Shown in pieces: positions 1 through 64,000 of a stretch of 64,000 nt of DNA. Positions within the stretch are counted from its first letter, which is position 1; each line of letters starts with the position of its first letter. The stretch is from the NCBI GenBank assembly GCA_011959105.1, contig BLLU01000251.1, positions 1 to 64,000 of the forward strand, read 5' to 3'. Both the position numbers and the translations under genes were made by a program. Under the pieces are notes generated by a model. That model searched no databases and was not told the origin of the DNA. It saw only the letters and a list, made by a program, of their open reading frames with translations. Source of the stretch: Lachnospiraceae bacterium (GTDB lineage: Bacteria > Bacillota > Clostridia > Lachnospirales > Lachnospiraceae).

Positions 1-22
1 AAAAACGGAGCCGTTGCTCCGG
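1..22 (-). terminator. Rho-independent terminator downstream of telA
   Basis: On the minus strand the sequence forms a CGGAGC / GCTCCG stem around a four-base AACG loop and is followed by a T run at the window edge. It lies about 80 bases beyond the telA stop codon and would end the xpaC-telA transcript. The T run may continue outside the window. Bases 23-99 hold nothing else that I recognise. Confidence 0.7.
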
Positions 23-99
23 CAGATTATTCATCTACTTTTGCAACAGCCCCTTCTTTCGTCTCTATATAATATATTGCCTTGGACCAGCTGGCCGCA

Positions 100-1272
100 T
101 TACGCGCCCGGTTGGTCCTGACGGCTCATCTCCAGCAGCTTGCTGCGCATCTCGGTCTCAATCCGCAGCAGTTCGGCTTCTGCGCTCTGGCGCTTTGCCC
201 GGCCTTCATCCTGAATCTTCCTCACCTCGTCCAAAGTGCTGATCAGCGTCTGGTTGGTAGCAGTCAATGTCTCGATGTCCACAATGCCCCGCTCAGCCTC
301 CTTAGCCGTTTCCACGGTGGCAATCTTCAGCGCCTCCGCGTTCTTCCGAAGCAACTCGTTGGTCATATTGCTGACTTCCCGCTGGGCCTTGGCCGCGTCT
401 GCGGAATGGTTCAGACCGATGGCGATAACCATCTGGCTCTTCCACAAAGGAATGGTATTCACCAGCGTGGACTGAATCTTTTCGGACATGATGGTGTCGT
501 TGCTCTGGATCAGGCGGATCTGGGGTGCCATCTGCAGAGAGATAGTCCTGGTCAGTTCCAGATCATACAGCTTTTTCTCAAAACGCTCACACATGCTGGA
601 GAAATCCTTGGCCTTCTGGGCGTCCTCCGGCAGACCGCTCTGCTCCGCCTTGGCCAACAGCTCCGCCAGTTCCACATTGCGGGCCTGCTCCAGTTTCTTC
701 TTGCCCGCCAGTATGTACATGGACAGTTCCTTAAAATAGTTCAGATTGAGTTCATACATCTTGTCCAGCATGGCCACATCTTTCAGAAGCGTGATCTGGT
801 GTTCCTCCATGACCTTGCAGACCTTGTTGATGTTGACCTCGGCCTTATCATACTTCACCTTCATATTGGACAGCTTATTGCTGCCCTTTTTGAAGAGGCC
901 CAAAAAGCCTTTCTCCTCCTCTTCCTCTTCAAAGGAGCGCAACTCACTCACAACGTCCGTGAGAAGCTGGCCGATTTCTCCCATGTCCTTGGTACGCACG
1001 CTGCTCAGAGCATTCTCGGAGAAATCCGCGATCTTTTTCTGGCTCCCTGCACCGTACTGCAGGATCATCTGCGTATTGTTCAGATCAATCTGCTCCACGA
1101 AGTCATTCACCATCTTCTGTTCCTCGGGAGACAGTTCCACATTCATCTGCTCTTTCACGGCCTCGGCCACAGATGCGCCGCTGACGGCGGCAGGAACCTC
1201 CTGCTCAGACTTGGCAAAGGGCTCCAGTGTCAGGGTCGGCGCCTGCTTTAACATGGTATCCAGTTCACTCAT
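100..1272 (-). CDS. telA: Toxic anion resistance protein TelA family
   Basis: A 390-residue soluble, mostly alpha-helical, charged protein of the TelA/YaaN family. The family is named for tellurite resistance, but its biochemical role is poorly defined and a link to envelope stress or cell division has been suggested. I chose the ATG at 1272 because AGGAGA sits just upstream; the in-frame codons further upstream have no ribosome site. The N-terminus is acidic and low in complexity, and the rest fits the usual length of the family (about 360-400). It follows xpaC by about 70 bases on the same strand. The xpaC-telA pairing is known from Bacillus (xpaC-yaaN), so the two probably form one operon and act together. 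Confidence 0.88.
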   Translation of the reverse strand: MSELDTMLKQAPTLTLEPFAKSEQEVPAAVSGASVAEAVKEQMNVELSPEEQKMVNDFVEQIDLNNTQMILQYGAGSQKKIADFSENALSSVRTKDMGEIGQLLTDVVSELRSFEEEEEEKGFLGLFKKGSNKLSNMKVKYDKAEVNINKVCKVMEEHQITLLKDVAMLDKMYELNLNYFKELSMYILAGKKKLEQARNVELAELLAKAEQSGLPEDAQKAKDFSSMCERFEKKLYDLELTRTISLQMAPQIRLIQSNDTIMSEKIQSTLVNTIPLWKSQMVIAIGLNHSADAAKAQREVSNMTNELLRKNAEALKIATVETAKEAERGIVDIETLTATNQTLISTLDEVRKIQDEGRAKRQSAEAELLRIETEMRSKLLEMSRQDQPGA

Positions 1273-1344
1273 TTTCTTTCTCTCCTTCTGCCGCTCTGGC
1301 GGCCCGCTCATAATCTATCAAAATCCCTGCCTTCGCACGGATCC

Positions 1345-2724
1345 TCACTGTTCTAATTTCGCGTACTCCAACTCTTTGCTGATGCTCTCTTTGGTCAATC
1401 CCTCCTGGGCCAGCATGGTCTCCAGCACCTGCGCGTCCGTGGTCACATCGAATACCCTGTTGCGGAACAGATTGTTGAGCAATTCCGTAAACGCCGCATT
1501 GATGGTATCCAGTGTTTTCTCAATCTGAACCTTGGCGGAGAGAATGTCCTCCCCGGGCACACTGACCCCGTCAAACTCCTTGTAAGCCTCCACCAGCTTT
1601 AAAGTGGTGGGGAGGTAATAATCCATCAGCTTGTGCATCTGGGCCATCTGGTCCGGATATTCCCGCACCTTGTCAAATATCTCCTTCAGCAGGTTCTCCA
1701 GCCGGTACAGCTTGGCGGAAATCACCTCGCCCTCAATGGCATCGTTCATATCCCGCAGCTTGCGAATGCACTCCATTCCCTCGGCAACCATCTGGTTCAG
1801 TTCCTGCATGCGGGCCTGCTGTTCCCTTTCCACCAGTTCCCCCGGCGTCAATGGACGCTCCTCGGGAGCAGGAAGGGCCTCCCGTTCCCTCAAATGGCGG
1901 GAACGCTCCGCATCCTGATACTGCCTGTAGATCACATCGTTCAGCATCAGGGTAGTACCCTGCTCATCCAAATGTCCCTGGGGGAAAATCCCCAGCCGCA
2001 GCATCCGCCGCACATCCCGCAGCACCCAGCCTTTGCTGGCCTGGGTTGCCGCCGCCAGCTGGGCGATCTCGGCATACATTTTGCTGCCGCAAAGCTGAAT
2101 GTAGCGGTCCGCCCGCTTCAGACGCTGATGCTTGGAACTGCCAAGCTGGACCATGCCGAAGAAAAACAGCATGATCAGCGCCCCCACCATCATGGCAGGA
2201 ACCTCCCAGATCAACAGAGTGGTCAGCAGGATCATCCCTCCGAATCCCATGCCGATGCCGCCGAATACTTTGTACAGGACGCCCGCCACATTGCCCACCC
2301 GCTTCGTCTTGACCAGAGGGCCGGGATGCCTCACCGGCATGGGCTGTCTATAGGGAATATTGCCGCCCGCACCGCCCTGGCCTCCGAAAAAGCCGCGTCC
2401 CGGCTGCCCCGGCTGACCGCCCTGGGGAACTGCCCGTCCGGGAGGAGGCGCCGCCGGACCTCTGGTACTCCAACTGGCGCTGAAATGCTGGTGCTGTTTC
2501 TTCCAGTTTTCCCAGTTCTGCCGCATCTGCTCCTTCTGACGGTTATTCCGCTCCGTGCCTTCGGGACTGCCGCCCATAAAGGTATAGTTGGCCTCGCGGA
2601 TGGCATTGTTTACCGTCTGGCCCACCAACTCATTCAGATTTTTAAAATCGCCGCTGTTCAGCCCTTCCGACAAAGCGTCACGGAATTGCTCTCCCAGGGT
2701 GTTGCTGCCCATATTTTCACTCAT
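1345..2724 (-). CDS. xpaC: XpaC-like 5-bromo-4-chloroindolyl phosphate hydrolysis family protein
   Basis: About 460 residues. The first ~120 residues are disordered and rich in Gly, Pro, Gln and Arg. Two adjacent hydrophobic segments (roughly residues 150-200) form a membrane hairpin, and a long helical C-terminal domain matches the XpaC family. The family name comes from an indirect phosphatase phenotype in Bacillus; no catalytic residues are established. I start it at the ATG at 2724, preceded by GAGG at short spacing; a TTG three codons upstream is possible. It is the first gene of an xpaC-telA operon. The role is unknown but likely envelope-associated, with TelA as partner. Confidence 0.82.
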   Translation of the reverse strand: MSENMGSNTLGEQFRDALSEGLNSGDFKNLNELVGQTVNNAIREANYTFMGGSPEGTERNNRQKEQMRQNWENWKKQHQHFSASWSTRGPAAPPPGRAVPQGGQPGQPGRGFFGGQGGAGGNIPYRQPMPVRHPGPLVKTKRVGNVAGVLYKVFGGIGMGFGGMILLTTLLIWEVPAMMVGALIMLFFFGMVQLGSSKHQRLKRADRYIQLCGSKMYAEIAQLAAATQASKGWVLRDVRRMLRLGIFPQGHLDEQGTTLMLNDVIYRQYQDAERSRHLREREALPAPEERPLTPGELVEREQQARMQELNQMVAEGMECIRKLRDMNDAIEGEVISAKLYRLENLLKEIFDKVREYPDQMAQMHKLMDYYLPTTLKLVEAYKEFDGVSVPGEDILSAKVQIEKTLDTINAAFTELLNNLFRNRVFDVTTDAQVLETMLAQEGLTKESISKELEYAKLEQ

Positions 2725-2846
2725 TGACCTCAAACCTCATCCATACCGGCCTGTATTGCGCTTGCATGTTCTAAAAAGAGTTACCCTTTCTCCCCATTAT
2801 CACACATTATACGCAGCTTCGCAATATCTTTATAAAATTTTAAGAG

Positions 2847-3869
2847 CTATCGGTCCATCTCTGCCACCCGGCCCACAGACTGATGTTCTCTGATAATGCC
2901 GTCTATCTCTTTCAGATCCGTGGACAGCAGGTCACCGGGAATGGTATTTTTCAGCGCGCTGGTGGCATTGCCGTACCGCAGCGCTCTCTGATAATCCCCT
3001 TCACCGGACAGCAGACCGTAAAGTACCCCTGAAATATAGGCGTCCCCGCTGCCGATCCGATCCACCACCTCGATATCCGCATAGGGCGGTTCTTCATAAT
3101 AAGTATCCTCCCGGGCGCTGTATATGATGGAACCGAAGGTGTGGCGTTTGGGGCTGTGTACCACCCTCTGGGTGGAAGCCACGATGGAGATGGGATACTC
3201 CTGGGTAAAACTCTTCATAATCTCCCTGGCGCTTCCCTCTTTTAAGAAAGTAAGACGCGCCGTATCCTCGGAGCAGAAAAACACATCCACATAGGGAAGG
3301 ATGTGCTCGATACACTCTTTGGCCTCGGCCCCGGTCCACAGGTTCCCCCGGAAATTCACATCAAAGGAGATCAACGTCCCCTGGGCCTTGAACCGCCGGA
3401 TCATCTCTATGGCCGTCTCCCGTAACTGGGGACTCAGGGCCAGGGTGATGCCGCTGGTGTGGAAGCAGCGCGCCGCCTGGTAGAGGCTGTCGTCATAGTC
3501 CGCCACGGTCAGCTTGTTGACGGAAGTGTTCTTCCTGTCATAGACAATTCTGGGCTTACGGGGATAAGCGCCGCTCTCATAATAGTACACCCCCAGCCGG
3601 GCATCTCTGTCCTGATCATAGACCAGGTAGTCGTCACTGACCCCGCAGAGACGGACACGGTTCTTGATATAGGTGCCCAGATCGTTGGCAGGCAATTTTG
3701 AGATAATGCCGCAGCGCAGGCCCAGCATGGCCGCGCCGGTGATGGCGTTCAGTTCCGCGCCCCCCGCCTGCTTTCCCAGGGTGTCCCCTCTGGCGATCCT
3801 CTCATTGTCCGGCGGCGACAGACGGAGCATCAGCTCTCCCAGGGACAACAGGTCAAACTCTTTTTTCAT
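2847..3869 (-). CDS. kdgK: PfkB-family sugar kinase, 2-keto-3-deoxygluconate kinase-like
   Basis: A 340-residue ribokinase-fold enzyme. The C-terminal PfkB signature is present as DRIGSGDAYISG, where GSGDAY provides the anion hole and the catalytic Asp. An N-terminal GELMLRLSPP block followed by GGAELNAI resembles KdgK-type kinases, which phosphorylate 2-dehydro-3-deoxygluconate at O-6. Substrate assignment is by overall resemblance; fructose or another sugar acid is possible. The start at 3869 has AAGG upstream. No other uronate-pathway gene is adjacent, so context does not confirm the substrate. A promoter (4036-4064) and a degenerate palindromic element (3890-3983) lie in the leader, so it is probably transcribed alone. 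Confidence 0.8.
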   Translation of the reverse strand: MKKEFDLLSLGELMLRLSPPDNERIARGDTLGKQAGGAELNAITGAAMLGLRCGIISKLPANDLGTYIKNRVRLCGVSDDYLVYDQDRDARLGVYYYESGAYPRKPRIVYDRKNTSVNKLTVADYDDSLYQAARCFHTSGITLALSPQLRETAIEMIRRFKAQGTLISFDVNFRGNLWTGAEAKECIEHILPYVDVFFCSEDTARLTFLKEGSAREIMKSFTQEYPISIVASTQRVVHSPKRHTFGSIIYSAREDTYYEEPPYADIEVVDRIGSGDAYISGVLYGLLSGEGDYQRALRYGNATSALKNTIPGDLLSTDLKEIDGIIREHQSVGRVAEMDR

Positions 3870-3889
3870 ATGCGTACCTTGCCTTTCTG

Positions 3890-3983
3890 AATTCATATCC
3901 CGCATCTGCCCCACAGTCCCCTGATCCAGGGCCTGCGCTGCAGCCTCCGGTCAGGAATCGGCACTATGTCCCGGAAGATGCCG
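3890..3983 (-). repeat. Degenerate copy of the GCGGAACTCTAAAT palindromic element
   Basis: Read on the minus strand, the segment opens with GCATCTTCC and closes with a partly complementary strand and ATGCGGGATATGAAT. This matches the layout of the better-preserved elements at 14815, 29450 and 60567: outer stem, inner GC-rich hairpin, then ATGCGG plus a short A/T tail. The tail has diverged from GGAACTCTAAAT. It ends about 20 bases before the kdgK start and points the same way as the gene. Confidence 0.5.
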
Positions 3984-4035
3984 TCATACAACCTTTTTCC
4001 TGTGGGATATATGGTCGTGGTTTACCAGTAAACTC

Positions 4036-4064
4036 ATTTTAGCACATTTTCATAACACGGTAAA
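4036..4064 (-). promoter_or_regulatory. Sigma-A type promoter for kdgK
   Basis: Minus strand: -35 TTTACC (4059-4064), a 17-base spacer, and -10 TAAAAT (4036-4041). The spacing is ideal and the -10 is good. It sits just beyond the mfd stop codon, giving kdgK a leader of about 160 bases that contains the degenerate palindromic element. Confidence 0.55.
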
Positions 4065-4080
4065 GGTAAATGCCGCTTTG

Positions 4081-7000
4081 TTACTCCTCCGTTTCGTGCG
4101 CCCGGCAGCACGTTTCCTTCAGGAGATTTTCATCCACCAGCGCCTTCATGGCCTCCAGAAGCTGCTCCGTATCCTCCAGCAGGGCCTGAGCGTCCTTCTC
4201 AATAACATTGCTCTTCTTGTATTTATAGGTAAAAAAGGGATTGCCGTAAGCCGTGAAACGCAGCTTGTCCCCATAGGGCTTCATAAAGCCGGGGATCCGC
4301 TCCGGGGCAATGGGCGCATCGGGCCGGAATGTGAAGAGAATCCGCTCGTTTTTTCCCTTCAGTTCCGTCATATAAAGCCTGTGGGCCGCCACCCGGATCA
4401 GAGCGATCCGCAGCAGGTTTTCCACGGATACGGGTACTTCCCCGAAGCGGTCCAGCAGCTCGTCCCGCATATCGTCCCGCTCCCGGACGTTTTCAATGCC
4501 TGCAATACGCTTGTAAATATCCAGTTTCTGCACCTCGTTGACAATATATTCCGGCGGAATAAACGCATCCACGTCCAGATCCACAATGGTGGCAAAATCC
4601 GCCGCCGTGGTAATTCCCTTTCTGCGCTGCACCGCCTCGTTCAGCATCTTGCAGTACAGGTCATAGCCCACCGCTTCCATATGGCCATGCTGCCGCATAC
4701 CCAGCAGATTGCCCGCTCCCCGAATCTCCAGGTCCCGCATGGCGATCTTGAAGCCGCTTCCCAGATCCGTGAACTCCCGGATGGCCGCCAGCCTTTTTTC
4801 CGCCACTTCCTTCAGCATCTTATCCCGCTTGTACATCAGAAAGGCATAGGCCGTCCTGTTGGAACGTCCCACCCGCCCCCGGAGCTGATAAAGCTGAGAC
4901 AGACCCAGATTGTCCGAATCATGGATGATCATGGTGTTCACATTGGAAATGTCCAGTCCTGTCTCGATGATGGTGGTGGATACCAACACGTCGATTTCCC
5001 CGGCGATAAAGTCCACCATGATCCGCTCCAGTTCATGCTCCTTCATCTGCCCGTGGGCATAGGCCACCGTGGCCTCCGGCACCAGCGCCGCAATGCCCGA
5101 TGCGATATCCGCGATATTGTTCACCCGGTTATATACATAGAATACCTGGCCCCCCCGGCCCATCTCCCGGACAATGGCCTCCCGGACCATCTCCTCGTTA
5201 TACTCGCAGACAAAAGTCTGTATGGGCAGCCGCTCGTCCGGCGCTTCCTCCAGCACGCTCATGTCCCGGATGCCGATGAGGCTCATGTGGAGGGTGCGGG
5301 GAATGGGGGTAGCTGTCAGGGTCAGCACGTCCACATTCTCTTTCAGCTTCTTGATCTTTTCCTTGTGTGCCACGCCGAAGCGCTGTTCCTCGTCGATAAT
5401 CAGCAGCCCCAGATCCTTGAATTTCACATCTTCCGACAATACCCGGTGGGTACCGATCACAATGTCCACCAGGCCCTTTTGCAGATCCGCCACGGACTTC
5501 CTGATCTCCCCCGGAGTGCGGAACCGGGACAGCAGTTCCACCCGCACCGGAAAGTCTTTCATTCGCTGGGCAAAGGTATTGTAATGCTGTTGAGCCAGGA
5601 TGGTGGTGGGCACCAGATATACCACCTGCTTGCCCTCCTGTACGGCCTTGAATGCCGCCCGGATGGCAATCTCCGTCTTGCCGTACCCCACATCACCGCA
5701 GATCAGCCGGTCCATGATTCTGCCGCTCTCCATGTCCGCCTTGGTATCGGCGATGGCTGCCAACTGATCCTCTGTCTCCTCAAAGGGAAACATCTCCTCA
5801 AACTCCCGCTGCCACACTGTATCCTTGCCGTACTGATATCCCTCACTCTGCTGCCGCAGGGCGTAGAGTTCCACCAGATCCCCTGCCACCTGGTCCACGG
5901 CGGTACGCACTCTGGACTTGGTGCGATCCCACTCCTTGGTGCCCAGCTTGTTCAGCTTGGGCCTTCCCCCTTCCGCCGCGGCATATTTCTGAATTACATC
6001 CAGGCCGGTGGCCAGCACATAGAGATTGCCGCCGTCACGGTACTCGATCTTCATATAGTCCTTGACCACTTTTTCCACTTCCACCTTTTCAATGCCCCGG
6101 TAGATGCCCAGCCCGTGGGTCTCGTGCACCACGTAGTCCCCCACCTTCAGTTCGTGGAAATCATTGATTTTCTGCCCCTGGTACAGCTTTTTTTTCTTTT
6201 TCTTCTTCTCCGCGCCGAAAATATCGGACTCGGCGATCACCACATATTTAATCAGGGGATATTCAAATCCTTTGTTCACATGGCCGTAGTAAGTCACCAC
6301 CTCCCCCGGCTGCACCTCCCTAAAGGGATCTTCCGTGTAGACGGCTGTGAGTTCATACTCCCGCAGGTCCTGGGCCAGACGCCTGGCCCGGGTGCGGGAA
6401 CCGGACAAAAGCAGGACCCGGTATCCCTGCCTGCGGTAACGGATCAGATCTTTTACCAGAGCCTCGAAACTGTTGTTGTAGGGCGACACGTTGCGGGCGG
6501 ACATCATGACCCGGGAGACGGGCCGCAGCAGGCTGTTCTTCCCGTCCATGGTGGCCAGGGAAACCACCGGGGATTTCAGGCAGCGGGCCATAACCTGCTC
6601 CCTGCCGTACAGGATGTCCATCTGCCCCGGCAATACATAACCCTTCTGGGCCCGCTGTCCCATGCTCTCACGAAACTCCATTTCCACCGCGTCCGCATGT
6701 TCGGCAATCCGCCCCGGCTCATCCAGGAAGAACACCAGCCCTGTGCCCCCCCTTTGCCGGGACTCTTCCGCCCGCTGCAGCAGTTCCGGCAAAGTCAGGG
6801 TGTCCTGGTAAAAATAGCGGATATAACTTTCCAGATTGGCTTTGGACTGGAACTCCAGCAGCTGTTCCTTAAGTTCCGCCACCTGGGTACTGACCCGATG
6901 AGCCGCCTCCGTCTCAAAGGCCTCCCGCAGCTTCTTCTCCTGGGCCTTGGCATCCTCCTGAATCCGGCTGACGCCCTCCTCCAGGCGCTGCCTGTCCATA

Positions 7001-7677
7001 ACGAATTCCGCCGCCGGATAAACGGTGACACTCTCCAGCTTTTCAATGGAGCGCTGACTCAGCACGTCAAAGGAACGAATGGACTCCACCTGGTCCCCCC
7101 ACAGTTCGATGCGGTAAGGATTTTCTTCCGTCAGATCATAGATATCCACGATACCGCCCCGAACGGAGAACTGTCCGCTGCTTTCCACCTGGGCCGCTTT
7201 CTCATAGCCCATGTCCACCAGACGCCTGGACAGCGCCGCCTCATTCAGGGTCCCGCCGTTCTCCACTCTCAGAATATCCTTTTCCGGGTCCCATTGCACC
7301 TGGGGCGTCATCAATGCCGCAAAGGTCGTAACCAGCGTCAGGGGCCTGCCCTCCGCAATCCGCCGCAGCGCCCGCACCCTCTCCCGGGTCAACTGGTTGC
7401 CGTGGATATCCGCCTGGAAAAAGATCAGGTCCTTGGCGGGATAGAGAAGAACGTTTCTATCATAGAAACGGTATTCCTCATAGAGTTCCCTGGCCTTTAA
7501 ATCACTGTAAGTAACGATGACCCTATAACGCAGGCCATCGGACAATCCGTAAATCATATGCAGTTTCTGAGAATCCACGCAGCCGGTGAGCGCCACCGGA
7601 GTCCTACCCTTGCATATGTCTTCCCTGATCTGCTCATACTCCGCCAGATCCCGCAAAGGAGCCAATAATGCCTGCAT
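4081..7677 (-). CDS. mfd: Transcription-repair coupling factor Mfd
   Basis: A 1198-residue SF2 translocase that removes stalled RNA polymerase at DNA lesions and recruits UvrA. The N-terminal UvrB-like domains are followed by the CarD-type RNA polymerase-interaction domain (GDYVVHETHGLGIY). Next come the helicase motors with Walker A GDVGYGKTE, DEEQ box (IIDEEQRFG) and SAT-like TATPIPRTL. The C-terminal TRCF domain completes the usual length. A run of seven lysines lies just before the CarD-like part, which is common in clostridial Mfd. The ATG at 7677 has GGAGGTGA upstream. It follows pth, as in many Firmicutes (pth-mfd), separated by palindromic elements whose tail abuts the mfd Shine-Dalgarno. 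Confidence 0.98.
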   Translation of the reverse strand: MQALLAPLRDLAEYEQIREDICKGRTPVALTGCVDSQKLHMIYGLSDGLRYRVIVTYSDLKARELYEEYRFYDRNVLLYPAKDLIFFQADIHGNQLTRERVRALRRIAEGRPLTLVTTFAALMTPQVQWDPEKDILRVENGGTLNEAALSRRLVDMGYEKAAQVESSGQFSVRGGIVDIYDLTEENPYRIELWGDQVESIRSFDVLSQRSIEKLESVTVYPAAEFVMDRQRLEEGVSRIQEDAKAQEKKLREAFETEAAHRVSTQVAELKEQLLEFQSKANLESYIRYFYQDTLTLPELLQRAEESRQRGGTGLVFFLDEPGRIAEHADAVEMEFRESMGQRAQKGYVLPGQMDILYGREQVMARCLKSPVVSLATMDGKNSLLRPVSRVMMSARNVSPYNNSFEALVKDLIRYRRQGYRVLLLSGSRTRARRLAQDLREYELTAVYTEDPFREVQPGEVVTYYGHVNKGFEYPLIKYVVIAESDIFGAEKKKKKKKLYQGQKINDFHELKVGDYVVHETHGLGIYRGIEKVEVEKVVKDYMKIEYRDGGNLYVLATGLDVIQKYAAAEGGRPKLNKLGTKEWDRTKSRVRTAVDQVAGDLVELYALRQQSEGYQYGKDTVWQREFEEMFPFEETEDQLAAIADTKADMESGRIMDRLICGDVGYGKTEIAIRAAFKAVQEGKQVVYLVPTTILAQQHYNTFAQRMKDFPVRVELLSRFRTPGEIRKSVADLQKGLVDIVIGTHRVLSEDVKFKDLGLLIIDEEQRFGVAHKEKIKKLKENVDVLTLTATPIPRTLHMSLIGIRDMSVLEEAPDERLPIQTFVCEYNEEMVREAIVREMGRGGQVFYVYNRVNNIADIASGIAALVPEATVAYAHGQMKEHELERIMVDFIAGEIDVLVSTTIIETGLDISNVNTMIIHDSDNLGLSQLYQLRGRVGRSNRTAYAFLMYKRDKMLKEVAEKRLAAIREFTDLGSGFKIAMRDLEIRGAGNLLGMRQHGHMEAVGYDLYCKMLNEAVQRRKGITTAADFATIVDLDVDAFIPPEYIVNEVQKLDIYKRIAGIENVRERDDMRDELLDRFGEVPVSVENLLRIALIRVAAHRLYMTELKGKNERILFTFRPDAPIAPERIPGFMKPYGDKLRFTAYGNPFFTYKYKKSNVIEKDAQALLEDTEQLLEAMKALVDENLLKETCCRAHETEE

Positions 7678-7690
7678 CCTGTCACCTCCA

Positions 7691-7830
7691 TTTTAGTTCC
7701 GCATTTTCCCTTCCACCGCACACCCAGGGATCCTTATCCGACCGCACAGCGTCCGTATAAGGATCCGTGCGCTGTCCGGGAATATGCTGTTTTAGTTCCG
7801 CATTTTCCCTTCCACCGCACTCTCAGGGAT
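7691..7830 (-). repeat. Palindromic element between pth and mfd: one full unit plus a 3' half unit
   Basis: Minus strand. The full unit (7691-7789) opens with GCATATTCCC, contains an inner hairpin with GGATCCTTAT / ATAAGGATCC arms, and ends GGGAAAATGCGGAACTAAAA. A second 3' half (7790-7830) repeats about 30 bases nearly exactly and abuts the pth stop codon. The tail of the full unit ends directly before the mfd Shine-Dalgarno. The tail here is GGAACTAAAA rather than GGAACTCTAAAT. Confidence 0.85.
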
Positions 7831-7832
7831 CT

Positions 7833-8417
7833 TTATTCCCCGGCGGGTTTCTTCTTCGTATTGTATCGGTTCATGGCTCCGTCCGCATCCCCCTGCAGGA
7901 TCATACGGATGGCTTCAATGGCCTTCCCGCCGGTCTCTTCCAGCAGCTCGTTCTCCTTGTCCGTGAAGCGGCCCAGCACATAGTCCTTCAAATCATACCC
8001 CTGAGGCTTATCGCTGACTCCCATCCGAATGCGTATGAAATTTTCGCTCCCCAGGTGCAGGATAATATTCTTCAGCCCATTATGCCCTCCGGCACTGCCC
8101 TTCTTGCGGATCCGCAGCTGGCCCACATCCAGGCTGATATCATCGGAGACCACCACCAGCTGAGCGGTCACATCTACCTTGTAGTAGTCCGTTACCTCCC
8201 GGATGCTCTCTCCGCTCAGATTCATATAAGTGAGGGGCTTAACCAGAATGACTTTCTGTCCGTCAATATAACCCTTGCCGATAACCGCCTTATGCTTTCT
8301 CTCCAGCATGGATATCTGGTATTTCTCCGCAATTTGCTCTATGACCCGGAAGCCGATATTATGCCGGGTATTCTCATATTCTCTGCCCGGATTGCCCAGG
8401 CCCGCGATAACAAACAT
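7833..8417 (-). CDS. pth: Peptidyl-tRNA hydrolase
   Basis: A 194-residue cytoplasmic enzyme that cleaves peptidyl-tRNAs released by aborted translation and recycles the tRNA. It starts MFVIAGLGNPG, with Asn10 and the catalytic His19 in the NTRHNIGF motif. The central GSAGGHNGLK motif and length (about 190) are standard. The start ATG at 8417 follows TTGGAGGAAAACT. It lies upstream of mfd in the same direction, the common pth-mfd arrangement. Confidence 0.97.
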   Translation of the reverse strand: MFVIAGLGNPGREYENTRHNIGFRVIEQIAEKYQISMLERKHKAVIGKGYIDGQKVILVKPLTYMNLSGESIREVTDYYKVDVTAQLVVVSDDISLDVGQLRIRKKGSAGGHNGLKNIILHLGSENFIRIRMGVSDKPQGYDLKDYVLGRFTDKENELLEETGGKAIEAIRMILQGDADGAMNRYNTKKKPAGE

Positions 8418-8569
8418 AGTTTTCCTCCAATGTTACTATTCCGCTTTTCTTTCCGCGCTTCCCTGCCGAAACACGGGCGGCGCATGGCCGAAGTAGATGA
8501 ATACCAGTATTATAAATCACTTTTTACCAATATACAACCGTGATGTTTTTGTGTCGGCTGTCTTACGGC

Positions 8570-8606
8570 GAAAAAAGAAGCCGCCGCGTCTCTGCGGCAG
8601 CTTCTG
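8570..8606 (-). terminator. Terminator downstream of spoVG
   Basis: Minus strand: a 12-base stem AGAAGCTGCCGC / GCGGCGGCTTCT (one mismatch or wobble) around AGAGAC, followed by TTTTTTC. It begins about 20 bases after the spoVG stop and separates spoVG from pth. The remaining 8418-8569 shows no clear promoter or gene. Confidence 0.88.
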
Positions 8607-8626
8607 TATCCCTGATATGTTCTGTG

Positions 8627-8905
8627 TTACTCTTCCCCGGCCTCCGGCGCGGCCAGCGCTTTTTCGTAGCCGTCCAGGATCACCCGCTGGATGTGTTCCC
8701 TTGTGGTGGAATTAATGGGATGGGCGATATCCCGGTGCTCTCCATCCGCCGCCTTTTTGCTTGGCATAGCGATAAACAATCCCTTTTCTCCCTCAATCAC
8801 CTTGATATCATGTACCACAAACTCATCGTCCAATGTGATGGACACAATCGCCTTCATCTTTCCTTCCTTGGTAATCTTTCGTACCCGTACATCTGTAATC
8901 TGCAT
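8627..8905 (-). CDS. spoVG: Septation and sporulation regulator SpoVG
   Basis: A 92-residue small DNA/RNA-binding regulator. It begins [10 protein letters not shown] and contains the SpoVG core [14 protein letters not shown] and [11 protein letters not shown], followed by an acidic tail. In Bacillus the gene is under sigma-H and affects asymmetric septation. The start is the ATG at 8905, with AAGGGGGTTG upstream; the TTG one codon earlier is less likely. It is transcribed alone here, with its own terminator. Sporulation capacity of the host is also suggested by cwlD and the SleB-type hydrolase in this window. Confidence 0.95.
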
Positions 8906-9055
8906 CAAAACAACCCCCTTGGCTAAATGATCTCATCTTGCTTTACTTTGATCTCACGCGTTGCCACGCACATTCGGTTCAAAAGAATTATAATGCAGAA
9001 ACTGTTCCGCCGAAGCCCTCCCCGGCGGAAGCTGGTGTATTTTTGTTCCGTAAAA

Positions 9056-10174
9056 TTACATCACATACCTTTCGTTCTTTTCCACCACAATCCTGATACC
9101 GCCTTCCCCAACAAAACGGGAACCCGCGCGTATGGTGTCCCGGCTCTCTACAATGCAGTTCTCAATGTAAGTATTGTCCCCGATATAAACATCGTTTAAT
9201 ATCACGGAATTCTTGATCACGCAGTTGTTGCCGATATAGCTTTTCTTGAAGATCACTGAATTCTCCACCACGCCGTTGACGATACAGCCGCTGGAAATCA
9301 GGCTGTTGCGGATGTCTGCGCCGGGATTGTATTTCGCGGGAGGCAGATCGTCCACCTTGGAGTAAATGTCCGGGTACTGTTTAAAGAAGTAGTCCCGCAC
9401 TTCCGGCTTTAAAAAGTCCATGTTGGTACCGTAATAATCCGCCACAGACGCGATATTACGCCAATAATCCTTGATTTTGTAGGCATAGATCCGCTTCATG
9501 TCTTTGTAGCGGATCAGAATGTCGCGGACGAAGTCATACCGCTCCTCCTCCATGCACCTTTCGATCATCTCGATCAGGTTCCGGCGGCGAATCACATAGA
9601 TCCCGCAGGAAACCGTGCTGCTCTTGGCCTGCAGAGGCTTTTCCTCAAACTCCGTAACCCGGTAATCCTCGTTCATCTTCATAGTGCCGAAACGCTCGAT
9701 CTCCGTGCCCGGTTCCATGTCCCGGCACACCACCGTGATATCGGCCTTCTTGTCTATATGATACTCCAGCAGCCTGTTAAAGTCCATCTTGTACACGCAG
9801 TCGCCGGAAGCGATCACCACATAGGGCTCATGGCTGTTCTTCAGCCACACCAGATTCTGGGCAATGGCGTCCGCCGTACCTCTGTACCAGTTGCTGTTGT
9901 TGACGGTTACTGCAGGTGTGAATACATACAGACCGCCCTGCTTGCGGCCGAAATCCCACCATTTGGAGGAACTCAGATGCTCGTTGAGGCTCCTGGAATT
10001 GTACTGGGTAAAGACCGCAACCTTCTGGATATGGGAATTGGACATATTGCTGAGCGTAAAATCAATGCTCCGGTAGCTGCCGGCCACCGGCATGGCACAG
10101 ATGGCACGTTTCTGTGACAACTCTTTCATTCGGTGGTTATTGCCACCTGCCAAAACGATTCCTATAGCTCTCAC
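9056..10174 (-). CDS. glgD: Glucose-1-phosphate adenylyltransferase subunit GlgD (first copy)
   Basis: A 372-residue nucleotidyltransferase with a C-terminal left-handed beta-helix, the partner subunit of GlgC in ADP-glucose synthesis for glycogen. It starts at a GTG (10174) with GGAGGAGAGATAACA upstream, two bases after the glgC stop codon, so translation is probably coupled. Unlike the copy at 59242, it keeps a GIVLAGGNNHRM loop and SGDCVYKMDF, which are close to catalytic GlgC motifs. It may therefore retain some activity or nucleotide binding. A hairpin with CCGCCG / CGGCGG arms (about 9009-9034) lies beyond the stop. Confidence 0.93.
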   Translation of the reverse strand: MRAIGIVLAGGNNHRMKELSQKRAICAMPVAGSYRSIDFTLSNMSNSHIQKVAVFTQYNSRSLNEHLSSSKWWDFGRKQGGLYVFTPAVTVNNSNWYRGTADAIAQNLVWLKNSHEPYVVIASGDCVYKMDFNRLLEYHIDKKADITVVCRDMEPGTEIERFGTMKMNEDYRVTEFEEKPLQAKSSTVSCGIYVIRRRNLIEMIERCMEEERYDFVRDILIRYKDMKRIYAYKIKDYWRNIASVADYYGTNMDFLKPEVRDYFFKQYPDIYSKVDDLPPAKYNPGADIRNSLISSGCIVNGVVENSVIFKKSYIGNNCVIKNSVILNDVYIGDNTYIENCIVESRDTIRAGSRFVGEGGIRIVVEKNERYVM

Positions 10175-10176
10175 TG

Positions 10177-11448
10177 TTATCTCTCCTCCGCCTTGATTAA
10201 TGTCTTGCCGCTGCCCAGATAACCATCCGCATAGTCCGCGGCTGTGGTCACGCCGGAGATCACCGTGTTCTTGCCCACGCTGACACCCTCGGGAATCACG
10301 CTCTTCTCGCCCACCGTCACCAGGCCGTGGCTGTAAATATGGGGAGCCGTATCATTTTCCGCCTCACCTCCCACCCCCAGCTTCACACCCCTGCCAATCT
10401 GCACGTTCTCCGCTATGATGGCTTTGTAAACCTCGCAGCCGGGGCCGATCACGGTGTTATTCATAATGATGGAATCCCGCACCACCGCGCCCTCCCCGAT
10501 GGTGACGCCGCAGCCGATAACAGAGTTGTACACCTTACCGTACACATCCGTGCCCTCGCCGATGATGCAGCGCTCCACCACACTGTCTCTGGACATATAC
10601 TGAGGCGGCAGGATATCGCTCTTGGTGTAGATTTTCCAATATTCCTCATACAGGTTGAACTCCGGAACAATGTCGATCAGTTCCATATTGGCTTCCCAAT
10701 AGGAATTCAGCGTGCCCACATCCTTCCAGTAGCCGTTGAACTCATAGGCGTACAGCGGCGCGCCCTTCTCATGACAGTAGGGAATGACATGTTTTCCAAA
10801 ATCCAGAGCCGGCTGATCCGCCATGGTCAGCAGCGCCTCCTTCAGCGTCTTCCAGTTGAAAATATAAATGCCCATGCTGGCCAGATTGCTCCTGGGATGT
10901 TCGGGCTTCTCCTCAAAGTCAGTAATCCGGCGGTTCTCATCCGTAATCATAATGCCGAAACGGCTGGCTTCCTCCATGGGAACGGGCATTACAGCGATGG
11001 TCACCTCCGCGTTATTGGCTTTGTGGAAGTCCAGCATGACCTCGTAATCCATCTTGTAAATATGATCCCCTGACAGAATCAGTATGTACTCCGGATTGAA
11101 ACTCTCCATATAGTCCAGGTTCTGGTATATGGCATTGGCCGTGCCGGTATACCACTCACTGTTGGCGCTCTTTTCGTAGGGCGGCAGCACTGTCACACCG
11201 CCGATGTTCCGGTCCAGGTCCCAGGGAATACCGATCCCGATGTGGGTGTTCAGCCGCAGAGGCTGGTACTGTGTCAATACGCCCACCGTATCAACACCCG
11301 AATTGATACAGTTGCTCAGGGGAAAGTCAATAATGCGGTACTTCCCGCCGAAAGCAACCGCAGGCTTGGCAACCTTGGACGTAAGCACCCCCAGACGGCT
11401 GCCCTGTCCTCCGGCCAATAACATGGCTATCATCTCTTTTTTGATCAT
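10177..11448 (-). CDS. glgC: Glucose-1-phosphate adenylyltransferase GlgC (first copy)
   Basis: A 423-residue ADP-glucose pyrophosphorylase that makes ADP-glucose from ATP and glucose-1-phosphate. Visible motifs are [14 protein letters not shown] (nucleotide loop with catalytic Arg), [19 protein letters not shown], the catalytic Asp in [11 protein letters not shown], and FEEKP. A beta-helix follows, with a C-terminal extension of about 20 residues not found in the second copy. GAGGTGATGAC precedes the start. It is the first gene of a glgC-glgD operon divergent from murC. Confidence 0.96.
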
Positions 11449-11505
11449 GTCATCACCTCAATCTAGCATAATATACAAGGTACCCATGGGCCTTGTCTTG
11501 TATAC

Positions 11506-11534
11506 ATTATAGCATATTCAATTCCAATTGTGAA
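11506..11534 (-). promoter_or_regulatory. Promoter of the first glgCD operon
   Basis: Minus strand: TTCACA (11529-11534), a 17-base spacer, and a perfect TATAAT (11506-11511). The leader then contains an ACAAGG / CCTTGT hairpin (about 11475-11500) before the glgC Shine-Dalgarno. Confidence 0.7.
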
Positions 11535-11612
11535 TATTTTTTACATAAAAAACTTTTTTTTGCTTATTTTTTTATTCAATTTTAACAGAATTTCGTCATT
11601 ATGAAAATGCAT

Positions 11613-11641
11613 TTGTTTTTTTTACCCACAAAGTATATAAT
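11613..11641 (+). promoter_or_regulatory. Candidate murC promoter
   Basis: TTGTTT (11613-11618), a 17-base spacer, and a perfect TATAAT (11636-11641), about 50 bases upstream of the murC start. It is divergent from the glgC promoter in the same AT-rich intergenic region. Confidence 0.55.
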
Positions 11642-11691
11642 AAGGAATATAATAATTTTAGAACATTCCGCAAAAGGAGCTATGCGCTGTT

Positions 11692-13071
11692 ATGTATCAG
11701 ATAGATTTCAAACACCCCGTTTCTGTTTATTTTGTGGGCATCGGCGGTATCAGCATGAGCGGCCTGGCCGAGATTCTGCACCGGGCCGGCTTTGCCGTGT
11801 CCGGTTCCGACTGGAAGTCCAGCCCCATCACCCAGGCCCTGGAAAAGAAAGGAATCCGGGTTTCCTACGGGGAGGATGCCGCCCATGTCACGGAAGATAT
11901 TGACTGCGCCGTGTTGACCAGTGCCGTGCATGAGGACAATCTGGAGTTTATGGCCATCCGCGAGAAAGAAATCCCCTACTTGTCCAGAGCACAACTTCTG
12001 GGGCAGATCATGAAGAACTATGAACTCCCCATCGCCGTAAGCGGTACCCACGGCAAAACCACCACCACCTCCATGCTTGCGGAAATTCTGCTCCAGGCGG
12101 ACACCGATCCCACCCTGTCCATCGGCGGCATCTTAAAGTCCATCGGCGGCAACATCCGGGTGGGAGGCAGCGGATACTTTCTCACCGAAGCCTGTGAATA
12201 CACCAACAGCTTTTTAAGTTTCTTCCCTAAAATAGGTCTGATCCTGAATGTGGAGGAAGATCATCTGGACTTTTTCAAGGACCTGGATGACATACGCCAT
12301 TCCTTCCGGCGCTTCGCCCGGCTTCTTCCCCCGGACGGGACTCTGGTCATCAGCGGCGACATAGAACGCTGGCAGGAACTGACGGAAGGCCTGTCCTGCC
12401 GGGTCGTCACTTTTGGACATGACGGCGGCTGCGATTATCATGCCCGCCGGATCCGGCACGATGAGCAGGGAAATGCTTCCTTCCTGCTGCACAGTCCCGG
12501 AAAGGAACCTGAACCGGTCACCTTGCAGGTGCCCGGCGAACACAATGTACACAATGCACTGGCCGCCCTGGCCACTTCGGATCTGTTGGGTATCGACCGC
12601 GGCACGGCACTGGCCGCCCTGAAGAATTTCTGCGGCACGGACCGCCGCTTTGAGTACAAAGGAACCGTGAACGGATTCGCTATAATAGATGATTATGCGC
12701 ATCATCCCACAGAAATTACCGCAACTCTGCAGGCGGCAAAAAATTATCCCCATAAAACCCTGTGGTGTATGTTCCAGCCCCACACTTATTCCCGCACTAA
12801 GGCTTTTATGGGCGAATTTGCCCGTGCCCTGGCCCTGGCCGACCGGGTGGTATTGACGGACATCTACGCCGCCAGAGAAAAAGATACTCTGGGCATCAGT
12901 TCCCGGGATCTGCAGGCCGCCGTCCGGGCATTGGGCACGGAATGCGAATACTTCCCCACTTTCGAGGAAGCCGAAAAATTTCTGGCAGAAAATTGCATAA
13001 ACGGCGATCTGTTGATAACTATGGGCGCCGGAGACGTGGTAAAAATCGGCGAATCTCTCATTGGAAAATAG
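11692..13071 (+). CDS. murC: UDP-N-acetylmuramate--L-alanine ligase
   Basis: A 459-residue cytoplasmic Mur ligase that adds L-alanine to UDP-MurNAc using ATP. The N-terminal nucleotide-sugar domain has VGIGGISMSGLAE. The P-loop GTHGKTTT is at residues 118-125, and the central LNVEEDHLDFF and C-terminal DDYAHHPTE motifs are intact. The length is standard. AAAGGAG lies about a dozen bases upstream of the ATG. It is followed by a DnaA-box cluster and replication genes rather than by other cell-wall genes. Confidence 0.97.
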   Translation: MYQIDFKHPVSVYFVGIGGISMSGLAEILHRAGFAVSGSDWKSSPITQALEKKGIRVSYGEDAAHVTEDIDCAVLTSAVHEDNLEFMAIREKEIPYLSRAQLLGQIMKNYELPIAVSGTHGKTTTTSMLAEILLQADTDPTLSIGGILKSIGGNIRVGGSGYFLTEACEYTNSFLSFFPKIGLILNVEEDHLDFFKDLDDIRHSFRRFARLLPPDGTLVISGDIERWQELTEGLSCRVVTFGHDGGCDYHARRIRHDEQGNASFLLHSPGKEPEPVTLQVPGEHNVHNALAALATSDLLGIDRGTALAALKNFCGTDRRFEYKGTVNGFAIIDDYAHHPTEITATLQAAKNYPHKTLWCMFQPHTYSRTKAFMGEFARALALADRVVLTDIYAAREKDTLGISSRDLQAAVRALGTECEYFPTFEEAEKFLAENCINGDLLITMGAGDVVKIGESLIGK

Positions 13072-13241
13072 TTATCCACCATATCCACATTTTTTCTGCG
13101 GCTTCTGCGGTAGGAAAATGTGGATATTTTTTATAAAAATGTGGATAAACATCTCCTTTTTCCATCTTCTTTTGCAGCTGAGTCTGCGGAGCTTTTTCTC
13201 CACATGCCAAATATTTATCCACAGTATCCACCGTTTCCACA
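13072..13241 (+). promoter_or_regulatory. Cluster of DnaA boxes upstream of the dnaD-dnaC operon
   Basis: Against the DnaA-box consensus TTATCCACA there are two perfect matches: 13140-13148 (minus strand) and 13215-13223 (plus). One-mismatch matches lie at 13072-13080, 13081-13089, 13119-13127 (minus) and 13196-13204, and two-mismatch matches at 13224-13232 and 13233-13241. Eight sites within 170 bases is far above chance. A -10 TATACT with an extended TGC (13309-13317) follows, just before the dnaD-like gene. Confidence 0.75.
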
Positions 13242-13350
13242 TTTTTTATGGCCCGAGTCGCCTGTTTTTCTTTCTGGCATTATGCCTATTTCTTTTTCGG
13301 ATTTCCTATGCTATACTTTGAAACACTGAAACAAAGAAGGATGGTTTTCC

Positions 13351-14790
13351 ATGGCGAATCTGGCAATATATAAGGACGATTACATAGAATTTACCGCTAT
13401 CTCCAATTATTTCATAGACAATTATATGAAGGATGCCAACGATGCCCAGCTCAAAGTCTACCTTTATCTGGTACGGATGGTCCATGCCAACATGGCGTTT
13501 GGTGTCTCGGACATTGCGGATAAATTCAATCATACGGAAAAGGACATACTGCGCGCCCTGCGCTATTGGGAAAAGCAGAATCTGTTATCCCTGGAGTTTG
13601 ACGCGGGCAAGAACCTGACAGCCATTCATCTGCGCGGGCTGGGTTCGGGCATGAACTGCGGCATTACGACTGCCGGAGGTAATAACATGGCCGGTAATTC
13701 TGCCCTGCCGGCAGGCGGCGCCATAGCAGGCGCTTCCGCTGCTTCGGCCGGCAACGGCACAGCGGCCAATGCCACGGCGGCTGGAAGCCCTGCCGGCGGG
13801 AGTCATCCTGTGGCGGCGGGTAATGACGCCTTGAGCAATCCTATGGCGATGGGCGGCGAAACCCTGGGCAATCCTATGGCGATGGGTAACGACGCCTTGG
13901 GCAATCCTATGGCAATAGACAGCAGCACCTTGGGCAATCCTATGACGATAGGCAGTGAAACCTTGGGCAATCCTGCGGCAGCAGAAGGCGGCAATACGGT
14001 GACATTTTGCCAACAGAGACAGCTTTCTCTGGCGGACATCGAGCCCGCCAGGGAGCAAATGACAGTGCCCGGAGGCGCAGGCTGGGAAGCTGCTTTGGAA
14101 GAGCCGGACCCCTATGCCAAACCCGCCTACAGCGCCGACCAGCTTCGCAGTTTCAAGGAGCAGGAAAATACGGCACAGCTTTTGTTTGTGGCCCAGGTAT
14201 ATGTGGGCAGAACTCTGACAGCATCAGATATGAAAACCATTCTGTATCTATCCGATGTGCTGCGCTTTTCCGATGACCTGATCGACTATTTGATCCAATA
14301 CTGCGTAGACAGGGGCAAAAAGGACTTCCGCTATATGGAGAAAGTAGCCGTGAGTTGGGCACAGCAGGGAATAACCACCCCAAAACAGGCCCAGAAAGCG
14401 GCTCTCAAATATGACAAGTCCGTCTACGCCATCATGAACGAACTGGGCAAGTCCTCCGCCCCCACCAACAAGGAGCTGGAATATATCAACCGCTGGACCC
14501 GGGAATACGGTTTCACCCCGGACATCATTTTTGAGGCCTGTGAGCGCACCGTGATGGCTGTGGACAAACACCGCTTCGAGTACGCGGAAGGGATTCTGAG
14601 CAGTTGGCGCAAAGAAAACGTGCGCCACAAAGCCGACATCAAGCGTGTGGATGAACAGCACCAGAAGCAGAAAAGCGCCGCGGCCAACACAGCGCCCCGC
14701 AACAGTGCCGCCGTCAGCAACAAATTCAACCAGTTTAAGCAGAACACCTACAATTTTGAGGAGTTGGAAAAGGAACTGCTCAGCAACTGA
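13351..14790 (+). CDS. DnaD-domain primosome protein with internal 11-residue repeats
   Basis: A 479-residue replication-initiation protein of the DnaD/DnaB-like (DDBH) type. Residues 1-100 form a winged-helix domain. Residues about 110-220 are a low-complexity Ala/Gly/Asn-rich linker that includes four tandem 11-residue repeats (GNPMAMG-type). A DDBH1-like domain (about 270-350) and a DDBH2-like segment (about 360-430) with YINRWTREYGF follow. The C-terminal KFNQFKQNTYNFEELEKEL is typical of clostridial DnaD proteins. It probably remodels origin DNA and cooperates with the helicase loader encoded next. The gene follows a DnaA-box cluster. A GAAGGATGG sequence serves as ribosome site. Confidence 0.88.
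   Translation: MANLAIYKDDYIEFTAISNYFIDNYMKDANDAQLKVYLYLVRMVHANMAFGVSDIADKFNHTEKDILRALRYWEKQNLLSLEFDAGKNLTAIHLRGLGSGMNCGITTAGGNNMAGNSALPAGGAIAGASAASAGNGTAANATAAGSPAGGSHPVAAGNDALSNPMAMGGETLGNPMAMGNDALGNPMAIDSSTLGNPMTIGSETLGNPAAAEGGNTVTFCQQRQLSLADIEPAREQMTVPGGAGWEAALEEPDPYAKPAYSADQLRSFKEQENTAQLLFVAQVYVGRTLTASDMKTILYLSDVLRFSDDLIDYLIQYCVDRGKKDFRYMEKVAVSWAQQGITTPKQAQKAALKYDKSVYAIMNELGKSSAPTNKELEYINRWTREYGFTPDIIFEACERTVMAVDKHRFEYAEGILSSWRKENVRHKADIKRVDEQHQKQKSAAANTAPRNSAAVSNKFNQFKQNTYNFEELEKELLSN
13834..13989 (+). repeat. In-frame 33-bp tandem repeat inside the dnaD-like gene
   Basis: Four consecutive 33-base units (13834, 13867, 13900, 13933) and a partial fifth (13966) encode an 11-residue motif with GNPMA at its core. 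A partial unit lies upstream (13816-13833). The repeat keeps frame and falls in the linker between the winged helix and the DDBH domains. Confidence 0.92.
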
Positions 14791-14814
14791 AGAAGTCGGA
14801 AAAATATTTGATTC

Positions 14815-15018
14815 GCATATTCCCGGAATGCGCTCTGCTTTCCGAATGAACGCCGGGGCGGGCATTCGGGAAGCACCCGCTGTGTGTGCATGCAGGGAAT
14901 ATGCGGAACTCTTAACAGCATATTCCCGGAATGCGCACTGCTTTCCGAATGAACGCCGGGGCGGGCATTCGGGAAGCACCCCCTGTGTGTGCATGTAGGG
15001 AATATGCGGAACTCTAAA
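14815..15018 (+). repeat. Two tandem palindromic elements between dnaD-like and dnaC-like genes
   Basis: Unit 1 (14815-14914) and unit 2 (14918-15018) are nearly identical. Each opens with GCATATTCCC and closes with the exact complement GGGAATATGC, followed by GGAACTCTTAA or GGAACTCTAAAT. Inside is a GCGCAC / GTGTGC stem, then an 11-base inner stem with CCGAATG / CATTCGG. The tail of unit 2 runs into AGGAG, the Shine-Dalgarno of the next gene. These are the best-preserved copies and define the element. Confidence 0.93.
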
Positions 15019-15032
15019 TAGGAGAAACCGCC

Positions 15033-16001
15033 GTGGCATTGACTAAGACACAATATGACAGCATAAAGCGAGGATACGAAGAACGGCAGACCCGGAATAT
15101 GCGGCTGTTGGCCCAGCGCAGACAACAGGTCTATGCACAGCTTCCGGAATACCGGGAACTGGATGCTTCCGTGGGAGCCACCTCCGTGGCCCATGCCCGC
15201 CTGCTGCTGGACGGAGACGATTCCTCACTGGCAGAATTGAAGCGGGAACTGGCGTCCAAAGCGGAACGCCGCAGGCTTCTTTTGTCCCAGGCCGGATATC
15301 CCCCCGACTATCTGGAACCTTTTTACGACTGTCCCGATTGTCTGGACACCGGCTATATCGGCAGCGAGAAATGCCACTGCTTCCGTCAGCAGGAAATCAC
15401 TCTGCTATATGAGCAATCCGGCATCCAGGAGATGATTGCCCGGGAAAATTTCGATACTCTTTCCACTGCCTATTATGAGGGGGAGGATCTGCAGCGCTTT
15501 GAAAACGCTGTTGCCATCAGCCATAAATTCGTGGATGAATTCAAAAAAAGCTATCAAAATTTACTGTTTTATGGTACAGTAGGGACAGGCAAAAGTTTTT
15601 TGTCAGGCTGTATTGCCGGAGAACTGCTGTCCCGGGGATGGGCCGTGATCTATTTCAGTGCCAGCGGGCTTTTCGAGACTCTGGCCCGGTATAGCTTTGA
15701 CACAAAGTCCAAAGAAAGTCTTTACAATTTCTGCAAGGACCTTTACAATAGTGACCTGGTGATCATTGATGACCTGGGAACGGAAGTGACCAACAGTTTT
15801 GTGACTTCCCAGCTGTTTTCCCTGCTCAATGAGCGGCACCTGCGGCAGAAAGCCACTATCATCTCCACCAATCTGAATCTGGAGGAGATGCGAGACCGCT
15901 ATTCCGACCGCATTTTTTCCCGCATCACCAGCAATTACTCCCTATGCAAACTCACCGGCCCGGATATCCGCATGTACAAAAAAAGGTTTCCGGGAAAGTA
16001 A
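15033..16001 (+). CDS. DnaC-like AAA+ helicase loader
   Basis: A 322-residue AAA+ ATPase of the DnaC/DnaI/IstB family that loads replicative helicase onto DNA. The N-terminal coiled region is followed by a Cys cluster (CPDC at 100-103, CHC at 114-116), likely zinc-binding. Walker A is GTVGTGKS (181-188), Walker B is LVIIDDLGTE, and a sensor STNL follows. It starts with GTG at 15033, chosen because AGGAG lies eight bases upstream. It follows the DnaD-like gene, so the two probably act together at the primosome; the matching helicase dnaB is at 49898. The tail of a palindromic element abuts its ribosome site. Confidence 0.92.
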   Translation: MALTKTQYDSIKRGYEERQTRNMRLLAQRRQQVYAQLPEYRELDASVGATSVAHARLLLDGDDSSLAELKRELASKAERRRLLLSQAGYPPDYLEPFYDCPDCLDTGYIGSEKCHCFRQQEITLLYEQSGIQEMIARENFDTLSTAYYEGEDLQRFENAVAISHKFVDEFKKSYQNLLFYGTVGTGKSFLSGCIAGELLSRGWAVIYFSASGLFETLARYSFDTKSKESLYNFCKDLYNSDLVIIDDLGTEVTNSFVTSQLFSLLNERHLRQKATIISTNLNLEEMRDRYSDRIFSRITSNYSLCKLTGPDIRMYKKRFPGK

Positions 16002-16045
16002 TGTATTCAGCCTTAAGCGGGCAGGATAACACACAGAACTTTCAA

Positions 16046-16153
16046 CAGCATGTCCTCGAAGGGGTCCACTGCCCCATACCCGGACAGCGAAGGGGCCGGA
16101 CAAGCAGCCCTGACCTGTGTAGCGGCAGAGGATATGCAGAACCGAAGATCTAA
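16046..16153 (+). repeat. Diverged palindromic element upstream of prs
   Basis: The segment starts with CAGCATGTCCTC and returns as GAGGATATGC (paired with one G-U), with inner GGGG / CCCC helices and a CCACTG / TGTG segment as in the other copies. The tail is mutated to AGAACCGAAGATCTAAA. It lies about 10 bases before the prs Shine-Dalgarno AGGAGG and points the same way as prs. Confidence 0.7.
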
Positions 16154-16175
16154 AGACCATCAATAGGAGGTATAC

Positions 16176-17360
16176 ATGCCAAATCGTGAAGAGAAGCGCA
16201 ACTTAGAGACCATCCCTGTGGGTTCCCTGGGCATCATCGCTCTGGAGGGCTGTAAGGTATTGGGCGACAAGGTAGACAAGTATCTGGTAAAATGGAGGAC
16301 GGAGCGGGAACACGAGCACCGGGATTCTCTGGCTTTCGCGGGATATCAGAGAAACTCCTACCTTCTGAGCACCAAAGTGCCCCGTTTTGGTTCCGGAGAA
16401 GCCAAGGGCATGATTTTGGAATCCGTCCGGGGCTGCGATTTGTATCTGCTGGTAGATGTCTGCAACTATAGCCTTACCTATTCTCTATGCGGGCATGAAA
16501 ACCATATGTCCCCCGATGACCACTATCAGGATTTGAAACGTATTATCGCCGCTGTGGGGGGCAAAGCCCGCCGGATCACTGTGATCATGCCCTATCTGTA
16601 CGAGAGCCGCCAGCACAAGAGGACGGCACGGGAATCTCTGGACTGTGCTCTGGCCCTGCAGGAACTTGTGGGTATGGGAGTAGATAACATCATCACATTT
16701 GACGCTCACGATCCCCGGGTGCAGAATGCCATCCCTCTGCACGGGTTTGAGACTGTACAGCCCGCTTATCAATTTATCAAGGGCCTATTGTGCCATGTAA
16801 AAGATCTGCAGATTGACAATGGTCATATGATGGTCATCAGTCCGGACGAGGGCGGCATGAAGCGGGCCATTTATATCGCCAATGTGCTGGGATTGGACAT
16901 GGGCATGTTTTACAAACGCCGGGATTACACCCAGGTGGTAAATGGACGCAATCCCATTGTGGCCCATGAATTCCTGGGCTCCAGTGTAGAGGGCAAGGAT
17001 GTGATCATCATTGACGATATGATCTCCTCCGGCGACAGCATTTTGGAAACCGCTGCCGCCCTGAAGCAGCGCCAGGCAGGCAAGATTTTTGTGTTCTCCA
17101 CCTTCGGTCTGTTTACAGGAGGACTGGAAAAGTTCGATAAGGCCCATGAAAGCGGCCTGATTACCAAAATTCTTACCACTAACCTGATCTACCAGACTCC
17201 GGAACTCCTGGAACGGGAATGGTATATTAATTGTGATATGAGTAAGTATATCGCTTACATCATTGATACCCTGAACCATGATTCCTCTATCAGCGATTTG
17301 CTGAATCCCAACGAGAGGATCCAGAGCATTGTATCCAGATACCGCAATGGGGAACTGTAA
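16176..17360 (+). CDS. prs: Ribose-phosphate pyrophosphokinase (long form)
   Basis: A 394-residue PRPP synthetase that transfers pyrophosphate from ATP to ribose-5-phosphate. The PRPP-binding motif VIIIDDMISSGDS is clear, and KRRDYTQVVNGR fits the flexible catalytic loop. It is about 75 residues longer than the standard 315-320-residue enzyme. The extra length comes mainly from an N-terminal segment with GSLGIIALEGCKVLGDKV and insertions. This long clade is a known variant in clostridia; whether it differs in regulation is not visible. ATAGGAGGTATAC precedes the ATG. A strong terminator follows. Confidence 0.9.
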   Translation: MPNREEKRNLETIPVGSLGIIALEGCKVLGDKVDKYLVKWRTEREHEHRDSLAFAGYQRNSYLLSTKVPRFGSGEAKGMILESVRGCDLYLLVDVCNYSLTYSLCGHENHMSPDDHYQDLKRIIAAVGGKARRITVIMPYLYESRQHKRTARESLDCALALQELVGMGVDNIITFDAHDPRVQNAIPLHGFETVQPAYQFIKGLLCHVKDLQIDNGHMMVISPDEGGMKRAIYIANVLGLDMGMFYKRRDYTQVVNGRNPIVAHEFLGSSVEGKDVIIIDDMISSGDSILETAAALKQRQAGKIFVFSTFGLFTGGLEKFDKAHESGLITKILTTNLIYQTPELLEREWYINCDMSKYIAYIIDTLNHDSSISDLLNPNERIQSIVSRYRNGEL

Positions 17361-17388
17361 ACTTCCTGACCTGCGGACAACAAAGGAG

Positions 17389-17425
17389 CCTGTCGCAAAA
17401 TCTACAGTTTTGCGACAGGTCCTTT
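17389..17425 (+). terminator. Terminator downstream of prs
   Basis: A perfect 12-base stem CCTGTCGCAAAA / TTTTGCGACAGG around a seven-base loop, followed by TCCTTTTATC. It ends the dnaD-dnaC-prs transcript. The following 100 bases up to the recombinase remnant contain no gene that I recognise. Confidence 0.85.
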
Positions 17426-17525
17426 TATCTTTCCCGATCTGGGAATCCCCCAATCCCTTCGTCTCATACGCTTGCGTTTTATATAAGAAACGCACTGTCA
17501 AAAGGATTTTATGCTTTAGCGGGTA

Positions 17526-17960
17526 TCAGCCCGCCTCGGCGGTGTCAATGGTATTGATTTCAATATACTCGGAAATCCGACAGAACTCGTCCGCAAACTT
17601 AAAGTGAACGCTGATATTGCCGTTTTCGTAAATCTTGATATGGTCTACCAGCTCAATCAGAATTTCGCAGGTCAGCTTTTCGATGTTCTGATATTTCGCA
17701 AAGACTATCAGCGCGGCATGCTGCTGGTCAACGCCATTTGAAAGCTGTTTTCGTTCAGCCGTCAGCCGGGCCAGCAAATCCGAGAGCCTGGCGGCCTGCC
17801 GTTCATAATCGACTTTCATTTCCCTGTATTCCTGCTGGAAAATTTCTCCGTCTTTCCAATCTTGATACAGTGATTGCTTGTAGCGGGTGATTTTCATCAA
17901 TTCCTTTTCCTTTGCGGCTATCTGGTCGTTAAGGCGATGGGAAGTATTAATATTTCTCAT
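17526..17960 (-). pseudogene. C-terminal remnant of a large serine recombinase
   Basis: The 144 codons resemble only the C-terminal end of TnpX/TndX-type serine recombinases. A coiled-coil stretch is followed by LTCEILIELVDHIKIYE and VHFKFADEF, the DUF4368-like tail. The catalytic N-terminal domain with the active Ser, and the recombinase and zinc-ribbon domains (about 400 residues), are absent upstream, where the sequence is AT-rich and stops occur. It cannot be active alone. It marks the edge of a decayed integrative element whose neighbours may be the tetR-SDR cargo. Confidence 0.75.
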
Positions 17961-18026
17961 AATCTTTTACCAAAGTAAAAATTTATTCATGTATGAGAAT
18001 AATAAATGCTGCCATTCTATATCTTT

Positions 18027-18800
18027 TCACTGCAAATCCTCACTTTTTTCCACTTCAACGACTCTTTTTGTTGCCTTAGTCATCATTTTTCCAATGAATA
18101 AGGGGTGTCGATAAGAAAACTTCATTTGTGCTGTTTGAATTGCAGAGTGACAAATCACAAACTTTTTTTTCCAGATACGATCAGCCAGCCCATATCCAAC
18201 TTTTTTTGCTTCTGCCTTGAATTCTATTGGAACAGAAATTCCTGATGCTGATTTTGTATTTGTCAATGGCGGATGAAATAAATGGAAAGTGATACCATAC
18301 TCTTCATTTTCTATTTGTAGACATTTAGCCAATGATTCTATTGCTCCTTTTGAGGCCGCATAAGGAGAAATATTCTCAAAACCAGTTACACCAACACCAG
18401 AGCTTGTAAAAATCATACGTCCCTTACCTGCCTTACGCATATATGGAAGAACGGATTTTACCAGCCGCAGCGCTCCGAAATAGTTGACATCCAGCACATC
18501 TTGGTAAATGTCGAAACCAATATTCTGTTCGTTTTCATATACACAAAGGCAAGCGTTATGAATAGCAATATCAGTATTCCCAAAACGTCCCATCGCCTGT
18601 TTTACGCCGTTTTCTATGCTCCCAAAAACTTTAGCATCCGCAAGAATGGGCAAAACAGTTTTGGGGTAGTTCTTCTGTAGTTTTTCAATCGCGTCTATCT
18701 GAATGTCCAATACCGTTACGGAATTGCCCAATTCCAATAATCTTTCTACCATATAATATCCGATACCTTGATTTGCGCCAACAATAATGATGTTTCCCAT
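18027..18800 (-). CDS. Short-chain dehydrogenase/reductase
   Basis: A 257-residue Rossmann-fold oxidoreductase. The cofactor loop GANQGIG is at residues 8-14, followed by HNACLC in place of the usual NNAG. The catalytic Ser (TSS, about 133) and the YAASK pair (Tyr147, Lys151) are intact. The substrate is unknown. The C-terminal basic segment (residues 220-257) is longer than usual. The ATG at 18800 is one base beyond the TetR stop codon, and GGAGG lies within the end of the TetR gene, so translation is coupled. Base composition is more AT-rich than that of its neighbours, which suggests acquisition. Confidence 0.87.
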   Translation of the reverse strand: MGNIIIVGANQGIGYYMVERLLELGNSVTVLDIQIDAIEKLQKNYPKTVLPILADAKVFGSIENGVKQAMGRFGNTDIAIHNACLCVYENEQNIGFDIYQDVLDVNYFGALRLVKSVLPYMRKAGKGRMIFTSSGVGVTGFENISPYAASKGAIESLAKCLQIENEEYGITFHLFHPPLTNTKSASGISVPIEFKAEAKKVGYGLADRIWKKKFVICHSAIQTAQMKFSYRHPLFIGKMMTKATKRVVEVEKSEDLQ

Positions 18801-18801
18801 T

Positions 18802-19416
18802 TTAGTTTTCCTCCGCAATTTCTTCAAAAAATCTTTGTATATGCTGATATACGCTTGCCCGAAAGGACTGCTTATGTTCATCGGTCAGTGGGCCACAAAA
18901 TAGCCATCGCTGGGCAAACAGAAAAATTGGTGCATAGTACTTTTCGGCTAAATAGTAGCTGTCTGCGTGTTTAATAATCTTCATTTCCATTAACGCAGAA
19001 AATACCCTGCTCTGAAATGCAAGAGGTTTGGCAAAAATCCAGTGGTCGTAAATTATTTGAGCCTCCTCATTGTTGAACTGCTCAATAAGGAGCAGGCGAA
19101 TCACCTTATTGCAAAAGTCATCCATCAAGTATTGTTCAAAGAAGTAATTTCCTATTATATCATGGGAGCCAATATTGTGTGAACCACTCGTATCATTTAG
19201 CATAGATTCTAACTGGCCCATCATGGTGGTCGCCGTATTTTGAAAACGTCGTAGCAATTCCGCCAAAATTGCCCGTTTATCCTGGAAGTGATAATATATT
19301 GAGCTCTCTTTGATGTTTACTTTTTTACAAATATCTCTGATAGAAACTGCCCGAAATCCTCTTTGGGAAAAAAGCTCTAAAGAAACCATTAAAATATTTT
19401 CCTTTGTGTCCTGCAT
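18802..19416 (-). CDS. TetR/AcrR family transcriptional regulator
   Basis: A 204-residue repressor with an N-terminal helix-turn-helix (ISIRDI-like: VSIRDICKKVNIKESSIYYHF) and a variable C-terminal ligand domain. I start it at the ATG at 19416, where GGAG is correctly spaced; upstream in-frame ATGs would overlap the operator. It likely represses its own promoter, where two perfect inverted palindromes flank the -10 box. It is the first gene of a two-gene operon with the dehydrogenase, whose substrate may be related to the inducer. Confidence 0.88.
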   Translation of the reverse strand: MQDTKENILMVSLELFSQRGFRAVSIRDICKKVNIKESSIYYHFQDKRAILAELLRRFQNTATTMMGQLESMLNDTSGSHNIGSHDIIGNYFFEQYLMDDFCNKVIRLLLIEQFNNEEAQIIYDHWIFAKPLAFQSRVFSALMEMKIIKHADSYYLAEKYYAPIFLFAQRWLFCGPLTDEHKQSFRASVYQHIQRFFEEIAEEN

Positions 19417-19432
19417 TGTCATATCTCCAATT

Positions 19433-19479
19433 CTAACGATTGTTAGGTTCATTGTACCTAACAATCGTTAGATTGTCAA
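19433..19479 (-). promoter_or_regulatory. tetR-SDR promoter with dual TetR operator
   Basis: Minus strand: -35 TTGACA (19474-19479), a 17-base spacer, and -10 TACAAT (19451-19456). One palindrome CTAACGATTGTTAGG fills the spacer (19457-19471). Its exact inverted partner lies immediately downstream of the -10 (19433-19447). Each is itself nearly palindromic (CTAAC...GTTAG). A repressor bound at either site would block RNA polymerase, so this is very probably the autoregulatory operator of the TetR protein. Confidence 0.88.
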
Positions 19480-19825
19480 CTGCTTTCAAAAAAATAGATA
19501 GATGCATAACATACGACAAATCAGAACATCTATTTTCATTACCCGCCCAAAACGGCAAGTAATTCGGATGTGGCCACACTCCGAAATTTTTACTGAGCCG
19601 GGGCCCTCAAAAATTCTTATGTTAAAACCTTATTACTATTTTTTGCCTCCCGGCTATCCATGCAAAAAAGCAGCCCGACTTTTCTTGGCGGACGGCTTTT
19701 TGCGTAATGTGATAGCTCTGATTACATTTTTTGTGGATATAGGCTCCGAAAAGCCTTGATATTACAGTGTTCCTATTAAAATTCACTCATATGTATACGG
19801 TGTCATGCCGAACCTTGTGCAAAAA
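19480..19825 (+). other. AT-rich non-coding remnant between tetR and bioY
   Basis: There is no convincing gene here. An open frame at 19502-19759 has no ribosome site and its translation resembles nothing that I recognise. A GC-type inverted segment with AGCCCGACTTTT near 19671 may be an old terminator. The composition is like the recombinase and tetR region and unlike bioY, so I read it as the far side of the decayed mobile element. Confidence 0.4.
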
Positions 19826-19887
19826 TAACGCAGATTGTAAACTGTATTTAATTTTTGGTTGACAATCTGCGTTATGAATTGTATACT
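19826..19887 (+). promoter_or_regulatory. BirA-type biotin operator and promoter of bioY
   Basis: An inverted repeat of 17-base arms (19826-19842 and 19858-19874, one mismatch) is separated by 15 bases. Its core ATTGTAAAC-N15-GTTGACAAT fits the Firmicute BirA operator. The right arm contains the -35 TTGACA (19859-19864), 17 bases before the -10 TATACT (19882-19887). Biotin-loaded BirA would therefore cover the promoter. The leader from about 19895 to 20030 shows no other clear element. Confidence 0.85.
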
Positions 19888-20040
19888 TAGTTTACATTAT
19901 AATGTACATTTCCAATCCCCATAAGTTAATTCCCGGTTCGGGCAGATTAATGACTGCCTGTGCCGGTAAGGCATCAGCACCGAGAATTCAAATCCGGGAT
20001 TGTCAATGTAGAACATCAAAAAAACGAAAAGGAGAAAGAA

Positions 20041-20580
20041 ATGAATACAAAGAAAATTGCTCTGATCGGCCTGATGACCGCAGTAATCTGCGTGCTGGGC
20101 CCCATTTCCTTTCCGCTGCCTGTCAGCCCGGTCCCCATCTCCCTGGGACTTCTGGGGGTACTGCTGGCCACCTATATGCTGGGGATGAAATGGGGCACGG
20201 TGAGTTGCCTGGTATATCTTCTGCTGGGACTGGTGGGTTTACCTGTATTCACCGGATTTACCGGGGGAGTGGGCAAACTGTTCGGACCCACAGGCGGATA
20301 TCTCATCGGATACATATTCCTGACCCTGATTGCAGGCTTTTTTATCGGCAAATGGCCCTCCAAATGGCCTCTTCATCTGGTCGGCATGGTATTGGGGGTG
20401 GCGGTGTGCTATCTGTTCGGCACACTGTGGCTGGGTTACCTGTTGAAACGCACTTTCGTGGAGGCGCTGTGGATAGGCGTAATCCCGTATATTCCTGCCG
20501 ACATGATCAAAATTGCCATTACTCTGGGACTGGGCGGTCTGGTTCGCAGGCAGCTTAAAAAAGCCGGATTTGTAGAATAA
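20041..20580 (+). CDS. bioY: Biotin transporter BioY (ECF S component)
   Basis: A 179-residue integral membrane protein, the substrate-binding subunit of an energy-coupling factor transporter for biotin. About six membrane segments are visible. The conserved FTGGVGKLFGPTGGYLIGY block and the C-terminal IPYIPADMIK are typical. The ATG at 20041 follows AAAAGGAGAAAGAA. No ECF ATPase genes are adjacent, so it probably shares a general EcfAAT module encoded elsewhere. The BirA-like operator upstream supports biotin as substrate. Confidence 0.95.
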   Translation: MNTKKIALIGLMTAVICVLGPISFPLPVSPVPISLGLLGVLLATYMLGMKWGTVSCLVYLLLGLVGLPVFTGFTGGVGKLFGPTGGYLIGYIFLTLIAGFFIGKWPSKWPLHLVGMVLGVAVCYLFGTLWLGYLLKRTFVEALWIGVIPYIPADMIKIAITLGLGGLVRRQLKKAGFVE

Positions 20581-20666
20581 GCCTCCCCTTGCCATTCCAG
20601 CAAAAATGTGTTAAACTGTTTTTCGTTGCAGGAGTCTCACTGACATGGGTGTCAGAAGATCCAAAC

Positions 20667-20710
20667 CGAGTGTTCGAGACCTTCCACTCGTAAAAAAAAT
20701 ACTAGAGGAG
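20667..20710 (+). ncRNA. Candidate preQ1-I riboswitch
   Basis: The segment has a CGAGTG / CACTCG stem enclosing a 12-base loop that starts TTC and ends C. A one-base junction and an A-rich tail TAAAAAAAATACTAG run into the queT Shine-Dalgarno GAGGAG. This is the layout of preQ1-I aptamers (short stem, 12-base loop, A-rich strand, ACTA). The loop CCTT could pair with the downstream GAGG and hide the ribosome site. The match to the consensus loop is imperfect. Just upstream is a CTGACA / TGTCAG hairpin (20639-20654). Confidence 0.5.
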
Positions 20711-20719
20711 ATTTATACA

Positions 20720-21223
20720 ATGAAAAACAGTAAAACACTTTTTGTTTCCCAGGCGGCGCTGATTGCCGCCCTCTATGTGGTATTGACTTTGCTTGCCAAC
20801 GCTCTGGGCCTGGCAAACTATGCCATCCAGCTTCGCTTCTCCGAGGCGCTCACCATCTTACCCTTTTTCACCCCTGCCGCCATACCTGGCCTGTTCCTGG
20901 GATGCCTGATCAGCAATCTGCTCACCGGCGCCATTCTATGGGATATAATATTCGGCAGTCTGGCAACACTGCTGGGCGCTGTCGGCACGTACTTGCTGCG
21001 GCGCTGCAAATGGCTGGCCCCTCTGCCTCCCATTGTGGCCAACACGCTGATCGTGCCGATGGTGTTGTATTTCGCATATCACATTCCCGGCTCCATCCCC
21101 TATTTCATGCTCACCGTGGGCTTGGGAGAAATACTTTCCTGCGGCGTGCTGGGAATATTGCTGCTTCTGTTGCTGCAAAAGTATAAAAAATATATTTTTC
21201 CTGCCGCATCGGCAAAGGAATAA
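20720..21223 (+). CDS. queT: QueT family queuosine-precursor transporter
   Basis: A 167-residue, highly hydrophobic ECF S-component with about five or six membrane segments, of the QueT family. It is thought to import preQ0/preQ1-type queuosine precursors. The N-terminal block with LALANYAIQLRFSEAL-like sequence (NYAIQLRFSEALTILP) and FTPAAIPGLFLGC are typical. The start at 20720 has GAGGAG upstream; the frame open further upstream runs through the candidate riboswitch and is not used. It neighbours bioY, another S component, so both likely depend on the shared ECF module. Confidence 0.93.
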   Translation: MKNSKTLFVSQAALIAALYVVLTLLANALGLANYAIQLRFSEALTILPFFTPAAIPGLFLGCLISNLLTGAILWDIIFGSLATLLGAVGTYLLRRCKWLAPLPPIVANTLIVPMVLYFAYHIPGSIPYFMLTVGLGEILSCGVLGILLLLLLQKYKKYIFPAASAKE

Positions 21224-21372
21224 ACTAACCATTGCGCAAAGTGGCTTCTGCAACGCTATTTGAGCAGCAAAAACACCTTTGGAACAAGGGTGTACGCATT
21301 TGACAGTCTCAGGCATAGTATATATCAGCCGTTATTATTTGTTTACAGGACAGTTCTGGCATATGCGTTTAA

Positions 21373-21440
21373 TCGGGAACCAACTGGCAATTTTTTCCGC
21401 TTTCTGCAATTTTTCCTGCATATTTGCCGACGGTTCCCGA
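21373..21440. other. Long-range hairpin in the gap between queT and the thioesterase gene
   Basis: The 319-base gap (21224-21542) between convergent genes has no credible gene. It contains a perfect nine-base stem TCGGGAACC / GGTTCCCGA (21373-21381, 21432-21440), then a 3x3 internal loop, then GGCAA / TTGCC, capped by a pyrimidine-rich loop of about 30 bases. It lacks a T tract, so it is not a simple terminator. A small RNA is possible; strand unknown. Confidence 0.35.
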
Positions 21441-21542
21441 TCTCTTCATAATTCTCTCTCATACAAATGGATTATCCATTCCCCCCTGTTCCAATAATAG
21501 AGCCTGGCTATTTCATAGCAGATGTTCTCATAAGCTGATTCC

Positions 21543-22046
21543 TTACAGTTCCAGTATGATCTCCCTCACCTCGTCTTCAATCAGGTAGCACATCTCTTCA
21601 TGGGCATCCACATCTCCCGCGATTTGTTCTGCATCCAGTTTTATATATCTGAGGTCTGCGCTGACCAGCAATATGCCTTTCCAATCATATATCTCCGTCC
21701 TCATAGTGGCAAACTTGGAAGTAGATTTCACCAGGATTCCTTTCCCCACCAGTTCCTCCTGATAGGGCACAGGCTTTCTGTATTTTACTGCCATGGACAT
21801 GGTAACTCCCAGAACCGACTCCCCCTCCCGGGCCCACAGCGCTCTCAGCCCCAGTTCGTCAAGCATAGTTGCGGCCAGCCCCCCATGAACCCGTTGGGGA
21901 AAACTTTGGTGTTCCTCTTCATATCGGAAGATAGTCATAACGCTGCCGTCCTCCATATTATAGAATTGGGCTTTCATACCCACCGGATTATCCATGCCGC
22001 AGATAAAGCACATTTTGCTGTTTCTCTGTTTTCCCACTACTTTCAT
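21543..22046 (-). CDS. PaaI/4HBT-type hotdog thioesterase
   Basis: A 167-residue protein of the hotdog thioesterase superfamily, predicted to hydrolyse an acyl-CoA. An N-terminal CFICGMDNPVGM motif and the hotdog signature QRVHGGLAATMLDE, with the central helix and acidic residue, are visible. The natural substrate is not known. The ATG at 22046 follows GGAGG and overlaps the acyltransferase stop codon by four bases (ATGA), so the two are translationally coupled. A C-terminal acidic tail is present. Confidence 0.87.
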   Translation of the reverse strand: MKVVGKQRNSKMCFICGMDNPVGMKAQFYNMEDGSVMTIFRYEEEHQSFPQRVHGGLAATMLDELGLRALWAREGESVLGVTMSMAVKYRKPVPYQEELVGKGILVKSTSKFATMRTEIYDWKGILLVSADLRYIKLDAEQIAGDVDAHEEMCYLIEDEVREIILEL

Positions 22047-23131
22047 TTCCGTCTCTCCTCCCTCTGTACAATCTGTGCTCCTGTATTCTTTCTCTTTCCC
22101 ATTAGAAATCCCAAACAACCGTTGAGCAGCCAGATCCAAAACAGTTCCAATATGACCATCACCGCAAACAGCGCAATATGTTGAATAAAAAGCCGGCCTG
22201 TGGCCGCCAAGGCCAAGCCCCCCGCCTTTTGGGCAATATAAATGACACGCATATCCAGATGTGTCACCATGATGGCCAGGGAATGCTTCCCCAGATATTC
22301 AAGGGGCGCAAATCGTCCCGGAAGACAGCACAGGAAGAGGGTTCCGCCGGTAAGGCACAAGGCTGCCAGGATAAAGAGGGCTCCATTCCCCAATAGCATA
22401 TAACAGAAAGATACCGGGTAACCCGACACCCGGACATTGACGACAGACAGCCAGGATCCCGCACCGGTCAGGCCGGCACCGGCCAATGCCAGCACCCATT
22501 TCCGCTCAGCAAGGCATCTCACCAATATGCCCATGCCCTCCCCCAGCGCACAGAAAAACATACCCATACAACCGCGCAGAACCGTACTGGCCAGTTTCAG
22601 CAGAAACACGCCGGCGGACATCTCCATCCCCGCTGCCTGGCCCGGCACCCCCTTAAAGGCACAAAGCCCCACAGCCAGTGAAGCCAGTAAAGCCAGCGCC
22701 GCAGGATAAGCCAGTTTTTTACGCAAAAGCTGGTATCCTGTGGCTCCCACAAAAAATACCGGCAAAAACCATAGCACGGAACTACCGAAAAATGAAATGG
22801 CGTCCCATACCTTGCCGGATATTCCCGTGAAAGAATGGGGCATGGGAGCAAAAAACTCTTTTGCGCAGTCCCATAAAATGCCAATGAGACTGAACCAGAA
22901 ATATGGAATCAGAATAGAGCGGGCTCTGTCTCTGATCACAGAACCCGATTCCCGCTCATACAGCCTCCCCTCTCCCGTCAGCAAGCCTGCTGCCACGAAA
23001 AACAGCGGCATATGGAAAGCATTGAGCAGAAGTTTCCAGAAGTAGGGAGTTGCCTCCATATGGCCCAGCACCACCAGCACAATTCCAAGTCCTTTGTAAA
23101 TGTCTAGATACCGAATCCTGTTCTTTTGCAT
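22043..23131 (-). CDS. Acyltransferase family membrane protein
   Basis: A 362-residue polytopic protein of the acyltransferase-3 / OafA-like superfamily, with about ten membrane segments. It begins with the typical RIRYLDIYKGLGIVLVVLGH, whose His near the start of the first segment is the presumed catalytic base. FHMPLFFVAAG follows. Such proteins O-acetylate surface sugars or exopolysaccharides; the substrate here is unknown. I start it at 23131, just upstream of this motif, with GAGAGG before it. It follows the large anchored protein and overlaps the thioesterase gene. Confidence 0.85.
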   Translation of the reverse strand: MQKNRIRYLDIYKGLGIVLVVLGHMEATPYFWKLLLNAFHMPLFFVAAGLLTGEGRLYERESGSVIRDRARSILIPYFWFSLIGILWDCAKEFFAPMPHSFTGISGKVWDAISFFGSSVLWFLPVFFVGATGYQLLRKKLAYPAALALLASLAVGLCAFKGVPGQAAGMEMSAGVFLLKLASTVLRGCMGMFFCALGEGMGILVRCLAERKWVLALAGAGLTGAGSWLSVVNVRVSGYPVSFCYMLLGNGALFILAALCLTGGTLFLCCLPGRFAPLEYLGKHSLAIMVTHLDMRVIYIAQKAGGLALAATGRLFIQHIALFAVMVILELFWIWLLNGCLGFLMGKRKNTGAQIVQREERRK

Positions 23132-23199
23132 ATTTACCAGTTTCCTCTCCCCGCAACCGGCATCTTTCTTTTGCGCTCTCTTTCCGATGTGTCGGAACA

Positions 23200-25731
23200 C
23201 TATTGTATCGTTCTGATATAGGTGATGAAGGAATTGCCGTTCTCCTCCATCCACTCCCGGGTGTCGTTCATTCCCTTTTTATACAGCCTGCCTGTTGCGG
23301 GCTCCATCACCACCATATTATACTCGTTAAAGCCCGTAAGCAGCACTGCCTCCCCATTCTTCAGACGGGCCAGTACCGGAATGTCCTGATTGATAAAATA
23401 CAACATGGAATCCAGGCTGCAGCCCCCCAGATCCAGCACCTGCGCCTGTCCCTCCAGATTTTCTTCCAGAATCTCCCTGGCCGTTTTGCCCTGACTCAGC
23501 AGATTATCCGTATTTCCCACGATCCCTTCCAGAGCCAGCATGGTATCCAGGCACACGGCCAGGCTGCCCTTGTCTTCCGTAGCCGTTTGGGCTGTGATGG
23601 CCATAATCTGGTTGCGCAGCACCCGGTTCCCCCTGACCCATATGGTTCTGCCGCTTTCGTCCACCACCACACCGAAGCAGGCATCCGCCTGGCGGATGGC
23701 CACCGCCGGATCGTAATAAATACCCGCCGCACGGCCCAGGTCATACACATAGTAACGCTCCTGCTGATTGTCCATGGGAAGTACCACATCTCTTCCCCCC
23801 TCAAAAATAACTTCCTTGGGGGTCAGGACCTGCAGCCCCTTCACATCAATCTCTTCCCGCACCTGAATCTGGACCAGCTTTTCATAGGTATCCACCGCTG
23901 CCACCACCAGCCGGTTTCTACCCTCATCCTGGGCCACACTGTTCATAATATGGTCCTGAGACGTACTCACAAAGCTGCCGTCTTCCCTGCGCAGAATCCG
24001 TTCCAAAGTGATCTGGTTCTCCTCCACCTGACAGGACAGCGTATAAATATTATCCCGCTGATAGGCTTTCAGCAGCTTTCCTGATGCATCTCTGATGCAC
24101 ACCTGGTACATGGGAAAAAACAGACGTCCCGCCGCATCGCTGGTCACATCTTCCTGTCTTGCCACGCCGTAGACAATGTCCTCTCCCATAAAGCCCAGCG
24201 GACGGGCTATTTCGTCCGCGTTCACATCAATCCGGGTAATCTGTTCCGTCCCCAGGTTCATGATCTGCAGCCCCTGATCCTGACGCCACACTACGATCTT
24301 GTGGCTGGCGGATATCACCATGGCTTCGTCGCTCTCCACCAGGGCAATCCTGTTGCTGGTCCGCTCCAGAGTGTCCACTTCGTAAATGCCGTGATCCAGA
24401 TAGAGATAAAGCTTCCCCTCCCGGTTCAGATAGAGAAGTTCCTCCAGTTCCCGCTCCAAAATCTCATAGGTTTTGTCATAGGGAATATATACCAGTTCCT
24501 CAATGGTATTCCGCCCGCTGTTGTAGGTATAGAGCTGGATGCCCACCTCTCCCTCATGCCGTCCCCGGTTCATATACCCGTATACGGCAAACTGCACATT
24601 GTTGCCCTCGTCCACATCCAGGATCTTCAGATTGAACCGGCGGTACATCTCGCGGACATCCCACTGTACCCGATTGTTCTGGGACTGGTCCTCATAAAAA
24701 GAAAAAAGCAGCGCCAGTCTGTTGGTGGTCACATTGTAACTGCAAAGTCTTCCGGCCGCTTCAAAGACCACAATATTGCCGTCCTCACTCTCCAACAGAG
24801 CCGTGTCCTCCCCCACAATTCCCAGCATAATCTTGTCGCTGCCATAAATATCCCCCTTCACAGCGGGAATCTGGTCCATGGTCCTCTCAAATTCCAGCAA
24901 ATATACCCTCTCCGGGGTATAGCGGATTCGGTACAGTTCTTCCACCAGGTAGCAGTCCTGGTCCCGGCCGCTGCCTGTGGACACCAGGTAATGAAGTTCC
25001 ATGGAAGCTGTCTGTGTGGCCAGTTCCACCAGATTCACGGCAGGCTGGGTCAGGCGCCTCACGTCCAAATCTCCCCAGGTAATCTGCTGAAAGCTGCTGT
25101 GAATATCCACCTTGTGAAAAGTAGTATTGTCCCCCTGAGAACTGCTCTCCAGATACTTGATCAAGTCCCTGGCGGCCTCCTTATCAAAAGTCTTTTGGTG
25201 AAAGTCCCACACATACTGCAATTTTTCATATCCCCAGGTATTGTCACTCCATATGGCCCGGGTGTAATACCAGATTTCCCGACCACTGTCATCGGTGAGC
25301 ACCAGCGCCAGAGAATACTCCTTGTCCTTCTCAATCAGATCCTTCAGGGCTGTCTCCACCCGTATGGTACTCCCGGACGAAAACTCCGTGATCTCGGTAT
25401 TCTCTATGAGGCGACTGCCGTCCCGGCTGCGCACCTCCATGCGGATTCCCGCCAGGTTGATCCCATAGGTGTCAATCCGAAATACCAGTTCCCTGTTCGT
25501 CCCCAGTTCCGCGATAGTCCCCCGCTGATAGGCGGTGTCCATCGCCTGAGCATACCCATGCAGTTCATTATAAACAATGTCCCCCTTCTCCAGGGTGATA
25601 ACGGGAAAACTGGCCGCCGATAATTCCATTGTCATATTCCGGTTGTCGTGATTCATTACCCTGCCTGCCACCAGCAAAGCGACCACAAAAGTCAGCAGAA
25701 AAATCACCCATTTTATAATTACTTTTTTCAT
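23200..25731 (-). CDS. Large anchored extracytoplasmic protein with C39-like C-terminal domain
   Basis: 843 residues that I cannot assign to a characterised family. Residues 1-24 are a signal anchor. The next ~550 residues are beta-rich, with repeated short blocks suggesting a propeller or repeat fold. The last ~130 residues resemble a C39-like papain-fold domain: CLDTMLALEGI near residue 735, INQDIPVLARL, then AVLLTGFNEYNMVVMEP. The Cys is present, but the His normally found before AV/VL in the HAV motif appears replaced, so proteolysis is doubtful. The ATG at 25731 follows AAAGGAG. It lies in a minus-strand cluster with the acyltransferase and may act on the cell surface. Confidence 0.65.
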   Translation of the reverse strand: MKKVIIKWVIFLLTFVVALLVAGRVMNHDNRNMTMELSAASFPVITLEKGDIVYNELHGYAQAMDTAYQRGTIAELGTNRELVFRIDTYGINLAGIRMEVRSRDGSRLIENTEITEFSSGSTIRVETALKDLIEKDKEYSLALVLTDDSGREIWYYTRAIWSDNTWGYEKLQYVWDFHQKTFDKEAARDLIKYLESSSQGDNTTFHKVDIHSSFQQITWGDLDVRRLTQPAVNLVELATQTASMELHYLVSTGSGRDQDCYLVEELYRIRYTPERVYLLEFERTMDQIPAVKGDIYGSDKIMLGIVGEDTALLESEDGNIVVFEAAGRLCSYNVTTNRLALLFSFYEDQSQNNRVQWDVREMYRRFNLKILDVDEGNNVQFAVYGYMNRGRHEGEVGIQLYTYNSGRNTIEELVYIPYDKTYEILERELEELLYLNREGKLYLYLDHGIYEVDTLERTSNRIALVESDEAMVISASHKIVVWRQDQGLQIMNLGTEQITRIDVNADEIARPLGFMGEDIVYGVARQEDVTSDAAGRLFFPMYQVCIRDASGKLLKAYQRDNIYTLSCQVEENQITLERILRREDGSFVSTSQDHIMNSVAQDEGRNRLVVAAVDTYEKLVQIQVREEIDVKGLQVLTPKEVIFEGGRDVVLPMDNQQERYYVYDLGRAAGIYYDPAVAIRQADACFGVVVDESGRTIWVRGNRVLRNQIMAITAQTATEDKGSLAVCLDTMLALEGIVGNTDNLLSQGKTAREILEENLEGQAQVLDLGGCSLDSMLYFINQDIPVLARLKNGEAVLLTGFNEYNMVVMEPATGRLYKKGMNDTREWMEENGNSFITYIRTIQ

Positions 25732-25839
25732 GGCCGCTCCTTTCCCATACGCTGCGGGACCGCCTGTATCTACGCTTCAGCCCGGCAATGCTTCATGGTT
25801 TCCGTCCACACTTTATTATTGCGGGTATCCCCTGCTCCG

Positions 25840-27030
25840 TCACTGCTCCAGCAAACGCGCCAGCGTGGGATATATCCCCAGCAGTTCCATGGTCTCCTGC
25901 AGCGGAGTCCCCTGATCCCGGCAGCCTTCCCGCCTTTTACGCATATGCTGTGCCCCGGCGGCGCCCTGCGTCCCGGGCTGCATCTTTACCGCCCGGATCA
26001 ACAGGTTCTTGGGGGTATGTTCCATGTCGATGAACTCCAGAATCTGGGCGTCATAACCCTGCTGCTCCAGCAATCCCGCCCTTACCGCGTCTGTGATCAG
26101 AGCAGACATGCGCTCCCGGATCAGCCCATATCGCAGTAATGGCTCCAATTCCCGGCAATGAATCTGTCTGTTTACCTCATGCTGACAACAGGGAACCGCC
26201 AGGATTACCCTGGCCCCCCAACTCACGGCTTTTTCCAACGCATAATCCGTGGCTGTATCGCAGGCGTGGAGAGATACCACCATATCCACCCTCTGGTTCT
26301 CTTCATAAGTACTGATATCTCCCACCCGAAAATGCAGATTCTCATAACCGCACTTTCCGGCCAGTTCATTGCAGCGCCGGATTACATCGGCTTTCAGGTC
26401 CAGTCCCGTAACACGGATATCCCTGCCCTGCAGCACATGAAGATAGTAATACATGGCAAAAGTCAGGTACGACTTGCCGCAGCCGAAATCTATTACATGG
26501 ATCTGCCCCTCCCCGGGCAGCTGGTCCAATATATCCTCTATAAACTCCAGATATCTGTTGATCTGGCGGAATTTGTCATATTTACTCCTGGTGATCCGGC
26601 CGTCCGGGGTCTGAACTCCCAATCCCACCAGGAAATCCACCGGACGGCCTTCCTGCAGGATATACTGCTTCTCACGGTTATGGGAGAGTTCCTTGGGAAT
26701 GTTACAGGATATCCGTCTGGTTTTGACCGTTATTTTGCCCTTCTTACTCACCAGCACAGTGGCACTCCTGTCTTTTGCCATGATCTCACACTGGCAGAAT
26801 GTACCGGCCAACAGCTTTTCTACCAGTTCACAGATTTCTCCCGCACTATGATTCTCATGAAATACCTGGGTTCCGGCATACCTTGTCCCCTGGAAGCGTA
26901 ATTCTCCCTTGAGAAGCACCGGACGAATCTTCAGCTTGTCCCCGTAAGATTTGTCCCTGCTGTTACTCAATACCGCCTGTACCAGCCCTTCATTCATCAT
27001 CTCTTTCAGCAATCCGCTTAACTCGTCCAT
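25840..27030 (-). CDS. Class I SAM-dependent methyltransferase (Methyltransf_32-like)
   Basis: A 396-residue protein. An N-terminal ~150 residues of unknown fold precede a Rossmann methyltransferase domain. Motif I is VIDFGCGKSYLTFAMYYYL, the acidic post-I residue is in TGLDLKADV, and HACDTATDYAL follows motif II. It resembles family members predicted to act on RNA or protein, but no substrate is established. A Cys-His element PCCQHEVNRQ is conserved in the family. The ATG at 27030 follows AGGGAGAG. It sits downstream of the atp operon and a small hypothetical gene, with a degenerate palindromic element in between. Confidence 0.82.
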   Translation of the reverse strand: MDELSGLLKEMMNEGLVQAVLSNSRDKSYGDKLKIRPVLLKGELRFQGTRYAGTQVFHENHSAGEICELVEKLLAGTFCQCEIMAKDRSATVLVSKKGKITVKTRRISCNIPKELSHNREKQYILQEGRPVDFLVGLGVQTPDGRITRSKYDKFRQINRYLEFIEDILDQLPGEGQIHVIDFGCGKSYLTFAMYYYLHVLQGRDIRVTGLDLKADVIRRCNELAGKCGYENLHFRVGDISTYEENQRVDMVVSLHACDTATDYALEKAVSWGARVILAVPCCQHEVNRQIHCRELEPLLRYGLIRERMSALITDAVRAGLLEQQGYDAQILEFIDMEHTPKNLLIRAVKMQPGTQGAAGAQHMRKRREGCRDQGTPLQETMELLGIYPTLARLLEQ

Positions 27031-27048
27031 CCCCAACTCTCCCTAATT

Positions 27049-27116
27049 AGAGTTCCACAAATTTATGTCTTTAGTCCCGCAGAGCCACGAAAACGCGTGG
27101 TTCCCGTGGCCCTGCC
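27049..27116 (-). repeat. Degenerate palindromic element upstream of the methyltransferase gene
   Basis: Minus strand: an 11-base stem GCAGGGCCACG / CGTGGCTCTGC (27105-27115 and 27079-27089, one G-U) is followed by GGGACTAAAG, then TTGTGGAACTCTAAT, which matches the conserved element tail. It ends just before the Shine-Dalgarno of the methyltransferase gene. The outer stem is largely lost. Confidence 0.5.
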
Positions 27117-27131
27117 TGTTATATTTCCCTG

Positions 27132-27551
27132 TCAGCTCAAGCTGAAAAATCCTCTTTTGCCGCCCCGACGGCGCTTATAAACTTCATTTACCAGAAGCAC
27201 AAATATCAGCGGCTGTCTGGGCTCCCCATCGTCGCCCGGATTCTCCTGGTCCGAATACTTCTGCCTCTCCTCCCGCCGGATGATATCGGTTATATTATCA
27301 GCCGTGCGCTCCAAGGTATAGCGGTCAGGATATTCATCGTATATCACGCTGCCCTCATAGTCCAGCTTATCCAGAATCTCGGCGACCCTGGTCTGGTAAT
27401 GCCTGATCTGCGCCGGATACATCTGCCGGAAATATTCCAGATCCCGCAGCACGTCCCCGTCCTGCCTGCCGTAAAGAGTACCGTTCCCATAGCCTGCCGC
27501 CGGATATGTCATATAAAAAGGTAAGATTCTGCGTTCAAAATCCATGTCCAT
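27132..27551 (-). CDS. Small hypothetical protein downstream of atpC
   Basis: 139 residues with no recognised domain. The N-terminus MDMDFERRILPFYMTYP is aromatic-rich, the centre (about residues 35-95) is predicted helical with many charged residues, and the C-terminus is strongly basic (VYKRRRGGKRG). The composition and ribosome site (AAAGG) support a real gene. It follows atpC by about 70 bases in the same direction and may be co-transcribed with the ATP synthase operon. An ATG two codons downstream could also be the start. Function unknown. Confidence 0.65.
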   Translation of the reverse strand: MDMDFERRILPFYMTYPAAGYGNGTLYGRQDGDVLRDLEYFRQMYPAQIRHYQTRVAEILDKLDYEGSVIYDEYPDRYTLERTADNITDIIRREERQKYSDQENPGDDGEPRQPLIFVLLVNEVYKRRRGGKRGFFSLS

Positions 27552-27620
27552 GATGCCTTTTCTTTTTCTATAACATATGCATCCGATATACCCGCCGTTA
27601 CTGGGAAGGCAGGCCGGGCC

Positions 27621-28025
27621 TTACTTTATGACCTGAATGCGGGCCATCGCCCGCAGCAGAGCGGTCTCCGCCCTGGCTATGTCCGTGTCGCTGGCATGTT
27701 CGTGGATACGCTCTTCCGCACGTTCTTTGGCTGCCTCCGCCCTGGCGGCATCAATCTCGTCCGGCCATTCGACAATCTCTGCCAGAACTGTGACCCTGTC
27801 CGGCAGAATCTCCACAAAGCCGGCATGGAGCGCGGCTTCCTTCTCGCCCTCCGGCTCCGTAATGGTAAGCACGCCGGGCTTTACGATCACCGTCATTGGC
27901 AGATGTCCGGGCAGCACGCCTATTTCGCCCTCGGATGTGTTAAACTCCACCATCTCCGCCTCGCCCTCATAAAATACTCTGTTGGGGGTGATGATCTTCA
28001 AAGTCAAGCAATTATTTTCTGCCAT
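27621..28025 (-). CDS. atpC: F1 ATP synthase epsilon subunit
   Basis: A 134-residue central-stalk subunit that couples rotation and can inhibit ATP hydrolysis. The N-terminal beta-sandwich contains LKIITPNRVFYEGEAEMVEF and GEIGVLPGHLPM, followed by the C-terminal two-helix domain with repeated RAEAAKERAEERI-type sequence. Length is standard. It is the last canonical gene of the atp operon, 17 bases after atpD. Confidence 0.97.
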   Translation of the reverse strand: MAENNCLTLKIITPNRVFYEGEAEMVEFNTSEGEIGVLPGHLPMTVIVKPGVLTITEPEGEKEAALHAGFVEILPDRVTVLAEIVEWPDEIDAARAEAAKERAEERIHEHASDTDIARAETALLRAMARIQVIK

Positions 28026-28042
28026 GGAAAACCTGCCTTTCC

Positions 28043-29663
<1,621 letters not shown>

Positions 29664-29674
29664 GGAGTGAAAAA

Positions 29675-30532
29675 CTATGAAATTGCCTCCGCTCCGGCTA
29701 TAATCTCTGTCAATTCCTGTGTGATAGAGCCCTGACGAGCTCTGTTGTATTTCAGCGTCAAGTCACTTATCATTTCTTCCGCATTGCTGGTAGCATTGTC
29801 CATGGCCTGCATACGCGCGCCGTTCTCGCTGGCTACGGCCTCCATCAGCCCTCCGTAGATCAGGCTGGCCACATATTTGGGGATAATCATCTCCAGAGCC
29901 TCTTCGTCGTCTGCCTCAAAGTTCATGGGCACTTCCGACTCCTCTCCTTTGATCTCCTCCCCCTGCTCTACTGGCAGGAGTTTCAACAGGGTGGGCACAT
30001 GGCTCACCGTGTTCTTAAAAGCCGTGTAGGCCAGGTAGATTTCCCCTACTTCCCCCTCTGCGTATGCCTTCAGCAATTCGCTGCACAGCAACATAGCGTC
30101 CGGGTAGGCAGGCTCTTCCGCCACATCGGACAGGTCCATCCGCACCTCGTAGCCCTCTCTGACAAAAGCATCCTTGCCCTTGCGTCCGACGGCATAGATC
30201 AGCACGTCCTTCTTGTCCCAGCCCTCATGACGGGTCACCAGCTTTACAATATTGGAATTATATCCCCCTGCCAGTCCTCTGTTGGAGGAAATCACCACCA
30301 CCGCTTTTTTGACAGTTTCGGCAGGCTGCAGATACCGATGCTGCAAATTGCCCACCCTGGCCAGTATGCGGTTAACCGTCTGATACATGCAGTTAAAATA
30401 AGCCTTGGAGTTCTCCGCACTGGCTCTGGCCCTCTGCAGCTTTACGGTAGAAACGAGTTTCATGGCCTTGGTGATCTGCTGGGTGCTCTGTATGCTCCCC
30501 TTCCGACGCTTGATATCACGCATTGATGCCAT
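29675..30532 (-). CDS. atpG: F1 ATP synthase gamma subunit
   Basis: A 285-residue rotor subunit. The start is the ATG at 30532 (MASMRDIKRRKGSIQSTQQI), with AAGAGGTAATT upstream; the frame is open further 5' but lacks a ribosome site. The N-terminal helix KAMKLVSTVKLQRA and the C-terminal helix NATSNAEEMISDLTLKYNRARQGSITQEL, parts of the central coiled coil, are intact. An acidic insertion (about residues 195-215, EEIKGEESEV) is longer than in model enzymes. Confidence 0.97.
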   Translation of the reverse strand: MASMRDIKRRKGSIQSTQQITKAMKLVSTVKLQRARASAENSKAYFNCMYQTVNRILARVGNLQHRYLQPAETVKKAVVVISSNRGLAGGYNSNIVKLVTRHEGWDKKDVLIYAVGRKGKDAFVREGYEVRMDLSDVAEEPAYPDAMLLCSELLKAYAEGEVGEIYLAYTAFKNTVSHVPTLLKLLPVEQGEEIKGEESEVPMNFEADDEEALEMIIPKYVASLIYGGLMEAVASENGARMQAMDNATSNAEEMISDLTLKYNRARQGSITQELTEIIAGAEAIS

Positions 30533-30646
30533 AATTACCTCTTTCCCGCATATCGCAGATTTATCTGCGATATTGCATAAATACGTATTCAGCATCTAAA
30601 GTCCGGCAACGGCCGGACCCCATGATGCCGCATTGCTCTCTACACA

Positions 30647-32182
<1,536 letters not shown>

Positions 32183-32731
32183 CTAACCCAACTGGATTTG
32201 TAATAATTCCCGCTTCATATCCGCCAGCTTTGTGCGGATGCTGCTGTCTACCACTCTGTCCTTGATGCGGATCACCATCCCGCCGATCAGCGAGGGATCC
32301 ACTGCAAAGTGCATCTCCATGGTCAGATAGGGAGTGGTGCCAAGGAGTCTGGCCTGTATATCCGCCTTGCGGGATTCGGACAATTCCATGGGGGTGGTCA
32401 CGTAGGCCGTGCCAATCTTTTTCTCCTCCTTTACCTTCTCCGTAAAGTACCGGAAAACCGCCTGCAACTGCCCATATCTCTCCTTGGCCAGAATCAGTTC
32501 CAGGAAGCCTGTCATCTCCCTGCTGATCCTGCCTGCAAATGCCCCTTTCATGATCTCCACCTTTTCCTGCTTGGAAATCTTAGGGTGCTTCATCAGTCTG
32601 TCCCATTCCGGATTCTGCTTCAGCACCGTCTGGATGAGTTCCACCTCCTCCAGAAATGCATCCACCTGATTCGCCTCCATGGCGGTCTGGAACAAAGCCT
32701 CTCCATATGTCTGTTCCACTAGCTTAGCCAT
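32183..32731 (-). CDS. atpH: F1Fo ATP synthase delta subunit
   Basis: A 182-residue peripheral-stalk subunit linking b to the F1 crown. The N-terminal helical domain begins MAKLVEQTYGEALFQ, and the C-terminal IGGMVIRIKDRVVDSSIRTKL is the family signature. The start overlaps the end of atpF by 13 bases, so translation is coupled. Confidence 0.96.
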   Translation of the reverse strand: MAKLVEQTYGEALFQTAMEANQVDAFLEEVELIQTVLKQNPEWDRLMKHPKISKQEKVEIMKGAFAGRISREMTGFLELILAKERYGQLQAVFRYFTEKVKEEKKIGTAYVTTPMELSESRKADIQARLLGTTPYLTMEMHFAVDPSLIGGMVIRIKDRVVDSSIRTKLADMKRELLQIQLG

Positions 32732-33261
32732 GTATTGTCACCTATTTCCTTCAGAGTCTCATTTACCAGGCTGTCCTGGATCTCCGTGTTGATAGAAGCA
32801 GCCACAGCCTTGCCTGCCATCATCGAAGCGATACCTATCATCTCACGCTTCACCTCGTCAGCCATCTTCTGCTTCTCCAACTGAGCCTCCGTGCGGGCTC
32901 GCTCCATGATCCTGGATGCTTCCTCCCGGGCTTTGGCAATGATATCGTTCTCATTCTCCAGCGCGCGCTTGCGGGCATCGCTGAGGATCTCCTCCGCTTC
33001 CTTGTCGATCTCCCTTATCTTAGCCTCATACTCTTCCTTCAGCTTTGCGGCCTGCTCCATATTGCTCTGGGCATCGTCCAGCTCACTCCTGATCTTGTTC
33101 TGGCGATCCTGCAGCATTTTTCTGGCCGGATTGAACAGAAAATAACTCAGCAGCAGGAACAGTACAAAGATCGCTATAATCATCAGCATGGAGTCAGCCA
33201 GCAGTTGAAAGTCCAGATCGAAGAGTCTCTCCATGGGCTCCTGGGCCGTTAAAAGTATCAT
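32719..33261 (-). CDS. atpF: F1Fo ATP synthase b subunit
   Basis: A 180-residue peripheral-stalk subunit. One N-terminal membrane segment (about residues 22-45) is followed by a long charged coiled coil. AAAGGAGGCAGAGA precedes the ATG at 33261; a second ATG nine codons later (MERLFDLDF) is the more common family start but has no better site. The C-terminal region MAGKAVAASINTEIQDSLV is typical for clostridial b subunits. Confidence 0.96.
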   Translation of the reverse strand: MILLTAQEPMERLFDLDFQLLADSMLMIIAIFVLFLLLSYFLFNPARKMLQDRQNKIRSELDDAQSNMEQAAKLKEEYEAKIREIDKEAEEILSDARKRALENENDIIAKAREEASRIMERARTEAQLEKQKMADEVKREMIGIASMMAGKAVAASINTEIQDSLVNETLKEIGDNTWLS

Positions 33262-33329
33262 TCTCTGCCTCCTTTATAATCGTTCCATAGTACACCGTTT
33301 CCGATGTAGAATTTATTTGTCCCGGAGGC

Positions 33330-33596
<267 letters not shown>

Positions 33597-33707
33597 CTAA
33601 AATAAATTTCGCATATCCCCGCAGACACAGGACTTATCAGAACCGAATCCGGCCCCGGGACAACTGCGTATGCATCGCACAGCCTGGTGCGATTGCCTCT
33701 TTGTCAG

Positions 33708-34442
33708 TTAATTTTCGCTGCCGATGGCATTGTTAATATATGTCATGGTCAGCATGCAAAATACGTAGGTCTGAATTGCTCCGGAGAACAAATCAAAATA
33801 CACATGCAGCGCCGCAGGCCAGATGGTGGCAAACCATCCCAGCAGTCCATATACCAGCGCCATCATCACCGTGCCGGACAGCACGTTGGCAAACAGACGC
33901 AGGGACAGGGACACCGGCACCGCGATCTCACTGATCAGGTTGATGGGGAACCATATGGGCAGCCATGGCGGCAGCGGCGAACACATATCCACCCAGATAT
34001 CCTTCAGCTTCTGATGCTTAAACTGATTGAAATGAATCAGCACAAAAGTGAGGATACCCAGCGGAAGCGTCACCCCATAATCCGCTGTGGGCGGCCTAAG
34101 TCCCAGCAGTCCCGATATATTGGACAGCAGAATAAAGATAAACACCGTTCCAATATAATTGTAGAACCTGGGGGCATTCTTCCCCATGGGACTGTCCACC
34201 ATGCCGTCCAGCTTCTCCACCATGAGTTCCACCACATTCTGAAGGCCTTTGGGCACTTCCGTGGCTTTCCGCATGGCCCGGTTTGCCGCGATGGCAAAGC
34301 CGATAATGATCAACATGACGATCAGGATGCACACATGCGATGTTGTTATCCACACTTCATGGCCGAAAAAACTGTATTTAAACAGGCCATGGATCATAAA
34401 ATCGATCCCGTCAGCCGAGGATAACAAAGGTCCAATTTGCAT
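33708..34442 (-). CDS. atpB: F1Fo ATP synthase a subunit
   Basis: A 244-residue stator membrane protein with about five or six helices that forms the ion half-channels. The essential Arg lies in LSLRLFANVLSG, and the N-terminal VWITTSHVCILIV and final helix QTYVFCMLTMTYINNAI are typical. GGGAGGTGAGAGT precedes the ATG. The gap to atpE is about 120 bases and shows no obvious element. Confidence 0.97.
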   Translation of the reverse strand: MQIGPLLSSADGIDFMIHGLFKYSFFGHEVWITTSHVCILIVMLIIIGFAIAANRAMRKATEVPKGLQNVVELMVEKLDGMVDSPMGKNAPRFYNYIGTVFIFILLSNISGLLGLRPPTADYGVTLPLGILTFVLIHFNQFKHQKLKDIWVDMCSPLPPWLPIWFPINLISEIAVPVSLSLRLFANVLSGTVMMALVYGLLGWFATIWPAALHVYFDLFSGAIQTYVFCMLTMTYINNAIGSEN

Positions 34443-34491
34443 ACTCTCACCTCCCTCTTATCTTTATGCTCTTCCATGGCTTCCAATGCCT

Positions 34492-34947
34492 TTACTCCGC
34501 CGGCTCTGCCTCTGTCTCTTCTTCCGGCATGGGCTCGGGCACCGGGTCCGTTTCATGAAAAAGCATATTGCATAATTTATGAGTAAACGGCTGGAGATAA
34601 GCCGCTACTTTCATCATCATATATCCCAGAAATACCACCAGGGGATTAAGCACGTCCGTCAGCATGATAACTCCCAGAACAATGCACAATATACCATACC
34701 GCAGCAGCCCCCCTGTCACCACTGCTCTGGATGCCCCGTCCCCCAGGTCCAGCGCCCGGTCCAGGGTCCTGTACATATGCCAGGTTCCCAGCAGGGCCAG
34801 CAGGATGCCCAGCCACAGGGCGGCAGCATACAGCCCCCTGCTGCCGGCAAACCACATGCCCACAGCCTGACAGGCCACACCGCCGAACAGGATTCCCAGA
34901 TCCAATTCCAGCAGAGCCCGGTTCATCTCTTTCACTCTGTGTATCAT
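34492..34947 (-). CDS. atpI: ATP synthase subunit I (AtpI-like)
   Basis: A 151-residue membrane protein with four predicted helices, encoded just upstream of atpB, matching the ATP synthase I family thought to help c-ring assembly or Mg2+/Na+ handling. The start at 34947 follows GAGGAGAGCC. An acidic, Glu/Pro-rich tail (ETDPVPEPMPEEETEAEP) follows the last helix. Sequence similarity in this family is weak, so the call relies heavily on position. Confidence 0.78.
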   Translation of the reverse strand: MIHRVKEMNRALLELDLGILFGGVACQAVGMWFAGSRGLYAAALWLGILLALLGTWHMYRTLDRALDLGDGASRAVVTGGLLRYGILCIVLGVIMLTDVLNPLVVFLGYMMMKVAAYLQPFTHKLCNMLFHETDPVPEPMPEEETEAEPAE

Positions 34948-35009
34948 CCGGCTCTCCTCTGCCCCTTCCGGCAATATCCGACATCTTTTCCGCAACCGCA
35001 GCAATCCCT

Positions 35010-35330
35010 TTACCTCTCTTCCGCATCCCCCTGTCTGCTCTGGAGATCCTGTTCCCCGGACGACTCTTCCTTACACTGCGTCCCAGGCTTTTCCTCATAG
35101 ACCGACCTGGCCATGCGCCAGATGTTCTGAAATCCCGCAACAGCGCCGACAAAGAAGAAAAGGACCATGAAAAAAGAGGTGCCGCACTTGCGGTCCAGCA
35201 GAATCCCCAGCCAGGACATGGCCCCGATGGGAACCAGCATATTAATGCCAAACTGCATTACCAGCACCAATGCCCGGTACACGCTTTTATCCTGTTTGTC
35301 TTTTCTGTCATAAGGCGCTTTTTTACTCAT
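35010..35330 (-). CDS. atpZ: AtpZ/AtpI-family protein, first gene of the atp operon
   Basis: A 106-residue protein with two membrane helices (about residues 22-43 and 53-75) separated by a short loop LDRKCGTS. This is the layout of AtpZ-like proteins found at the head of many atp operons. The start at 35330 was chosen because the mature family begins there; its ribosome site (TTGGA) is weak. The upstream open frame overlaps an AT-rich promoter-like region with TATAAT-type sequence near 35340. The C-terminus is Glu/Gln-rich. Confidence 0.75.
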   Translation of the reverse strand: MSKKAPYDRKDKQDKSVYRALVLVMQFGINMLVPIGAMSWLGILLDRKCGTSFFMVLFFFVGAVAGFQNIWRMARSVYEEKPGTQCKEESSGEQDLQSRQGDAEER

Positions 35331-35419
35331 TCCAATATTATATATAAAATTTTTAAAAAAGTCCAGCACAAGCAGCCAATATCCCAAGAAAATTCTATAA
35401 AAATTTCTACAAAATAAAG

Positions 35420-35448
35420 TTGACTTCCGAACGGGGGCATTGTAGTAT
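35420..35448 (+). promoter_or_regulatory. Promoter of the DUF402 gene
   Basis: TTGACT (35420-35425), a 17-base spacer, and TAGTAT (35443-35448). It is divergent from the atp operon; the start of the DUF402 gene lies about 75 bases downstream. Confidence 0.65.
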
Positions 35449-35525
35449 GATTTTATCAGACACAGGGTGCGGCTTTGACGATTTATGCCGGCTCGCAGAC
35501 GTCCCGCCACACAAAAGGAGGCCCC

Positions 35526-36005
35526 ATGAGCGAATTACAACTGTACCGCAGACGCCTGATCCCCGATGAATGTATCCTGCTGAAGGACGACATTATCGTA
35601 AAACAGACGGAGGAACTGGTCATCACCTCCTGGAATACATTAAACCCCAAGATCGCCTTCAGCCACGGCTGCTCCTGCTACTTCCTGAACGAGGGCTTTA
35701 AGATCAGCAAGTTCTACCGTCAGGACGGCTCTCTGCTATATTGGTATTGTGACATTGTAGAGTATGCCCGGGATGAACAGGCCCATACTCTGACTGCCAC
35801 GGATCTGCTGGCAGACGTGATTGTCTATCCCGATGGCCGGATCAAAGTGGTGGATCTGGATGAACTGGCTCAGGCTTTCGACACGGGCCTGTTGACCGCC
35901 CCACAGCTTTCCGCCGCGCTGCGGCAGCTGGACCACCTGCTCACATATATTTATAAGGATAAATTTGACCAACTGCAGGCACAACTGGAAAGCCTCGGAC
36001 TATAA
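35526..36005 (+). CDS. DUF402 domain protein
   Basis: A 159-residue soluble protein of the DUF402/FomD-like family. Some members are nucleoside di- or triphosphatases acting on phosphoester substrates. The core YWYCDIVEY followed by ATDLLADVIVYPDGRIKVVDLDEL contains the acidic residues that bind metal in this family. The start at 35526 follows AAAAGGAGGCCCC. It is monocistronic, divergent from the atp operon and followed by a hairpin overlapping its stop codon. Confidence 0.85.
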   Translation: MSELQLYRRRLIPDECILLKDDIIVKQTEELVITSWNTLNPKIAFSHGCSCYFLNEGFKISKFYRQDGSLLYWYCDIVEYARDEQAHTLTATDLLADVIVYPDGRIKVVDLDELAQAFDTGLLTAPQLSAALRQLDHLLTYIYKDKFDQLQAQLESLGL

Positions 36006-36017
36006 TGTCCGAGGCTT
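35990..36017. terminator. Hairpin overlapping the DUF402 stop codon, probably a bidirectional terminator
   Basis: A perfect 11-base stem AAGCCTCGGAC / GTCCGAGGCTT with a six-base loop TATAAT. The stop codon falls in the loop. T runs on either side are short, so it may act as a weak terminator for DUF402 (plus) and the SleB gene (minus). Confidence 0.65.
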
Positions 36018-36036
36018 CTGCAAGATTCCGATACTC

Positions 36037-37209
36037 TTAATAGAATATATGCCCTCCTATGGAGATGCCGGACAACCCCGGTATAGGTGTACGAAAATAC
36101 ACACAATTTCCCACATTACTCATACCCGACATGGCTTCCTCTGCCGCTCTATAGCAGTCCGCCGTTGCTTTATTGGATGCCAGTGCCAGTTCCAGACGGC
36201 CGCTGCCCACCGGAGAAAACTGCTTTCTCTGATAAATCACACCCACCACTGTATCCGGGTAGACACTGCTTAACATTCGGTTGATCACCACCGCGCCCAC
36301 GGCCAGTTTCCCCTCATAGGGCTCCCCGCCCGCCTCGCAGTAGATCAGATTGGCCAGCAGATACAAGTCCCCTTCCGCAAAAGACACTTCCGAGATGTTG
36401 CGCCAGGTAGCGTTGGCCGCCCGCTGGGACATGGCGATCTCCTGCCGCAGTTTTTCCTTCAGATATTTCAAATCTTCCTCCAGCTTTTTTAAGCTGGCTT
36501 CATACGCCCTGGCTTCTGCCTCCGCATCCGAGATCTGATCGGCATAGTCAGCCATGCGGCTGCTGGTCTGGCTGATCAGTCCGGACACCCTGCTTTTCTC
36601 CGCCTCGGCCTGTACTTTCAGGTAGTCCAACTCCTCCTTCTCCTGCTGCAGACGGATCTCCTCGGACTCAATAAATTCCCTGTTGGCAATAATCTGATCC
36701 AGCATTTCATCATCCGCCTGGGCGATGTGCTCTGTGTAAGTGGACAGGTTCAAAAATCTGGCAAAACTCTCCCAGCTGAAAAAAATGTTCAGCAAACTGT
36801 CCTGGCCTCTCTCGTAGGCGTACTGGATTCTTCTTTCCATACACTCGTACTGCCAGGCCTCCGTGGCTTTGGCATCCTCAAGTGCCTGAATAGTATCCGC
36901 GATTTCCTGTTCCTTGTCCCGAATCTGTTGTTCCAGTTCCGCCAGATGGTCGCTGACCGCCGTCAGCTGCTCACTCAGTTCCGCCAACTGCTTCTTTAAA
37001 GATTTCTGTTCACCCTTGAGCCCGTTCAGTTCCAGCTGGTTGGCCTCCTGCTGGTTCTCCAGCTGGTCTTTCTCCTGTTCTTTTTCCTCAATCTCCTGCC
37101 TGGTTGAACTGGTTGCATACGAAGGAAACGGTACACAGGCCGACACCAGCGCCACCGCTGCCAACAGTAAAATCATCCTTTTTCCCTTGGTGTTATGATA
37201 TGTCTTCAT
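36037..37209 (-). CDS. Secreted coiled-coil protein with SleB-type cell wall hydrolase domain
   Basis: 390 residues. A signal peptide (about 1-32, ending near SYA) is followed by a PcsB-like coiled coil (about 35-270). A C-terminal Hydrolase_2 (SleB/CwlJ) domain contains IYCEAGGEPYEGKLAVGAVV with the catalytic Glu and INRM. SleB-type domains are lytic transglycosylases that cleave spore cortex or vegetative peptidoglycan. The coiled coil suggests control by a partner, as in FtsEX-PcsB. The start is five bases after the comEB stop codon. Confidence 0.88.
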   Translation of the reverse strand: MKTYHNTKGKRMILLLAAVALVSACVPFPSYATSSTRQEIEEKEQEKDQLENQQEANQLELNGLKGEQKSLKKQLAELSEQLTAVSDHLAELEQQIRDKEQEIADTIQALEDAKATEAWQYECMERRIQYAYERGQDSLLNIFFSWESFARFLNLSTYTEHIAQADDEMLDQIIANREFIESEEIRLQQEKEELDYLKVQAEAEKSRVSGLISQTSSRMADYADQISDAEAEARAYEASLKKLEEDLKYLKEKLRQEIAMSQRAANATWRNISEVSFAEGDLYLLANLIYCEAGGEPYEGKLAVGAVVINRMLSSVYPDTVVGVIYQRKQFSPVGSGRLELALASNKATADCYRAAEEAMSGMSNVGNCVYFRTPIPGLSGISIGGHIFY

Positions 37210-37214
37210 CTAAC

Positions 37215-37703
37215 TCACAACTCCAGTTCCACTTTTCTTCCCGTTTTATGATAGGCTATATATTCCACCCCCGCCGCGTCCAGCATACGCTTGGACGCCA
37301 CATTGGACGGCAGTCCCTCATACTTGTCGCTGGCATATACCACGGTCTTGATGCCCGCCTGGATAATAGCCTTGGCGCACTCATTACAGGGAAACAGGGA
37401 CACATACAGTTTAGTCCCCTCCAGGGAACCTCCCCGGTAATTCAGAATCGCATTAAGCTCGCTGTGGGTCACAAATGGATACTTCGTGTCCAGTTCTTCC
37501 TCCCCTTCCCGGCTCCAGGGGAAGGTATCGTCCGCACAGCCGTTGGGAAAACCATTATAACCCATGGACAGAATCTTATTCTCCCGGCTGACAATGCAGG
37601 CCCCCACCTGGGTTCCGGGATCTTTGGAACGCATGCCCGAAAGCTGGGCCACCCCCATAAAGTACTCATCCCAACTTATATAGTCCTCTCTCTTTCCGCC
37701 CAT
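37215..37703 (-). CDS. comEB: Deoxycytidylate deaminase (ComEB-like)
   Basis: A 162-residue zinc enzyme converting dCMP to dUMP for thymidylate synthesis. The zinc and catalytic residues are His80 and Glu82 in THSELNAI and Cys106/Cys109 in PCNEC. Length is standard. AGAGGATGGGGTT precedes the start. It forms a likely operon with upp upstream and the SleB-type gene downstream; the nucleotide link with upp makes sense for pyrimidine salvage. Confidence 0.94.
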   Translation of the reverse strand: MGGKREDYISWDEYFMGVAQLSGMRSKDPGTQVGACIVSRENKILSMGYNGFPNGCADDTFPWSREGEEELDTKYPFVTHSELNAILNYRGGSLEGTKLYVSLFPCNECAKAIIQAGIKTVVYASDKYEGLPSNVASKRMLDAAGVEYIAYHKTGRKVELEL

Positions 37704-37715
37704 AACCCCATCCTC

Positions 37716-38345
37716 TTATTTTGTGCCGAAAATACGGTCCCCCGCATCCCCCAGGCCAGGTACAATATAACCATGGTCATTCAGCTTCTCATCCAGCGCT
37801 CCGATGTACATATCCACGTCCGGATGCTCCTTCTTCATCAGTTCCACTCCTTCCGGAGCGGCTATGATGCACATAAAATGGATATTTCTGCATCCCTTGT
37901 CCTTAAGCATCTGGATAGCCGCCACAGAGGAACCGCCGGTGGCCAACATGGGATCCACCACAAACACTTCCCTCTCTGCGCAATCTGCAGGCAGCTTGCA
38001 GTAGTATTCCACAGGTTTTAATGTCTCCGGATCCCGGTACAGGCCGATATGTCCCACCTTTGCCGCGGGAATCAGATTCAGCATCCCGTCCACCATGCCC
38101 AGGCCCGCGCGCAGGATCGGCACAATTGCCATCTTCTTGCCCCGCAATTCCTTTACCGTGGCGGAGCAGATGGGCGTCTCGATCTGTACCTCGTCCAGTT
38201 GCAGATCCCTGGTGGCCTCATAGCAGATCAACATGGCAATCTCGCTGATGGCCTGCCGGAAATCCTTTGTGCCTGTCTCCGTCCTCCGAATCAAACCGAT
38301 CTTATGCTGGATCAAGGGATGGTCCATTATTACAACTTTAGCCAT
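37716..38345 (-). CDS. upp: Uracil phosphoribosyltransferase
   Basis: A 209-residue salvage enzyme making UMP from uracil and PRPP. The PRPP loop [15 protein letters not shown], the N-terminal [13 protein letters not shown] and the C-terminal uracil-binding [17 protein letters not shown] are intact. TAGGAGGATAAATAA precedes the ATG and itself directly follows the tail of a palindromic element. Confidence 0.98.
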
Positions 38346-38359
38346 TTATTTATCCTCCT

Positions 38360-38480
38360 ATTTAGAGTTCCGCATCTCCCCTCCAAGCACAACCACTCCC
38401 TTGATATACATCCAAACGCTTCGACGTTCGGATGTATATCAGTACGCTTTCCGGGGATATGCTGTTTAGAGTTCCGCATT
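38360..38480 (-). repeat. Palindromic element between rpiB and upp
   Basis: Minus strand: the unit opens with CAGCATATCCCC (38453-38464) and closes with GGGGAGATGCGGAACTCTAAA next to the upp Shine-Dalgarno (38360-38385). An inner stem GATATACATCC / GGATGTATATC is longer than at other loci. A tail fragment GCGGAACTCTAAA (38465-38479) precedes it, just after the rpiB stop codon. Confidence 0.92.
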
Positions 38481-38484
38481 TCCT

Positions 38485-38913
38485 CTATGCGTTTAACATG
38501 TCCACTCTTCTCTTATGTTTTTCTTCTTCGGAAAAAGGGGTATTCAGAAAAGTCTCCACGATGTCCAGCGCCAGATTAGGACCGATCATGCCGCCTCCCA
38601 TAGCCAGTACATTGGCATTGTTGTGAAGCCGGGTCATCCTGGCGGACAAAGTGTCCGAACACAGAGCGCAGCGCACTCCCGGCACCTTGTTGGCGGCTAT
38701 GCTGATTCCGATCCCTGTGGTACAGATCACAATTCCTTTTTCACAGCTGCCGTCTGCCACAGCCTGGGCCACAGCCTTCCCATAAACGGGATAGTCCACG
38801 GACGCTCTGCTGTCACATCCCATGTCCTGATAGGGAATCTGCTTCTCTTCCAGATACTGAATCACCAGCTGCTTCAAATCATAACCGCCATGGTCGCTTC
38901 CTATTGCTATCAT
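38485..38913 (-). CDS. rpiB: Ribose 5-phosphate isomerase B
   Basis: A 142-residue RpiB/LacAB family enzyme interconverting ribose-5-phosphate and ribulose-5-phosphate. IGSDHGGYDLK at the start and ICTTGIGISIAANKVPGVR, with the catalytic Cys, are standard. GAAGGAGGCAGATAT precedes the start. It lies between tsaC and upp on the same strand, a common clostridial arrangement (tsaC-rpiB-upp-comEB). Confidence 0.96.
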   Translation of the reverse strand: MIAIGSDHGGYDLKQLVIQYLEEKQIPYQDMGCDSRASVDYPVYGKAVAQAVADGSCEKGIVICTTGIGISIAANKVPGVRCALCSDTLSARMTRLHNNANVLAMGGGMIGPNLALDIVETFLNTPFSEEEKHKRRVDMLNA

Positions 38914-38962
38914 ATATCTGCCTCCTTCTGTCGCTTATAGATACGGGCATGCCCGCAAAAGC

Positions 38963-40042
38963 CTATTTCTGATTGCCTTCAAGAACCACCAGTCTGTGCC
39001 CGGCCGCTTTCAACAGGCGATTCATAATGGCCTGTCCCAATCCTGTGTCGTCAAAGCATTCCGAATAGATCCGGGTCACTTTCTCATCATCGAAACGGCG
39101 CAGTATGCCGTACAGGCGCCGGGCGATTTCTTCCTCGTCCCGCCTGCTGCCCAGGCTGCAGACCAGATCGGCGCGATACCCCGGCAACTCCTCGTCCGTG
39201 GCGATCACCCCCACCTTATGCCCTCGGCTTCCATCCTCCGCGGCGCATGCGTTGATATAGGCCGTCACCTGCTCCGCCTGCCCTGACACGATGGTCAGTT
39301 CGCCCTGGGGCGCGTAATGTCGATACTTCATCCCCGGGGCCCTGGGAGCCTGTCCGCTGTCAGCCCTCAGCAAGGTCCGATCCAAATCGACCTGCCCCAA
39401 TACGCCGGCCAGCATGTCCCGGGTAATAAACCCGGGCCGCAGCACCTGGGGCGGACTGACTGTCAGATCCACGATCGTGGATTCCAGGCCGATCTCCCCA
39501 TCCCCTCCGTCAATGATCACATCGATCCTGCCATCCATATCCTCTTTCACATACCGGGCCGATGTGGGGCTGGGCCTGCCGGACAGGTTGGCGCTGGGAG
39601 CCGCCACATAACCGCCGCCATAAGAGATCAGCCTGCGGGCCACCTGGTGAGAGGGCATCCGCACCGCCACGGTATCAAGCCCTCCGGTAGTCTCATAGGG
39701 TACCTCCTGTGACTTGTGCAGAATCATGGTCAGGGGCCCCGGCCAAAACGCCCGGGCCAGCTGCACAGCCGACTCCGAAATCCGATCGGCAATGCGGGCC
39801 AGGTCCTCCGTCCGGGCGATATGGACGATCAGCGGATTGTCCGCAGGCCGTCCCTTGGCGGCATAGATTTTCCGGGAGGATTCAGGATTCAGGGCATCTC
39901 CGCCCAAGCCGTACACCGTCTCTGTCGGAAAGGCCACCAGACCTCCCCGCCGCAGCACCTCTCCGGCCTCCCGCAGAGCCATATCTTCCCCGCCGGAAAA
40001 GTTCTCTCCCTGCCCCTGTATCCTTATGATTTTCGTATTCAT
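38963..40042 (-). CDS. tsaC: L-threonylcarbamoyladenylate synthase (Sua5 type)
   Basis: About 360 residues: an N-terminal YrdC domain (about 1-210) and a C-terminal Sua5 domain (about 240-355). It makes threonylcarbamoyl-AMP from threonine, bicarbonate and ATP for the tRNA t6A modification. FPTETVYGLGGDA and KGRPADNPLIVHI are the substrate-binding motifs. The start is the ATG at 40042 with AAAGGATATTGGAA upstream; the TTG two codons earlier is unlikely. Confidence 0.96.
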   Translation of the reverse strand: MNTKIIRIQGQGENFSGGEDMALREAGEVLRRGGLVAFPTETVYGLGGDALNPESSRKIYAAKGRPADNPLIVHIARTEDLARIADRISESAVQLARAFWPGPLTMILHKSQEVPYETTGGLDTVAVRMPSHQVARRLISYGGGYVAAPSANLSGRPSPTSARYVKEDMDGRIDVIIDGGDGEIGLESTIVDLTVSPPQVLRPGFITRDMLAGVLGQVDLDRTLLRADSGQAPRAPGMKYRHYAPQGELTIVSGQAEQVTAYINACAAEDGSRGHKVGVIATDEELPGYRADLVCSLGSRRDEEEIARRLYGILRRFDDEKVTRIYSECFDDTGLGQAIMNRLLKAAGHRLVVLEGNQK

Positions 40043-40137
40043 TTCCAATATCCTTTACGCATTCGGGCAAACCTATGCCCCCGCTTCTCAACATATTTCC
40101 ACATTTTATCTATCATAGCACACTTTGCTGAATTTGT

Positions 40138-40863
40138 CTAATGGCTCTCCGCAAGATATTGTAATATTCCCATATGTATAGCCCAGGCCACCCGGTCCTG
40201 GTAGTCCTCCTGGGCCAGCAAAGCCGCTTCTGCCTGATTAGATAGGAAGCCGCACTCCACAATCACAATGGGTATATCCGTCTTTTTCAGCAGATAATAG
40301 CTGTCGTTAGCCTTGATCTGGCGGCGGTTCTCCGGGTCCAGTTTCTCCACAAGCTGCTTTTGCAGCAAATCCGCCAGCAACTGGCCGTCCCTGCTGCCGT
40401 CATAATAAAACACCTGTGCGCCGTGTACATATTCCTCAGGATAGCTGTTCTGGTGTATGCTGACGGTAATGGCAGGCTTTGCCTCTTCGATCAGGGCAAC
40501 CCTTCGCTTCATATCCTGCACCTTTTTATTGGAGGCATCACTGTCGTACAGGCCGTTCTCATCCTCTCTGGTCATGACTACCCGGATGCCCTGGGCTTCC
40601 AGGTACTGCCGCACTTTGCGGGCTATGCTCAGGTTCACATCCTTCTCCAGCACCTGGTTGACGCCTATCTTGCCGGGATCATCTCCCCCGTGACCGGCAT
40701 CCACAACCACGCATACCTGCTGCCCGGAACTGTCTCCGTCCTTCTCCCCCTCCACATTCCTGCCGCTCACAAACACTGCCGCGCTGTGAGCCACATAAAT
40801 CATGGACAGGGCCAGAAGCACCCCCAGCGACAGCGAAAAAATCTTTTCCATTCGTTCCTGCAT
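40138..40863 (-). CDS. cwlD: N-acetylmuramoyl-L-alanine amidase, CwlD-like
   Basis: A 241-residue zinc amidase. A signal anchor (about 8-30) is followed by an Amidase_3 domain with His58 (VVVDAGHGGDDPG), Glu73, His137 (SIHQNS) and the catalytic Glu203 (IVECGFLSN). In spore formers CwlD strips peptides from muramic acid on the way to cortex muramic-delta-lactam; vegetative roles are possible. The start ATG lies at the edge of a perfect 12-base inverted repeat; an ATG four codons on (AGGAACG upstream) is an alternative. Confidence 0.92.
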   Translation of the reverse strand: MQERMEKIFSLSLGVLLALSMIYVAHSAAVFVSGRNVEGEKDGDSSGQQVCVVVDAGHGGDDPGKIGVNQVLEKDVNLSIARKVRQYLEAQGIRVVMTREDENGLYDSDASNKKVQDMKRRVALIEEAKPAITVSIHQNSYPEEYVHGAQVFYYDGSRDGQLLADLLQKQLVEKLDPENRRQIKANDSYYLLKKTDIPIVIVECGFLSNQAEAALLAQEDYQDRVAWAIHMGILQYLAESH

Positions 40864-40902
40864 ATTGATAATTCATCCCAGACTCTTCTTAATTATCAAT
40901 AT
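40862..40902 (-). promoter_or_regulatory. Perfect 12-base inverted repeat at the cwlD start
   Basis: ATATTGATAATT (minus strand, 40891-40902) and AATTATCAATAT (40862-40873) enclose a 17-base loop. The 3' arm ends within the ATG start codon, and the loop carries the GGGATG-type Shine-Dalgarno. The AT-only stem suggests a translation-control hairpin, or else a protein operator. Confidence 0.55.
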
Positions 40903-40935
40903 ATGTCCGGGTTTTCATCCGTATGCAGCGCCCCT

Positions 40936-42675
40936 TTACGGCGCGTTCACATAGGCGTTTATCAATTCCCAGGCCGCAGGTGTGCCATAGCTGATCTGCC
41001 ATACAGCCGCACCGGCAATTCCCCGGTTCTGCATCACGTTCAGCTTCACCTGTATGGACTCCTCTGTTTCCGCCCAGATTTTGTGGGTCTTGCCCCCACT
41101 CTGCCACTCCGCGTACATCTGGGAAGTCTCCTCGTCCCAGCTGGCCTCCACGCCGATCCGCTGCAGATAGTCCTTGGTGTTGGACAGCAGCAGATACTCG
41201 TCCGTAACCGTTGCTCCGTCTATGGTCCACAGAATCGTATAAAAGGGCAGGGCATTGATCACCTTCTCCTTGGGTACCTGCTCCAGCGTGCGGTCTATGC
41301 CGCCGCTGACATAGCCGATGCTGGCTACGGATCCCGGATCGCCGCTGCCGTGCCAGTGCTCGTCATACCCCATGATAATTACATAATCAGCCACCTTTCC
41401 CTGTACATCCCTGCGGTAATGGTCATTAAAATTGAAAGGCACATAGTTATCAAAAGATAAGATCAGTCCATTTTTCCGACAGGCAATGGACAACTCCCGG
41501 ATAAACTGGGCATAGTGGTCGCTGCACTCCGCCGTCACTTTCTCAAAGTCAATGTTGAGGCCGTCCAGGTCCAGGTTCACCGCCTCCTGTACAATGTTGG
41601 AAATCAGCCGTCCCCGGATGGTGGTGGAGGAGAGAATCTGGAAGTCGTTGATTCCCGCATGGTTCACATTGTTATAGTTGAAATCGTCCAGAACACCCCA
41701 TACCTGCAGTCCCATCCCGTGAGCGCGCTGCACATAGGAACTGCTTGCAAAACTCTGGAAATTGCCCTCGTTATCGCTGAGGCTGAACCAGGTGGGGGCG
41801 ATCACATTCATGCCCCTGGTACCGGCCACCATACTCTCCAGAGTATCATTGCCCCCCACGCCTCCAATGGAATGCCATGCCATACTGACCTTACCGGGAA
41901 GCCGAAGAGAACTGTATACCGGCTCCACATAATCCGTCACAGGGATTTCCTGGACCTCCATCATTTCGTGAAGCAGCTTGTTCTCCACATAACCGATGTA
42001 GCCGTCCTGGGTGCGCACCTTACTCCAGGTCTCCATCTGCTCCAGCACCTTCACCTGGCTGCCCCCGGGCACGTCCCACAGAATTTCGCTCTTAATACCC
42101 CCTTTTACGCGCGCCGCCGTGTCCTTGGCCACCGTAGCCTGAAGGGACACGCCCCACTGGTTATACACCTGTACATGGCACTGGGCATACTGCAATTCCA
42201 TATTGCTGTAACGCCGCACATAATCCGCCGCAACATAGACCTGGCCGTCCTCCTCATAGGCAATCACATAGCCCAGATCCTGGCTGCCGCTTTCCCGCTC
42301 CTCCACGGAACTTCCAAGCACCACCCGCGCCACCTCCTCCGGCAGGGCGTACAGCAGCAGCCCTTCCGCACGGTCCGCGTAAAAGGTATCATTAAAATAT
42401 TGATGCACCATATCCATGGGAAAATAGCATATTCCATCCCTCATGGGAGCCAGCATATCCAGCCGCTCATCCTGCAGGTACACGGCTGTCCATCCATCGG
42501 CTCCCGTCTCCGGCAGGCCATAATACTCGGCCAGATTCACCCTTTCCTTGGAGTAGGAGTATTTTTCCACCAGCATACTGCCCAGAGTCACCGCGCCGAT
42601 CACCAGGATCAGTACCACCGCAACGATTACCGGAACCGCTTTCTTCATAAAATTATTTCCCTTACCCTTCTTCAT
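40936..42675 (-). CDS. Anchored glycoside hydrolase family 18 protein with SH3 domain
   Basis: 579 residues. An N-terminal membrane anchor (about 12-34) is followed by a region resembling copper-amine-oxidase-like or Bacillus YdhD/YaaH-type N-domains. An SH3b-like segment (about 180-235) precedes a GH18 barrel (about 262-577). The catalytic DxxDxE box is DGLNIDFE (371-378), with Glu378 as acid. Family members cleave beta-1,4 bonds in peptidoglycan or chitin; YaaH-like homologues act on spores. It lies just upstream of cwlD on the same strand, consistent with joint cell-wall work. An ATG at codon 10 (42648) has a better ribosome site (AAGGG) and may be the real start. Confidence 0.88.
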   Translation of the reverse strand: MKKGKGNNFMKKAVPVIVAVVLILVIGAVTLGSMLVEKYSYSKERVNLAEYYGLPETGADGWTAVYLQDERLDMLAPMRDGICYFPMDMVHQYFNDTFYADRAEGLLLYALPEEVARVVLGSSVEERESGSQDLGYVIAYEEDGQVYVAADYVRRYSNMELQYAQCHVQVYNQWGVSLQATVAKDTAARVKGGIKSEILWDVPGGSQVKVLEQMETWSKVRTQDGYIGYVENKLLHEMMEVQEIPVTDYVEPVYSSLRLPGKVSMAWHSIGGVGGNDTLESMVAGTRGMNVIAPTWFSLSDNEGNFQSFASSSYVQRAHGMGLQVWGVLDDFNYNNVNHAGINDFQILSSTTIRGRLISNIVQEAVNLDLDGLNIDFEKVTAECSDHYAQFIRELSIACRKNGLILSFDNYVPFNFNDHYRRDVQGKVADYVIIMGYDEHWHGSGDPGSVASIGYVSGGIDRTLEQVPKEKVINALPFYTILWTIDGATVTDEYLLLSNTKDYLQRIGVEASWDEETSQMYAEWQSGGKTHKIWAETEESIQVKLNVMQNRGIAGAAVWQISYGTPAAWELINAYVNAP

Positions 42676-42728
42676 ACATTTTCATATGAAATATTGTATA
42701 CACTATACGAACAAACACCATACATACC

Positions 42729-42756
42729 GGCGAAAGGGGGAAATACCCCTTCCGCC
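42729..42756. other. GC-rich hairpin upstream of the GH18 gene
   Basis: GGCGAAAGGGG / CCCCTTCCGCC arms surround a short A-rich loop. It has no T run. It falls in the 245-base region (42676-42920) before the GH18 gene and may be part of its leader; the rest of that region shows nothing that I recognise. Confidence 0.4.
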
Positions 42757-42920
42757 CATATGTAACAGTATACCAAACTATCCTCATAACGTCACCAATT
42801 ATTTTGACAAAATACGGCAGAACGTCATATTATTTTTATCAGCCGCTATTTGTTAGAGAGGCATTCTCCGCCGCAGGCATCCGTTCCGCCCTGTTTCGAG
42901 GCACTGATCTGATCCATGGC

Positions 42921-43142
42921 TTACTGTGGATCGATTCTGTCAAACCTTACCTGTTCAAGAATGCCCATATCGTTCAGAACATAATCGGGCATATAGACAG
43001 TTTGCTCCTGCATGCATTTGCGGACCACCTCTTCAGGGGAAGCAGGCCGGTCATCCATATACAGGCCCACACCGCGCTCCTGCACTTTCTGCAGTTGCAT
43101 CCGCATCATCTCCCGGACGCTTTGGACTTCTTCTTCGTTCAA
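42921..43142 (-). CDS. Small hypothetical protein with TTG start
   Basis: 73 residues, charged and Met/Gln-rich (REMMRMQLQKVQERG), with a C-terminal YMPDYVLNDMGILEQVRFDRID. I do not recognise a family. The start is set by AGGAGG six bases before a TTG at 43142; the longer frame from an ATG at 43175 would run through that ribosome site. It is on the same strand as the GH18 gene, 245 bases upstream of it. Confidence 0.55.
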   Translation of the reverse strand: MNEEEVQSVREMMRMQLQKVQERGVGLYMDDRPASPEEVVRKCMQEQTVYMPDYVLNDMGILEQVRFDRIDPQ

Positions 43143-43433
43143 ATTATCCCTCCTCCCCGCATGCTGTACATCCAAAAGGAAAAATGTGATATATTATGCC
43201 AGCAGTTTCCATATTTGTATTGGGGTGACACAGGGGATAGTTGGTCCAGAGAGCTCCGACAGTACAACGCAAAATATAAAAATGTAGATTTTGAATTATA
43301 ATGTGACTTAAAATTTAAAAGTGGGAAATATATTATATAGACCGATCAAGCACGCATTAACCGCTTGTAAGACATCCCAAATTAGTTTAGCAAAAATCAG
43401 ACTGACTCATACTATAAATAAAAGGGATGAGAG

Positions 43434-43693
43434 GAACGAAAAGTTCCGGATTTTCGGAATAGATAAAGATATTTTACCGCTTGCCTCCCTTCCTGTACGG
43501 AATATCGGAAGCATCTCCTGAGATGCATTATAAGTCTTCTGTCAGATTTTGGCAAGTAGAAAATTAAATTTTTTCTAAAAACATTCCCAGGTCTATTGAC
43601 GAAGAACCTGGGAAAGTATATGCTGAAAAGGCAAGTTTGGATGGTACAAGTCCAAATAGCGGTTTATTGTACGGTTCTGAAAGGAGTTATCCT
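43434..43693 (+). promoter_or_regulatory. Structured leader upstream of mecA
   Basis: The gap 43143-43693 (551 bases) has no credible gene. Its 3' half is full of hairpins: overlapping GGAAC/GTTCC and TTCCG/CGGAA (about 43434-43458), GCATCT/AGATGC (about 43511-43526), a perfect TTCCCAGGT / ACCTGGGAA (43584-43592, 43606-43614), and TTTGGA / TCCAAA (43636-43641, 43651-43656). The loop GTACAA (43644-43649) of the last can pair with TTGTAC (43667-43672), making an H-type pseudoknot about eight bases before the mecA Shine-Dalgarno. Confidence 0.5.
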
Positions 43694-44422
43694 ATGAAAA
43701 TAGAAAAAGTAAGCGAAAACCAGATTCGCTGCACCTTGACCAAGGAAGACCTGGCCAGCCGTGAACTCCAGATCAGCGAACTGGCTTATGGGACAGAAAA
43801 AGCCAAAAATCTGTTTCGTGATATGATGCAGCAGGCCAATTTTGAATTCGGCTTCGAGGCCGAGGACATCCCGCTGATGATTGAAGCCATACCCATGAAC
43901 GCGGAATGCATCGTTTTGATTATAACAAAAGTTGAGGATCCGGAAGAGCTGGATACCCGGTTCGCCCGTTTTGCCCCCTCCGTGCATGAGGAAATGGGGG
44001 AGGATGAGGAGGAAGCCTCCGGCGGCGCCGATGAGGTATTGGACCTGTTCCGCAGGCTGCAGGGCAGCGAAGAGCTGCCTTCGGGGGACGCGCCCGGCGC
44101 AAAACCCTCGTCGGATGCAGGAGACCCGCCGACCATGAGAATGCTGAAGTTCTCATCCCTGCATCTGCTGCTGTCGGCCGCCGCCACAGTCTCCGAAGGC
44201 ATTTCCGGCAGCAGTTCCCTATACAAGGATGCCCGGGAGGACTGTTACCTGCTTCTCCTGTCTCACCCCCAGAAGGATGCCTCCGATTTTAACAGATGCT
44301 GCAATATCCTTTCGGAATACGGTTCCTTTACAAAGGTGACGCCCTCCACCCCCTCCTATCTGGAGGAGCACTGTGAGACATTGCTTTTGGAGAACGCGCT
44401 GCAGGCTCTGGCACAAATCTGA
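43694..44422 (+). CDS. mecA: Adaptor protein MecA
   Basis: A 242-residue adaptor that delivers substrates to ClpC. The N-terminal substrate-binding domain begins MKIEKVSENQIRCTLTKEDL and has LFRDMMQQANFEFGFE. A linker rich in acidic residues and Gly/Ser/Pro (about 110-155) precedes the C-terminal ClpC-binding domain. The linker makes it longer than Bacillus MecA (218). AAAGGAGTTATCCT precedes the ATG at 43694. A strong terminator follows, so it is probably monocistronic with a long structured leader. Confidence 0.93.
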   Translation: MKIEKVSENQIRCTLTKEDLASRELQISELAYGTEKAKNLFRDMMQQANFEFGFEAEDIPLMIEAIPMNAECIVLIITKVEDPEELDTRFARFAPSVHEEMGEDEEEASGGADEVLDLFRRLQGSEELPSGDAPGAKPSSDAGDPPTMRMLKFSSLHLLLSAAATVSEGISGSSSLYKDAREDCYLLLLSHPQKDASDFNRCCNILSEYGSFTKVTPSTPSYLEEHCETLLLENALQALAQI

Positions 44423-44453
44423 AGGGCATAATACATGTCTGGAGACGCATAAT

Positions 44454-44487
44454 AAAAGCCTGTGGGTTTGACGGCCCACAGGCTTTT
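44454..44487. terminator. Terminator between mecA and the DUF1858 gene, bidirectional
   Basis: A perfect 13-base stem AAAAGCCTGTGGG / CCCACAGGCTTTT with a short loop. The A/T ends serve as T run in both directions, for mecA (plus) and the DUF1858 gene (minus). Confidence 0.88.
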
Positions 44488-44518
44488 GAGGTTTTCCGCC
44501 GGACTCCGCGCCCCCGGA

Positions 44519-44710
44519 TTATGCCTCCTGAATGTTCTTCATCAATACTTCAACGTCAATGCCATGCACCATGGCAGCTTCTTCCAGGCTCTCGCCCTGG
44601 GCGGACGGGCATCCCAGGCAGTGCATGCCCGCCTCCATCAGGATCGGGGCCACATCCGGGTTCTTCCGCAGGATTTCGCCGATGGTCATTTCCTTGGTGA
44701 TTCCTTCCAT
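44519..44710 (-). CDS. DUF1858 domain protein with CxxC motif
   Basis: A 63-residue small protein of the DUF1858 family (hybrid-cluster/redox-associated helix domain). [20 protein letters not shown] is followed by [18 protein letters not shown], with Cys31 and Cys34 in a CxxC. These small proteins are presumed redox or metal-binding, but no function is established. ATAAGGAGGTACAGAACA precedes the ATG. It is divergent from the pyruvate formate-lyase locus and has its own promoter, so a shared anaerobic role is plausible but unproven. Confidence 0.85.
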
Positions 44711-44755
44711 TGTTCTGTACCTCCTTATCATAAAAGTGTGAAAATTATCTTTTTC

Positions 44756-44784
44756 AGTATAATACTTTTCCCTTCTTCTGACAA
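44756..44784 (-). promoter_or_regulatory. Promoter of the DUF1858 gene
   Basis: Minus strand: TTGTCA (44779-44784), a 17-base spacer, and TATACT (44756-44761). A leader of about 40 bases follows. Confidence 0.7.
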
Positions 44785-44953
44785 GCCTAACCATTCTATT
44801 CCGCAAAACTTATCACAAATCGGGAGACATACAATCCCGGCAAACAGCCGTGCCAGGGAATGGTCACATTCTTTATGGACAGTTTTTATAAAATTTTAAT
44901 AAAAACCATACGCAAAATAGCAATTATGTACAGGAAAAAGTACACTGCCAGCC

Positions 44954-44982
44954 TTGACTATCCCGATTCTTTCTCCTATAAT
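44954..44982 (+). promoter_or_regulatory. Promoter of the split pyruvate formate-lyase operon
   Basis: TTGACT (44954-44959), a 17-base spacer, and a perfect TATAAT (44977-44982). It lies about 70 bases upstream of the catalytic-subunit start. This is a near-consensus strong promoter, as expected for an abundant fermentative enzyme. No clear repressor palindrome was seen. Confidence 0.82.
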
Positions 44983-45051
44983 AGTGGCATAAGGATTAGG
45001 AGTTACCAAAACACATTCACTAATTCAATATCTTATAGGAGGCTATTTCAA

Positions 45052-47091
45052 ATGAGACCTGAATGGAACGAGTTTGTAGGCGGCAAGTGGGAACATGAAA
45101 TCAATGTCCGTGATTTCATCCAGAAAAACTATCATCCCTATGACGGAGATGACGCTTTCCTGGCCGGCCCTACACAAAACACAAAAGATCTGTGGGCACA
45201 GGTACTGGATCTGCAGAAGCAGGAAAGAGAGGCCGGCGGCGTTCTGGATATGGACACCAAGGTTGTCTCCACCATCACCTCCCATGGTCCCGGCTATCTG
45301 GACAAGAGCAAGGAGACCATCGTTGGTTTCCAGACCGACAAGCCCTTCAAGAGATCCCTTCAGCCTTACGGCGGCATCCGTATGGCAGAGAAGGCCTGCG
45401 CCGATAACGGCTACGAGGTTGATCCCGAGATCAGCGAGTTCTTCTCCACCCACAGAAAGACCCACAATGCCGGCTGCTTTGACGCTTACAATCAGGAGAT
45501 GAGAGCCTGCCGTTCCTCCCATATTATAACCGGTTTGCCGGACGCATATGGCCGCGGCCGTATCATCGGCGACTACAGAAGAGTTGCCCTGTACGGTATT
45601 GACAGGCTGATCCAGGATAAGGAGGAGCAGAAGGCTTCCACCGGCCGCGTGATGACCGATGATGTAATCCGTCTGCGCGAGGAGATTTCCGAGCAGATCG
45701 TTGCCCTGAAGCTGATGAAGGAGATGGCCGCTTCCTATGGCTGCGATATCTCCAAGCCCGCTGCCAATGTGCAGGAGGCAATTCAGTGGACCTACTTCGG
45801 ATATCTGTGCGCAGTAAAGGAGCAGAACGGTGCGGCTATGTCTCTGGGACGTACCTCTACCTTCATCGACTGCTACGCAGAGAGAGACCTGAAGAACGGC
45901 GTGTTCACCGAGGAGCAGATTCAGGAGTTCATTGACCACTTCATCATGAAGCTGCGTCTGATTAAGTTTGCCCGTACACCCGAGTACAACCAGATTTTCG
46001 CAGGCGATCCCGTATGGGTAACCGAGTCTCTGGCCGGTGTTGGCGTAGATGGCCGTCACATGGTTACCAGGATGAGTTTCCGTTATCTGCAGACCCTGTA
46101 TAATCTGGGCGCTTCACCCGAGCCCAACCTGACCGTACTGTGGTCCACCAGGCTGCCTGAAGGCTTTAAGCGCTTCTGCGCCAAGACCTCTATCAGCACA
46201 TCTTCCATCCAGTATGAGAACGACGATCTGATGAGAGTAACCCATGGCGACGACTATGGCATTGCCTGCTGCGTATCTTCCATGAGAATCGGCAAAGAGA
46301 TGCAGTTCTTCGGCGCCCGCGCCAATGTGGCCAAGTGCCTGCTGTACGCTCTGAACGGCGGTGTAGACGAAGTTAGCAAGAAACAGATTGGACCCAAATA
46401 CCGCCCTGTGGTCGGCGATGTTCTGGACTTTGACGATGTATACAGCAAGTTTATCGACATGCTGGAGTGGCAGGCCGATGTGTATGTAAACACTCTGAAT
46501 ATCATTCACTATATGCACGACAAATACTGCTATGAGAGAGCCGAGATGGCTCTGCATGACAGAGATGTAAAAAGATACTTTGCTACCGGTGTGGCCGGCC
46601 TGTCCATCGTGGCAGACTCCCTGTCCGCCATCAAGTATGCCAAGGTTGAAGTTGTCCGCGATGAGGACGGTATCATCGTCGACTTCAAGACCACCGGCGA
46701 CTTCCCGAAGTATGGTAACGATGATGACCGCGTTGACAGTATTGCCCAGGATGTGGTTCATAAGTTCATGACCGCTATCAGAAGGCATCACACCTACAGA
46801 GATGGATTCCCTACCACTTCCATCCTGACCATCACTTCCAATGTTACTTACGGCAAGGCAACCGGCAACACCCCCGATGGACGCAGAAAAGGACAGCCTT
46901 TTGCTCCCGGTGCTAACCCGATGCATGGCCGTGACACCCATGGCGCAGTGGCTTCCCTGTCATCCGTATCCAAGCTGCCTTTCAATGATGCGCAGGACGG
47001 TATCTCCAATACTTTCACCATCATTCCCGGCGCTCTGGGTAAGGAAGACCAGGTGTTCTCCGGTGATATTGAACTGGATCTGAGCAAGTAA
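45052..47091 (+). CDS. pflB: Formate C-acetyltransferase catalytic subunit lacking its glycyl-radical domain
   Basis: 679 residues covering the PFL barrel, which converts pyruvate and CoA to acetyl-CoA and formate. The catalytic Cys pair is Cys406-Cys407 in [14 protein letters not shown]. The protein stops after [25 protein letters not shown], exactly where one-piece PFLs continue into the radical domain. The RVSGYAV motif is absent and is encoded separately at 47454. ATAGGAGGCTATTTCAA fixes the ATG at 45052; the frame is open further 5' but crosses the promoter. It cannot be active alone; it should need the small radical subunit and PflA, encoded downstream. Codon use looks like that of a highly expressed gene. 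Confidence 0.96.
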
Positions 47092-47181
47092 ATGCTGCGG
47101 ACACCGAGACCAGCCTAAGTGCAATATTGTGGCCGGAGTTTGGCCTGTGCCGGACTCCGCCCATGCAGGAAAGAGGATAAT

Positions 47182-47382
47182 ATGGATGAGAACAAGATGA
47201 TTGATGACCTCGTAAAAATGCTCGATCAGGGCATGGCCGGAGGCATGGGACACATCAATGTGGACCGCGACGACGCCGAGGAAAACAAAACCGTTCAGAC
47301 CATGGGCTGCTCGGATTGCTCCCGCACCCCTCTGGCCTGCAGCGTACCCACCCTGCATCAGGGGCTGGACGATTACGAATAA
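47182..47382 (+). CDS. Small Cys-containing protein related to the N-terminal part of the glycyl-radical domain
   Basis: 66 residues. Residues 8-27 ([18 protein letters not shown] core) align with residues 9-28 of the glycyl-radical subunit encoded next ([18 protein letters not shown]), with shared D, LV, LD, G, H and NV. After this the two differ: the radical loop is missing and is replaced by [20 protein letters not shown] with Cys at 43, 46 and 53. It has its own ribosome site (GAAAGAGGATAAT). A redox, metal or assembly role for the split PFL is an inference from position and Cys content. Confidence 0.75.
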
Positions 47383-47390
47383 AGCAACCC

Positions 47391-47418
47391 ATGCCGCCCT
47401 CCTACGGGTGGGCGGCAT
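47391..47418 (+). other. Hairpin between the small Cys protein gene and the radical-subunit gene
   Basis: A perfect nine-base stem ATGCCGCCC / GGGCGGCAT with a ten-base loop. No T run follows (ATAATATTAAAA), so it is more likely an RNA-stability or processing element than a terminator. It would allow different levels of the upstream and downstream parts of the mRNA. Confidence 0.65.
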
Positions 47419-47453
47419 ATAATATTAAAAATAATAATCAGGAGGAAAAAATT

Positions 47454-47696
47454 ATGGCAGCAAGTGCAGCACAGGTTGACAACCTGGTAAACTTATTGGA
47501 TGGCTATGCTACTAAGGGCGGTCATCACCTGAACGTGAATGTACTGAACAGGGATACCTTACTGGATGCTCAGGCTCATCCTGAGAACTATCCCCAGCTG
47601 ACAATCCGCGTGTCCGGCTATGCCGTGAACTTCATCAAATTGACCCCGGAGCAGCAGGCTGACGTTATCTCCCGTACCTTCCACGAGGCAATCTAG
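47454..47696 (+). CDS. Stand-alone glycyl-radical subunit of pyruvate formate-lyase (GrcA-like)
   Basis: 80 residues matching the C-terminal radical domain of PFL and E. coli GrcA/Yfi[19 protein letters not shown] is followed by [18 protein letters not shown]. Gly55 in RVSGYAV is the radical site and lies 26 residues from the C-terminus, as in E. coli PFL. AGGAGGAAAAAATT is a strong ribosome site. The adjacent catalytic subunit lacks this domain, so here it should be an essential subunit and not a spare part for damaged PFL. 679 + 80 = 759 residues equals a normal one-piece PFL. Confidence 0.95.
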
Positions 47697-47739
47697 TCCG
47701 CCGTCAGGTTTCGGAAGATCATACAGACCGAATCCAGAG

Positions 47740-47772
47740 AGAGAGTGTCCTTTGCCGGACGCTCTCTTTTTT
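47740..47772 (+). terminator. Terminator after the radical-subunit gene
   Basis: An 11-base stem AGAGAGTGTCC / GGACGCTCTCT (one G-U) with a six-base loop and a TTTTTT run. It separates the split PFL genes from pflA, which has its own promoter. Confidence 0.92.
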
Positions 47773-47879
47773 ACGCAGGAATTGCCCATTACCCGGGAAG
47801 AATTTATTTATTTCAATTCCATCATATATCTAAATAGGAAAACAAACGGTGGGAAATACTATATCACTGGAAATCCACC

Positions 47880-47908
47880 TTTTCATTTGTTCCTGTTTCT
47901 GCTATAAT
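47880..47908 (+). promoter_or_regulatory. Promoter of pflA
   Basis: TTTTCA (47880-47885), a 17-base spacer, and a perfect TATAAT (47903-47908), about 60 bases before the pflA start. The preceding 100 bases show no other clear element. Confidence 0.65.
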
Positions 47909-47968
47909 TATTTTACAGGCCAGGCAGGAAATATCTTCCGAATTCTGGTCAATGGGAAAGGGGTAAAT

Positions 47969-48724
47969 ATGCAAGGAAGAATTCATTCACTTGAAAGTTT
48001 CGGCACTGTGGACGGCCCCGGCACGCGCTTTGTGGTGTTTGTGCAGGGATGTCCCATGCGCTGTGCCTATTGTCACAACCCGGACACCTGGGAAATGAAC
48101 GGCGGAACCATGATGGAACCCGCCTACATTATCGAACAGTACGAAAGAAACAGCGCCTTTTATCAGAACGGCGGCGGTCTGACAGTCACAGGAGGAGAAC
48201 CCCTGATGCAGGTAGACTTCCTGACCGAATTGTTTACACTGGCAAAAGAGAAAAATATACACACCTGCATCGACAGTTCCGGCATTGCCTTTAATCCTTC
48301 CAACACGGCCTGGCTGGAAAAGCTGGATAAGCTGATGACACTGACGGATCTGGTTATGCTGGATATCAAACACATTGATCCGGACAAGCATCGGGAACTG
48401 ACCTCCCAGCCCAATCAGCATATTCTGGAATTTGCCTCATACCTGAACGAGAAAAAAGTAGATATGTGGATCCGCCATGTGGTGGTTCCGGGCCTTACCG
48501 ATAATGATAAGTACCTGTTTGACCTGGGCTATTTTATCGGTCAGTTCGACAATCTGAAGGCACTGGATGTGCTTCCATATCACACCATGGGGGAGGCAAA
48601 GTACAAGAAACTGGGGCTTCCCTACAAACTGGCCGGAGTTCCCGCCATGGACAAGGAAAAGGTGGTGGAGAAAAAACAGGTCATTCTGGATGGCATCAAA
48701 AAACGCCGCGCCGAGAAAAAATAA
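47969..48724 (+). CDS. pflA: Pyruvate formate-lyase activating enzyme
   Basis: A 251-residue radical SAM enzyme that installs the glycyl radical on PFL. The [4Fe-4S] cluster cysteines are Cys28, Cys32 and Cys35 in GCPMRCAYCHNPDTW. GGLTVTGGEPLMQ, SAM-binding, follows. The start at 47969 is preceded by AAAGGGGTAAAT; an earlier in-frame ATG lies upstream of the -10 box. Here its protein substrate is presumably the separate 80-residue radical subunit, alone or docked on PflB. Confidence 0.96.
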   Translation: MQGRIHSLESFGTVDGPGTRFVVFVQGCPMRCAYCHNPDTWEMNGGTMMEPAYIIEQYERNSAFYQNGGGLTVTGGEPLMQVDFLTELFTLAKEKNIHTCIDSSGIAFNPSNTAWLEKLDKLMTLTDLVMLDIKHIDPDKHRELTSQPNQHILEFASYLNEKKVDMWIRHVVVPGLTDNDKYLFDLGYFIGQFDNLKALDVLPYHTMGEAKYKKLGLPYKLAGVPAMDKEKVVEKKQVILDGIKKRRAEKK

Positions 48725-48727
48725 TAC

Positions 48728-48756
48728 TTGTATTCAGCCACATTCTATATTACAAT
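48728..48756 (+). promoter_or_regulatory. Promoter of the ferredoxin gene
   Basis: TTGTAT (48728-48733), a 17-base spacer, and TACAAT (48751-48756), just beyond the pflA stop. The ferredoxin can thus be expressed separately from pflA. Confidence 0.65.
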
Positions 48757-48804
48757 AAGAGAGGTATTAAGTATACAATTCTAATTAATAGGGAGGATAA
48801 GAAT

Positions 48805-48975
48805 ATGGCATTTGTAGTAGGCGACGCTTGCGTAGGTTGCGGTGCTTGTGCCGGTGCGTGCCCTGTAGGCGCAATCAGCATGGAAACCGGTGTTGCGGTA
48901 ATCGATCCCGATACCTGCATCTCCTGTGGTTCCTGTGCCGGTCAGTGCCCTGTAGGCACCATCAGCGAAGAGTAA
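48805..48975 (+). CDS. 2[4Fe-4S] ferredoxin, clostridial type
   Basis: A 56-residue ferredoxin: MAFVVGDACVGCGACAGACP and, in the second half, DTCISCGSCAGQCPVG. The two CxxCxxCxxxCP motifs use Cys9/12/15/19 and Cys38/41/44/48. It is a soluble low-potential electron carrier. GGGAGGATAAGAAT precedes the ATG at 48805. The position after pflA suggests, but does not prove, that it can reduce the PflA cluster; it could equally be the cell's general ferredoxin. A strong terminator follows. Confidence 0.96.
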   Translation: MAFVVGDACVGCGACAGACPVGAISMETGVAVIDPDTCISCGSCAGQCPVGTISEE

Positions 48976-48994
48976 CTGTATTTGTGAGGGCGAA

Positions 48995-49026
48995 AGGCAT
49001 TTCAAAAAACGAAATGCCTTTTTTTC
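48995..49026. terminator. Terminator of the ferredoxin gene, overlapping the 3' end of the merR gene
   Basis: AGGCATTTC / GAAATGCCT, a nine-base stem with an A-rich loop and seven T on the plus strand. The merR stop codon (49002-49004, minus strand) lies inside it, so the same DNA codes for the last residues of the MerR protein and terminates the ferredoxin transcript. Confidence 0.9.
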
Positions 49027-49778
49027 TTGCCTGCGGCAGGCTTGGGAGGCGTTGTTTTCTCCGCTGCCTGCGCCTTCTTATCCTTCTTCTCCACTTTCCG
49101 GCGACTCTTTTTGCACAATAGCTCGTCCATCTTCCGGTAGTATTCCTCGCTGCGCTGCTGGGCCAGGCGGTCCCTCTCTTCCTCACGCTCTTCCTGGTTA
49201 CGGAATTGGTAATCCAATTCCTTAATCAGACTTTCTTTTATATTCTGACAGAGTTCGTCATTGTTCTCACGTAGTGTCTCACGAATCAACTGTTGCAGCA
49301 GCCATTGCAGGCGACGGGCCTTGTCCTCCCGGCTCTCCGCAGACAATTCCGAAGTTCTCTGCCGCATCGGCTCCGCCATCTCCCGCTGCGCTTCCATCAG
49401 GCCATCAGACTCCTCCGCACACTCCCCAGAATCCCTGACAGAGACCACTTCAATCGCCATGGACTGATCCGCATCGGTCTCCTGTGCACCTCCCAGACAG
49501 ACTGTCTCCATCCCGCCTGTCCTCTCGCGGAAGCCCTCCTGGGGCAGAACATCCAACTTTCCATCTTTCAAGATCATCTTAATTGCCTTCAACTGCAATC
49601 CCCTTTCTTTCATAGCCTTAATCTGTTTAAAGCGCTCCACGTCCTCCTGGGTATAGTACCGATGCCCCAATTCATTGCGCTTGATAGGCAGCCGCAGTTC
49701 CTCCTCCCAATAGCGCAGCACATGGCTCTCCACCCTGACCTCCTTGGCGGCGTCCGATATAAGCAAATAAGTTCCCAT
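49002..49778 (-). CDS. MerR-type HTH regulator with long charged C-terminus
   Basis: 258 residues. The N-terminal MerR helix-turn-helix (about 1-70) has LISDAAKEVRVESHVLRYWEEE and RNELGHRYYTQEDV with the wing. An acidic linker precedes a long helical stretch and a basic Lys/Pro-rich tail. No Cys-based metal site is seen. The layout resembles RacA-like or chromosome-associated MerR proteins in Firmicutes more than a metal sensor; target unknown. GAGAAAGGGGAAAACT precedes the ATG at 49778. It lies downstream of dnaB on the same strand. Confidence 0.82.
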   Translation of the reverse strand: MGTYLLISDAAKEVRVESHVLRYWEEELRLPIKRNELGHRYYTQEDVERFKQIKAMKERGLQLKAIKMILKDGKLDVLPQEGFRERTGGMETVCLGGAQETDADQSMAIEVVSVRDSGECAEESDGLMEAQREMAEPMRQRTSELSAESREDKARRLQWLLQQLIRETLRENNDELCQNIKESLIKELDYQFRNQEEREEERDRLAQQRSEEYYRKMDELLCKKSRRKVEKKDKKAQAAEKTTPPKPAAGKKKRHFVF

Positions 49779-49798
49779 AGTTTTCCCCTTTCTCATCA

Positions 49799-49845
49799 AA
49801 GTCCCGCATATTCCGATCATATGCCATTTTCAGTTCCGCATATGT
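49799..49845 (-). repeat. Truncated palindromic element between dnaB and the merR gene
   Basis: Minus strand: ATATGCGGAACTGAAAATG, then GCATATGATCGGAATATGCGGGACTTTGAT. This equals a tail fragment followed by a unit with only the outer stem GCATAT / ATATGC and a seven-base loop; the inner hairpins are gone. It points toward the merR gene. Confidence 0.65.
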
Positions 49846-49897
49846 AAAAAAAGAGAATGGACTTTCCCTTCCACTCTCTTTCGTATGTTCTATTCCC

Positions 49898-51226
49898 TTA
49901 TCTTTCCAAGTTGGCAAATCTGGTATACCTGGGCAGCCAGGCCAGTTCTACCGTACCGATGGGACCGTTCCTTTGTTTTCCTATGATAATCTCCGCAATA
50001 TCCTTTTTCTCTGTGTCATGGTTGTAATAATCATCCCGGTATATAAACATAACCACATCCGCATCCTGCTCGATGGCGCCGGACTCACGAAGATCCGACA
50101 TCATGGGACGGTGATCCGGTCTCTGTTCCACCGCACGACTGAGCTGGGACAATGCCACCACCGGCACATGAAGTTCTCTGGCCAGGCCCTTCAATGCCCG
50201 GGAAATATCAGATATCTCCTGCTGCCGGGAATCCGATCTGCCGCTGCCGGACATCAGCTGCAGATAGTCGATGATAATAATGGACAGGTTGTGCTCCAGC
50301 TTCAGCTTGCGGCATTTTGTACGCAGTTCTGCGATGCTGATTCCGGGGGTATCATCAATAAAAAGATTGGATCGCCCGATCACCCCTGCGCTTTCAATCA
50401 GCTTTTCCCACTCTTCATCGTTTAACTGGCCGGTGCGCAGATTTTGGGCATCCACGCTGGACTGCAGCGAAAAAAGTCGGTTTACCAACTGCTCCTTACT
50501 CATTTCCAGACTGAAAATCGCCACCGTGAGATCCAGCTTGAAAGCGATATGCTGGGCAATATTCAGCACAAATGCCGTTTTGCCCATGGACGGACGGGCC
50601 GCAATCAGCACCAGGTCGGAGGGCTGCAGACCCGCTGTCCGGTAATCCAGATCCAGAAAGCCTGTGGCAATACCCGTAACCGTTCCCTTCTGTCGGGAAG
50701 CCGCCTCAATCCTGTCCATGGCGTTCATCACCACCTGCCGAATCGGAGTAAAGTCCTCGGTATTGCGCTTCTGTACAAGCTGGAACACCTTTTTTTCCGT
50801 ATCCTCCAGAATGTTCTCCAGACTTTCTTTCCCCACATAGCAAGTATTGGCGATCTCCTCGTTCAGCCGGATCAGTTTGCGCAGGGTGGACTTTTCAGCC
50901 ACAATATTGGCATAATATTTGATATTGGCAGAAGTGGTCACCATCCCCAGCAAATCCCGGACGAACTCCAGGCTGCTCACCTCCGGCGGCACATCCTTCT
51001 CCTTCAGCTTGTCCTGCAATGTGACCAGATCCACAGGATAACCCTTGTCGTTGAGTTCCACCATAGTCTCAAACAGGATGCCATACTGCTTATTGTAGAA
51101 ATCGTCCCCCAGGACAATCTCAGAAGCCACCACAATGGCCTCCCGGTCCATGATCATGGAACCGATCACCGCCTGCTCTGCCTCCACGCTGTGGGGCAGA
51201 ATCCTCTTAATCGCTATTTCATCCAT
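49898..51226 (-). CDS. dnaB: Replicative DNA helicase DnaB
   Basis: A 442-residue hexameric fork helicase (called DnaC in Bacillus). The N-terminal collar domain begins LPHSVEAEQAVIGSM. The RecA-like motor has Walker A AARPSMGKTAFVLN, IIIIDYLQLM and the DLRESGAIEQDAD motif. Length is standard. It follows rplI by about 20 bases. Its likely loader is the DnaC-like ATPase at 15033. Confidence 0.98.
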   Translation of the reverse strand: MDEIAIKRILPHSVEAEQAVIGSMIMDREAIVVASEIVLGDDFYNKQYGILFETMVELNDKGYPVDLVTLQDKLKEKDVPPEVSSLEFVRDLLGMVTTSANIKYYANIVAEKSTLRKLIRLNEEIANTCYVGKESLENILEDTEKKVFQLVQKRNTEDFTPIRQVVMNAMDRIEAASRQKGTVTGIATGFLDLDYRTAGLQPSDLVLIAARPSMGKTAFVLNIAQHIAFKLDLTVAIFSLEMSKEQLVNRLFSLQSSVDAQNLRTGQLNDEEWEKLIESAGVIGRSNLFIDDTPGISIAELRTKCRKLKLEHNLSIIIIDYLQLMSGSGRSDSRQQEISDISRALKGLARELHVPVVALSQLSRAVEQRPDHRPMMSDLRESGAIEQDADVVMFIYRDDYYNHDTEKKDIAEIIIGKQRNGPIGTVELAWLPRYTRFANLER

Positions 51227-51245
51227 ACATTTTTCCCGCAGGCCC

Positions 51246-51692
51246 CTATGCCTCTGTCACTTTTACAGTGAACTTTCCCGTTACCTGCGGATGAAGTTTC
51301 ACCGCCACCTCGTAATTGCCAAAGTTCTTCAGGCTCTCTCCAAGCTGTATTTTCTTTTTGTCCAGTTCAATACCATGCTGTTCTTTCAGCGCGGCCGCAA
51401 TTTCCTTGGAGGATACGGAGCCGAACGTCCTTCCCCCTTCACCGGCCTTGATCCGCACCACCACCTGGCGGGGCTCCAGGTCGGCGGCCAGGGCCCTGGC
51501 CGCGTCAAGCTGCTCCTGGGCGACCTTCTCGCTGTTAGCCTTCTGCAGCTTCAGTTCATTCAGATTCTTTGGCGTAGCTTCCACACCGATTTTTTTCGGC
51601 AGGATATAGTTCCTCGCATATCCGTCACTGGCTTCGATAATATCGCCCTTCTTCCCCAGCTTCTTCTCATCCTGTAACAAAATTATTTTCAT
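51246..51692 (-). CDS. rplI: 50S ribosomal protein L9
   Basis: 148 residues. The N-terminal domain starts MKIILLQDEKKLGKKGDIIEA and contains the GYARNYILPK motif. A connecting helix and the C-terminal domain with GRTFGSVSSKEIA follow. AGGGGGTATAAT precedes the ATG. The gdpP-rplI-dnaB order is conserved in Firmicutes. Confidence 0.98.
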   Translation of the reverse strand: MKIILLQDEKKLGKKGDIIEASDGYARNYILPKKIGVEATPKNLNELKLQKANSEKVAQEQLDAARALAADLEPRQVVVRIKAGEGGRTFGSVSSKEIAAALKEQHGIELDKKKIQLGESLKNFGNYEVAVKLHPQVTGKFTVKVTEA

Positions 51693-51732
51693 ATTATACC
51701 CCCTATCCGCTTTGGCGGACTCAAAATCAATA

Positions 51733-51755
51733 GTTGAAAGCGCTTTTCTTTCAAC
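51733..51755. other. Hairpin in the gdpP-rplI gap
   Basis: GTTGAAAG / CTTTCAAC, a perfect eight-base stem with a seven-base loop, about 40 bases before the rplI start. It may be part of an rplI leader or an mRNA-processing site. Confidence 0.4.
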
Positions 51756-51818
51756 ATTTTCCTCCTGTCCCGGTTCCGTACTCCCCTGCCGGCACCCATT
51801 GACCTCGTCCGGCTGCTC

Positions 51819-53882
51819 TTAAATCTCTCCTGTCTCCAGCATATTGTCGATGGTGGATTTCAATACGCCTATGGCCTCAATGACTCCCGTACCCTCCATC
51901 TGGCAGGCGGCAATGGACATATGCCCCCCGCCCCCCATACGTTCCATGATCAACTGCACATTTACCTCGTCAATGGAGCGGGCGCTGATATAGATTTTCC
52001 CCTGGTAATCTGTCAGCACAAAGCTGGCCTTGATCCCCTTGATGTTCAGAAGTTCGTTGGCCGCCTGGGCCCCCACGATTGTAGGGCTGGGCAAGTCGTC
52101 GCTGGTACATACCGAGATGGCAAAATTCTGCCTGTATATCTCGGCCTGGCTGACGGCGTCCGCCTTGGCCTTGTACTCATTGGCATCCTCCCGGAACAGC
52201 TTTCTCACCCTGGTCACATCCGCACCGTTGCGGCGCAGGAACGCCGCCGCTTCAAAGGTACGCACGCCGGCCTTGCTGACAAAATTGTTGGTGTCGATCA
52301 TAATGCCGGAATACATACAGTCCGCCTCCTCCGGGCGGATTTTAATATTGTCATAAGTATATTGCAGGATCTCCGATACCATCTCACAGGCCGAGGACGC
52401 ATAGGGCTCCACATAGGAAAGTGTGGCGTTTTCAATGGTTTCGTTGCCGGCTCTATGATGATCCAGCACCACCACGGATTTGCAGAACCGAAGCAGATCC
52501 GGGCACTCCGTGATGGATGGCTTATTCACATCCACCACCACCAGCACCACATTGCCTCCGGCGATCTCGATGGCACGCTGGCTGTCGATGATCATATCTT
52601 CCTCGTAGTCCGGATTATGCCGGAACAATTCCAGCAGAGGCTGTATGGAGGCCGGTGCGTCATTCAGCACAATATGGGCTTTTCTCTCCAGGGTCTGCGC
52701 GATCCGATAGATACCCACCGTAGCCCCAAAGCTGTCGGCATCCGGAATTCTGTGCCCCATCACCAGTACCGTGTCTTTGGTGGTGATGATCTCCCGCAGT
52801 GCATGAGCCTTCACCCGGGCCTTCACTCGGGTATTTTTCTCCACCTTCTGGCTCTTGCCGCCATAATAAGTGACACTTTCCGGGGTCTTAATCACCGCCT
52901 GGTCCCCCCCCCGGCCCAGGGCCAGGTCTATGGCGTTGCGGGCAAACTCATAATTCTGGGCATAAGTCAGACCGTCCAAACCCACGCCTATGCTGATGGT
53001 GACAGCCATCTCATTGCCGATATTGACTGTCTTGACCTCCTCCAGCAGTTCAAAGCGGTTCTCCTGTAACTGGGCAATCGCCTTTTTCCGCAGGATGATC
53101 AGATACTTGTCCTTTTCCAGCTTCTTGGATATACCATCCAGCCCGGAAATGTACTTATTGACCTTCCTGTCTATAAGAGCGATCAGCAGGGAACGCCTTA
53201 CTTCCTCCACACTCTCCAGCGCCTCATCGTAATTGTCCAGATAGACCATTCCCACTGCCAGAGACTGGTCGTCCACTTCCTGCAACGCGATATGCAGCGC
53301 CGTCTCGTCAAAAAGATACATGGCAATCAGATAGCCATTATATCCCTCCGCCTGAATCATATCGCTGTGCTCAGCCATCTCCTTCAGGGAAATCCTCTTG
53401 AAACGGACCACATACTCGCTTCCTTCATAGCGTAGTTCATACTGGGCCTCGTCCAGGCCGCTGTCATCCGGCAGCCGGTCCCTGGTGAGAGTGGGAAACA
53501 GGCTGGTGAGAGATTTACTGTAACCCTTTGGCTGGTGTACCACCATCTCAAAAGCGGTGTTTGTCCAGATCACTTTTCCCCCGTCGTCCAGCAGCGCATA
53601 GGGGATTTCCAGTTCCCGCAGAAGTTTTTTCTGGATCTGGCCGTATTCCGTGGCAAAGCTGATCAGTTCGTTCATGATCAGAGGCTTGTTATAAAAATAC
53701 AGGGTAAGGGTGATTGCCAGATAAAACACGGTAAAACAGGTTACAATGCCGCCGGCCCGGTAATCAATCAGGAATACCGCCGCCGATACGGCGCAAAGCA
53801 GTATCCCCAGATATATAATAAAGTTCAGATAGGTCTTAATTCGTCCCTTTAGTCTGATGTATTTTTTCATATGTTTTGCCAT
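51819..53882 (-). CDS. gdpP: Cyclic-di-AMP phosphodiesterase GdpP
   Basis: A 687-residue membrane protein. Two N-terminal membrane segments (about 20-65) are followed by a PAS-like domain with IPYALLDDGGKVIWTN and a degenerate GGDEF domain. A DHH phosphoesterase domain (MGHRIPDADSFGA, VVLDHHRAG) and a DHHA1 domain with GGGGHMSIAA end the protein. It hydrolyses c-di-AMP, which controls potassium and osmotic balance. The start at 53882 follows GAGGTAATT. The long open frame further upstream is not needed for the family. Confidence 0.95.
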   Translation of the reverse strand: MAKHMKKYIRLKGRIKTYLNFIIYLGILLCAVSAAVFLIDYRAGGIVTCFTVFYLAITLTLYFYNKPLIMNELISFATEYGQIQKKLLRELEIPYALLDDGGKVIWTNTAFEMVVHQPKGYSKSLTSLFPTLTRDRLPDDSGLDEAQYELRYEGSEYVVRFKRISLKEMAEHSDMIQAEGYNGYLIAMYLFDETALHIALQEVDDQSLAVGMVYLDNYDEALESVEEVRRSLLIALIDRKVNKYISGLDGISKKLEKDKYLIILRKKAIAQLQENRFELLEEVKTVNIGNEMAVTISIGVGLDGLTYAQNYEFARNAIDLALGRGGDQAVIKTPESVTYYGGKSQKVEKNTRVKARVKAHALREIITTKDTVLVMGHRIPDADSFGATVGIYRIAQTLERKAHIVLNDAPASIQPLLELFRHNPDYEEDMIIDSQRAIEIAGGNVVLVVVDVNKPSITECPDLLRFCKSVVVLDHHRAGNETIENATLSYVEPYASSACEMVSEILQYTYDNIKIRPEEADCMYSGIMIDTNNFVSKAGVRTFEAAAFLRRNGADVTRVRKLFREDANEYKAKADAVSQAEIYRQNFAISVCTSDDLPSPTIVGAQAANELLNIKGIKASFVLTDYQGKIYISARSIDEVNVQLIMERMGGGGHMSIAACQMEGTGVIEAIGVLKSTIDNMLETGEI

Positions 53883-54287
53883 AATTACCTCTGCCCGCAT
53901 TGCGCAGGTTAAGCCTGCTGCCCCAGCCTTTTCCGGGTATGGCGCGGATGTTTCCGGTCCTTTCCCGGTTCGAATACGGTTATATTGTACCATAGTTTGC
54001 CGCATTATTCCACTAATTAATTTGTCATAATACAAAACCTTTACCCGAGTCCTGACAGATCCGGGTAAAATGGGGGGATGAAAAAATTTTGCCGGCGCTT
54101 CGCCGCAGATTTCCATTTCGCATCGGCTTTCAGGCATACTTTTTTACAAAATCTCTTGCAAATCATTCTCTTATATGCTAATATACTTTTAAAGCATATA
54201 TTTCTTTTCACTTTTTGACAAAGCAAGTCAATTTTCAAATTATCGGAAAATCTATGCTTTAAATTCAAAAAAGAACAATTGAAAAAA

Positions 54288-54355
54288 GCAGGAGATTTTC
54301 ACGGCAGAAATATTTTTTTTGCGATCGGAAAATGTCTTTGTCCGGCATCTCCTGC
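54288..54355 (+). other. Inverted repeat in the leader of the Rpn nuclease gene
   Basis: GCAGGAGAT (54288-54296) and ATCTCCTGC (54347-54355) face each other across 50 AT-rich bases, ending just before the Shine-Dalgarno AGGAGG. The left arm could pair with the right arm in the mRNA; the region upstream (53883-54287) is AT-rich with no gene that I credit. Confidence 0.5.
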
Positions 54356-54373
54356 AAGCCAAGGAGGTGCAAA

Positions 54374-55408
54374 GTGAAAAAGCAAAAAATGCAGGGGAAG
54401 TTTCTTCCCCCAAAGTCAGATGTGGCTTTCAAAGAACTGATGCGCAATGAAACAGTGCGCAGATATTTTATCAGCGATGTTCTGGGAATCCCCCCGGAGG
54501 AAATCTCGGAAACGCGCCTGGAAAATACATATTTAGGCAGGCGCGGCAGACGGGATAAGGAAGGTATTCTGGATGTAAAGCTGCTGTTCAATAATGATTG
54601 CCGGGTCAATATTGAACTGCAGATCAAAAACATCCCTGCCTGGGACAAGCGAAGCCTGTTTTACCTGTCCAGGATGTACGTGGAAGGGGTGCATGCCGGA
54701 GAGGACTACGCCCTGTTAAAGAAATGCATAGTAATATGTGTGCTGGGATTTAGCTGGGACGCTTATCCGGGATATCACAAAGTATATTCTCTACGTGACC
54801 AGGAAGGAAGGCTGTATTCAGATCAATTCGAAATACATGTTATCGAACTGAACAAAGAACTCACCGGACACAGGCTTGATGACTGGGTTCGGTTGTTCAG
54901 AGCGGAACACAGAGAGGACCTCCATATGATACATAGTGAAAATCCGGGTATCATGGAGGCAGTAAAAGAGGTAATGACTATGAATCTTGGAGCACGGCTA
55001 AGGGCATTGTATGAAGAACATATGAGAATAAAGCGGGACCGGATCTATCTGAGAAATATTGCCATAAATGAAGGAAAGTCCATAGGAAAGGCTATGGGAA
55101 TGACCGAAGGACTGGAGCAGGGGCGAGCGCAGGGGCTGGAACAAGGCCACCAACAGGGTTTGGAACAGGGATTGCAGCAAGGTCGGCAGCAGGGGCTGGA
55201 GCAAGGGAAAAACATTGGCGATTTGAAGCGCCGCCGCCAGGATATTTTAGAGCTTTTAGAGGATCTGGGCGAAACCCCGCAGGACATTCTAAGCCGCATA
55301 TATGCGGAAGAAGATACCGGCGTCCTGCGTCATTGGCACAAGGCCGCCGCCAAGGCGAATAGCTATGAAGAATTTCGTGACGCCATAATATCCCATCATC
55401 AATTATAA
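54374..55408 (+). CDS. Rpn family PD-(D/E)XK nuclease / putative transposase
   Basis: 344 residues. The N-terminal PD-(D/E)XK nuclease domain starts with KFLPPKSDVAFKELM. The ILDVKLLFNN and VNIELQIKN blocks carry the catalytic Asp and Glu-X-Gln. These are typical of the Rpn/TIGR01784 proteins, which cleave DNA and promote recombination and often behave as mobile or anti-phage genes. A Gln/Gly-rich repeat (bases 55105-55209, EGLEQGRAQG-type) leads to a helical C-terminus. The start is GTG at 54374, fixed by AGGAGGTGCAAA. It is isolated between housekeeping operons in AT-rich DNA, which suggests acquisition. Confidence 0.88.
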   Translation: MKKQKMQGKFLPPKSDVAFKELMRNETVRRYFISDVLGIPPEEISETRLENTYLGRRGRRDKEGILDVKLLFNNDCRVNIELQIKNIPAWDKRSLFYLSRMYVEGVHAGEDYALLKKCIVICVLGFSWDAYPGYHKVYSLRDQEGRLYSDQFEIHVIELNKELTGHRLDDWVRLFRAEHREDLHMIHSENPGIMEAVKEVMTMNLGARLRALYEEHMRIKRDRIYLRNIAINEGKSIGKAMGMTEGLEQGRAQGLEQGHQQGLEQGLQQGRQQGLEQGKNIGDLKRRRQDILELLEDLGETPQDILSRIYAEEDTGVLRHWHKAAAKANSYEEFRDAIISHHQL

Positions 55409-55439
55409 AAAATGTGCGCTCTACAGGCAAATCCAAAAA

Positions 55440-55478
55440 GGAACACTGTGAAATAGCTGACGCTCTTAATCCACAGTG
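55440..55478. terminator. Terminator between the Rpn nuclease gene and rpsR
   Basis: GGAACACTGTG / CACAGTGTTCC, an 11-base stem with a 17-base loop, with A-rich and CTTTT flanks. It can serve both the nuclease gene (plus) and the rpsF-ssb-rpsR operon (minus). Confidence 0.82.
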
Positions 55479-55510
55479 TTCCCTTTTATTTCGACTTTTT
55501 ATTTCCGGCC

Positions 55511-55774
55511 TTAATCCTGAACGTAAGGCATCAGCGCAACATGACGCGCTCTCTTGATTGCGGAAGTCAGCGCTCTCTGATGCTTGGCACAGTTGCCAGT
55601 AATACGGCGGGGAAGAATCTTGCCCCTCTCGGACACGTATCTCTTGAGTTTGTTGGTGTCCTTGTAATCAATCACATTGTCCTTGCCACAGAATACGCAC
55701 ACCTTTCTCTTTCTGCGCATACCGCCCTTCTTCCTCATGGGAGAATCAGATTTCTCTGCTTTATTGTAAGCCAT
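55511..55774 (-). CDS. rpsR: 30S ribosomal protein S18
   Basis: 87 residues with [12 protein letters not shown] and NCAKHQRAL. The Cys pair plus the later Cys and His keep the zinc-binding (C+) form of S18. Last gene of the rpsF-ssb-rpsR operon. Length is standard. Confidence 0.98.
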
Positions 55775-55808
55775 TTTCAGTGCCTCCTATCTTTAAATAA
55801 TCGTCCTT

Positions 55809-56270
55809 TTAGTTAAACGGCAATTCCTCGTCAATCCCATCGGGAATGTTCATGAAGCCATCGCCTGCACCACTGGGCGCAGGAGCGCTGTTGCCGCCGC
55901 CCATGTAGCCACCGCCATTGTATCCGCCGTCCCCATTGCCCGCCGATGCATTCTTGCTCTCGGCAAATTCAATCTCATCCACCATGACGCGGACACTATA
56001 GACCATCTGACCTTCCTTGTTGGTGTAGTTGTCATTCTGAATCCTGCCGCAAACCACAACCTTCACGCCCTTACGCAGATAGCGCTCGATAAACTCGGCC
56101 TGTTTGCCAAATGCGGTACAGTTAAAGAAATCGGCGTCCGGCTCTCCCTCACGCTTAAATCTCCTGTCCACCGCAATGGAAAACCGCGCCACCGCAGTCT
56201 GGCTGGCTCCCTGTGAATATCTCACTTCGGGATCCCTGGTCAAACGTCCCATAAGAATTACTTTGTTCAT
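55809..56270 (-). CDS. ssb: Single-stranded DNA-binding protein
   Basis: 153 residues. The OB fold starts MNKVILMGRLTRDPEVRYSQG. A Gly/Asn-rich linker (about 110-140) precedes the acidic tip DGIDEELPFN, which recruits partner proteins. It lies between rpsF and rpsR as in most Firmicutes. Confidence 0.98.
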   Translation of the reverse strand: MNKVILMGRLTRDPEVRYSQGASQTAVARFSIAVDRRFKREGEPDADFFNCTAFGKQAEFIERYLRKGVKVVVCGRIQNDNYTNKEGQMVYSVRVMVDEIEFAESKNASAGNGDGGYNGGGYMGGGNSAPAPSGAGDGFMNIPDGIDEELPFN

Positions 56271-56287
56271 GCTTTATCTCGCTTTCT

Positions 56288-56578
56288 TTATGCCTCGTCC
56301 TGTCTAACGACTAAGTATCTGATGACATTGTCCATAATACGGACACGGCTCTCGATCTCTACAGGCGCGGTGGGCTCTGCATCAAACCGAATGAAATAGT
56401 AAAAGCCTTCCTTCATCTTCTGGATCTCGTAAGCAAGCCTCTTCTTGCCCCACTCGTCCACCTCTGTGATGGTACCGCCAAATCTCTCCACGAGAACCTT
56501 GCACTTCTCAACAACCTGTGCTCTCTCTTCGTCCTCGATCTTAGCGCTAACAACAACGGCTAATTCGTACTTGTTCAT
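56288..56578 (-). CDS. rpsF: 30S ribosomal protein S6
   Basis: 96 residues, MNKYELAVVVSAKIEDEERA with the later GKKRLAYEIQKMKEGFYYFIRF. First gene of the operon. AAAGGAGGTAACTTTA precedes the ATG. Confidence 0.98.
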   Translation of the reverse strand: MNKYELAVVVSAKIEDEERAQVVEKCKVLVERFGGTITEVDEWGKKRLAYEIQKMKEGFYYFIRFDAEPTAPVEIESRVRIMDNVIRYLVVRQDEA

Positions 56579-56603
56579 TAAAGTTACCTCCTTTTGGTCT
56601 CTG

Positions 56604-56623
56604 GCCCCCGCCTCGCCGGGAGC
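56604..56623 (-). promoter_or_regulatory. Candidate S6:S18-binding hairpin in the rpsF leader
   Basis: Minus strand: GCTCCC / GGGGGC (one G-U) enclose CGGCGAGG-type sequence containing CCG and GGCG, about 26 bases before the rpsF start. rpsF leaders in many bacteria carry a hairpin with a CCG-containing bulge bound by S6:S18. The fit here is partial. Confidence 0.4.
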
Positions 56624-56715
56624 AAGGAATTAATATATCACAGCTATCAATGATAACATACTGCCTTTGGAAAAGCAAGCAAAAACTTTGCATTCCCCCG
56701 AAAATTCCCAAAAAA

Positions 56716-56898
56716 TCACTCTGCCGGAACAATTTCCCTGATATTTTTCTCCAACAACCGTCTGGCAATCATGATCTGATGTCCACAGCCCTTGCATTTC
56801 AGCCGAAAGTCCGCTCCCACCCGGAGTACCTCCCACTCCCTGCTGCCGCAGGGATGCTGCTTTTTTAATTTCAGAATGTCACCTATATTAATCTCCAT
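56716..56898 (-). CDS. DUF951 family protein
   Basis: 60 residues: INIGDILKLKKQHPCGSREWEVLRVG followed by RLKCKGCGHQIMIAR (quoted in parts). Three Cys and a His form a likely zinc-ribbon with an SH3-like fold. The family is widespread in Firmicutes next to rpsF; function is unknown, with nucleic-acid or ribosome binding suspected. The start at 56898 has weak ribosome-site support. Confidence 0.88.
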   Translation of the reverse strand: MEINIGDILKLKKQHPCGSREWEVLRVGADFRLKCKGCGHQIMIARRLLEKNIREIVPAE

Positions 56899-56958
56899 AG
56901 TGTATACCTCACTGATGTTTTTGCTGCGCCGGCAGCCTGCTCCCGGCAGGACGGCAAG

Positions 56959-57798
56959 CTAAAAATGCCCTGCAAAGAAATCCTTTACCACACCCATGAA
57001 TTCCCTGAGCATATTGTTGGGAAGCATCAGGGGATACGAACTGGCTGACAGTCCCTCTACCTTTCTGTAGCCTGCACCACCGGCCAGCCGCAGCGCCCGG
57101 TACATGTGAAAGTTGTTGCTCACCAGTACCACCCTGTCCTCCCCAGGATTCAGAAGCCTGCCGCTAAACTCCAGATTTTCCCAGGTATTCCGGGAATCTT
57201 CCTCAAGCAGGATACGTTCCGGGGCAATTCCCGCACCCACCAGATAATCATACATACCCCTGGCCTCGCTCATAGGCTCATTGCTGCCCTGACAGCCGGA
57301 TACGATGGCCTGGGTCTCCGGATTCTCCGTCAGATAGACAACAGCCCTGTCCAGGCGGCGTTTTAACATATCACTGGGTCCATGGGGCTTTATCTGAGCA
57401 CCCAGAATCACACAATAGTCCGCCCCGGGCCGGGCTCTGGCTCCAAACTCCGTAAGGATCAGCCCCTCCACTCCAACAAAAGCCGTCAACCCCACTCCCA
57501 CCAGCAGTCCCCAGCAAATTTTAACCCAGCGGGGAAGCCGCTCCGTCCTGCGGGCTGCCAGCAGACCTCCCCATAGAAGCAGTATCAGTGCGCCAATGCC
57601 CCACACCAGAAAAAACCAGGATCCAAAACTCACAAAAAACAGAATAAACAGGCAATATAACAGGCAAAGGCCTCCGATCCCCAGCAATATTCCTCCCGCT
57701 ATGACGCCGGCCGGTCGCTTTTTTCCCCGCCGGTAAACATATATGACCCTCTTCGTCTTGCTGTAGGGAATCAATTCATCCTTTTTTCTCCTGCGCAT
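56959..57798 (-). CDS. YdcF/ElyC-family DUF218 membrane protein
   Basis: 279 residues. About three N-terminal membrane segments (about 28-115) are followed by a DUF218 domain: YCVILGAQIKPHGPSDMLKRR, VSGCQGSNEPMSEARGM, DSRNTWENL and VLVSNNFHMYRA. The family includes ElyC, SanA and YdcF, which affect envelope or peptidoglycan precursor homeostasis; the ligand may be a nucleotide. GGAGGAAGGGC precedes the ATG at 57798. It lies downstream of nothing in particular and upstream of the DUF951 gene on the same strand. Confidence 0.88.
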   Translation of the reverse strand: MRRRKKDELIPYSKTKRVIYVYRRGKKRPAGVIAGGILLGIGGLCLLYCLFILFFVSFGSWFFLVWGIGALILLLWGGLLAARRTERLPRWVKICWGLLVGVGLTAFVGVEGLILTEFGARARPGADYCVILGAQIKPHGPSDMLKRRLDRAVVYLTENPETQAIVSGCQGSNEPMSEARGMYDYLVGAGIAPERILLEEDSRNTWENLEFSGRLLNPGEDRVVLVSNNFHMYRALRLAGGAGYRKVEGLSASSYPLMLPNNMLREFMGVVKDFFAGHF

Positions 57799-57954
57799 GC
57801 CCTTCCTCCTTCCCGATACTGCCCCCTGCCGGAGGTAAACCATTTCTATTTTTCTACTATAGCAGAAAATTCAAACTTGCTCAACTGTCGCAGCGTGTCG
57901 GAATTCTTAAATTTTTCTTATTTAAAAAGAGTTTTTGTTTTTTTCATTAAGTAC

Positions 57955-58011
57955 TTGTTTATATTGTCCAGAAATGCTAATATATAACAAAGTGTAATAT
58001 GCAAATTACAC
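57955..58011 (+). promoter_or_regulatory. Promoter and palindrome of the second glgCD operon
   Basis: TTGTTT (57955-57960), a 17-base spacer, and TAATAT (57978-57983). A perfect GTGTAAT / ATTACAC inverted repeat with six bases between (57992-58011) starts near the expected +1. It could be a repressor operator or a 5' hairpin. The first glgCD operon has no such palindrome. Confidence 0.55.
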
Positions 58012-58039
58012 CAAATAAGTATCAAAAAGGAGAATCCGT

Positions 58040-59248
58040 ATGGCAAAAGAAATGATTGCAATGATTCTGGCCGGCGGACAGGGCTCTAGGCTGTATGCCC
58101 TGACACAGAAGCTGGCTAAACCTGCAGTTCCTTTCGGCGGAAAGTATCGAATCATCGACTTCCCCTTATCAAACTGCGTCAACTCGGGAATTGACACTGT
58201 TGGTATACTGACCCAGTACCAGCCGCTGGTACTGAACGAATACATCGGCAATGGACAGCCCTGGGACCTGGACCGCCTGTATGGCGGGGTACATGTGCTT
58301 CCCCCTTACCAGCAGGCGCAGGGGTCTGACTGGTACAAGGGCACGGCCAACGCCATCTACCAGAACCTGTCTTTCATCAAGCGGTATGACCCTGAGTACG
58401 TAATCATCCTCTCCGGCGACCAGATCTGCAAGCAGGATTACAATGATTTTCTGCAGTTCCATAAAGAAAAAGGCGCCGAATTCAGTGTGGCTGTCATGGA
58501 GGTACCCTGGGAAGAGGCTTCCCGTTTCGGTCTGATGGTTGCCGATGAGAATGACAAGATCACGGAGTTCCAGGAGAAGCCCAAAAAGCCCAAATCCAAT
58601 CTGGCATCCATGGGCATTTACATCTTTAACAGGGACATTCTGGAGAAATATCTGGTGGAGGATGAGGCGGATCCCAACTCCTCCAACGACTTCGGCAATA
58701 ATATTATACCCAATCTGCTCCGGGACGGCCGCCAGATGTACGCCTACCATTTCAACGGCTACTGGAAGGACGTGGGTACCATTTCCTCCCTTTGGGAAGC
58801 CAATATGGAAATTATGGATCCCGAGACCTCGGGCATCAACCTTTTTGATGAGAGTTGGAAGATATACAGCCGCAACAGCGGTATGACAGGCCACAAGATC
58901 GGGGCCAACGCCGTGGTGGAAAACTCCATGATCACGGACGGCTGCCGCATCAACGGTCATGTGAAGCACTCCATTCTCTTTGCGGGCGTCAAAGTGGAAT
59001 CCGGTGCCACTGTGGAGGACGCCGTGGTGATGGGAGGCAGCGTCATTCATGCGGGTGCCACCGTAAAGCACTGCATCGTGGCGGAAAATGCCGAGATCGG
59101 CGTCAATGCCGTGGTGGGCGCAATGCCGGAGAATGATGAGAACGGCGTTGCCACCGTAGGACCCGGCGTGCACATTGGCGCCAGAGCACTGGTGGGTCCC
59201 AAGGCCATGGTAGAAAATGATGTAAAGGATGGTGAATCACTATGGTAA
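58040..59248 (+). CDS. glgC: Glucose-1-phosphate adenylyltransferase GlgC (second copy)
   Basis: 402 residues, ADP-glucose pyrophosphorylase. [14 protein letters not shown] and [19 protein letters not shown] are intact. The catalytic-Asp motif reads [11 protein letters not shown] where the first copy has [11 protein letters not shown]. It is shorter at the C-terminus. AAAAAGGAGAATCCGT precedes the ATG. It overlaps glgD by seven bases. Two GlgC genes imply separately regulated glycogen synthesis or distinct allosteric properties. Confidence 0.96.
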
Positions 59249-60393
59249 ATACAAATCAGGATGCCCTGGGCATTATTTTTCCCAACAGCTATGACAACCA
59301 GGTTCCCGAACTGGTAAGCGAGCGTCTGATGGCTTCCATCCCCTTTGCAAGCCGTTACCGCATGATCGACTTTCTGCTGTCCAGCATGGTAAACTGCGGT
59401 ATAGACAATATCTCCGTAATTGTGCGCAAAAATTACCGTTCTCTGATGCGTCACCTGGGTTCCGGCCGGGAATGGGACCTGACCCGCAAACATGGAGGTC
59501 TGAATATTGTCCCCCCTTTCGCCGAGAAAACCGTTAAGGTTTACAATGGCCGAGTGGAGGCGCTGGCCAGCATACTGGAATTCCTGAAGATACAAAAAGA
59601 GAAATATGTGGTTATCTCCGATGCCAACATCGTAGCCAATTTTGACTTTAATGCCATGATTGATGCCCATGTGGCCAGCGGCGCTGATGTGACTATCGCA
59701 TATAAAAAAGAAGAAATTCCTTACGGTTTCATGAATCTGCAGCCCACCCTGACCACCGATCTGTACTATACTCTGAATCTGGACGGGGACAGCGGCCGGG
59801 TGGCACAGATCAAGACCAACCCCAAGGAGCATGGCCCCCAGAATTTCTCCATGAATATCTATCTGATTGACAGGGAATTACTGATCGAGCAGATATCCAA
59901 TGCATATGCCCATGGCTTCAGCTATTTTGAGCGCGACATCCTGGCTCCCCAGTTGGAGCAGCTGAAGGTCTACGGCTATGAATACACCGGCTACACCGCC
60001 CGCATCAGTGACAAAAACAGCTATTTTAACGAGAACATGCGCCTGCTGCAGGACGAGAACCTGAGCGCCCTTTTCGACCGCTCCCCTATCTATACCCGGG
60101 TGCGGGATGACAATCCCACACGATACATAGGCAGATCCAGAGCCAGGAACTCCATGGTGGCTGATGGCTGCGTAATTGAGGGCGAGATAGAAAACTGTGT
60201 GTTGTTCAGAGGCGTCAAGGTTGGCCGCGGCTCTGTGGTGAAGAACTGCATTCTGATGCAGGACACCACCATCATGGGCAACGTGGAGATGGAATATGTA
60301 ATCACAGATAAGGAAGTAACCATTTCTACCGGCAAGGAACTCAAGGGGAATGACACCTTCCCCATCTTTGTTCCCGCCTATAAGGAAATATAA
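59242..60393 (+). CDS. glgD: GlgD-type regulatory subunit (second copy)
   Basis: 383 residues. It has the standard GlgD pattern in which the nucleotide loop and catalytic Asp are lost: [17 protein letters not shown] replaces LAGGxGxRL, and [13 protein letters not shown] replaces SGDxxYKx[19 protein letters not shown] and the beta-helix are conserved. It is thus likely a non-catalytic partner that activates GlgC, as shown for Firmicute GlgCD. Start and stop of the two genes overlap (TATGGTAA). Confidence 0.95.
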
Positions 60394-60449
60394 TTGTCCC
60401 AGTGCCCGCCATAACAGATAGACAAAAGTCTGTGTGGACAGGGCCATTG

Positions 60450-60507
60450 AAAATGACCGAGGCAGAATAGGAGAAAGTGCTTTCCTGTACTGCCCGGTCA
60501 TTTTTTA
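60450..60507 (+). terminator. Terminator of the second glgCD operon
   Basis: AAATGACCG / CGGTCATTT and GGCAG / CTGCC helices with a one-base bulge enclose a smaller GGAGAAAG / CTTTCC hairpin. TTTTTT follows. It is a large stable terminator, and the cobB palindromic element starts only a few bases later. Confidence 0.9.
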
Positions 60508-60514
60508 AAATAAC

Positions 60515-60670
60515 GCATGGGGAGCACCCGCATCGTGTGCTTGCAGAGAAGATGCGGAACTCTAATCAGCATCTTCTCGGAAAGTACACTGCTCCACAGG
60601 CGCACACCACTGTGGGCGCATGGGGAGCACCTGCATCGTGTGCTTGCAGAGAAGATGCGGAACTCTAAAT
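60515..60670 (+). repeat. Palindromic element upstream of cobB: half unit plus full unit
   Basis: A 3' half unit (60515-60566) and a full unit (60567-60670) share about 50 nearly identical bases. The full unit opens with GCATCTTCTC (60569-60578) and closes with the exact complement GAGAAGATGC (60649-60658), then GGAACTCTAAAT. The inner stem is CCACAG / CTGTGG. The tail is followed by the cobB Shine-Dalgarno GAAAGGAAA. The outer-stem sequence differs from the 14815 copy but stays fully paired. Confidence 0.92.
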
Positions 60671-60686
60671 CAGAAAGGAAACTTCC

Positions 60687-61418
60687 ATGTCAAAGGAATC
60701 AGATCGTTTCGTACAGATTATAAAAGACAGCCGTCACATCGTATTTTTCGGCGGCGCAGGGGTCTCCACGGAGAGCGGAATCCCCGACTTTCGCAGCGTG
60801 GACGGGCTGTATAATCAGCAGTATGACTTCCCGCCGGAAACCATATTGAGCCACAGCTTTTACCGCAAAAACCCGGAGGAGTTCTACCGTTTCTACCACA
60901 ATAAAATGCTTTTTCCCGATGCCCGCCCCAACACGGCCCATCGGATGCTGGCCCGCCTGGAGGAAGCGGGCAGGCTGGACGCCGTCATTACCCAAAACAT
61001 TGACGGCCTGCACCAGGCCGCCGGCAGCAAGAATGTCTACGAACTCCACGGCTCCGTACTCCGCAACTACTGTGAGGACTGTCATGCCTTTTACGACCTG
61101 GCCTATATAATGAAATCAAAAGATGCGCCCCGCTGTGACAAATGCGGCGGCCCGGTAAAACCGGATGTGGTGCTCTATGAGGAAGGCCTGGACCAAGACA
61201 CTGTAAACGGAGCCGTCACCGCCATCCGGCAGGCAGATGTGCTGATCATCGGAGGCACTTCCCTGGCGGTTTATCCCGCCGCCGGTCTCATCGACTATTT
61301 TCAGGGAAAGCATCTGATCGTCATAAACATGTCCCCTACTCCCAGGGACCGCTTTGCGGATCTGTGCATCCAGGAACCCATAGGCCAGGTGTTCGCCGCG
61401 CTGGAAGCAGGGCTATAG
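60687..61418 (+). CDS. cobB: NAD-dependent protein deacylase (sirtuin)
   Basis: A 243-residue sirtuin that removes acyl groups from lysine with NAD+. [17 protein letters not shown] (21-37), TQNIDGLH, the catalytic His in ELHGS, and a four-Cys zinc site (YCEDC and CDKCGG) are complete. It probably reverses lysine acetylation produced by acetyl-CoA or acetyl-phosphate, which would fit a PFL fermenter. The ATG follows AGAAAGGAAACTTCC. Its 3' end overlaps the convergent trkA by six bases. Confidence 0.96.
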
Positions 61419-62789
61419 GGCAAAAATATCATTCAGCGTGTTCAGTCCGTGACCTCTCTTACTGATCACCACCACCCGGTCCCCGGACTGGATACAGCTG
61501 TTGCCATCCGGAATAATCACCTGTCCCTGACGGATCAGCATGGCCACCAAAATTTCTTTTTTCAACTTAAACTCCTGCTGTTTGAAAGCCACTCCCAGCT
61601 TTTTGCAGTTGTCATAGGCAACAAACTCTATCGCCTCTGCCATGCCTCCCGCCAGCTGGTACAAACACTGGATATCATTGCCCTTGGCATTGTGAACCGT
61701 CACATTCCTCACAAAGCCCATAACCCGGTCTGCGGAAATCACTGCAGGGGAGATGGTGATATCCATGTTTACCTTGTTCAGCAGCTTCTCATAGGCAGTG
61801 GCATTGACACGGGTAATCACTGACTTCACACCACAGGACCAGGCAAACAGTGAAATCACCAGATTGGCATCGTCGTTTCCGGTCAGGGAGACACACACAT
61901 CTGCCTTTTTCATGCCTTCTTCCAGCAGAACTTCGGCATCCACCCCATCCGCAAAACTGATTTCCGCCTGAGGCAGCAGCTGCGCCAATTCTGCGCAGCG
62001 CTTGCGGTCATTCTCCAGGATTGTAACGCTCTTCTTATTTTCCAACAGTTTCTTTCCCAGATAATAAGCCACTGTTCCGCCCCCCACCAGCACCACCTTC
62101 CTGGCAGTCTTATGGGCCAGACCCAATTTCATGATGATCTGGGGGATGACCGTATCTGCGGCAATGATGCCCACCACATCTCCGGGCTGGATCACAAAAT
62201 CCCCCTTGGGGATATACAGCTTCTCTCCCCGGGTGACAGTGGCCACCAGCATATCCGTGCCGAAAAATTCCTTCACATCCTTTAGAGGCATGCTGCCGCC
62301 GGGGATAATGTTTTTGTCCATGTTGATCCGTATGATTGTGGCCACATCGCTGAAATAAGCATCCGCCTTTACCTTTCCGGGCATTCCGATCTGCCGGTAC
62401 ATCTCCAGCGCCGTATCCAGCTTGGGATTGGTAATATAATCAATCTGAAAAGCCTCCGCAAAATAGTCCCCGTCTCCTGACAGTTCGGGTCTGTGAATCC
62501 TGGCCACGGTGTATCGGGCGCCGCATTTTTTAGCCACCATACATGCCATCATGTTGATCTCGTCTATGGGGGATACTGTTATGACCACATCCGCCGTGGC
62601 GGCCCCGGCCTGCAGCAGAATCTCCTTGGACGCGCCGCTGCCGCACACCCCACTGACATTGTAAAGGTTGGTGACCGCCTCCACCCTCTCCTTGTCACAG
62701 TCTATTACCACTGTGTCATGCCCTTCTGCCGCGATCCGCCGAGCCAGTAAAGTCCCCGTCTGCCCCAGCCCCACTATAATAATTTTCAT
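61413..62789 (-). CDS. trkA: Trk potassium uptake regulator TrkA
   Basis: 458 residues with two RCK units (each an NAD-binding and a TrkA_C domain). The first starts MKIIIVGLGQTGTLLARRI, the second has VVLVGGGTVAYYLGKKL (about 230). It gates a TrkH/KtrB-type potassium channel from the cytoplasmic side. No TrkH gene is seen; it may lie outside the window. AGAAGGAGAAGAGCAG precedes the ATG. It follows a Na+/H+ antiporter gene by 38 bases, consistent with a monovalent-cation operon. Confidence 0.95.
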   Translation of the reverse strand: MKIIIVGLGQTGTLLARRIAAEGHDTVVIDCDKERVEAVTNLYNVSGVCGSGASKEILLQAGAATADVVITVSPIDEINMMACMVAKKCGARYTVARIHRPELSGDGDYFAEAFQIDYITNPKLDTALEMYRQIGMPGKVKADAYFSDVATIIRINMDKNIIPGGSMPLKDVKEFFGTDMLVATVTRGEKLYIPKGDFVIQPGDVVGIIAADTVIPQIIMKLGLAHKTARKVVLVGGGTVAYYLGKKLLENKKSVTILENDRKRCAELAQLLPQAEISFADGVDAEVLLEEGMKKADVCVSLTGNDDANLVISLFAWSCGVKSVITRVNATAYEKLLNKVNMDITISPAVISADRVMGFVRNVTVHNAKGNDIQCLYQLAGGMAEAIEFVAYDNCKKLGVAFKQQEFKLKKEILVAMLIRQGQVIIPDGNSCIQSGDRVVVISKRGHGLNTLNDIFAL

Positions 62790-62827
62790 CTGCTCTTCTC
62801 CTTCTGTCCGTAATTATCCGTGAATTT

Positions 62828-64000
62828 CTATATTTCCTGCCTGCGCTCACTCTGCCGGCGGACCCGGCGGGCCTTGTGCTGCTCAATGAGACGATAGCCG
62901 CTTTTTACTGTCAGCCCCTGTACCACCACCGTAAAGAGGATTGTGATATAGGCCGTGTTCAGTACCACCAGGTATACATCCGAATCCAGAATTTCCCGGG
63001 TACTCATGGCCAAAGCAAGAGACAGGCCGCCCTTCAAGGCACTCCAGGTCATCAGAGACACGAATTCCAGCAGACTGTAGCTGCTGGGAATCTTGTGTTT
63101 TCCCAACAGCAGGCTGGACAGGGCCACACCGGCAAAACGGGACAGGATCACCGCCGCCACCGATACCGGCAGAATAAACAGGATATGGGAGCTGATATGC
63201 ACATTCAACACCGACAGTCCGATCATCACAAAGAGAACCGCATTCAGTATGCTGTCCAATATTTCCCAGAAGTCCACATACAGGTTATGGGGGTCATATA
63301 CCTGACGTTTCCGCTCCTGTCCTCCCATTACATAGGCAAAATACATGCCGCAGACCACCGAAGCGATCACCCCGGAAAATCCAAAATGTTCGCATATCGC
63401 ATATACCAGCGCCACATCCAGTACACTGATCAGAATCTGCCTCACCGGCTCACGGGTCAGCTTTATTAACTGGCCCAGCAGAAAAGACACGGCCAGGGCA
63501 ACCACCAACGCACCCATCACTTCCTTCAGCATCACCACCAGGAAATTACTCCCCCCGCTGCGACCCACTATACTTTTAAAAAATACAAAAAGCGCCACCC
63601 CTGTGCCGTCGTTAAAGAGGGATTCGCTCTCTATCACGGAAGTCACATTTTTGGACAGTCCCAGCTTGTTTAAAATGCCGGTGGCAGCGATGGGATCGGT
63701 GGGGGAAACTATGCAGCCCAGCAGAATGCACACCCATATATCCACCGGCACATGGAACAATCTTGCCGCCCCCCAGAACAGCACACCATACAGGAGGGAG
63801 GAGAGCACCGTGGTCAACAGTGCCAGCAGACTGATGGCCTTAAGATTCTGACGGAATTTTCCCAGATTTACCTTGCTGGCCCCAGCAAAAAGCATGAAGC
63901 AGAGCACCGTGTCCAGCAGATATGCCTCAAACTCAAAACTGGCAATCTGATGCAGCGGTTCCGAAAGTGACTCCCCCGGTACCGCCATGTCTATCAGCAG
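62828..64000 (-). CDS. Cation:proton antiporter, NhaP/CPA1 family (5' end outside the window)
   Basis: About 390 residues are visible, with ten or so membrane segments. ILLGCIVSPTDPIAATGIL carries the core DP motif, and SESLFNDGTGVALFVF the ND motif, both needed for Na+/H+ exchange in the CPA1 family. The frame remains open to the window edge past the first ATG (63988), and CPA1 proteins have one more helix there, so the real start lies outside. The C-terminus is basic. It probably exports Na+, which fits the Na+-type ATP synthase, and shares an operon with trkA. Confidence 0.93.
   Translation of the reverse strand: MLIDMAVPGESLSEPLHQIASFEFEAYLLDTVLCFMLFAGASKVNLGKFRQNLKAISLLALLTTVLSSLLYGVLFWGAARLFHVPVDIWVCILLGCIVSPTDPIAATGILNKLGLSKNVTSVIESESLFNDGTGVALFVFFKSIVGRSGGSNFLVVMLKEVMGALVVALAVSFLLGQLIKLTREPVRQILISVLDVALVYAICEHFGFSGVIASVVCGMYFAYVMGGQERKRQVYDPHNLYVDFWEILDSILNAVLFVMIGLSVLNVHISSHILFILPVSVAAVILSRFAGVALSSLLLGKHKIPSSYSLLEFVSLMTWSALKGGLSLALAMSTREILDSDVYLVVLNTAYITILFTVVVQGLTVKSGYRLIEQHKARRVRRQSERRQEI

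Follow-up and report, generated by a model that had tools for sequence, protein, structure and literature searches.

A hairpin repeat family positioned directly before Shine-Dalgarno sequences in Lachnospiraceae

REP/RAYT and ERIC elements are dispersed palindromes that can sit inside operons, with REP and ERIC copies present in either orientation. An effect of ERIC in operons is described in the portion of PMC3049150 available to us. According to the same portion, 61 to 63% of the copies of BOX, RUP, and SPRITE, which are repeats of Streptococcus pneumoniae, lie on the leading strand, and the three are over-represented between convergent genes. MRSC-65-2 is a multicopy stem found in diverse phyla and carries a UYCCGG repeat (PMC11109978, accessible sections). 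The bcr1 to bcr18 repeats belong to the Bacillus cereus group, where about half of them are transcribed, e.g., as a UTR or an operon spacer (PMC3446304, accessible sections).

The hairpin repeat family reported here is undescribed in the literature searched. The string of its tail is absent from the PMC papers searched, topical searches (with subscription papers mostly outside their reach) returned no description of the family, and the accessible part of PMC2864571 does not describe it. No Rfam family reached its gathering score in the window, by which we mean the whole 64,000-nucleotide stretch of DNA analyzed; on five of the loci Rfam gave three subthreshold matches, all to eukaryotic families. 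As far as the available text of PMC3049150 goes, BOX, RUP, and SPRITE are the closest described kind. They are likewise small and interspersed, have a predicted RNA fold, and show little tie to the function of their neighbors, and BOX has tandem modules, as here. Unlike them, when compared by description only, 79/83 arrays of the present family lie directly before a Shine-Dalgarno-like sequence and in the direction of the gene. Assignment to BOX itself was rejected, again by the description in the accessible part of PMC3049150, as boxA-boxB-boxC modules are absent and a single unit type adjoins the Shine-Dalgarno. Like MRSC-65-2 and the other mobile or repeat candidates in the available sections of PMC11109978, the family has a covarying long stem and often dozens of copies per genome; it is set apart from MRSC-65-2, by description, by matches in genomes of one family only, by its conserved tail, and by its proximity to the Shine-Dalgarno. 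The bcr repeats are similarly intergenic, and bcr1 to bcr3 are MITE-like, but they occur in another host group, and the accessible sections of PMC3446304 mention no fixed place before a Shine-Dalgarno, a comparison that is again one of descriptions.

The repeat unit is a palindrome of ∼104 nt that ends with the tail GCGGAACTCTAAAT and occurs in single or tandem copies. Within the window, six loci bear seven strong model matches (≥37.7 bits), all closely followed by a gene start in the same direction; the matches begin at 14813 and 14915 (one array), 16045, and 60566 on the plus strand and at 38360, 7690, and 29451 on the minus strand. The tail alone occurs 15 times at ≤3 mismatches against 4.25 expected, a count reached by 0/100 shuffles. 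The array before the dnaC-like gene (15033-16001) consists of two units, as a first-pass annotation of this DNA had described. Unit 1 (14813..14914, +, 80.2 bits) is decayed at its 5′ end, and unit 2 (14915..15019, +, 100.9 bits, z −5.6) carries the tail GCGGAACTCTAAAT at 15006-15019; the Shine-Dalgarno-like AGGAGA and the GTG start of the gene follow at 15020..15035 (+). A decayed unit (16045..16149, +, 37.7 bits) precedes prs (16176-17360), and a better-preserved one (7690..7790, −, 78.9 bits) precedes mfd (4081-7677). Before atpD (28043-29434), an upstream tail copy (29649..29662, −) is followed by unit 1 (29550..29649, −), which was delineated from the sequence and a tandem repeat finder and has no separate model row, and by unit 2 (29451..29550, −, 65.7 bits). 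The unit before upp (37716-38345) lies at 38360..38465 (−, 96.9 bits, z −6.1), with an upstream tail copy at 38464..38477 (−), and the unit before the SIR2/cobB-type gene (60687-61418) lies at 60566..60670 (+, 92.5 bits), behind a partial unit with tail (60498..60567, +, 17.3 bits). NCBIfam and Pfam confirmed the products as mfd, dnaC-like (PRK06835), prs, atpD, upp, and a SIR2/CobB-type deacylase. All six loci that the annotation had singled out bear model matches of ≥37.7 bits. The three decayed copies that it had added fared less well. The element with the tail GTGGAACTCTAATT at 27045..27058 (−), before the Shine-Dalgarno of the open reading frame (ORF) at 25840-27036, scored 17.2 bits, and a candidate at 3891-3984 scored 18.8 bits, both weak values; the remnant at 49800..49839 (−), a tail-like sequence (49826) with a short hairpin before the MerR gene (49002-49820), had no model row. 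The window also contains a 33-bp tandem repeat of 5.2 copies (13805-13974), with a period divisible by three, which falls within a gene (13351-14790) carrying DnaB_2 domains.

Across 28 units, the order of parts is ACAGCAT with the first arm, a second stem of GCGCAC/GTGTGC-like sequence, an inner hairpin, the arm return, and the tail ATGCGGAACTCTAAAT. The tip of the inner hairpin often reads GGACGC..GCGGCC. The arms pair, yet the tail of 12 to 14 nt sits outside them on the 3′ side. An intrinsic terminator was considered and rejected: in the 28 units the hairpin is followed by GGAACUCUAAAU-like sequence and no U run. RNA folding of five window units gave z scores of −4.4 to −6.1 against 200 shuffles, none of which was as stable. 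In a structure-blind MAFFT alignment of the 28 units, changes on both sides were present in 23/28 pairs, and the covariation score was 0.561, compared with 0.189 (SD 0.014) for shuffled alignments and 0.068 to 0.165 for slid partners, although, with the structure taken from this very alignment, true pairing has a built-in advantage over slid pairing. Covariation above the controls marks the unit as a structured RNA element, and the earlier claim that the arms differ between loci yet stay paired is borne out by paired changes in the 28 units, which come from three genomes. G-U pairs outnumbered A-C pairs 32 to 13 on the MAFFT alignment when one mostly-G-U pair was omitted (P = 0.007; 45 to 14 with it) and 128 to 25 on the model-fitted alignment of the first 74/118 rows, an alignment that leans towards the model. 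Because a cruciform in double-stranded DNA does not make such a G-U excess, the folding molecule is RNA or one strand of DNA. Selection acts on the fold of the sense strand.

The orientation set comprised 104 model hits from the window and 80 stretches, merged into 84 arrays, of which 17 comprise two or more unit hits. Its rows were hand-picked (74/118 matches at ≥37.7 bits and 30/43 from a second sample), with antisense shadows, contig-end pieces, and weak or partial matches omitted. One array lies at a contig end, leaving 83 for the test, which required, within 40 nt downstream, an SD-like sequence, its start codon, and an open frame of ≥60 codons. Such a combination was present in the same direction for 79/83 arrays and on the opposite strand, counted from the 5′ end, for 1/83; the chance level was 9.9% at random positions and 9.8% at random intergenic positions. 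The spacing from tail to start codon was 7 to 26 nt. Among the four failures, L090 and L093 still have an SD-like sequence and a start codon downstream, L108:5422 has GGAGG and no near start, and L162:14781 has neither. Equal numbers in both orientations were thus not found in the sampled stretches, and two statements of the first-pass annotation, that copies point with the gene and that tails end just before its Shine-Dalgarno, describe the family accurately. That the elements always occur within operons, as it further stated, goes too far. Upstream of 77/84 arrays, a sense ORF of ≥80 codons ends within ∼255 nt, but the same is true of 335/464 (72%) long called ORFs, and a few arrays seem, from their flanking sequence, to stand directly behind a promoter-like sequence. 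Placement in a series of genes is therefore common but not distinguishing; what is near-invariant is the place right before the Shine-Dalgarno. The annotation had also taken the single orientation as an argument against transposition. As worded, that argument lacks support, since the Shine-Dalgarno is itself directional and insertion aimed at it would give one orientation; we propose that this directional site fixes the orientation.

Tail matches in the first sample totaled 84, versus 2 for the reversed pattern. Thirty-eight of them lay outside model hits, 11 with an SD-like sequence right behind and 27 without; most of the latter precede a next unit, and a few are chance-like. The stretches of the window's own genome (G000), of G040, and 20 others (14 from G021, 3 from G040, and 3 from G051) had been chosen by hits or synteny. 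Twenty G021 stretches chosen otherwise gave 4 model matches, only one of them above 33 bits and at a contig end, so the density of copies is not uniform.

In the window's own genome (4.6 Mb, 307 contigs), the tail was counted 104 times at ≤2 mismatches, compared with 14 occurrences of the reversed control. A covariance model built from the 28 units (R1) had matches in 15/61 genomes of the genus, the own genome included; among the best 65 candidates, at least 65 matched in G000, at least 61 in G021, and at least 65 each in G040 and G051. A broader model built from 112 sequences (R2) had matches in 11/397 genomes of the family (11/334 genera), again including the own genome. In 392 order and 291 class genomes, R2 matched the own genome only, although these samples have low power, no other member of the family having been found in them. 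At most 65 (R1) and 10 or 13 (R2) candidates were scored per genome under strict filters; copy numbers are thus lower bounds, and weak carriers may be missed. Model matches in whole genomes lay only in the window's family, where they are patchy. An exact-pattern scan of named genomes returned at least 113 stretches, of which 80 were examined. Most carry the label Lachnospiraceae, which points to this as the window's family, and the rest are from unnamed bacteria or Clostridia and from Acetatifactor muris (one DSM 23669, with units in L203), with single metagenome-assembled genomes labeled Clostridium symbiosum, Lachnoclostridium, Merdimonas, and Ruminococcus; the Ruminococcus one gave no model match. 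R1 matched 61/80 of the exact-pattern loci, and many of these matches belong to a second subfamily, with the tail TGCGGAACTGGAAT. Because the exact pattern contained AGGAGG, SD adjacency at these loci is built into the search, and it was left out of the evidence. Phage or plasmid carriage was rejected: the 204-base stretch had no blastn match in the phage or the plasmid collection, and the one IMG/VR pattern hit (L190) showed no hairpin around the match and no model match. Units were also seen at contig ends (L095:1-98, L187:1-83, and G000:C268:14-117); the repeat probably breaks short-read assemblies.

A second hairpin repeat, unrelated to the first, has the same architecture, its hairpin being immediately followed by GGAAAGAGG and the start codon. 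It ends at the Shine-Dalgarno as ..GATATGCAGGAAAGAGG plus start. Variants lie before atpG in the window (∼30530-30600, −), and further copies lie at L101:2838, L106:924, and L337 to L348. An exact 16-mer of this family was counted 23 times in G040, 15 times in G051, and 4 times in G021 and was absent from the other 58/61 genomes, G000 included; controls gave 0. The sharing of one niche by two families suggests a site that is especially permissive, is targeted, or is one where a hairpin is useful.

Thirty downstream proteins were scanned and proved diverse, two being without any match. They include mfd, dnaC-like, prs, atpD, upp, SIR2, nifS, and argJ products along with glycosidases, ETF alpha, a peptide release factor, and a sigma factor, and inspection of the 30 revealed no common function. 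A riboswitch or ribosomal leader is disfavored on account of these inconsistent functions. An effect on ribosome access was considered in two forms. Exposure of the Shine-Dalgarno by the hairpin was rejected because folding predicts the opposite: accessibility was 0.485 with the element and 0.574 with a shuffled one (72 arrays, Wilcoxon P = 0.0003), i.e., slightly lower. Some single folds do show GGAG bound by CUCU in the tail; sequestration by the tail was nonetheless rejected, as matched tail-SD pairs were no better than re-dealt ones (232/300 re-dealt sets as low). A Shine-Dalgarno switch thus finds no support in these folding models. The structured mRNA element suggested by the first-pass annotation stands as far as the single orientation to genes, the covarying sense-strand fold, and the likely leader position are concerned, whereas two simple predictions of translation control, an exposed Shine-Dalgarno and matched tail-SD pairing, failed. 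Insulation or processing of the mRNA by the element is possible.

Sister species offer filled and empty versions of the same sites. The corresponding sequence in the atpG-atpD spacer is CTAGAAAGG.. in G021 and CTAGAA-[element]-AGAAAGG.. in G051; two units stand there in G000 and a shorter element in G040. Model rows in this spacer exist in G000, G040, and G051 only, with none in G021 or in the 24 other loci in which both atpD and its upstream flank are present; the two model rows of G021 at the atpD locus belong to the next locus downstream. AtpD shares 98% (G021), 98% (G040), and 96% (G051) identity with the G000 protein. Upstream of the dnaC-like gene, the G040 sequence is CAGCAACTAAGGAGAA, as opposed to the array before AGGAGAA in G000. 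At both loci, the Shine-Dalgarno belongs to the gene itself, with the element directly before it. Two side observations concern atpD. In the more distant G059, a strong unit (L149:1361-1470, −, 87.8 bits) lies beside the 3′ end of atpD, and the operon there thus carries the element at another gene border. In many genus members without the element (among L124 to L146), a short palindrome rich in GC immediately precedes the atpD Shine-Dalgarno.

Thirty query arrays merged into 25 comparable loci. By eye, an intact unit was present in another species at four of them (atpD, upp, mfd, and the 27045 locus), a remnant or tail only was present at three, and no recognizable copy was present at 18. The mfd site of G040 is occupied by a diverged unit, and the 27045 locus has intact units in G021 and G051. 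Where loci are shared by two or three species, the units have strongly diverged in sequence and kept their pairing. Within genomes, median identity is 93% between tandem neighbors and 67% between dispersed copies. The most similar dispersed pair, in G040 (L117:11944 and L105:12523), is 96% identical, and the next pair is 90% identical. A faint trace of an older tail seems to be present at the L117 site in G000 and G021, so this pair could instead reflect gene conversion between old copies. At single empty or filled sites, either gain or loss is possible from the sequences; presence and absence across species, together with the 96% pair, would favor spread. Spacers are too diverged for an exact insertion junction to be fixed from the sister species, and no clean, resolvable junction or target duplication was found at the compared sites.

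These comparisons bear on a host-beneficial cis-acting RNA, i.e., a processing site or 5′-end protector that would set the lifetime or translation of one operon gene through an endoribonuclease or RNA-binding protein, with copies kept where they are useful. Such an RNA would explain the covarying sense-strand structure, the conserved tip motif and tail, and the place directly before the Shine-Dalgarno. It would also account for shared loci with diverged yet paired units and for the occurrence in sister genomes of another, unrelated hairpin family built in the same way. It does not, however, sit easily with the want of a functional theme among the 30 downstream proteins, with the 18/25 orthologous loci lacking a recognizable copy in the compared species, or with a Shine-Dalgarno that is predicted to be slightly less accessible and has no matched pairing with the tail. 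We regard this explanation as possible but, on balance, doubtful.

If the family spreads, the identity of its mover becomes relevant. Elements moved by Y1/HUH transposases, such as REP/RAYT or IS200/IS605 derivatives, insert with fixed polarity at short targets, and a hairpin selected as single-stranded DNA and moved in this way would match the palindromic, dispersed character of the repeat and the folding of one strand. Y1_Tnp (PF01797), however, had no match in 7/12 carriers (G000, G021, G040, G051 [61% complete], G041, G073, and G340), compared with a match in 5/12, and it was present in 11/18 noncarriers. One of the genomes without a match is G040, whose dispersed copies are the most alike. 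REP/RAYT was rejected as the likely mover on this count, and the family differs from REP/REPIN-RAYT both in this respect and in its orientation (79/83 sense, 1/83 antisense). Movement by a Y1/HUH enzyme therefore appears very improbable.

Another candidate is a MITE of the usual sort, belonging to a DDE-type insertion sequence, in which the arms would be terminal inverted repeats and the tail a target duplication. The unit is of MITE size, and an extra tail copy stands 5′ of the first arm in 42/71 arrays (≥9/12 bases, versus 0.2% of random places), which gives a tail-like direct repeat on both sides. These flanking repeats look like the tail and not like a target. Because the tail is conserved across unrelated loci and is missing from well-aligned empty sites, it is probably not a copied target, which, together with the fixed orientation, speaks against a MITE. 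Several 5′ flanks in G040 (L102:2870, 6592, and 18610; L108:8301 and 15230; L116:12757; and L118:11099) contain a small hairpin of the GAGGATNNNNATCCTC type within the upstream tail copy. A scan of 1.58 Mb for a longer element with the same ends, i.e., an autonomous partner, returned only one weak, chance-like match. We consider a MITE origin unlikely. Taken together, the PF01797 search and the scan for ends revealed no transposase or other partner.

The explanation that we favor, at a probability of about 0.5, is an interspersed repeat that forms a structured 5′ leader, is placed or kept before the Shine-Dalgarno, and is spread by a trans-acting factor. Such a factor would recognize the hairpin and/or the tail, and copies would spread either as DNA or through an RNA copy. 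Placement may be directed to the Shine-Dalgarno or be tolerated only there. The element would then be transcribed within the leader, leaving the Shine-Dalgarno and start codon intact, and would serve as a spacer between the gene and the sequence upstream of it, either neutral or mildly useful. Mobility is likely, and a role for the host is possible. Several points count against the favored explanation: the searches above turned up neither a partner such as a transposase nor a clean junction or target duplication, single empty or filled sites may reflect gain or loss, the 96% pair could stem from gene conversion, the several shared loci with diverged but paired units suggest selection in place, and a mobile DNA element need not show RNA-like pairing.

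A bolder variant, to which we assign little credence, is a bacterial SINE-like element, in which a structured RNA would spread via an RNA copy and target Shine-Dalgarno regions, with two families in the niche. If this were true, ribosome-binding sites would be the element's genomic niche.

None of the described bacterial interspersed repeats compared here is bound to a single orientation or a short signal, whereas the present repeat precedes the Shine-Dalgarno of dozens of genes in each genome, among them atpD, mfd, prs, and upp. How a noncoding element could be directed to translation start regions thereby becomes a testable question, as does whether leader hairpins reset expression inside the operons of a common gut family. 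The filled, empty, and tandem alleles of sister species constitute a natural experiment on the effect of a hairpin before the Shine-Dalgarno.
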